DNA of 34,591 nucleotides from Hyphomicrobium sp. (lineage in GTDB: Bacteria > Pseudomonadota > Alphaproteobacteria > Rhizobiales > Hyphomicrobiaceae). Position numbers and translations under genes: made by a program. Of this stretch, positions 1-34,591 are shown in pieces. The DNA is taken from the NCBI GenBank assembly GCA_030609245.1, contig JAUWCP010000002.1, forward strand, positions 1 to 34,591. The letters run 5' to 3'. Numbering within the stretch: position 1 is the stretch's first letter; every line of letters begins with the position of its first letter. The notes below the pieces were generated by a model. That model saw only the letters and a program-made list of their open reading frames with translations, ran no database searches and was not told the DNA's origin.

Positions 1-1
1 G

Positions 2-85
2 ACGCTTTGCCGGTGCGGACATTCCAAGAATAAGCCAATTTGCGACGGCGCTCATCAAGCAGCAGGCTTTATGGCTTCAGATTAG
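2..85 (+). CDS. CDGSH iron-sulfur domain protein, C-terminal fragment (5' end outside window)
   Basis: Frame 2 reads TLCRCGHSKNKPICDGAHQAAGFMASD* with the CDGSH-type C-x-C...C-D-G-x-H motif, ending at TAG 83-85. It has no upstream Met in the window, so the ORF track omits it. Confidence 0.8.
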   Translation, partial: TLCRCGHSKNKPICDGAHQAAGFMASD

Positions 86-144
86 CGCCGGATCGATATT
101 CGCGGAGGCGAGAGCCAACGTCTTTGAAGACGCTGTATCTCGCC

Positions 145-801
145 CTAACGGCGGAATGTGAGCTTCTCTGCTTCAATCTTCGTTTGCCAACCTTTTCGAT
201 CGAGTTCGGGATCAACGTGCTCTTCTTGCGGCCAACCGAGGCAAAGGTAGGCGACGAGGTTCCAGGCCTTTGGAACTTCCAAAGCAACTGCGACACGCTC
301 GGGCTCCAGAATAGAGACCCATCCCACGCCTAACCCGTGTGCCCGTGCGGCAAGCCAAAGTGTCTGGATAGCGGCTACGACCGAATAACGCAGGGACTCG
401 GGCATGGTTTGACGACCCAGGCCGGAGCCAGCGTCAGTTGATTCATCGGCGAAGATCGCCAGATGCACAGGTGCGGCCTCGAGCCCCTCAAGCTTGAGGC
501 GTGCATACGTGCGGCGGCGTTCTCCTGAATAGCCTTCGAGGGCGTCGGCGTTTGCGCGGGAAAAAGTCGCTTTGATCTCGTCGCGGCAACTGCGGCGCTC
601 AACAAGGACAAATCGCCAGGGCTGGCAATGCCCTACCGAGGGTGCGCTGGCCGCGAGTTCGATCAAAGACGAAATCAATTCGGGGTCGACGGGCTCGGTC
701 TTGAAGCGGCGGACGTCGCGCCTCCAAAGAATGAGCTCGCGCAACGAGGCCTGGAATGTTGCATCGAAGCAGGGCGGGTCTGGAGGTTGCCGGCTCGTCA
801 T
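145..801 (-). CDS. bluB: 5,6-dimethylbenzimidazole synthase (BluB)
   Basis: 218 aa nitroreductase-fold protein (LILWRRDVRRFKTEPVD..., SAPSVGHCQPWRFVLV, GWVSILEP) at the end of the cob gene run; ATGA overlap with cobB. Confidence 0.93.
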   Translation of the reverse strand: MTSRQPPDPPCFDATFQASLRELILWRRDVRRFKTEPVDPELISSLIELAASAPSVGHCQPWRFVLVERRSCRDEIKATFSRANADALEGYSGERRRTYARLKLEGLEAAPVHLAIFADESTDAGSGLGRQTMPESLRYSVVAAIQTLWLAARAHGLGVGWVSILEPERVAVALEVPKAWNLVAYLCLGWPQEEHVDPELDRKGWQTKIEAEKLTFRR

Positions 802-2153
802 TCGTCCCCCCGATCAATCAAATGGAAGAATGTGCCAGTAACTGAGCCGCGCTGTGAGCCGCGTTCAGCCACCGTCCCCCCCGTCGCATCCCTAACGTCC
901 GCCAATGGCTGGTCGGGATTGCTCGTCACGGTGGCATAGTGGAACTCATGCCCGAACAGCTCAGCGTCAGGTTTGGCAATGGCCATCTGAGCGTGAAAAC
1001 GCACCCTCCGATAGCCCAGATGCAGCTTTCGGTTTGCAAATGTTGATTCGAGACCCAGCAGTCCGACCATTTCGTGCCGGTCACTATTTGCATCTTGCAG
1101 CCCGGCACCAAGAACCATGTACCCACCGCATTCGCCGTGAATAGGAATGCCTCGCGCGGCTGCGGCGTGTAGGGCGGTCTTGAAGCGGTCAGCTTGGGCA
1201 ATCTCTGCGGCATGCAGCTCAGGATATCCGCCAGGGAGCCAGATTGCGTCGGCGTCCGAGGCGGGTTTCTCATTAGCCAACGGCGAGAATGGAATGATTT
1301 CTGCGCCGGCCGCGCGCCATCCTTCGAGAAGGTGGGGATAGATGAAGGAGAAGGCGCGATCTTGTGCGAGTGCGATTCTTTGTCCGGGCGGTTGAAGCAT
1401 CTTCACGACATCGGATCGGCGCTGCTCGGCTTTTGCGGGGTTGATCGCAAGCGAACTCGCCGCCGCGGCCAGCTCATTGATCTGGATGGCATCACAAACC
1501 GCATCGGCGATCCTATTGAGCCGATTGTCGAGGTCAATTGTCTCGTCGGCCTGCACAAGACCCAAATGGCGCTCTGGGAGAGCAAGGCCATCGTTGCGAT
1601 ACATTGCACCAAAAAGGGGAAGGTCGAGACGACGAATGGCACTGCCAACGATTTGCTCGTGCCGCACACTGGATATGCCATTCAAGATGACGCCGGCGAT
1701 TTGGACGTCGTCACGATAAACGTTGCACCCCAGTGCGACGGCCGCCGCCGTTTCCGCCTGAGCCCAGACGTCAAGGACGAGCAAAACCGGCCATCCGGTG
1801 AGTGCAGCGAGGTCCGCCGTAGAGCCTCTCCCGCATTGGCCCGTTACCGGGGCGCCATCGAAGAGGCCCATCACGCCTTCGACAATGCACAAGTCAGCGT
1901 TTGCGGCAGCCGTTTGCACGAGAGCAGCGATGAGCTCTGACCTCATGGCCCAGGTATCGAGGTTGATGCTGGTCCGGCCGGCGGCAGCTGAGTGGAACGC
2001 CGGGTCAATGTAATCGGGCCCGCACTTGAATGGTTGCACAGCGAGGCCTTGGCGGCGCAGCGCCCGCATGAGACCGAGCGCGATCGTCGTCTTCCCAGCC
2101 CCGGAGCGAGGTGCAGCAATTATCAGGCCGCGAGGGCTAGCATTCGCCATCAC
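798..2153 (-). CDS. cobB: cobyrinate a,c-diamide synthase
   Basis: 451 aa; N-terminal P-loop (GLIIAAPRSGAGKTTIALGLMRAL) and glutamine amidotransferase domain (GIPIHGECGGYMVLG). Confidence 0.95.
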   Translation of the reverse strand: MMANASPRGLIIAAPRSGAGKTTIALGLMRALRRQGLAVQPFKCGPDYIDPAFHSAAAGRTSINLDTWAMRSELIAALVQTAAANADLCIVEGVMGLFDGAPVTGQCGRGSTADLAALTGWPVLLVLDVWAQAETAAAVALGCNVYRDDVQIAGVILNGISSVRHEQIVGSAIRRLDLPLFGAMYRNDGLALPERHLGLVQADETIDLDNRLNRIADAVCDAIQINELAAAASSLAINPAKAEQRRSDVVKMLQPPGQRIALAQDRAFSFIYPHLLEGWRAAGAEIIPFSPLANEKPASDADAIWLPGGYPELHAAEIAQADRFKTALHAAAARGIPIHGECGGYMVLGAGLQDANSDRHEMVGLLGLESTFANRKLHLGYRRVRFHAQMAIAKPDAELFGHEFHYATVTSNPDQPLADVRDATGGTVAERGSQRGSVTGTFFHLIDRGDE

Positions 2154-2162
2154 GCATCCTGT

Positions 2163-2927
2163 TCATGCGGGTCTCCCGCGGAAGCGACGCTGATAGCCGG
2201 CATCATAAAGCGCGCTGTCGCGGAAATCGTCAGATGCGAGTGCGGGACCAACGAAAATGAGCGCGGTGCGCTCAATGTCGCCCTGTTCCGCCAGGCGCTG
2301 CACAATAGTGCCTAGAGTGGCTCGGATGATGCGTTCGTCGGGCCAACTCGCGCGATAGACCACGGCTGCCGCACATTCGTTTCCGTAATAGGGTGCGACT
2401 TGCTCGACGACCCGCGCCAAAGACTGGATTGAAAGGTGAATCGCAAGCGTCGCACCTGTAGCGGCAAATGCCGTGAGCGTCTCCTTTTCTGGCATGGCGG
2501 AAGCGCGGCCAGGGGTGCGCGTAAGTACGACGGATTGCGCGACCTCGGGAAGCGTCAACTCGCAGCGCAGAGCAGAAGCCGCAGCGGCAAATGATGGAAC
2601 GCCGGGTGTGATCGTATAGGCAATCTTGAGCGCGTCCAGACGCCGGAGTTGCTCGCCTAGCGCGCTCCAGATCGACAGATCGCCGGAATGGAGTCGTGCA
2701 ACGTCCTCTCCGGCTGCGGTCGCGCGGACAAACTCGCCCACGATCTCGTCAAGCGACATCGGAGCCGTATTCACGACGCGGGCACCTTTGGGGCAGTGTG
2801 CCAGTAAGGATTCCGAGACTATGGAACCCGCATAGAGACACACGCCACAGCGAGCGATCAGGTCGCGTCCGCGGACGGTGATGAGGTCGGGGGCACCCGG
2901 TCCAGCGCCAATGAAATGAACGGTCAT
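2163..2927 (-). CDS. cobM: precorrin-4 C11-methyltransferase
   Basis: 254 aa; tetrapyrrole methylase motifs [27 protein letters not shown]..., [23 protein letters not shown]. Confidence 0.94.
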
Positions 2928-3307
2928 CGACCTTCTCCGACGGCGATAGCACAGGTGACGGTCTTCGTTGCTACGCGAGGAGCAAGCAGTCGAGCAGAAC
3001 GTCCTGCCGCCGCTAGTGCAGCAGTCTCTGCGACGGAGGGCACTCCCTTGATTGCGACCACTCGCGGAGACGACGTCATTGCGTGGCCTGCAACGAGATT
3101 CATTTCGCTGTGGCTGACGAAGACGAGCGGCACAGCCATGGTTTCTGCGGTCGCAATGATACCTTCTTCAGAGCTCTTCGCGAATTCCGTTGCGAGAGCA
3201 TCGATCTGCGAGCAGCTAACGCTGCAGCGCTCAAGAGCAGTCGCGATCGCCTCGCCTACGGCATCTGGGGTGACGCCTTTTCGACATCCTATCCCGGCAA
3301 CCATCAT
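2924..3307 (-). CDS. cobE: cobalamin biosynthesis protein CobE (CbiG C-terminal-like)
   Basis: 127 aa; [25 protein letters not shown]..., [15 protein letters not shown]; overlaps cobM and cobL starts/stops by 4 bp. Confidence 0.88.
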
Positions 3308-4551
3308 GGTTTGGTAATCCGCCAGTGTGTAATGGGCATGGACGGTCGCCAGCCATGTAGAGCACCAACTCTGTCGGCACGTGATATATCAAGACGCATC
3401 AGTTCGCCGCCAAGACGCTGGAAGATCTCAAGAAGGATCGTTTCGCTCTCCAACGTAACCGCGTTGGCGACGAGGCGACCTCCCGAATTCAACGACCGCC
3501 ATGCAGCCTCCAGAACGCCGTCGGTCAACCCGCCGCCGACAAAAACGGCGTCAGGCGCAGGGAGACCTTGAAGAGCATCTGGCGCACGTCCGGTGACAAT
3601 TTCCAAGTCCGGAGCGCCGAGAGCAGCAGCATTGCGCGTGGCTCTTTCCGCCCGGTCGGCTCGCTCTTCGATGCCGATTGCGCGCAGACTGGGATGGCAG
3701 AGTATCCATTCTATGGCGATCGAACCCGCACCGAGTCCGATGTCCCACAGCAATTCTCCTTGTCGCGGCGCCAGGGAGGAGAGCACCATGGCCCGTACTT
3801 CACGTTTCGTCAGTTGGCCATCGTTCTCAAAGAGTGAGTCATCGAGCCCGCAGGCCAAGTGAGCAATGCGGCTTCCTGCTTCCGCGACGACTTCAACGGC
3901 AATTGTGTTCAGAGCACCAACATCCGAGAGATTGAATTCTTTCGCCAGCGTCTCGCGAACGCGCTCGCGCGGACCGCCCATCGATTCCAGGACGACAAGC
4001 CGGCTAGCGCCAAGACCACGCTCGGCAAGCAGGGTCGCAAGTTTATGCGGTGTCTCACCGTCCCAGGAGAGGGCTAGGATGCGGGCGCCGGGCTGCAGAT
4101 AGCGAATGGTCGCTTCGAGTGCGCGGCCATGCAACGTGATGGTTGCGACATCCTGCAACGCCCAGCCCATACGGGCGGCGGCAAGAGAAAACGCGGAGGC
4201 ATTAGATATGGCTATGAACTCGTCGGCAGGAACAAGAGTGGCTAGCTGCTTGCCGATACCGAAATGAAACGGATCGCCGCTGGCAAGGACGGTCACGGCC
4301 TTTCCACGCCTTGCTAGGATGTGCGGGAATGCGTCATGGATAGGGCTCGGCCATGCTAGGCGTTCCCCGCGAATCAACGGACCGGCAAGCTCTAGGTGGC
4401 GTGTGCCGCCGACAACCAGCTCCGCCCCCTCGATGAGGCGCTGGGAAATGGGCGATAGGCCGGCGATACCGTCTTCACCGATGCCAACGATGGACAGCCA
4501 CCGTTTCGGTGTGCTGTTTGTCGCTCGATCTGCCATTTCAGGGATGGTCAT
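3304..4551 (-). CDS. cobL: precorrin-6Y C5,15-methyltransferase (decarboxylating)
   Basis: Methylase domain (WLSIVGIGEDGIAGLSP, ASGDPFHFGIG) fused to a SAM-dependent CbiT-like domain (LAPRQGELLWDIGLGAGSIAIEWI). The ORF extends to 4632; ATG at 4551 (MTIPEMAD) or 4536 (MADRATN) is a more likely start. Confidence 0.93.
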   Translation of the reverse strand: MTIPEMADRATNSTPKRWLSIVGIGEDGIAGLSPISQRLIEGAELVVGGTRHLELAGPLIRGERLAWPSPIHDAFPHILARRGKAVTVLASGDPFHFGIGKQLATLVPADEFIAISNASAFSLAAARMGWALQDVATITLHGRALEATIRYLQPGARILALSWDGETPHKLATLLAERGLGASRLVVLESMGGPRERVRETLAKEFNLSDVGALNTIAVEVVAEAGSRIAHLACGLDDSLFENDGQLTKREVRAMVLSSLAPRQGELLWDIGLGAGSIAIEWILCHPSLRAIGIEERADRAERATRNAAALGAPDLEIVTGRAPDALQGLPAPDAVFVGGGLTDGVLEAAWRSLNSGGRLVANAVTLESETILLEIFQRLGGELMRLDISRADRVGALHGWRPSMPITHWRITKP

Positions 4552-5323
4552 GCGCGTTCTCATTCTCGGCGGCACGACGGAAGCGTCTGAACTCGCGCGG
4601 CTCCTTTCGCGCGACGAGCGATTCTCGCCCACATTGTCGCTCGCAGGCCGTACGGCTTTGCCCGTCTTGCCACCTGTGCCTCACCGGATCGGTGGATTTG
4701 GCGGAGTAGACGGCCTTGTCGATTGGCTCAAATGCGAACGCATCGAAGCGGTCGTCGACGCCACGCATCCGTTCGCCAGCCAGATCTCGCGAAACGCTAC
4801 AATCGCGTCTCGAATGCTTGGGCTCCCACTTATTTCGATCGTTCGGCCGTGCTGGGAGGCGGTGCGCGGTGATCGGTGGGTACGTGTCGACGGCATCGAC
4901 GCCGCTGTCGCCGCGCTCGATCCACAGCCGCGCCGTGTCTTTCTGACCGTCGGCCGGCTCGAACTCGCGGCCTTCCGGGCGGCACCGCAACATGCCTACG
5001 TGATCCGCGCGATCGACCCACCTGATGAGAATATCCTGCCACCGCAAACGCAGCTTCTCTTGGAACGCGGGCCATTCAAGGAGGAGGATGAATTCCGCCT
5101 CCTCCAAGATCGCGCGATCGATGTCCTCGTCACTAAAAACTCGGGCGGTCAGGCGACCTACGGAAAAATTACCGCCGCCCGGAGACTTAGCTTGCCAGTT
5201 GTTGTGATCGATCGGCCTCCCGAGCCATCCGGCGAACGGGTTCAAGACGCGCTCTGTGCACTCCAATGGCTTCAGCGTCATAGGTTGGCTCATCAGGACG
5301 TGCCATCTGAACGGGGCGTATAG
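4550..5323 (+). CDS. cobK: precorrin-6A reductase
   Basis: MRVLILGGTTEASELARLL..., VVDATHPFASQISRNA, VLVTKNSGGQATYGKITAARRLSLPVVVIDRP. The ORF track starts at 4319, but homology-like sequence begins at ATG 4544/4550. Confidence 0.94.
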   Translation: MRVLILGGTTEASELARLLSRDERFSPTLSLAGRTALPVLPPVPHRIGGFGGVDGLVDWLKCERIEAVVDATHPFASQISRNATIASRMLGLPLISIVRPCWEAVRGDRWVRVDGIDAAVAALDPQPRRVFLTVGRLELAAFRAAPQHAYVIRAIDPPDENILPPQTQLLLERGPFKEEDEFRLLQDRAIDVLVTKNSGGQATYGKITAARRLSLPVVVIDRPPEPSGERVQDALCALQWLQRHRLAHQDVPSERGV

Positions 5324-6054
5324 ACCCAAGGTGCGGCCCCATCACGTACGATGAGGCGCGTCTTGCTCGATCCGATGACGACCAGTGTGCGCATGTCGGC
5401 TACGGACTGATCGGCGCGATCCAATGTCGTAACGGTAAGCTTCATGTCTGGTGTGCCCGCAGCCTGAACGAACAGAACGACGGTCTCAGGCGCCTTCCAT
5501 TGCCGCAAGAATGCAAGTGCGCGGGGCAATTGTTCTGGCCGAGCACGCGAGGCTGGATTGTAGAAAGAAATGACGAAGTCAGCCTTCGCGGCCGCCTCCA
5601 GGCGTTGCTCGATTGTGGCCCATGACTTTAGATTATCGGAAAGCGAGATTGCACAGAAGTCTCCGCCCAACGGTGCGCCGGCATGGGCCGCCGCGGCCAG
5701 CATTGCTGTTATGCCCGGCTGGACGTGAATATCGAGCTTGCGCCAGCGCGCATCACCTGTCTCGATTGCTTCGAATACGGCGGCGGCCATGGCGAACACA
5801 CCGGGATCACCGCTGGAAACGAGCGCCACCTTTCGCCCTTCCGCTGCGAGCCTCAGTGCATGGCGCGCGCGATCAATCTCGACGCGGTTGCCGGACGCGT
5901 GCCGGCGTTGTCCGGGCTTTGTTTCCGGCACGCGCTCAAGATAGGTCGCATAACCGACAAGATCGGTCGCCTCGCTGAGCGCCAGAGAGACAGCCGGTGT
6001 CATCAGCTCGGCCGCTCCGGGTCCCAATCCCACGACAGTCAGGGAGCCGGTCAT
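5293..6054 (-). CDS. cobJ: precorrin-3B C17-methyltransferase
   Basis: MTGSLTVVGLGPGAAELMTPAVSLALSEATDLVGYATYLERV..., SSGDPGVFAMAAAVFEA. Start set at MTGS (4 bp overlap with cobI); the track ORF extends to 6123. Confidence 0.94.
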   Translation of the reverse strand: MTGSLTVVGLGPGAAELMTPAVSLALSEATDLVGYATYLERVPETKPGQRRHASGNRVEIDRARHALRLAAEGRKVALVSSGDPGVFAMAAAVFEAIETGDARWRKLDIHVQPGITAMLAAAAHAGAPLGGDFCAISLSDNLKSWATIEQRLEAAAKADFVISFYNPASRARPEQLPRALAFLRQWKAPETVVLFVQAAGTPDMKLTVTTLDRADQSVADMRTLVVIGSSKTRLIVRDGAAPWVYTPRSDGTS

Positions 6055-6809
6055 ATCCGCCTCCCCTGGCCGGGGATCAGAACCATAGCGAAATAGGGAC
6101 CGGTACTCTCGATGCAATCGCAAAGCGGCGTGATGCGCTCATCCGCCATTGTGCCGCGTTCCACATAGATCGCGCGCGGGAGCAAGCCTGCCGCTTCGAC
6201 CGCGCGGCGGACCTTGGCGAGGTTGCGTCCGACTTTCATGATCACTGCTGCATCCGAGCGGCTGAGACGATCGATGAGAACCGCTTCGTCTATAGTGCCG
6301 GGGAGAACGGTGAGCACGTCGTCCCCCCATGTGATGGGGGAGTTGGCGCGCGTCCAGCAACCCGACATGCCAGTGACGCCTGGGACGACCTCGACGGGAA
6401 CGGTATCCTCGAGGCGTCGCCACATATGCATGAACGAGCCGTAGAAGAAGGGATCGCCTTCGGCGAGAAGTCCGACCGAGTGACCACGCGCGAGCTCGCC
6501 GGCGAGCGTATCGGCTGTATTCCGGTAGAAATTACCGATCTGCTTGCGGTATTCGGGATGCCCCGCTGAAATTTCGTCCGTTACGGGATACTCGAACTTC
6601 AACTCGCGGCGGCCGGCTTCCAGCAAAGGGGCCACGATCCGGCGCGCGTTGCCCTCGCGTCCCTGCTTTGCGAAGTAGGCCAGCACATCGACGGACCGCA
6701 CCAAGCCAACGGCGCGCAGCGTCATGTAACGAACGTCTCCCGGCCCTACGCCGATCCCATATAGGGTTCCGTCCTTGGCCGTGCCGGCGATGTCATCGAG
6801 CGCTGTCAT
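6051..6809 (-). CDS. cobI: precorrin-2 C20-methyltransferase
   Basis: 252 aa; LYGIGVGPGDVRYMTLRAVGLVRSVDVLAYFAKQGREGNARRI, EGDPFFYGSFMHMW, EVVPGVTGMSG. Confidence 0.95.
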   Translation of the reverse strand: MTALDDIAGTAKDGTLYGIGVGPGDVRYMTLRAVGLVRSVDVLAYFAKQGREGNARRIVAPLLEAGRRELKFEYPVTDEISAGHPEYRKQIGNFYRNTADTLAGELARGHSVGLLAEGDPFFYGSFMHMWRRLEDTVPVEVVPGVTGMSGCWTRANSPITWGDDVLTVLPGTIDEAVLIDRLSRSDAAVIMKVGRNLAKVRRAVEAAGLLPRAIYVERGTMADERITPLCDCIESTGPYFAMVLIPGQGRRI

Positions 6810-7438
6810 TCGGCCTCGCTCGCTAGGGCATTGACCGCGGCGACGGCCATCGCGCTTCCACCTTTGCGCCCTCTTACAATGAGGAAGGGAAGCCGGGCGT
6901 CGTTGGCCAGCGCATCTTTCGACTCCGTGGCACCGACGAAGCCGACAGGCACACCTATGACGGCGGCGGGCGTCGGTGCGCCTTGATCGATCATCTCAAG
7001 CAAGCGGAAGAGGGCGGTCGGTGCGTTGCCGATGGCGACGAGCGAGCCCTGCAAATAAGGTCGCCACAGCTCCATGGCGGCGGCGGAACGCGTCGTTCCC
7101 ATGCTGTGCGCCAACTCGGGCACAGTCGCATCGCCCAGCGTGCAAATTGCGTCGTTGCGTGCCGGGAGCCGGGCACGCGTAATTCCGTGAGCTACCATCT
7201 GAGTGTCGCAAAGTATGGGGGCGCCAGAGACGAGAGCGGCGCGGGCCTTCTCGGTGAAGTTTTCTGACATCACGATGTCATGGGCTATCTCCACCATCCC
7301 GGAGGCATGGATAATACGAACGGCTACTTTTTCTGCGTGTCCGCTAAAGCGTGCCAGGTCTGCTTCAGCGCGGATAATGGCGAACGAGTTTCGGTAGATT
7401 TCGTTCCCATCACGGATGTAGGAGCGCCGCTCGGACAT
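6806..7438 (-). CDS. cobH: precorrin-8X methylmutase
   Basis: 210 aa; YIRDGNEIYRNSFAIIRAEADLARF, RIIHASGMVEIAHDI, GVPVGFVGATESKDAL, RGRKGGSAMAVAAVNAL. Confidence 0.96.
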   Translation of the reverse strand: MSERRSYIRDGNEIYRNSFAIIRAEADLARFSGHAEKVAVRIIHASGMVEIAHDIVMSENFTEKARAALVSGAPILCDTQMVAHGITRARLPARNDAICTLGDATVPELAHSMGTTRSAAAMELWRPYLQGSLVAIGNAPTALFRLLEMIDQGAPTPAAVIGVPVGFVGATESKDALANDARLPFLIVRGRKGGSAMAVAAVNALASEAE

Positions 7439-7450
7439 GACTTTCGTTTC

Positions 7451-8728
7451 CTAAGACGTTCGAATTAGTGGCGGCAGCTGAGTAATATGCGCCGGCGCCA
7501 CGAAGTCACGCGGCTCCGCCCGCGCTGTATCATGGTGGATTATTCCAAAGCGATCACCGGCGCCAACGAGAACCAAGTCCGCGGGTTTGGAGCGTGCGCA
7601 GCCTTTCGCGCACCCTGAGATGTGGACACACCGGCAGCCCAGCTCGTTGAGGAGCGGCGCCAGGCGGCGAGCGGCTGCCCTCGTATCAAGCGTCGTTGAG
7701 CGACACGCGGGAGCGCCGGGGCAGGCGTCGATAGCAAGGAGAGGATCAGCCGTATCGATGATAAGCGAATGCGCCTGGGCCGCAGCAAGAAGCGTTTTGG
7801 CGGTCTGCTCATCGGAGACGGTGGCGTAAAAGCAGCGCCACGGAGAAAGACGGAATTGCCTCACGCCGAGCTTGATCGAAAGCGCTGCGAGTGTGCGCAG
7901 CGTCTCAGCTTCAATGCGCCCGAAAGGTGCGGCGATGCCGGCCGCGAAAACAGAGCCATTGTAGTCCAGCGTGCCAAGCCTTGGGCGCGTCTCCCCACCG
8001 AGCGGGATTTGTTCGATGAGCGCAAGTTGTGTTGCGACGGCCGCGTGTATCTGAAGTCGTGCGGTTTCGGGAAGATCGCGCATCCGCGATCGCACGTCCG
8101 AACCGCGTACGTCCAGGAAGGCATGCCCGACACAAACGGCTGCGTCTGCCGCTGTTTGGAGGTCAGCGGCGCCGAGCCAAGTTGTCCCCTCCGGCCCATC
8201 GATTCCGAGCGCGACCTTTGTTTCTTCGTCGACTCGAACGGCCTTGAGGCGAATGTCCGCCCGCTCGTTGTCCAACGAGAGAAGTCCTCTCCCATCGACA
8301 ATGAAACCAAACTTGCCCGGGAGCTGCCACAAGGTCTGATCTTCGACAAGATGGCGCTCAAGCTCCCTCGCGAGGCCGCGAACATCACAAATTTCAGTCG
8401 GGTCGACGCCGGCAAGCGGGTTCACCATGACGTTGCGAACGGCCTCGGCTTCCGAGCTGGGATCGAGCAACCCAAGCATCGAAAGGTCGGACCAAAGCCC
8501 GGCTAGCTTGTCCTGCGTCACGCCGCGGATTTGCACGTTGGCGCGCCGGGTCAGGTCGATTAACCCGTTGCCGAAGCGTTGCGCGATTCCCGCAATCGCG
8601 AGCAGATCATCGGCGGACAGCGTGCCTGCGTGCGCGCGCAGCCGGACAATCAGTCCATCCCCGCTCTCCATCGGCTTCAGCGCCCCTGGGCACCATCCAC
8701 GCACACTCTTGATATTTCTCTCAGTCAT
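7451..8728 (-). CDS. cobG: precorrin-3B synthase (oxygen-dependent CobG)
   Basis: Sulfite/nitrite reductase-like; VRGWCPGALKPMESGDGLIVRLR and Fe-S/siroheme-type cysteines CPGAPACRSTT...CAKGCARS. Start MTERNIKSV at 8728; the track ORF extends to 8806. Confidence 0.92.
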   Translation of the reverse strand: MTERNIKSVRGWCPGALKPMESGDGLIVRLRAHAGTLSADDLLAIAGIAQRFGNGLIDLTRRANVQIRGVTQDKLAGLWSDLSMLGLLDPSSEAEAVRNVMVNPLAGVDPTEICDVRGLARELERHLVEDQTLWQLPGKFGFIVDGRGLLSLDNERADIRLKAVRVDEETKVALGIDGPEGTTWLGAADLQTAADAAVCVGHAFLDVRGSDVRSRMRDLPETARLQIHAAVATQLALIEQIPLGGETRPRLGTLDYNGSVFAAGIAAPFGRIEAETLRTLAALSIKLGVRQFRLSPWRCFYATVSDEQTAKTLLAAAQAHSLIIDTADPLLAIDACPGAPACRSTTLDTRAAARRLAPLLNELGCRCVHISGCAKGCARSKPADLVLVGAGDRFGIIHHDTARAEPRDFVAPAHITQLPPLIRTS

Positions 8729-11700
8729 TATTGGGCAGCCGATATGAAGGGAGCGCGGTTGGCGCGGGCAAGCTCGCCGTGCACCGCATTGCGCCGCGGC
8801 GTCCAAAGTCCGCGCGCAATGGCGTCTTCCAATCTTACCGCCATCGCTTGAACCGCCAGCGGGTTGGCCTGTGTCAAGGCGTCCAGAACCGTTTCATCAG
8901 CAATCAGGGCTTCATGAACCGCATCGAACAGGTGGCCAGGAACGGCCGCTGCGGTGGCTGCAAAAGCATATAGGGCATCGACGCCTTGCGCCATTTCTGC
9001 GACGCCGCGGTGGCCGTGGCTCAGCATACCTTTGATCCAGCGCGGATTGGTCAGGCGTCCGCGCACGATGCGGGTAATTTCTTCGGGTACGGTGCGTGCG
9101 ACGGGCGCGTCGGGACGGCTGGTATCGAGGTGATAGAGCGCCGGCGTCTTGCCCAAGAGGTTAGCCGCCGCTGCGAAACCACCGACAAAATCGGCCACGC
9201 CATCGCCGTCCAAGAGGTCGCGCTCTCTGTCATCTTGAGGATGCACCAGTGCATCTGCGCCCGCCACGCGCGCCTTGAATTCATGCGCGGCCGATATGCC
9301 AGACTCATCGCGGCCGTATGCATGAGATGCGGAGCTGAGGTAGGCGGCCCCGAGATCGGCTCGGGTGGCCCAGGTGGAATCGAGGACGACGTCGGTGGTT
9401 CCAGCACCATAGGTTCCCGGCGCGCCGCCAAACGTCCGCGCGAGACTGTCGCCTCTCCGGCGCGCCGCGGCCAAAGGATTCCACGCGTCGTCCTCATCGC
9501 GCTCGGCGACCAGCCTCACGGCCACGTCGAAGAGTGCGATCTGCGCAGGGAAAATGTCGCGGAAAAGTCCCGAGATCCTCAGCGTCACGTCGATGCGCGG
9601 TTGATCGAGTTTGGCAAGCGGTAGCACCTCGACGCCGGTGACGCGATTAGTGGACATGTCCCATATGGGTCTCACGCCGAGATAGGCGAATGCCTGTGCA
9701 AGATCATCGCCGCCTGTTCGCAGCGAGGCAGACGCCCAAAGATCGAGGACGAGCGCCTGGGGATGCTCGCCGTACTCCTGAAGGTGGCGCCGCACGACCT
9801 CTGCGGCCGCGCGGGCGCCGATGGTTGCGGCCGTGCGTGTCGGTATCGCGCGCGGATCAATGGTCGTCAGATTGCGCCCCGTCGGCAAAACGTCGAGGCG
9901 GCCCCGCGTCGGCGCACCGGCTGGCCCGGGCGCCACGCGGCGCCCATCGAGGGCGGCGAGCAAAGCGGCGCTCTCTCGCGTCGCACAATCAACGAGTAGC
10001 TCTTCGATCTGCACCGCTGACGGGGGCGCGGGCGATCCGTTCAAGCTCCGCATCGTGGCTTCACAAAGCGCCGCACGGCTCTCCGCATCAGGCGCACGTC
10101 CGAACACGTGGAGGCGGTCTCGAATGGCGAGGTCCTTGATGTCACAGAGCTGCGCATCGAGCTTTGCGACGGCGTCTCGCGGTGTGTCGCTTTTGGTAAC
10201 GCCGCAATCATGCGCAAGGCCGGAGCGCCACGCTCGCTCCAGGATCTCAGCTTCGAGTAGTGTGATGCGCCTGCGATCAACGCCGTCGGCCTCGGCGTAC
10301 TCCTCAATTAACCCCTCAAGTTCAGCCATGGGCCCGTGAAGGCCGGCCTCGCACAATGGGGGCGTCAGGTGACCTATGGTGACCGCCGAGATGCGCCGCT
10401 TGGCCTGCACGGCTTCGCCGGGATTGTTGACGATGAAGGGGTAAACCGTCGGAGTGGGACCGAGTAGGGCTTCGGGAAAGCACTCTTGTGACAGTGCCAG
10501 GGCCTTCCCGGGAAGCCACTCGAGCGTGCCGTGCGTGCCGACATGAACGAGCGCGTCGATCTTTTCAGCCTGACGCAGGGACACGTAAAGAGCCGCGTAG
10601 CTGTGCCGCGGCGGGCACGAGGTATCGTGGTAACCCTGCTTACGGTCGCCACGCGCGCCGCGATCGGGTTGCAGAAGGATAGAGATGTTACCCGCTCTCA
10701 GGCACGGGAAACGAAAGTGTCCATCGACGACCGCAGGGTCTGCCTCAGGAGCGCCCCAAGCAGTCTCGATTTCTTGCCCGACACGTGCGGGAAGTGCTGC
10801 GAGCCATACGCGATAGTCTGCGAGTGAGACGGAGAGAACATCGCTCGCCGCCCGATCCGTGAGACGAGCGATGATTTCCTTTGCGGGCCACGTGATCCCG
10901 CCTGTTTCGTAACCGGCGCTGGCGAGTAGGCTCACGATCTCGCGCACGCTTTCCGGTGTATCGAGCCCGCAGGCATATCCCGTGCGCCCACCGCGCGCGG
11001 GATAGTCCGAGATGATGAGCGCCACGTGGCGCTCCTCGCGCGGTTTACGGCCGAGCCGCGCCCATGCGCTGGCAAGCCTTGCAACGAACGATACCCGATC
11101 TTCTGCGCTCTCGTGGATGACTGTCGAATATTGCAGGGCGGGATCGGCCTCAGTCTCGGCCTTAAAGGAGATCGCGCGCGTGAATATGCGGCCATCGAGC
11201 TCCGGCAGCACGACATTCATTGCCAAATCACTTGGCGACAGCCCCCGGGGTGAGGAGAGCCACGCCTCCTGCGGACAGCCGGCCAGAGCAACCTGCAGCA
11301 CCGCACAGTCGGCGCCATCGAGCACGGTTGTGTCGTCGTCGCGCAATGCGGAAAAGGCGGTAGCGTTGAGGATGACCGATGGCCTGGCGCGCGCAATGAG
11401 GTTGGCAACAGGCATACTGGCGGCGGGGTCCTTTAGGCTCGTGACGGCGACCGCAATCGGCGCGATCCCCTCGCTCTCGAGCGCCCGCATCAGTGCGAGG
11501 ATGGGCCCGGTGTCGGCCGCGAGCAAGCTTGCGCGATAGAAAACGATGAGCGCCTTGGGGCGAGCTGAGGCATCGGCGGAAAGGTCATCGAGGGTGCACG
11601 TCGATCCATCTCGGCAAAAGCCGATCGCCGCGCCGAGGCGCGAAGGTTCGCCGATGGGTGAGTCGGCCCCGAGCAGGTTCGCCGCGAGGCGAAGCGCGTT

Positions 11701-12153
11701 ACCAACGTTCTCGGGGCCGCCGTCACGAAAGTACCGGTCGAACGATTCAACGATGGGCCCGGGCGCCGTCGAGAGCGCTTCCAGCCTTGGGTCGGGCCGA
11801 TCGTCGCCCGGAAGAGCCACAAGAAGGATGCCTTTTTGCTTGCACATCTCCGCCAAGCGCTCAAAGCCGTAGCGCCAATAATCGAGGCCGCCGAGGCTGC
11901 GCACGATGACGAGGCGGGCTTGTGCGATAACACTTTCGACATAGAGGTCGACCGACATGGGATGACGAAGCTTCTTGAGGCTCGCGAGCCTTAAGCTTGG
12001 AAGCGCTTCTCGGTCTTGCGTCCAACATGCCGCGAGCGCGGAAAGGTCGCTGTCGCTAAAGGACAGCACGATGACGTCGGCAGGCGTTTGCGCAAGATCG
12101 ACGGCTGCTTCGATCTCGTCCAGTGTTCCGACTTCGGTTGCAAGCAAGTGCAT
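8728..12153 (-). CDS. cobN: cobaltochelatase subunit CobN
   Basis: 1141 aa; MHLLATEVGTLDEIEAA, DKLGCHDTSCPPRHSY-like region (QGYHDTSCPPRHSYAALY), VHVGTHGTLEWLPGKALALS, YGAGTTDVVLDSTW. Confidence 0.95.
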   Translation of the reverse strand: MHLLATEVGTLDEIEAAVDLAQTPADVIVLSFSDSDLSALAACWTQDREALPSLRLASLKKLRHPMSVDLYVESVIAQARLVIVRSLGGLDYWRYGFERLAEMCKQKGILLVALPGDDRPDPRLEALSTAPGPIVESFDRYFRDGGPENVGNALRLAANLLGADSPIGEPSRLGAAIGFCRDGSTCTLDDLSADASARPKALIVFYRASLLAADTGPILALMRALESEGIAPIAVAVTSLKDPAASMPVANLIARARPSVILNATAFSALRDDDTTVLDGADCAVLQVALAGCPQEAWLSSPRGLSPSDLAMNVVLPELDGRIFTRAISFKAETEADPALQYSTVIHESAEDRVSFVARLASAWARLGRKPREERHVALIISDYPARGGRTGYACGLDTPESVREIVSLLASAGYETGGITWPAKEIIARLTDRAASDVLSVSLADYRVWLAALPARVGQEIETAWGAPEADPAVVDGHFRFPCLRAGNISILLQPDRGARGDRKQGYHDTSCPPRHSYAALYVSLRQAEKIDALVHVGTHGTLEWLPGKALALSQECFPEALLGPTPTVYPFIVNNPGEAVQAKRRISAVTIGHLTPPLCEAGLHGPMAELEGLIEEYAEADGVDRRRITLLEAEILERAWRSGLAHDCGVTKSDTPRDAVAKLDAQLCDIKDLAIRDRLHVFGRAPDAESRAALCEATMRSLNGSPAPPSAVQIEELLVDCATRESAALLAALDGRRVAPGPAGAPTRGRLDVLPTGRNLTTIDPRAIPTRTAATIGARAAAEVVRRHLQEYGEHPQALVLDLWASASLRTGGDDLAQAFAYLGVRPIWDMSTNRVTGVEVLPLAKLDQPRIDVTLRISGLFRDIFPAQIALFDVAVRLVAERDEDDAWNPLAAARRRGDSLARTFGGAPGTYGAGTTDVVLDSTWATRADLGAAYLSSASHAYGRDESGISAAHEFKARVAGADALVHPQDDRERDLLDGDGVADFVGGFAAAANLLGKTPALYHLDTSRPDAPVARTVPEEITRIVRGRLTNPRWIKGMLSHGHRGVAEMAQGVDALYAFAATAAAVPGHLFDAVHEALIADETVLDALTQANPLAVQAMAVRLEDAIARGLWTPRRNAVHGELARANRAPFISAAQ

Positions 12154-12161
12154 GCGCTTTA

Positions 12162-13199
12162 CTAGTCACCTGCGATGGAGCGCGAGATAGTCTCGCGATC
12201 GAGGCCCTTCTGGCCAATGACGACGAGGCGTCCGTTCCGTGGCTCATCGGGACGCCAAGAACGGTCGAATTGATGCTGGAGGCGCGCGCCCACTCCTTGG
12301 ATCAGCAGGCGCATTGGCTTGCCCTTGATGTCGGCAAATCCTTTGACCCGCAAAATGTCGTGCGCCTTCGCGGCGCGGGCGATGCGGTCGATAATGTCGT
12401 CGGGACTTTCCACGGAAGGAATCTCGACAATGAAGGTCTCGAAATCGTCGTGGTCGTGCTCAGCCTCATTATCGTGATGCGAGGGCCGAGCGGCCAGATC
12501 TGTTTCTGCGGCAGCGCCAATGCCGAGCAGAATCGTCGGATCCAAGCGTCCGCCTTGTGTTTGGATGACCTTGACCGCGCGTGGGATCGCCTCCTTGATC
12601 TCACCGCTTACGCGTTCGCGTTCGCCCGCGCTCATAATGTCGGTCTTGTTGAGAATAATGAGGTCGGCGCACAGAAGTTGATCTTCGTAAACCTCTTCGA
12701 GCGGGTTGTCGTGGTCTAGGGATTGATCCTCGGCTCGCTGACGGGCGAGAGCGTTTGGGTCATCGACAAAGCGTCCGGCGGCGACAGCCGCGCCGTCAAC
12801 GACGGCGATGACACCGTCGACTGTGACGCGCGAAGCGATTGCCGGCCAATTGAAGGCCTGAATAAGCGGTTTGGGCAGAGCAAGGCCAGACGTCTCGATG
12901 AGGATGTGTTCAGGCGGTGAGTCGAGTGCCAGTAGTGCTTCGAGGGCGGGAACAAAGTCCTCGGCGACGGTGCAGCAGATGCAGCCGTTGGACAATTCGA
13001 CAATGCGCTCGCCAGTGCAACTCTCAACGCCACAGCCTTTCAGGATTTCTCCGTCGATACCCACGTCGCCAAACTCGTTGACGATGACCGCGAGGCGGCG
13101 GTCGCCGGCATTTTCTAGAACGTGCCGCACGAGCGTCGTTTTTCCCGCACCCAGAAAGCCTGTAACTATGCTGCAGGGGACTTTGGCGAGCGTGGTCAT
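12162..13199 (-). CDS. cobW: CobW-type COG0523 GTPase / metallochaperone
   Basis: 345 aa; GFLGAGKTTLVRHVL, NEFGDVGIDGEIL, NGCICCTV (CxCC), NKTD, and a His/Asp-rich segment HHDNEAEHDHDD. Confidence 0.95.
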   Translation of the reverse strand: MTTLAKVPCSIVTGFLGAGKTTLVRHVLENAGDRRLAVIVNEFGDVGIDGEILKGCGVESCTGERIVELSNGCICCTVAEDFVPALEALLALDSPPEHILIETSGLALPKPLIQAFNWPAIASRVTVDGVIAVVDGAAVAAGRFVDDPNALARQRAEDQSLDHDNPLEEVYEDQLLCADLIILNKTDIMSAGERERVSGEIKEAIPRAVKVIQTQGGRLDPTILLGIGAAAETDLAARPSHHDNEAEHDHDDFETFIVEIPSVESPDDIIDRIARAAKAHDILRVKGFADIKGKPMRLLIQGVGARLQHQFDRSWRPDEPRNGRLVVIGQKGLDRETISRSIAGD

Positions 13200-13597
13200 G
13201 CGGTCTCCGTTTCCGGTTGCGTAAAGCCCCGCGGCGGTAGCCGCGCGACAACACCCTTGCGAAAGGTCGGCGGGCGTTCCTTCCAGGGGACGATTCCGTC
13301 CTCGGAGCGCTGATAGGCGAGAGCCGCCTCCACGACCTCGTCAGCGTGCTGCGCGGGGTCGAGGTCGCCAATGATGTAGACCCACTTTTCTTGGGCCGTG
13401 ACGGCGACCGTGCAGGGTCGCTTGCACACCGCCAAGCATTCAACAGGCGTGACTGTGACATCCTCGGCGCCCGCATCCTTCAGACGCGACCTTAGCGCAG
13501 GTACCAGCTCCGCACCCGGCAGGTCGTATGACTCGTCGTCATTCAGGCTGCGCCGGCACGAGACGCATACGAAAATCGTGACACTAAATCCCGTCAT
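13196..13597 (-). CDS. DUF1636-like small cysteine-motif protein (ferredoxin/thioredoxin-like)
   Basis: 133 aa; cysteine pattern VCVSCRRSL...ECLAVCKRPCTVAV, ending in RSEDGIVPWKERPPTFRKGVVARLPP; 4 bp overlap with cobW. Confidence 0.8.
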   Translation of the reverse strand: MTGFSVTIFVCVSCRRSLNDDESYDLPGAELVPALRSRLKDAGAEDVTVTPVECLAVCKRPCTVAVTAQEKWVYIIGDLDPAQHADEVVEAALAYQRSEDGIVPWKERPPTFRKGVVARLPPRGFTQPETETA

Positions 13598-13624
13598 GGG
13601 CGCCTCGCGTCCAAACTGTCGGCG

Positions 13625-14407
13625 CTAGGCGGCTGGGCGAGCGTTGAGATAGCCCAGCTTGTGCCAAAGAAAGCCAACGAAAAAGCCGGTCAGGATCCAA
13701 AGCGTTGCTTGGACAGCGAGCGAGGTTGCCGCGAATTGCGCCGCCAATTCCGCGGGAACCCCACTCTCATGCGACTCTGCGAGATGCGGAGCGCCCCAAA
13801 TATGGGGTGCGAGCACAATCGGTACCGCAAGCAGTCGCAGCCAGTTGTTGTCCGAGCGCAGGAAAAGCCACAAGGCCACGGCAGTACACAAAACAGTGGC
13901 AAGCCACCATTCTTGACGCCCGGGGAGGCCGGCGGCCGCCATGCCTGGCAATTCGGGTGAGAGGCCGACAGCAGGAGCAAGGCCCGCCGCTACGAAGCCT
14001 GCGGCCGCCCAAACCATAGCGCGCTGCTCATTGATCACGTCGCCAGAAAACAGCATGCCGGCGAGAATGATCAGCGCAAAGCCGATAGCAGTGGCAATCG
14101 TTGCGACGCTCGTGAAGACAGTGCGCTCCATTCCATCCTGCGGGGCCCACTCTTCCTTGTTCGACGGAGCGGAATCCTCTTCGCTACGTGCATCACCGTG
14201 TACGAGGATGAGGTGCGGTTGGGCTGGGGCGAAGATACGATCGGCGCCAGCATCAAAAGCAGCGCTGTCCGCCTTTGCCTCCTCAGCGTTCTCGAACACT
14301 TCAGCTGCGAGAATTATGGGCGTGGTGGTGAAGGATTGCAGGGCTGATACCGCGAGCCCAGCACAAAGCCCGGCCAACAGGCCGACGGCCAAAACGCGGG
14401 TGATCAT
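13625..14407 (-). CDS. cbtA: CbtA-family cobalt transporter subunit
   Basis: 260 aa with several hydrophobic segments; MITRVLAVGLLAGLCAGLAVSALQSFTTTPIILAAEVFE... and GLSPELPGMAAAGLPGRQEWWLATVLCTA. Confidence 0.88.
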   Translation of the reverse strand: MITRVLAVGLLAGLCAGLAVSALQSFTTTPIILAAEVFENAEEAKADSAAFDAGADRIFAPAQPHLILVHGDARSEEDSAPSNKEEWAPQDGMERTVFTSVATIATAIGFALIILAGMLFSGDVINEQRAMVWAAAGFVAAGLAPAVGLSPELPGMAAAGLPGRQEWWLATVLCTAVALWLFLRSDNNWLRLLAVPIVLAPHIWGAPHLAESHESGVPAELAAQFAATSLAVQATLWILTGFFVGFLWHKLGYLNARPAA

Positions 14408-14417
14408 GATCTATCCC

Positions 14418-14603
14418 TCAGTGGCAGGGAAAGCTGAGCGCGTGGCGCGTGTCATGCGCCGCGTTGTGGATTGTGGTCGGGTGCGCAAAACCCGTCGTAA
14501 AGACGAGCCCAACCCCAAAAACGAATGCGACGGTCGCGGCAATGAGCGCGCCGGACCGTTCGCTGCCACTGACGACAGGTATCGTATCAACTTGAGTGTT
14601 CAA
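14418..14603 (-). CDS. cbtB: CbtB-family cobalt transporter subunit
   Basis: 61 aa, one TM segment, C-terminal H-x-x-x-D-x-R-H...FPCH signature (HNAAHDTRHALSFPCH). TTG start preceded by GAGGAGGC. Confidence 0.88.
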   Translation of the reverse strand: MNTQVDTIPVVSGSERSGALIAATVAFVFGVGLVFTTGFAHPTTIHNAAHDTRHALSFPCH

Positions 14604-14651
14604 TTAAGCCTCCTCGGCCACCCCTCCGGGGCCATGTGAGCTGCTACGACG

Positions 14652-14826
14652 ACGGCAGGTCTCCTGACTCTCGGTTCACCGCCTCAGGCCACCTTCCCGG
14701 ATACCCAGTGGTACTTTGGCCTTCGGCTCGCCGACTACAGTTGCGGGGGCAGTTGCGGATTGGGGCTCCAAGGCCTACCGCATTCCCTTTCAATCCCCTT
14801 GCGGGGAACCGTCCAGGGCTTGATAA
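14652..14826 (-). promoter_or_regulatory. cobalamin (B12) riboswitch upstream of cbtB and the minus-strand cob operon
   Basis: Minus strand shows canonical blocks in order: GGTTCCCC...AAAGGGAATGCGGT, CTGCCCCCGCAACTGTAGTCGG, CCACTGG...CGGGAAGG, AGTCAGGAGACCTGCC. Ends ~50 nt before the cbtB start. Boundaries approximate. Confidence 0.95.
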
Positions 14827-14864
14827 AGGTTCAGTCCAAGGTTCGTCAAACGAAATTGCAGCTC

Positions 14865-15389
14865 ATGTCCGCAGGCCACCTGCCCCGATTGACCCTTGTT
14901 CTCGGCGGTGCGCGGTCGGGCAAGAGTCGGTATGCTGAAGAGATCCTGACAAAAGCTCCTGATCCATGGATCTATCTCGCGACCGCCCAGGCCTTGGACA
15001 GCGAAATGGAGGCGCGCGTTGCCGATCACAAGAAACGGCGGGGGGAGCAATGGCGAACGGTCGAGACTCCGCTCGACCTGCCTGAAGCGATCGTAAAACA
15101 TGGCGCAGGTGCGCAACCTCTTCTGATCGATTGTTTAACGTTGTGGCTGAGCAACGTTTTACTCGCGACGAGGGATATCGCTGCGGAAAGCGATCGCCTG
15201 GTTGCCGCCCTTGGCGAGGTCGATGGGCCGATTGTTGTTGTTTCGAATGAGGTCGGTTGGGGTATTGTGTCCGATAACAAACTCGCACGTGCATTTCGCG
15301 ACGCCCAGGGTCAGCTCAACCAGCGCGTCGCCGCAATTGCCGACCATGTCGTCTTGGTGGCCGCGGGTATTCCTCTGACGCTGAAATAG
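14865..15389 (+). CDS. cobP: adenosylcobinamide kinase / adenosylcobinamide-phosphate guanylyltransferase
   Basis: LTLVLGGARSGKSRYAEEIL, DCLTLWLSNVL, VVSNEVGWGIV. Start moved from 14760 to MSAGHLPRL at 14865, because the upstream part lies over the riboswitch. Confidence 0.93.
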   Translation: MSAGHLPRLTLVLGGARSGKSRYAEEILTKAPDPWIYLATAQALDSEMEARVADHKKRRGEQWRTVETPLDLPEAIVKHGAGAQPLLIDCLTLWLSNVLLATRDIAAESDRLVAALGEVDGPIVVVSNEVGWGIVSDNKLARAFRDAQGQLNQRVAAIADHVVLVAAGIPLTLK

Positions 15390-15413
15390 CAATTTGTAAT
15401 GAGGCACAAGGTA

Positions 15414-16025
15414 ATGGCTGACGAGACAGAAGGCGTTGACCGCCACAAAGCCAAGATGGCAAATCGTAAAGCCGTCCAGGACGCGGAGGTCGCGTCCAAG
15501 ACGATCGAAAAAGGCTTGCTGATCGTTCACACAGGCAAAGGCAAAGGCAAGTCGACTGCTGCGTTTGGACTTCTTCTGCGGGCGCTGGGTCGCGGCTTTC
15601 GCGCCGGCGTGGTGCAATTCGGAAAGGGCGCCTGGGAGACGGGCGAGCGCAAAGCAATCGAGCGGTTTCCCGATCAGGTCGTTTGGTACGCGCTTGGTGA
15701 AGGGTTCACGTGGGAAACACAGGATCGCGAACGCGACGTGGCGGCTGCCGAGCGCGCATGGGCGAAGACCAAGGAGTTGATGGCCGATCCCTCGATTCGC
15801 CTTCTGATCCTCGACGAGCTCAACATTGCACTGCGTTACGGTCACCTCGATCTGAATGAGGTCGTGGCAGGGCTTTCGGCACGGCGACCGGATCTGCACA
15901 TTGTCGTCACGGGACGTAACGCGAAGCCGGAACTCATTGAAGCCGCAGATCTCGTGACCGAGATGGGGCTTGTGAAGCATCACTTTTCGGCAGGCGTAAA
16001 GGCACAAGAGGGCATCGAGTTCTGA
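15414..16025 (+). CDS. cobO: cob(I)yrinic acid a,c-diamide adenosyltransferase
   Basis: [46 protein letters not shown]. Start 15399 or 15414; AAGGT precedes the latter. Confidence 0.94.
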
Positions 16026-17506
16026 TGCCGGCAAAAGCCATCATGTTTCAGGGCACGGGCTCTGACGTCGGCAAGTCGTTAGTCGTTGTTGGCCTCGCAC
16101 GCCACTTCAAGAACCAAGGTTTTCGCGTACGGCCCTTCAAACCGCAGAATATGTCGAACAACGCTGCCGTAACAGCAGAAGGAGGCGAGATCGGACGCGC
16201 GCAAGCGCTGCAGGCCCGCGCCGCCGGCGAGGCACCAAGCGTGCACATGAACCCTGTGCTTTTAAAGCCGCAAAGCGAGATCGGTGCGCAGGTCGTGGTG
16301 CAAGGCCGAGTACTCGGAAACGCGAAGGCAGACGAATACCAGTCCTTGAAACCGCAGCTCATGGATGCCGTGTTGGACAGCTTCGGCCGTGTGTGTGCCG
16401 AGACAGATATTGTGCTGATAGAGGGGGCGGGCTCGGCGTCAGAGGTCAATCTGCGGACGGGCGATATTGCCAATATGGGCTTTGCCCGCGCCGCCGACGT
16501 TCCCGTCGTGCTCATCGGCGACATCGACCGCGGCGGGGTCATTGCAAGCCTTGTTGGGACGCAGGCCGTACTACCTAAGGACGATGCGGAAATGATCCGG
16601 GCCTTCATCGTCAACAAGTTTCGCGGCGATCCTTCACTCTTTGATGATGGCATGGCGCATGTTTCCGAGCTGACCGGCTGGCGGGGCCTGGGGCTCGTTC
16701 CCTTCTTCGAAGGAGCCGATCGTCTGCCGGCTGAGGACGTTTTGGGCCTCGACAAGGGGCGCTACGCCCAACCAACGGCGAAAGTTCGCGTCGCCGTTCT
16801 GGCGTATCCGCGCATCTCGAATTTCGATGACTTCGATCCACTGCAGCTCGAGCCTGGCGTGGACCTCGTGTTTGTGAAGCCTGGCTCCCCAATTCCCGCC
16901 GACGTGGCGCTGGTTATCCTTCCCGGATCCAAAGCGACGATCGCCGATCTGGCAGCGCTTCGCTCGGCGGGTTGGGACATCGATTTGAAAGCTCATTTGC
17001 GTCGTGGCGGGCACGTTCTCGGCATATGCGGAGGTTATCAAATGCTCGGCCGGACGATCGCGGATCCTCACGGCATCGAAGGTGTGGCTGCAAGCACGAA
17101 GGGACTGGGATTTTTAGACATTGAAACGCAACTCTCGACGGAAAAGCTTCTGGTTGAGGTTTCCGGCGAGAACGCTGCTGCGGGCATACCTTTCAAGGGA
17201 TATGAAATGCACGTCGGCCGAAGCACGGGTCCCGATTGTCAGCGGCCTGTCCTCAATTTTGCCGACGGCCGCGTCGATGGCGCGGCGAGTGCGGACGGGC
17301 GTGTCATTGGTTGCCATGTGCATGGGCTGTTTTCTGACGACGGCCAGCGCAGCTATTGGATGAAGCGCATTGGCGCCGGCAGCGCCACCGTCGCATACGA
17401 GAACGAGATCGAGTCGACGCTTGATGCGCTTGGTCAGCACATGGGCCGGCACATCGATTGCGATAGTCTCTTAGCGATTGCGCGTGAGCCGCGGCTTAAA
17501 AGATAA
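16025..17506 (+). CDS. cobQ: cobyric acid synthase
   Basis: 493 aa; [58 protein letters not shown]. Confidence 0.96.
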
Positions 17507-18470
17507 GGATAGCTGCGGCAAGGAGCGCCACGACCGTGGTTTGTATAGTGCACGCTGTTCGATAGAGTTTGAGCGCTCGGCGGATGTCATCAGGGCCGGT
17601 GTCGGCGCGGCCGTTCCCCATCCAATGATCTTCCACCAATTTTCCATCATAGACGCGCGGGCCGGCGAGCCTCAGGCCGAGCGCACCTGCCATGGCCGCT
17701 TCGGGCCAACCAGCATTCGGCGAGCGATGACGGCGCGCATCGCGAAGGACGGCTTTTGCGGCGCCACGGCCCGTCGCAGTAGAGGACATGGACCCGGCGG
17801 CAACGAGCCACAGCGCCGAGAGCCGGGAGGCAGGAAGATTGACGAGGTCATCGAGCCGTGCGGCGGCCCACCCGAAAGCAAGATGGCGGCGGCTCCTATG
17901 GCCGATCATGCTGTCGGCGGTATTGATCGTCTTATAGAGCGCAGCACCGGGGAGCCCGGCAACGACCAACCAAAAGACCGGAGCGACGACGCCATCGGAT
18001 AGATTCTCGGCAAGGCCTTCGATCGCAGCTCGGCTGACGTCAGCCTTGTCCAACGACTTCGGGTCACGGCCGACGATCTTCGCCACCGCAATGCGTGCGC
18101 TCCCAAGGTCTCGATGTTCGAGGGCGTCAGCAACGGCGCCAACGTGTGCATAGAGGCTACGCTGGGCTATTAATGAGCTTGCCGCGAACGCCAGTAGAAG
18201 AAGGTCCAGGGGCGCTGGCAGAATGCGATGAGCCAGGAAGGTCAAGGCAATGCTTGCGAGCGCCGTTACCGCGAGGCACGCGGCGATCGTAGCGGCCCCG
18301 TTAATGCACCTGCGCCGGACTGAAAGCTCCTCATCGTTCCAAGCCTGATCACACCATGCTATCAGCCTGCCGATCCAACTCACCGGATGTCCGATGGCGC
18401 GATACAGCCAATGCGGATATCCAAACACGGATTCAAAGGCCAATGCGATTAATGCGAGTAAGGCGAACAT
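17496..18470 (-). CDS. cobD: adenosylcobinamide-phosphate synthase (CbiB/CobD)
   Basis: 324 aa membrane protein; [58 protein letters not shown]. Confidence 0.94.
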
Positions 18471-18511
18471 GACCTCTCGATTCGGGCCGCGGCAGGAGGG
18501 ACGGTGCTAGC

Positions 18512-19534
18512 ATGGCTTTGACGCCACTGGAAACGGTCTTACACGGCGGAGACATCGACGCGGCGCGCCAGCAATTTCCTTCAGCGCCTGAGCCGTGGAT
18601 CGACCTGTCGACCGGGATCAATCCCCAAGCCTATCCCCTGCCGAAGCTACGCCCGGAAGATTGGTCGCGACTTCCGCTCAAATCGGACGAATGGTCCCTG
18701 CGCGAGATCGCAGCCCGTCACTATGGCGCTGCCGATCCTTCGATGATCGTTCCGGCGCCTGGGGCACAGTGCCTTATTCAGATCATTCCCCGCCTCGTTG
18801 ATCGGTCAAGCGTGGCGATCCTTGGGCCAACGTTCGGTGAGCATGTTGTTGCTTGGCGGCGTGAAGGGCATGAGACAACCGAGATTAACGACCTTTCGGA
18901 AGCGGGATCGGCGAACGTTATCGTATTGGTCAATCCCGACAACCCGACAGGCCGCACAGTATCTCGGGATACTCTTTGCGGCGTCGCCGGCGCGCTTGCG
19001 CGTCGCAACGGGCTCTTGGTGGTCGACGAAGCTTTTGCTGATGTCATGCCGGAGGGCACCAGCATCGTTCCCGATTTGCCGCCCTCAACCATCGTGCTGC
19101 GATCGTTCGGCAAAGCCTATGGTCTTGCCGGGGCGCGTCTTGGCTTTGCTGTGGCGGACAGAGGTATGGCTTCCAAGCTTGGCGATCGTCTCGGCCCGTG
19201 GGCCGTTTCGGGACCCGCATTGGCTATCGGCAAGGCCGCCCTGGCCGATAAGGATTGGCTTGCTCAATCGCGTGAGCGGCTAGAGAGAGATAGTCAGCGA
19301 CTGGATGCAATTCTGGTTGGAAAGGGTTGCAGCATCGTCGGAGGAACGCCGCTCTTTCGGATCGCGGCTCATCCCAATGCGCAACACATCGCAGAGACGT
19401 TGGGGCGTCACGGTATTCACGTCCGGAGATTTCCCCAACAACCAACATTGCTTCGTTTCGGTCTTCCTGGACCTGCCCAAGACTGGCGGCGACTGCTCGA
19501 AGCGCTCCGCGTCAGTTCAGCGAGCACTGAGTAA
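18512..19534 (+). CDS. cobC: threonine-phosphate decarboxylase (PLP-dependent, CobC of Pseudomonas denitrificans nomenclature)
   Basis: HGGDIDAARQQFPSAPEPWIDLSTGINPQAYP, VNPDNPTGR, VVDEAFADVMPEG, RSFGKAYGLAGARLGF. Confidence 0.93.
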   Translation: MALTPLETVLHGGDIDAARQQFPSAPEPWIDLSTGINPQAYPLPKLRPEDWSRLPLKSDEWSLREIAARHYGAADPSMIVPAPGAQCLIQIIPRLVDRSSVAILGPTFGEHVVAWRREGHETTEINDLSEAGSANVIVLVNPDNPTGRTVSRDTLCGVAGALARRNGLLVVDEAFADVMPEGTSIVPDLPPSTIVLRSFGKAYGLAGARLGFAVADRGMASKLGDRLGPWAVSGPALAIGKAALADKDWLAQSRERLERDSQRLDAILVGKGCSIVGGTPLFRIAAHPNAQHIAETLGRHGIHVRRFPQQPTLLRFGLPGPAQDWRRLLEALRVSSASTE

Positions 19535-19555
19535 GAGTCATGCGACGATGGCAAT

Positions 19556-20287
19556 TCACGCAAATGCTGTGGCCGCTACGATAAGGAACAAGAGGGCCGT
19601 CTCCATTATCTCGATGCTGGCTCCGAGGCAGTCCCCGGTCAATCCGCCGAGCCGGTACTTCCAATAAGCGGCAATAACCACAACGATCACCAACGCGCCG
19701 ATGAGGATGGGGGCCAGCCATGCGCTGATCAATGTGAGCGCTATGCCGTATGCTGCAACACGGGCTCCGGTGATCTCCTGAGAGAAGCGCTCGCCCAGGC
19801 CGCGCGACAAAGGCGGGAGCATCATGCTCCACACGAGTGGCGCCCAACGTGCCCACACCGGCACAAGAATGAGTGCGAGCAGCGCTTGCGATTGTGGGAT
19901 TTGGGCGAGCAATACGAGTTTAGCTATCAACTGCAGCACAATCGCGATCACGCCGTTGGCACCAACGTGCGGATCGTGCGCGACCTCGACAAAGCGATTG
20001 GGCGAGCGATGGGCTGCGCCAAGCGCGTCCGCCACGTCCGCAAGCCCGTCGAGATGCAGGCCGCCTGTGATCCAGACCCAGATGAGGACGCCAAAAAGCG
20101 CGCCGATCCATGGTGAGGCGTAGCCGCCGGCCCAGACGGCAGCAGCGAGTCCAAGCCCTATAATTGCCCCGACGACGGGAAACCACACAGCCGAACGCGC
20201 GAGATCAGCGGGCTCGGAATTACTCACGCGCGGCGTCGGTAACCGGGTGAGAAATTGCAATGCATGAATGAAGCGCCGATGAGTCAT
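19556..20287 (-). CDS. cobV: adenosylcobinamide-GDP ribazoletransferase
   Basis: 243 aa membrane protein; ALQFLTRLPTP, WITGGLHLDGLADVADALGA, VGANGVIAIVLQL. Confidence 0.94.
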   Translation of the reverse strand: MTHRRFIHALQFLTRLPTPRVSNSEPADLARSAVWFPVVGAIIGLGLAAAVWAGGYASPWIGALFGVLIWVWITGGLHLDGLADVADALGAAHRSPNRFVEVAHDPHVGANGVIAIVLQLIAKLVLLAQIPQSQALLALILVPVWARWAPLVWSMMLPPLSRGLGERFSQEITGARVAAYGIALTLISAWLAPILIGALVIVVVIAAYWKYRLGGLTGDCLGASIEIMETALLFLIVAATAFA

Positions 20288-20883
20288 GCTTGGACGATCT
20301 CGACAATCTCACCCCAGAAGGATCCCTCTTCACCGGCTTCTACGCGCAGGGTGACACGAGCGCCATGGTCGATTCTCAGGGCCCACAGCGAATTGAATGG
20401 AAAGGCGCATGCCAAAGACAACGCCGCGCGTATTGGTCCTCCATGCGTGACCACAAGCGCGTTCTCGGCGCGGTCTTTTTCTAGGAGCCTGCCCAGCGCA
20501 CGGGCGATCCGTGCTTGAAGAGCCTGCCAGCTCTCGCCATCGGGCGGCCCAGGTGCTTCTGAACTTCGATAAAGCGCGGCTATTGCCTCCGCAATTGCAG
20601 GGTCGGCATTAAGCTCGCTGATCGGCCGCCCATCCCACTCTCCGAAGTCCAGCTCGGACCAATCCGGATCGATGGCCAAATCGAGATGCCGTTCCCGCGC
20701 TAATTTCTCTGCGGGCTCGCGCGCTCTGCGGAGAGGCGAGGACACGACAACGGACCAGTTGCGCCCTGAGGTCTGACGCTCGAACTGCTTCCAGCCGGCT
20801 GCCGACAAGGCGCCGTCGGTCCGTCCAAGCAGGAGGCCTGGCCGATCGGTTTCGCCGTGGCGTATGAGATTGATCAGCGGCAT
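20284..20883 (-). CDS. histidine phosphatase family protein, probable alpha-ribazole phosphatase
   Basis: MPLINLIRHGETDRPGLLLGRTDGALSAAGWKQFE..., VVTHGGPIRAAL. Start moved from 21165 to 20883, because the upstream extension overlaps the DMB phosphoribosyltransferase gene. Confidence 0.88.
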   Translation of the reverse strand: MPLINLIRHGETDRPGLLLGRTDGALSAAGWKQFERQTSGRNWSVVVSSPLRRAREPAEKLARERHLDLAIDPDWSELDFGEWDGRPISELNADPAIAEAIAALYRSSEAPGPPDGESWQALQARIARALGRLLEKDRAENALVVTHGGPIRAALSLACAFPFNSLWALRIDHGARVTLRVEAGEEGSFWGEIVEIVQA

Positions 20884-20893
20884 GGTTCGCGCC

Positions 20894-21985
20894 TCATGGT
20901 TCGCGCCCGTCGACACGGGCCTGATCAAACGTCGCCATTTGTGAATGCAGCGCACAGGCAAGTCGCAAAATCGGGAGCGCGAGTGTCGCGCCAGAGCCCT
21001 CGCCCAGGCGAAGCCCGAGATCAAGAATAGGATCCGCATCGAGCTTATCCAAAACGATGCGGTGACCTGGTTCGGCAGAGCGATGCGAAAAGAGAAGCCA
21101 GGGCCGGCATGATGAATTGATGCGAACGGCCACAAGCGCAGCCACAGACACAATAAAGCCGTCAATTAGAACAGGAATCCGCGCTTGGGACGATGCGATT
21201 ATTGCGCCGACCAGCGCGGCGATTTCCAAGCCACCAACGCAACGCAACACGTCGAGCGGCTCGGTCCCTGACCGTGTCAATTGATACTTGTCGAGCGCCG
21301 CAATGATTACTTTGCTCTTGTGGGCCACCCCCGACTTATCAAGGCCCGCTCCGGCACCAGCGAGATCGCTTGATTGCCGATCAAGCAGCGCCGCTGCAAT
21401 GGCTGCCGCCGATGTCGTGTTCCCGATCCCCATTTCTCCTAAGATGATAAGATCGGAACCGTTCTTGATTGCAAGCGTTGTCGCGCGCCGTCCGGCACTC
21501 AATGCAAATGCCATCTCCTCTTGCGTCATTGCGGGCTCGGATGAAAAATCGCGTGTACCACGGCGCGGTTTGTCGGTCACGACGCCGGGCACTTCGTTTG
21601 CGGCTAACGTGCCGGCATCGATTACATGTAATGGACAACCGAGCTCGCGTGCGAGGACGGAGATTGCGGCACCGCCGTTTGCAAAATTGTGCAGCATCTG
21701 CACTGTCACGGCAGCCGGAAAGGCTGATATGCCTTGTGCTGTGACACCATGATCGCCAGCAAACAGCAATATCGGCGCCGTTGTCGCGCTAGGCAATTCG
21801 GTTTTTTGAAGGGCTGCGAGCTGAATTGCCAAGCGTTCTAAAGCACCGAGTGATCCCGGCGGTTTTGTCAGCGATGTTTGCCGCGCCTCGGCCGCGGCAG
21901 CATGGCTGCGAGATGGAAGCTGACATGCATCCGTTATCCAATCCTCGATCACGTTGATGCCCTTCGTTCCTGCCGGCCAACTCAT
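20894..21985 (-). CDS. cobT: nicotinate-nucleotide--dimethylbenzimidazole phosphoribosyltransferase (CobT; CobU in P. denitrificans)
   Basis: 363 aa; TKPPGSLGALERLAIQLAALQ, FAGDHGVTAQGISAFPAAVT, EMGIGNTTSAAAIAAAL, SHRSAEPGH. Confidence 0.94.
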   Translation of the reverse strand: MSWPAGTKGINVIEDWITDACQLPSRSHAAAAEARQTSLTKPPGSLGALERLAIQLAALQKTELPSATTAPILLFAGDHGVTAQGISAFPAAVTVQMLHNFANGGAAISVLARELGCPLHVIDAGTLAANEVPGVVTDKPRRGTRDFSSEPAMTQEEMAFALSAGRRATTLAIKNGSDLIILGEMGIGNTTSAAAIAAALLDRQSSDLAGAGAGLDKSGVAHKSKVIIAALDKYQLTRSGTEPLDVLRCVGGLEIAALVGAIIASSQARIPVLIDGFIVSVAALVAVRINSSCRPWLLFSHRSAEPGHRIVLDKLDADPILDLGLRLGEGSGATLALPILRLACALHSQMATFDQARVDGREP

Positions 21986-22124
21986 ACTGGACTATTCTTG
22001 GGATTGACGACGGGGCGGACCAGTTTTCCCGCAACGGTCCGCCGTGCTAGTTGACGTGTTGCCAATGGCGATCTCTTTCGCCCGATCGAACGGTTGGTAT
22101 GCTCTGGGAGAGAAGTTTGCAATC

Positions 22125-22880
22125 ATGAAGAAAGTCTTCGTTATCGGGATTGGTGCGGGCAACCCAGATTACATGACGATCCAAGCGATCAACGCGCTCA
22201 ATAGCGTCGATGTGTTCTTTGTCTTCGAGAAGGGCGAGGACAAGGATGACCTCGTTAGAATGCGCAAAGAGATCTGCGATCGCTTCATCAAAGACCGGAA
22301 GTACCGGTTTTTTACAGTTCGCAGCCCGGCACGCGACGCGACGACCCCCTCCTACAAGGCCGGCGTGCAATCGTGGCACCAGGAGAGGGCGGAGATTCTC
22401 AAGTCTTTCATCAAAGACGAGATGCGCGAGGGGGAGTGCGCGGCATTTCTAACCTGGGGTGATCCCACTTTGTACGACAGCACGCTTCGGATCTTGCAAA
22501 ACGTTCGTGGCGACGGTTCGCTGGAGTTTGACTGCGAGATAATTCCTGGCATCAGCAGCATTCAGGCATTGGCCGCGCGGCACAAAGTTGCGCTCAACAC
22601 GATCGGCGAGTCGATCCACATCACCACTGGGCGCAAGCTTGCCGAGGGGCTACCTGACTCCGATAGCGTTATTGTGATGCTTGATTCAGGGGAAGGTCTG
22701 AAAGCCGCGGAAAACGAAGACGTCGATATCTACTGGGGTGCCTACCTCGGCACGGAATACGAGATACTCGTCTCTGGCAAAATGAGCGAGGTTGCAGGCG
22801 ACATTCAGCGCATTCGCAAGCAAGCAAGGGCGGAGCGAGGTTGGATCATGGATACCTATCTGCTGAGGCGCAACTCATAG
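22125..22880 (+). CDS. cobF: precorrin-6A synthase (deacetylating)
   Basis: MKKVFVIGIGAGNPDYMTIQAINALNSVDVFFVFEKGEDKDDLVRMRKEIC..., WGDPTLYDSTLRIL. Start moved from 22044. Confidence 0.94.
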   Translation: MKKVFVIGIGAGNPDYMTIQAINALNSVDVFFVFEKGEDKDDLVRMRKEICDRFIKDRKYRFFTVRSPARDATTPSYKAGVQSWHQERAEILKSFIKDEMREGECAAFLTWGDPTLYDSTLRILQNVRGDGSLEFDCEIIPGISSIQALAARHKVALNTIGESIHITTGRKLAEGLPDSDSVIVMLDSGEGLKAAENEDVDIYWGAYLGTEYEILVSGKMSEVAGDIQRIRKQARAERGWIMDTYLLRRNS

Positions 22881-22892
22881 GGTATCCAGGCC

Positions 22893-22967
22893 TAGAGCAA
22901 GATCGTTCTTGATGGAATCACTCGCCAGGCCCGGGAGGTCTCCAGCAAGAACGTGAATCTTGCTCTA
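22893..22967. repeat. intergenic palindromic element A
   Basis: Inverted arms TAGAGCAAGATCGTTCTTGATGG and CCAGCAAGAACGTGAATCTTGCTCTA; near-complementary over ~23-26 nt with a few mismatches/indels. Confidence 0.85.
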
Positions 22968-22978
22968 AATCAAAAGTG

Positions 22979-23044
22979 TAGAGACTGATTCATGTTTCAC
23001 TTGGACGCGGCGCAAGCGTTTCCAAGTGAAACGATCAGGCTCTA
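22979..23044. repeat. intergenic palindromic element B
   Basis: Arms TAGAGACTGATTCATGTTTCACTTGGA and TCCAAGTGAAACGATCAGGCTCTA; perfect 12-bp core GTTTCACTTGGA/TCCAAGTGAAAC plus TAGAG.CTGAT / ATCAG.CTCTA outer pairing. Confidence 0.85.
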
Positions 23045-23194
23045 GGCGATTTGGAAAGCTGCGTGACGGACGATCGGCGCGCTCAACCCGTTTGAGCGCG
23101 CCAAATAGTTTTCAAAAGCACAGCCTTGCGCTTTTGCCCATTCCCGGCCTGCTTTAGAATCATTGCTGGGAGAAGCGCACTTTAGGAGACGAGG

Positions 23195-24085
23195 ATGGCG
23201 AAGGTGGCGTGGATCGGGCTTGGCGTCATGGGCTACCCCATGGCCGGGCACGTCCTAAAGGCGGGCGGCCACGACGTCGTCGTCTGTAATCGAAGTCGAG
23301 CAAAGGCCGAAGCCTGGGTTGGCGAACATGGCGCAGGGCGTGTGGCTACGACGCCTGCTAAGGCGGCAGACGGTGCCGACATCGTATTGTGTTGCGTTGG
23401 CAACGACGACGACCTGCGCGAAGTAACGACCGGTAAGGATGGCGCCTTTCAATCACTCGCAGCCGGGGCCGTGTTTGTCGATCATACGACAGCGTCTGCC
23501 GAAGTGGCACGCGAACTCCATAAAACCGCACACGATCAGGGCTTCGCCTTCCTCGACGCGCCGGTCTCCGGTGGCCAATCTGGTGCCAAGAACGGAACCC
23601 TCACCGTCATGGTAGGCGGAGACGAGCCGCCTTTTGCGCGCGCCAAGCCAGTGATCTTGCATTATGCGCGCGCGGCCAACCTCGTCGGGCCTTCTGGTTC
23701 TGGACAGCTCACCAAGATGGTCAATCAAATTGCCATTGCTGGCCTGCTTCAGGGGCTCTCCGAAGCGATCAACTTCGCGCAACGATCCGGTCTCGACCTG
23801 GAACTTGTGATGGACACGATCTCGAAAGGCGCCGCCCAGTCCTGGCAGCTCGAAAATCAATGGAGGACCATGAACGAAGGCCGCTTTGACTTCGGTTTCG
23901 CCGTCGATTTAATGCGCAAAGATTTGGCGATATGCCTGGAGGAGGCACGCCGCAACGGGGCAGCACTTCCCGTTACCGCCCTCGTTGATGAATTCTACGC
24001 CGACGTGCAGAACATGGGCGGAAACCGTTGGGATACCTCAAGCTTGATCGCGCGGTTGAGCGCCCACGATCGAGGTCCAGACTAA
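23195..24085 (+). CDS. NAD(P)-dependent oxidoreductase, 3-hydroxyisobutyrate dehydrogenase family
   Basis: 296 aa; [67 protein letters not shown]. Confidence 0.92.
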
Positions 24086-24104
24086 GAGGCATCACGAGGT
24101 CGCG

Positions 24105-24524
24105 ATGAAGTCCTATCGCAAAGAGCTGTGGTTTGAGATCCAAACGCGCCGGGCCTTCGTAAATATCACGCCCGACGTTGAAACCTGCTTGCGCGAAAGC
24201 GGCGTTGAGGAAGGACTGGTCCTGGTCAATGCCATGCACATCACCGCTTCCGTCTTCATAAACGACGATGAGCGCGGCCTGCATCACGACTACGAGGTCT
24301 GGCTGGAGAGCCTTGCCCCCCATGAGCCTGTGAGCCACTACCACCACAATCGCACGGGTGAGGACAATGCTGATGCGCACCTGAAGCGTCAGGTCATGGG
24401 CCGGGAGGTCGTTGTCGCCATTACGCAGGGCAAGCTCGACTTCGGTCCCTGGGAACAGATCTTCTATGGTGAGTTCGACGGGCGCCGCAGAAAGCGCGTA
24501 CTCGTCAAGATCATTGGCGAGTAG
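24105..24524 (+). CDS. YjbQ family (UPF0047) protein
   Basis: 139 aa; [95 protein letters not shown]. Confidence 0.92.
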
Positions 24525-24572
24525 GATGGCAGGTCCCTACAAGGCGTTCATCCCTAATAAAAGGAGGGAAGC

Positions 24573-24968
24573 ATGGCCAGAACTGCCTTCTATGCCGCGC
24601 TGCTCGTGCTTTTCATAGTGTTCTTGAGCTTTCGCGTTATTGGCTGGCGCCGCTTGAAGAGTGTTGAGCTTGGTCACGGTGAGGATAGCGAGCTTTTGCG
24701 ACGCATGCGGGTGCACGCGAACTTCGCTGAATATGTCCCCTTCACGCTGCTGCTGATGGCGATTGGCGAAAGCATGACGGCACCCCGCCCTCTCATTCAC
24801 GTTGTCGGCCTCACATTAATCGCGGGCCGGCTCATGCACGCCTATGGCCTTTCGCAGACCCCGCACATCTTGCGATTCCGGGTTGGGGGGATCATTCTTA
24901 CATTCACAGCGCTCGCTCTCTCCGCCATCATTTGTCTATCGCTATCGCTGCCGTTTCTGGTTGCTTAG
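24573..24968 (+). CDS. MAPEG family membrane protein
   Basis: 131 aa; ELLRRMRVHANFAEYVPFTLLLMAI, LIAGRLMHAYGLSQ; four hydrophobic segments. Confidence 0.9.
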   Translation: MARTAFYAALLVLFIVFLSFRVIGWRRLKSVELGHGEDSELLRRMRVHANFAEYVPFTLLLMAIGESMTAPRPLIHVVGLTLIAGRLMHAYGLSQTPHILRFRVGGIILTFTALALSAIICLSLSLPFLVA

Positions 24969-25459
24969 GCTTTGGCCGGACGCCCTTCAGTGCCGGCACG
25001 TGCGAACTCCAGCGGCAGGGCAGTCGTGTATTTGATCTGCTCCATAGCGAAGGCAGACGAGACCTTCGCAACCTCGATGCGCGCAATGAGCTTCTTATAG
25101 AAAACATCGTATGCGGCGATGTCGGGCACCACCACGCGCAGCATATAATCGATCTCACCCGACATTCGATAAAACTCGACGACTTCGGGAAAGTCGGTGA
25201 CTGCGCCGTGAAACCGTTCCAGCCAAGCATGGCTGTGTTGATCGGTCTTGATCGAAACGATGACCGTAACGCCGGCGTTCACCTTCAGCGGATCGAGGAT
25301 CGCCGCGCGGCGCTCAATCACACCGGCCTCCTCCAGCTTCTGAATGCGCCGCCAGCATGGTGTCGTGGATAGGCCAACCTCCTTGCCAATTTCGGCGACG
25401 GGACGGGTGCAGTCTTCCTGCAAAATACTCAGGATCTTGATGTCCATTTCATCGAGCAT
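24965..25459 (-). CDS. Lrp/AsnC family transcriptional regulator
   Basis: 164 aa; MLDEMDIKILSILQEDCTRPVAEIGKEVGLSTTPCWRRIQKLEEAGVI winged helix plus RAM-like C-terminal domain. Confidence 0.94.
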   Translation of the reverse strand: MLDEMDIKILSILQEDCTRPVAEIGKEVGLSTTPCWRRIQKLEEAGVIERRAAILDPLKVNAGVTVIVSIKTDQHSHAWLERFHGAVTDFPEVVEFYRMSGEIDYMLRVVVPDIAAYDVFYKKLIARIEVAKVSSAFAMEQIKYTTALPLEFARAGTEGRPAKA

Positions 25460-25557
25460 CGTGTATCTCTATTTGGAAAACTGTTTCGTAATGACCGAAT
25501 AATAGGAGTAAACGTTGCCCATAGGCCTGCAGTCAAGCCCAATATGGGTAAATTTTT

Positions 25558-26202
25558 CTAGTGCGCGTGACGAGATCCATGCGCCGGTCCAAGCATGTGC
25601 TGCACATGACGGCGCAGGCACGGCAACAGCTCCGCCTCAAACCAAGGATGCGCCTTGAGCCAGCCGTTGTTGCGCCAAGAAGGATGCGGCAGCGGGAGAA
25701 TGCGGCACGGTCCAGGTCGATCGCATATCTCACGCCATGCACGCACGGTTTCCGTTACACTTGAGCCGGCAGACGCCCCGAGATGCCATCGCTGCGCGTA
25801 GCCGCCAATGAGCAGCATCAATTCAATTTGCGGCAGCTGATCGAACAGCCGCGATCGCCAACGCCGCGCGCACTCAGGCCGCGGCGGCAGATCGCCACCG
25901 TTCGTGTCCTGACCGGGATAGCAGAAACCCATGGGGATGATCGCCACCCGGCCAACGTCATAGAACTCGTCGTCCGTGACGCCCATCCAGGCGCGCAACC
26001 GCTCACCAGATGGATCGGTGAATGGCACTCCAGAAGCATGTACCCGCGTTCCAGGGGCCTGACCTACGACCGCGATCCGCGCGGTCTTGCTCACCCGAAG
26101 GACAGGCCGCGGTGCGTGCGGCAACGGCTCGCGGTCGGGCTCTTCAACGCAGACCCGGCAAGCGCGAACTTCGGCAAGAAGACTGTCGAGGCTTGAGGCC
26201 AT
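25558..26202 (-). CDS. uracil-DNA glycosylase family protein
   Basis: 214 aa; LLAEVRACRVC, IAVVGQAPGTRVHASGVPFTDPSGERLRAWMG, LPLPHPSWRNNGWLK. Confidence 0.87.
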   Translation of the reverse strand: MASSLDSLLAEVRACRVCVEEPDREPLPHAPRPVLRVSKTARIAVVGQAPGTRVHASGVPFTDPSGERLRAWMGVTDDEFYDVGRVAIIPMGFCYPGQDTNGGDLPPRPECARRWRSRLFDQLPQIELMLLIGGYAQRWHLGASAGSSVTETVRAWREICDRPGPCRILPLPHPSWRNNGWLKAHPWFEAELLPCLRRHVQHMLGPAHGSRHAH

Positions 26203-26212
26203 AGCTCATCAC

Positions 26213-26956
26213 TTAGACGTCAATAATCATGCCATCTTCGGCAACGAGAACACGCGGATCGCGAACCTCGCTACACTTTGCCAGCATCTCTGTGCCCATG
26301 TGTGTCAGCATTACGCGTTTGGCGCCAAGCTGATCGAGATGCTTTTCGATCTCGCGCCACGTCATATGATAGCCCCTCGGCTCGTTGAAACCGAAACACT
26401 CTGCGATAAACAGGTCGGCGCCATTAGCGGCTGTGATGAGGCTTTCCACCCACTCGGTATCGCCGGAAAAGCTCACGATCTTACCGCCTGTTTCAATGCG
26501 CAAAGCATAGGGTGGCGCCCCTGATGGATGGCGGACCTCGTAAGGCGTAACGCGAACGGGACCGACTTCGATTGACTCGCCTTGCGTGTATTCGATGAAG
26601 CGCAACTCGAAGCGGCGCTCGACTTTGGCCGAACCGGGAAAAAGCGCTTCTGCCGCCGTGACAACCCGCTCCTCGATGCCGGCCGGTCCCGTAATTGTGA
26701 GCGGCCGCGTTCGTCGCGTCACGTGATGCGAATGGATCATCCACCACACCAGCCCTGAAAAGTGGTCGCCGTGAAGGTGCGAGATAAATATTGAGGAGAC
26801 GCGCTGAGGATCCAGTCCCAAGCGCTGCATACCGATGAGGCTGGTCGCGCCACAATCGATGAGGAACTCCTCGCCAGCCATAGCGACATGGAAACAGGTT
26901 TGCAGTCGCCCGCCGGAGCCGAACGCGTCGCCTGACCCGACGACAGTAAGCTTCAT
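26213..26956 (-). CDS. MBL-fold metallo-hydrolase (ribonuclease Z/arylsulfatase-like)
   Basis: MKLTVVGSGDAFGSGGRLQTCFHV..., FISHLHGDHFSGL, SFSGDTEWVESLI, VMLTHMGTEML. Track start 26980; MKLTVV start preferred. Confidence 0.88.
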   Translation of the reverse strand: MKLTVVGSGDAFGSGGRLQTCFHVAMAGEEFLIDCGATSLIGMQRLGLDPQRVSSIFISHLHGDHFSGLVWWMIHSHHVTRRTRPLTITGPAGIEERVVTAAEALFPGSAKVERRFELRFIEYTQGESIEVGPVRVTPYEVRHPSGAPPYALRIETGGKIVSFSGDTEWVESLITAANGADLFIAECFGFNEPRGYHMTWREIEKHLDQLGAKRVMLTHMGTEMLAKCSEVRDPRVLVAEDGMIIDV

Positions 26957-27048
26957 GGCTGCCTCATGATCTGCCTTCACACCTCAGTTTTCCGCCCTTC
27001 TTGGCGGGGCGGCAATTCTAAAACTTGCCTGAATGTTCTTATCCCTCT

Positions 27049-27660
27049 TTACGCCTTGGCACTCCGTCGGACAGAAACCTCGTCGTGCCAGCGCGCGACA
27101 TTGGCATGCCCGTCCCGCCACTCCAAGTGCGCCGGCTTCATGAAGTCGATTGCGACAAGGGCAGTGATATCGGCGATCGAATAATCTTCGCCGGCGATAT
27201 AGTGATGCCGGGCCAGAACTTCATCCAGCAGCCCGAACATCCAATGCACCTTCGGTTTGTTTGCTTCACCCCAGGGTGCCACTTGTGGTGATTCAAGGTG
27301 CGCCATTTTCGGGTTCAAATGGCGGAAGACATGCGCAACCGCAGCGAAGAGCCCCTGCTCTACGCGACGGTTCCACATTTCGACGTTTGCCCTGCCGGCC
27401 GCGCCGCGCCCGAGAAGCGCCGGCTCTGGGTGCAACTCCTCAAAGTAGCGGCAAATAGCGACCGACTCCGCGATTGCCGTACCGTCATCGAGGAGCAATA
27501 CCGGCACGCGCTGCATAGGATTGATGGCCGTGAATTCCGGGGTCTTCAGGTCGCCCGCCATGAGATCGATCCCCTCGAAGGGTATTTCGATCCCCTTCTC
27601 CGTGAGAAAGATACGAACACGACGGGGATTAGGTGCCTTGCGCGTCCCGATGATCCGCAT
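27049..27660 (-). CDS. glutathione S-transferase family protein
   Basis: MRIIGTRKAPNPRRVRIFLTEKGIEIPFEGIDLMAGDLKTPEFTAINPMQRVPVLLLDDGTAIAESVAICRYFEELHPEPALLG. Track start 27732; MRIIG start preferred. Confidence 0.91.
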   Translation of the reverse strand: MRIIGTRKAPNPRRVRIFLTEKGIEIPFEGIDLMAGDLKTPEFTAINPMQRVPVLLLDDGTAIAESVAICRYFEELHPEPALLGRGAAGRANVEMWNRRVEQGLFAAVAHVFRHLNPKMAHLESPQVAPWGEANKPKVHWMFGLLDEVLARHHYIAGEDYSIADITALVAIDFMKPAHLEWRDGHANVARWHDEVSVRRSAKA

Positions 27661-27914
27661 CGGATGAGTATTACTCGCCGCTAAAGGGACTCGATTTTGA
27701 GTGAGCGTAACCGTCGGGAAAGCAACCCACAATGCGTGTTGAGGTCGTTGAGGTTGTCAACGCCATCGCCCAAGGCAATTTGGGTTGCATCAGCTCCGTC
27801 CCGCCAGAAAACGTTAATAAGCACTTAGTTAGGGATTCCGGCACAGATTGAGTTCGAAGTCTGGTCACGCCGACAGCGCGGCCGGTCCTTCGGGGATTCG
27901 GTACGGCAGCTAAT

Positions 27915-29531
<1,617 letters not shown>

Positions 29532-29636
29532 GCCTTCCGGCCTACGCGTTGTTTTGGCGTCAGGCGAACGCTACATATTCCCCATAACTGAGTGCCGAAT
29601 TCCATCGGCGCATCACACGGGAGAGCGAAGCGCTCG

Positions 29637-29807
29637 ATGGAAACGCCCTGCGTCAACATTTGCGACATCGATCGCGAGTCCGGATTGTGCATGGGCTGCG
29701 GGCGCACCATTGACGAGATCGCCCACTGGGCAACTATGACGAGTAGGGAGCGGCAGCGGATCATGAATGTGCTCACCGCACGAAAAACAATTATCTTGAA
29801 GGGCTAG
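29637..29807 (+). CDS. DUF1289 domain protein
   Basis: [46 protein letters not shown]; Cys pattern typical of DUF1289. Start could be 29592. Confidence 0.88.
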
Positions 29808-29811
29808 GTAG

Positions 29812-30519
29812 ATGATCACGTGGCTTATTGTGGCATTTCTCGTTCTTGCGGCTGCGTTCTTTCTGCTGCGCGGCGATACCATGCTGTTCTCAGAGGTCGG
29901 CGCGTTTGAGACCATTTTTCTCGGCGCCGCCGTCGTGATGATTGCCGTATATGTCGTGGTGCTCGTCAGCGGTGAGCGCACGCGTCCCTTGCAGGCCATG
30001 CGTAATCTTGCTGTGTGGGGCGCGCTGGCGCTCCTGCTGATCGCTCTTTACAGCTATCGCGAGGATATATCGGGCATCGCTCACCGCGTCGCGGGCGAGC
30101 TTGCCCCGCCCGGGTATTCGCTGACCGTGCGCAGCGAACAAGGAGGTGAGCATGCCGTACGTGTGCGCCGCCGCCTCGATGGCCATTTTGCCGTTCGAGG
30201 TGCAATAAACGGCCAACCCATGACGCTCCTCGTCGACACAGGTGCCTCGACCGTCGTGCTTAAACCTGCAGACGCCGCCAGAGCGGGGATTGATACGAGA
30301 AGCCTCGTCTATACAGCAGCTGTGCAAACCGCCAACGGGACCGCCTATGCCGCGCCTGTGCGCCTGCGCTCGATCACTATTGGGCCCATAGAGTTGCGCG
30401 ACGTCGAAGCGCTCGTGGCCAAGCCGGGAAGTATCAACGAAAACTTACTTGGTATGAGTTTTTTAAGGCGTTTGCGTTCGTATGAGTTCTCGAAGGATTT
30501 CCTGACGCTCAGGAGCTAG
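29812..30519 (+). CDS. TIGR02281-like clan AA aspartic protease, membrane-anchored
   Basis: 235 aa; N-terminal TM segments, retropepsin-like active site MTLLVDTGASTVVLKPADAARAGI, NGTAYAAPVRLRSITIGPIELRDVEALV, LLGMSFLRRL. Confidence 0.88.
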   Translation: MITWLIVAFLVLAAAFFLLRGDTMLFSEVGAFETIFLGAAVVMIAVYVVVLVSGERTRPLQAMRNLAVWGALALLLIALYSYREDISGIAHRVAGELAPPGYSLTVRSEQGGEHAVRVRRRLDGHFAVRGAINGQPMTLLVDTGASTVVLKPADAARAGIDTRSLVYTAAVQTANGTAYAAPVRLRSITIGPIELRDVEALVAKPGSINENLLGMSFLRRLRSYEFSKDFLTLRS

Positions 30520-30564
30520 TAGCCGGCACTCAGGCCCAGAGCGCACATATCACGGGATCATTTC

Positions 30565-31134
30565 ATGGGGCTGTCATCAGGAACGAGGCATCTGCTTCGC
30601 GAAACCGTCAGTTGGACCGTTATCGCCGTTGTAGCTGCCGTGGCGCTCACGCATTTCGAAGAAATAAAAACAGGCATAGTGGGGACACTCGGCAAGTTCC
30701 GGTCAGCAGACGTTGCCGCAGCGCCCCAAGCCAAGGCGAATATTCCCCGCGCACGCCGTTCCGGTTCGGTCGTAGAAATCTCCGCCACGCGCAATGGTCA
30801 TTTTTTCACCGAAGTTGAGATTGACGGCCATCCCATAACGATCATGGTCGATACCGGTGCGACCATGGTGGCATTGAGCTACGAGGATGCCGAGCGTGCC
30901 GGCATCTTTCTCAATCCGGGCGATTTCACTCACTCCGTCAGCACCGCCAACGGCCGGGCACGCGTTGCTCCCGTGATGCTCAACAGCGTCAGTATTGGCG
31001 ACATCATAGTGCGCGATGTGCGCGCCGCCGTCTCCGAGCCCGGGCGTCTTAGAACCTCCCTGCTCGGCATGAGCTTTTTGGGCCGTTTATCACGTTTCAA
31101 CATGCGACCAGGGCTCCTCGTGCTTCAGGATTAA
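30565..31134 (+). CDS. TIGR02281-like clan AA aspartic protease (second tandem copy)
   Basis: 189 aa; one N-terminal TM, ITIMVDTGATMVALSYEDAERAGI, NGRARVAPVMLNSVSIGDIIVRDVRAAV, LLGMSFLGRL. Confidence 0.88.
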   Translation: MGLSSGTRHLLRETVSWTVIAVVAAVALTHFEEIKTGIVGTLGKFRSADVAAAPQAKANIPRARRSGSVVEISATRNGHFFTEVEIDGHPITIMVDTGATMVALSYEDAERAGIFLNPGDFTHSVSTANGRARVAPVMLNSVSIGDIIVRDVRAAVSEPGRLRTSLLGMSFLGRLSRFNMRPGLLVLQD

Positions 31135-31246
31135 GTCGGGCTATTTTCGTTCCCCCTCCTTTCCCTTTCAGGCTCCGCGGCATCGACTTAAGGGTGCCAG
31201 GCGGGTACACCTGCGCGTCACTGCACCGTTCCTAGAGGATCAAGTC

Positions 31247-32752
31247 ATGCTGCCGCCGCCAAGGGCCGATCTGAAGCCGAACACTGCTGAATTTGAGCGC
31301 ACAGCGTTTATTAAGCCGACCGGTTTTCGCGAGTACGACGCACGCTGGCTGTTCCCCGACGAAATCAACCTCATGGGATTGAATGCCGTGGGCCTCGGGC
31401 TCGCAACGCTATTTGCGAAGCGCGGTGTTCCCAAGCGCATCGTCGTTGGCCACGACTACCGCTGGTACTCGGGCAGCGTGAAGCAGGCGTTGATGATGGG
31501 GCTCCTGGCTGGCGGCGCTGAAGTCTATGACATCGGCTTAGCGCTTTCGCCCATGGCCTATTTCGCGCAATTCGATCTCGACGTCGAAGGGGTCGCCATG
31601 GTCACCGCCAGTCACAACGAAAACGGCTGGACCGGCATCAAGATGGGGCTTGCTCGACCGCTGACCTTTGGTCCCGATGAGATGTTGGACCTGAAGGACA
31701 TCGTGCTCGGCGGCAAATACGAGACCGCGCCGGGTGGAAAATACACCTTCGTTCCCGACATGGCCGATCGCTATATTAAGGAGCTAACGGATCGCCCAAA
31801 GCTCAAGCGCAGCTTGAAAGTCGTTGCCGCCTGCGGAAACGGAACGGCGGGCGCTTTCGCGCCGAAGGTGCTTCAAGCCGTCGGCTGTGAAGTGGTACCG
31901 CTCCATGCAGAGCTCGATCACAGTTTCCCGCATTACAATCCCAACCCTGAAGACCTGGCCATGCTCCACGACGTTTCAGCGAAGGTGCTCGAAGTTGGCG
32001 CCGACGTCGGCCTGGCCTTTGACGGCGATGGCGACCGCTGCGGGGTGGTCGATAACGAAGGCGAAGAGATTTTTTCCGACAAGGTCGGCGTCATGCTGGC
32101 TCGCGATATCTCCGCCTCGCACAAAGGTGCGAAGTTTGTTGCTGACGTGAAGTCCACGGGGCTCTTCCTGACCGACCCCGTACTCCAGGCCAACGGCGCG
32201 ACGACGACCTATTGGAAGACGGGCCACTCCTATATCAAACGCTACAGTCACGAGACGAAGGCGCTCGTCGGCTTTGAGAAATCCGGCCACTTCTTCTTCA
32301 ATCCACCTCTCGGGCGCGGCTACGATGACGGCATCGTCGCCGCCCTTGCCGTGTGCGACATGCTCGACCACAACCCCGGAAAGACGATGGCGGACTTGAA
32401 GAACGCGCTGCCCAAGACGTGGCAGTCCCCCACCATGTCACCCCACTGCGCGGACGAGGAGAAGTATGGCGTCGTCGACCAGGTGGTGGAGCACTACAAG
32501 AAGCTCGCCGCAGACGGTGCGCAGATTGCGGGCCAGAAAATCCGCGAACTCATCACTGTCAATGGTGTCCGCATCGTGCTGGAAGATGGAACGTGGGGAC
32601 TGGTACGCGCCTCGTCCAATAAGCCCGAGCTTGTCGTCGTCGTCGAAAGTCCGACGTCGGAATCCAACATGAAGGCGATCTTTGCCGACATTGATGCAGA
32701 GCTTTCAAAGTTCGGCGAGGTCGGCGAATATAATCAGAAGCTCGCCATATGA
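31247..32752 (+). CDS. phosphomannomutase/phosphoglucomutase
   Basis: 501 aa; GVAMVTASHNENGWTGIKMG (catalytic Ser), AFDGDGDRCGVVDNEG (metal loop), GFEKSGHFFF (substrate loop). Confidence 0.94.
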   Translation: MLPPPRADLKPNTAEFERTAFIKPTGFREYDARWLFPDEINLMGLNAVGLGLATLFAKRGVPKRIVVGHDYRWYSGSVKQALMMGLLAGGAEVYDIGLALSPMAYFAQFDLDVEGVAMVTASHNENGWTGIKMGLARPLTFGPDEMLDLKDIVLGGKYETAPGGKYTFVPDMADRYIKELTDRPKLKRSLKVVAACGNGTAGAFAPKVLQAVGCEVVPLHAELDHSFPHYNPNPEDLAMLHDVSAKVLEVGADVGLAFDGDGDRCGVVDNEGEEIFSDKVGVMLARDISASHKGAKFVADVKSTGLFLTDPVLQANGATTTYWKTGHSYIKRYSHETKALVGFEKSGHFFFNPPLGRGYDDGIVAALAVCDMLDHNPGKTMADLKNALPKTWQSPTMSPHCADEEKYGVVDQVVEHYKKLAADGAQIAGQKIRELITVNGVRIVLEDGTWGLVRASSNKPELVVVVESPTSESNMKAIFADIDAELSKFGEVGEYNQKLAI

Positions 32753-32772
32753 GGCGATCGCCCGCTCCCTCC

Positions 32773-33603
32773 TCACCCCAATAGATCGACAAAAAACCGT
32801 ACAGCAACGCAGGCTAGAAAGACGGCAAATGCCAATTCGAGCCGCCGCCGCGGAATGCTGTGCGCAACGCGAACGCCGAACGGCGCGGCAAAAACGCTCG
32901 CGGGAATGATGATCGCAGCGCCGATTAGGCTGACATAACCCAGCGAGAAGGGCGGAAGATTTTCGGCGCCCCAACCCACCCAAATGTAACCGAGCGCTCC
33001 TGGGATCGCAATTATCGGACCAATACCGCTCGCCGTGGCAACTGCCTGAAGAATGGGCCGGCCGTAGAGCGTGAGAAACGGCACGACGAACGTTGCGCCG
33101 CCGATGCTCATCAGCGTGGAGAGGCAACCGATCGACGATGAAACGATCTCCAACCAAGGCCGGCCAGGCAGACGATCGCCAAGCCGCCAGTCCTCCCGAC
33201 CTAGCGCCAGTTTGAGCGCAAACAGGCTTGCTGCGATCGCCCACACCCACTTCAGCGTGGTGCCACTTGAAACATTCGCGATCAGAATGCCGGCAACGAC
33301 ACCTGCAACAATCCAGGGCCCCATACGTACGAGGACCTGCGTGTCCACCGAGCCCTTGGCGCGATGACCAGCAAACGACCTGAGTGCAGTCGGAGCGATG
33401 ATGGCAAGCGTGGTGCCAAGCGTCAGGTGCATTTGGACCGAAGGATCAACGTGAAGAACGCCAAAGACTTCGTAGAGCACCGGGACGAGAACGCCGCCGC
33501 CACCAATGCCAAGGAGCCCGGCAAGAAAGCCCGCGACGATACCGGCCGCAATAAGTGCGACGACGACCGCGGCAAGCTCAGCCGGCGTCACCGCCAGTTC
33601 CAT
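32773..33603 (-). CDS. sulfite exporter TauE/SafE family membrane protein
   Basis: 276 aa; GFLAGLLGIGGGGVLVPVLYEVF, SIGGATFVVPFLTLYGRPILQAVATASG; multiple TM segments. Confidence 0.92.
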   Translation of the reverse strand: MELAVTPAELAAVVVALIAAGIVAGFLAGLLGIGGGGVLVPVLYEVFGVLHVDPSVQMHLTLGTTLAIIAPTALRSFAGHRAKGSVDTQVLVRMGPWIVAGVVAGILIANVSSGTTLKWVWAIAASLFALKLALGREDWRLGDRLPGRPWLEIVSSSIGCLSTLMSIGGATFVVPFLTLYGRPILQAVATASGIGPIIAIPGALGYIWVGWGAENLPPFSLGYVSLIGAAIIIPASVFAAPFGVRVAHSIPRRRLELAFAVFLACVAVRFFVDLLG

Positions 33604-33616
33604 CTCTCAGCGCTCC

Positions 33617-34591
33617 CTACTCCGCCGCGGCGGCAATTAATCGATGCGATGGCTCGGCGATACACAGTGCTTCATGCAGAACGTCGAGGCCGGCACCCTC
33701 CTTCACTGCGTTCTCGCTTAAGTGCCGCCGGAAGGCACGGGCCCGCGGCTGACCATGATAGAGGCCAAGCACGTGACGCACGACGTTGTTGAGGCGTCCG
33801 CCGCTTTCCAGATGGCGCGCCGTATGAGTCATGAGCGCTTCGAGCACCTCGGCGCGTAAGGAAACCGGCTCTTCACCGCCAAAGAATCGCCGGTCGACCT
33901 CAGCGAGCAGATATGGCGTCTGGTAGGCCGCGCGTCCGAGCATCACACCATCGACATGTGCAAGATGCTGCTCGGCTTCATCCAGATCGGCGATGCCGCC
34001 GTTGAGAATGATGGTCAGGTCCGGGTGCGACGCCTTGAGGCGATAGATGCGTGCATAGTCGAGCGGGGGTACCTCTCGGTTCTGCTTTGGTGACAATCCT
34101 TCGAGCCACGCCTTGCGTGCGTGCACAATAAAGGTGCTGCACCCTGCGCTCGCAACCGTCGCAATAAACCTTTGCAGGTCGTCTTCGCTATCTTGATCGT
34201 CGATACCGATACGGCACTTGACCGTGACGGGGACCGCGACGCGCGCGCGCATCGCCGCAACGCATTCGCCGACAAGGCTCGGCTCTGCCATGAGGCACGC
34301 ACCGAAGCGTCCCTCCTGCACGCGATCAGAAGGACAGCCCACGTTGAGATTGATCTCGTCGTAACCAAAGCCAGCACCAATCTCTGCTGCCTCGGCAAGC
34401 GCGTTAGGATCGCTGCCCCCGAGTTGTAGAGCGACGGGACGCTCGCTCGCATCGCACGCCAGAAGCCGCTCGCGATCGCCATGAATGACGGCTGGGGCGG
34501 TCAACATCTCCGTGTAAAGAAGCGCCTTGCGCGTCAGCAGGCGATGGAAGGCGCGGCAATGCCGGTCCGTCCAATCCATCATAGGGGCCAC
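33617..34591 (-). CDS. dusA: tRNA-dihydrouridine synthase (DusA-like), probably 5'-truncated by the window end
   Basis: APMMDWTDRHCRAFHRLLTRKALLYTEMLTA, NLNVGCPSDRVQEGRFGACLM, VKCRIGIDDQDS, ILNGGI. The first codon in the window is GTG with no visible upstream stop. Confidence 0.92.
   Translation of the reverse strand: MAPMMDWTDRHCRAFHRLLTRKALLYTEMLTAPAVIHGDRERLLACDASERPVALQLGGSDPNALAEAAEIGAGFGYDEINLNVGCPSDRVQEGRFGACLMAEPSLVGECVAAMRARVAVPVTVKCRIGIDDQDSEDDLQRFIATVASAGCSTFIVHARKAWLEGLSPKQNREVPPLDYARIYRLKASHPDLTIILNGGIADLDEAEQHLAHVDGVMLGRAAYQTPYLLAEVDRRFFGGEEPVSLRAEVLEALMTHTARHLESGGRLNNVVRHVLGLYHGQPRARAFRRHLSENAVKEGAGLDVLHEALCIAEPSHRLIAAAAE

Follow-up and report, generated by a model that had tools for sequence, protein, structure and literature searches.

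An operon of Hyphomicrobium sp. that combines genes for cobalt import and for aerobic cobalamin (B12) synthesis also encodes, directly before cobW, a small protein of the DUF1636 family, which raises the question of what this protein contributes to cobalamin metabolism. The operon lies in the window analysed here, a stretch of 34,591 nucleotides (contig JAUWCP010000002.1, positions 1 to 34,591). According to family knowledge, CbtBA is predicted to import cobalt, CobW is regarded as a GTPase chaperone for Co(II) and CobNST would carry out the insertion. To our knowledge, it is only in a few organisms that the physiological electron donors of aerobic B12 synthesis and of corrinoid salvage are well assigned. 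A small B12-regulated ferredoxin whose gene is found in operons for synthesis, for uptake and for the adenosyltransferase would offer a direct and testable donor candidate and, if this is true, would provide a function for a Pfam family still listed as DUF1636 in public annotation.

A riboswitch-headed operon for cobalt import and cobalamin synthesis

Rfam, Pfam and NCBIfam searches recovered, at the expected place, every element of the module described in the initial annotation, namely a riboswitch heading cbtB-cbtA-DUF1636-cobW and leading into cobN (Table 1). The riboswitch scores well above the RF00174 gathering score of 31.5 bits and is followed by cbtB, cbtA, DUF1636, cobW, cobN and cobG, and then by cobH, cobI and cobJ. 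The gaps are short, with 33 nt between the riboswitch and cbtB, 10 nt between cbtB and cbtA, 27 nt between cbtA and DUF1636 and 8 nt between cobW and cobN, while the start of cobG overlaps the stop of cobN by 1 nt. The 4-bp overlap reported earlier between DUF1636 and cobW was confirmed as ATGA. CbtA and CbtB are assigned by TIGR02458 and TIGR02459 scores over the cut-offs, by the adjacency of their genes and by the B12 riboswitch ahead of them. The translation of cobW contains the P-loop GFLGAGKTT and the CxCC metal motif (NGCICC), which, together with the TIGR02475 score, places the protein in the CobW subgroup of the COG0523/G3E GTPases.

Table 1. Features of the DUF1636-containing operon in the window, from the riboswitch onwards
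Feature	Position	Strand	Evidence
Cobalamin riboswitch, operon head	14637..14828	-	Rfam RF00174, 116.2 bits, E 1.1e-28, model 1-189 full length
cbtB, small subunit of proposed cobalt transporter	14418..14603	-	TIGR02459 67.2 bits (cut-off 64.4), PF09489
cbtA, membrane subunit of proposed cobalt transporter	13625..14407	-	TIGR02458 217.7 bits (cut-off 182.9), PF09490
DUF1636 protein, 133 aa	13196..13597	-	PF07845 122.3 bits (cut-off 31.6)
ATGA, DUF1636 stop and cobW start	13196..13199	-	4-bp overlap, read from the sequence
cobW, G3E GTPase, CobW subgroup	12162..13199	-	TIGR02475 546 bits (cut-off 332.1)
cobN, cobaltochelatase large subunit, short type, 1141 aa	8728..12153	-	NF008973 1580 bits (cut-off 1235), TIGR02257 1245 bits
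cobG, precorrin-3B synthase	7451..8728	-	TIGR02435 318 bits; ATG at 8728

The window otherwise encodes BluB, CobB, CobM, CobL, CobK, CobJ, CobI, CobH, CobP, CobO, CobQ, CobD, CobC, CobU and CobF, and it carries an almost complete aerobic cobalamin pathway. CobT is encoded on a different contig of the same genome. DUF1636 is present as one copy in this genome. The operon would be repressible by adenosylcobalamin: at low B12 the riboswitch would open, and CbtBA, DUF1636, CobW, CobN and CobG would be switched on. A search upstream of the riboswitch revealed no sigma-70-like promoter, a pattern that is not informative in this organism. The gene cobP (14841-15389) is divergent to this operon; about 13 nt separate its start from the riboswitch 5' end, and the two cob operons thus share one very short intergenic region.

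Predicted fold and cysteine pattern of the DUF1636 protein

The initial annotation had described a C-x2-C ... C-x3-C pattern with a further cysteine nearby; these residues are C11 and C14, C54 and C58, and C62, respectively. Among 55 aligned family sequences, C11, C54 and C58 are fully conserved (55/55), while C14 is present in 54/55 and C62 in 45/55. Five AF2 models, calculated from the window protein together with 18 relatives from cyanobacteria, showed a mean pLDDT of 82 and a beta-alpha-beta-beta-beta-alpha order. The best PDB match of the model in Foldseek was 9jn8 (E 3.4e-13, TM 0.84-0.91 on the target), released in February 2025 under the entry title 'Crystal structure of a thioredoxin-like ferredoxin of Rhodobacter capsulatus'. 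The same entry is the best sequence match of the window protein (phmmer, E 1e-23), and the next best Foldseek matches were the Aquifex thioredoxin-like [2Fe-2S] ferredoxin structures 1f37/1m2a (E 5e-5 to 7e-4). Judging from the model and these matches, the DUF1636 protein almost certainly has a ferredoxin fold of the thioredoxin-like type.

The classical ligand pattern, a long-spaced first pair followed by C-x3-C, is replaced in DUF1636 by C-x2-C ... C-x3-C, and PF01257 gave no match to the window protein at E 0.1. The protein probably binds a [2Fe-2S] cluster via C11, C14, C54 and C58. Long reading frames at two loci (L075 and L077), which might have indicated DUF1636 fusion proteins, were judged to be ORFs over-extended upstream.

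The role of DUF1636 had been called undefined in the initial annotation. This holds in so far as the literature searched for DUF1636 assigns it no function in B12 metabolism, but the thioredoxin-like ferredoxin fold had already been predicted in 2015, together with the proposal that an extra cysteine may stand in for the usual second ligand (PMC4520260), and a crystal structure followed in 2025. Both the fold and the tie to B12 clusters were partly known before.

Genomic contexts of the DUF1636 family

The search for DUF1636 covered 269 genomes from the class to which the window belongs, 299 genomes from the phylum, plasmid records and cyanobacterial genomes (single-protein scan), and about 140 loci from Pseudomonadota and Cyanobacteria were surveyed. 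Neighbours were labelled by phmmer against the window proteins and annotated references, whereby transporter specificity was taken from homology. The earlier idea presupposed that DUF1636 genes generally neighbour cobalamin genes, and this was borne out: for 80 of the 104 Pseudomonadota DUF1636 genes (at least 80 bits), genes for cobalamin synthesis, corrinoid-uptake-type genes or cbtAB are found no more than 6 kb away. Specifically, 47 are followed by cobW-cobN, 16 accompany corrinoid-uptake-type ABC/TonB genes, 15 accompany other cob genes and 2 have cbtAB alone, while the remaining 24 have no recognised cobalamin or cbtAB neighbour.

A B12-riboswitch-like motif was found up to 300 nt upstream of 41 of these 104 genes (30 before cobW-cobN, 9 in btu-type operons and 2 alone). 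An Rfam check of a tested subset, two cyanobacteria included, confirmed RF00174. The motif scan recovered the Rfam matches in the checked proteobacterial loci except for one riboswitch cut at the locus end; it missed cyanobacterial riboswitches and made one or two likely false matches. Since Rfam detected only one or two riboswitches per genome in five of seven genomes and none in the other two, the enrichment next to DUF1636 greatly exceeds what chance would give for a single gene out of thousands.

The neighbourhoods show that the link between DUF1636 and B12 is general, extending to both synthesis and uptake, and in the clade of the window DUF1636 very likely serves cobalamin metabolism. 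In line with this link, CobN was present in 41 of the 47 DUF1636 genomes compared with 60 of the 222 others (p 1e-14, phylogeny ignored). What is gained over prior knowledge is evidence for DUF1636 as a B12-regulon gene across several contexts, and its role is therefore directly testable. Many cyanobacterial DUF1636 genes lack a B12 riboswitch and have siderophore-type TonB/ABC genes or COG0523/zinc genes as neighbours, and the family is thus not exclusive to B12. The DUF1636 tree rests on few columns and has many weak forks. A divergent second DUF1636 copy was observed beside cobF and/or a convergent cbtAB pair at five loci (L074, L207, L208, L072 and L073).

Six sampled genomes contain DUF1636 without cobW or cobN. 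In genome G219, a riboswitch at C61:40519 heads the order btuB-btuC-btuD-DUF1636, and this genome has no CobN, no CobW over the cut-off and no PF02572 cobO adenosyltransferase; its TonB protein is nearest to B12 receptors, yet scores under the curated cut-off. CobO can therefore not be a universal partner of DUF1636. A compact riboswitch-cobO-DUF1636 unit with a 4-bp cobO/DUF1636 overlap occurs in genome G536 and at L177:7606-8755, and a further uptake operon has the order btuB-DUF7676-btuCD-DUF1636-cobC/cobP. In Calothrix, a riboswitch-DUF1636 unit lies upstream of metE, and in Sinorhizobium medicae such a unit lies beside genes for the B12-independent methionine synthase and ribonucleotide reductase. 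On the S. medicae plasmid (L126), three cobalamin riboswitches flank B12-independent methionine synthase genes, nrdHIE and DUF1636 in what appears as a compact B12-shortage region.

DUF7676 (PF24724) was encountered beside TonB receptors in uptake-type operons (L123:10804-11676, L092:6250-7194, L038:6248-6823 and L046:14621-15283) and is present in 12 of the 269 genomes. In two cyanobacteria it carries, fused at the C terminus, a thioredoxin-like [2Fe-2S] ferredoxin domain (under the Pfam cut-off), and in two alphaproteobacteria it is a separate gene with DUF1636 in the same operon. A literature search for DUF7676 and cobX found nothing.

A candidate electron carrier for a cobalt or corrin redox step

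We favour the explanation that DUF1636 is a B12-regulated thioredoxin-fold ferredoxin that would carry electrons for a cobalt/corrin redox step common to synthesis and salvage, although we rate this reading as a whole at somewhat less than an even chance. The operon, the riboswitch, the fold, the cysteine conservation and the B12-regulon membership in several contexts were computed; to these the explanation adds a putative bound cluster, a putative electron transfer and a putative acceptor. DUF1636 would pass electrons to a step needed by de novo synthesis as well as by the use of imported corrinoids. The likeliest step would be one that precedes adenosylation by CobO or a comparable enzyme, namely the reduction of Co(II) to Co(I) or of a corrinoid that has been taken up. 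That Co(II) is reduced ahead of CobO is established, and this step is otherwise assigned to the flavoenzyme CobR (PMC7242693). As the specific acceptor step of DUF1636, Co(II)-to-Co(I) reduction before adenosylation is possible but doubtful.

A wider proposal holds that the DUF1636 family comprises B12-riboswitch-controlled thioredoxin-fold ferredoxins dedicated to the reduction of the metal in tetrapyrrole or siderophore chelates. In aerobic organisms that make or scavenge B12, these proteins could fill the place of the still missing physiological donor of electrons for reducing and adenosylating corrinoids, and in uptake operons they might act with DUF7676. This proposal appears still more doubtful.

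The initial annotation had offered two hypotheses for DUF1636, an Fe-S electron donor and a cobalt hand-off partner of CobW. The former is preferred because of the ferredoxin fold and the conserved cysteines; the latter fits less well, given the DUF1636 operons without cobW.

Weighing CobG, CobW and metal chelates as partners

Where the operon is of the window's type, DUF1636 could be the electron donor of CobG, the precorrin-3B monooxygenase, with CobW and CobN as mere neighbours, which we consider unlikely. In favour of such a role, CobG is described as containing an Fe-S centre and non-heme iron (in a reference given in PMC7242693), and the order DUF1636-cobW-cobN-cobG is strongly conserved. 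Within the 101 CobN-positive genomes, DUF1636 was found in 22/27 with CobG compared with 19/74 without CobG (p 6e-7), but this p value ignores phylogeny, and the enrichment may reflect shared inheritance of one gene cluster. The CobG and CobN sets behind the co-occurrence counts were curated by hand: NirA-like CobG and BchH-like CobN matches were removed, and six CobG matches under the cut-off were kept as they adjoin cobN or resemble a broken CobG.

DUF1636 is not confined to CobG genomes, since 19 CobN-positive genomes without CobG and 6 genomes without CobN carry it. That it also occurs in uptake operons under riboswitch control, and in genomes from which CobN or CobW is absent, likewise argues against a role tied to CobG. 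Conversely, three genomes (G021, G055 and G132) have CobG and lack DUF1636. DUF1636 is absent from three genomes with the same cobW-cobN-cobG cluster, where it must therefore be dispensable. Moreover, the best solved homologue, 9jn8, groups with cobW-linked sequences in the tree and comes from R. capsulatus, which makes precorrin-3B by CobZ in place of CobG (PMC7242693). CobG as the sole acceptor, as considered at the outset, is therefore unlikely, and a CobG-only donor role is further weakened by the DUF1636 genomes without CobG or CobN. Two types of CobN were distinguished in these genomes, a long one of about 1250 aa and a short one of about 1050-1200 aa, and CobG was found in 21/22 short-CobN compared with 6/79 long-CobN genomes.

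The other partner considered is CobW, to which DUF1636 could give Co(II), or from which it could take it, en route to CobNST; alternatively, it could keep the metal site of CobW reduced. At 53 loci DUF1636 directly precedes cobW, whose start is no more than about 20 nt away from the stop of DUF1636, and the 4-bp overlap is possible in 35 of them, so that this arrangement is not due to chance. In the window's own DUF1636 subgroup, the strongest neighbour signal is cobW and not cobO. The importer ahead of the pair is exchangeable (cbtBA in the window, cbiM/cbiQ in Rhodovulum), while DUF1636-cobW remains constant. A COG0523 neighbour is also seen at cyanobacterial DUF1636 loci, among them one on a Gloeocapsopsis plasmid, where B12 genes are absent from the vicinity and DUF1636 adjoins two COG0523 GTPases as well as duplicate genes for zinc enzymes. 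On this plasmid, from Gloeocapsopsis dulcis (L092), the duplicate genes are thrS, folE, hisI and cysS, which resembles a zinc-sparing set.

Nevertheless, an obligate partnership is contradicted by the 55 of 96 CobW genomes without DUF1636 and the six DUF1636 genomes without CobW. Operons of the btuBCD, cobO or cobC-cobD type carry DUF1636 with no cobW beside it, and both the fold and the solved homologue suggest a ferredoxin. The partnership with CobW thus seems as improbable as the CobG donor role, and cobalt hand-off as a family-wide role is weakened by the DUF1636 operons and genomes without CobW. The 'cobalt flow order' read from the gene arrangement in the initial annotation is accordingly less well supported, given that DUF1636 also occurs with btuBCD/btuF or cobO under riboswitches with no cobW nearby.

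Finally, it is very unlikely that DUF1636 proteins are general metal-chelate reductases whose substrates are corrinoids in most Proteobacteria and, in some of the cyanobacteria, ferric siderophores or other metallophores. Cyanobacterial DUF1636 genes do lie between TonB receptor and siderophore-binding-protein genes, and a B12 riboswitch precedes related Calothrix and Halotia sequences that are accompanied by metE or btu-type genes, but what the transporters carry is deduced solely from homology, and in the tree the siderophore-associated branch of the cyanobacteria stands apart from the clade of the window.

Comparison with known systems

The closest known counterpart of the window protein is 9jn8 (ORF378 of R. 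capsulatus), itself a DUF1636 protein, which is about 40% identical to it; a literature search for 9jn8 found no paper. The Aquifex ferredoxin (1f37/1m2a) and the Azotobacter ferredoxin FeSI (5abr) share the fold of DUF1636, and C54-x3-C58 of the window protein corresponds to their conserved second pair. In contrast, their first cysteine pair is long-spaced where DUF1636 has C-x2-C, and the identity is only about 20%.

At the level of the operon, Methylobacterium, Bradyrhizobium, Acidiphilium, Paracoccus and others possess aerobic cobW-cobN-cobG operons in which DUF1636 precedes cobW as in the window. Their importer is different or located elsewhere, whereas in the window cbtBA is placed between the riboswitch and DUF1636. 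Unlike the window, BtuBFCD-type uptake operons have no cobW, cobN or cobG beside DUF1636, and their DUF1636 sequences come from other branches of the tree, but the gene stands there under the same riboswitch family as in the window.
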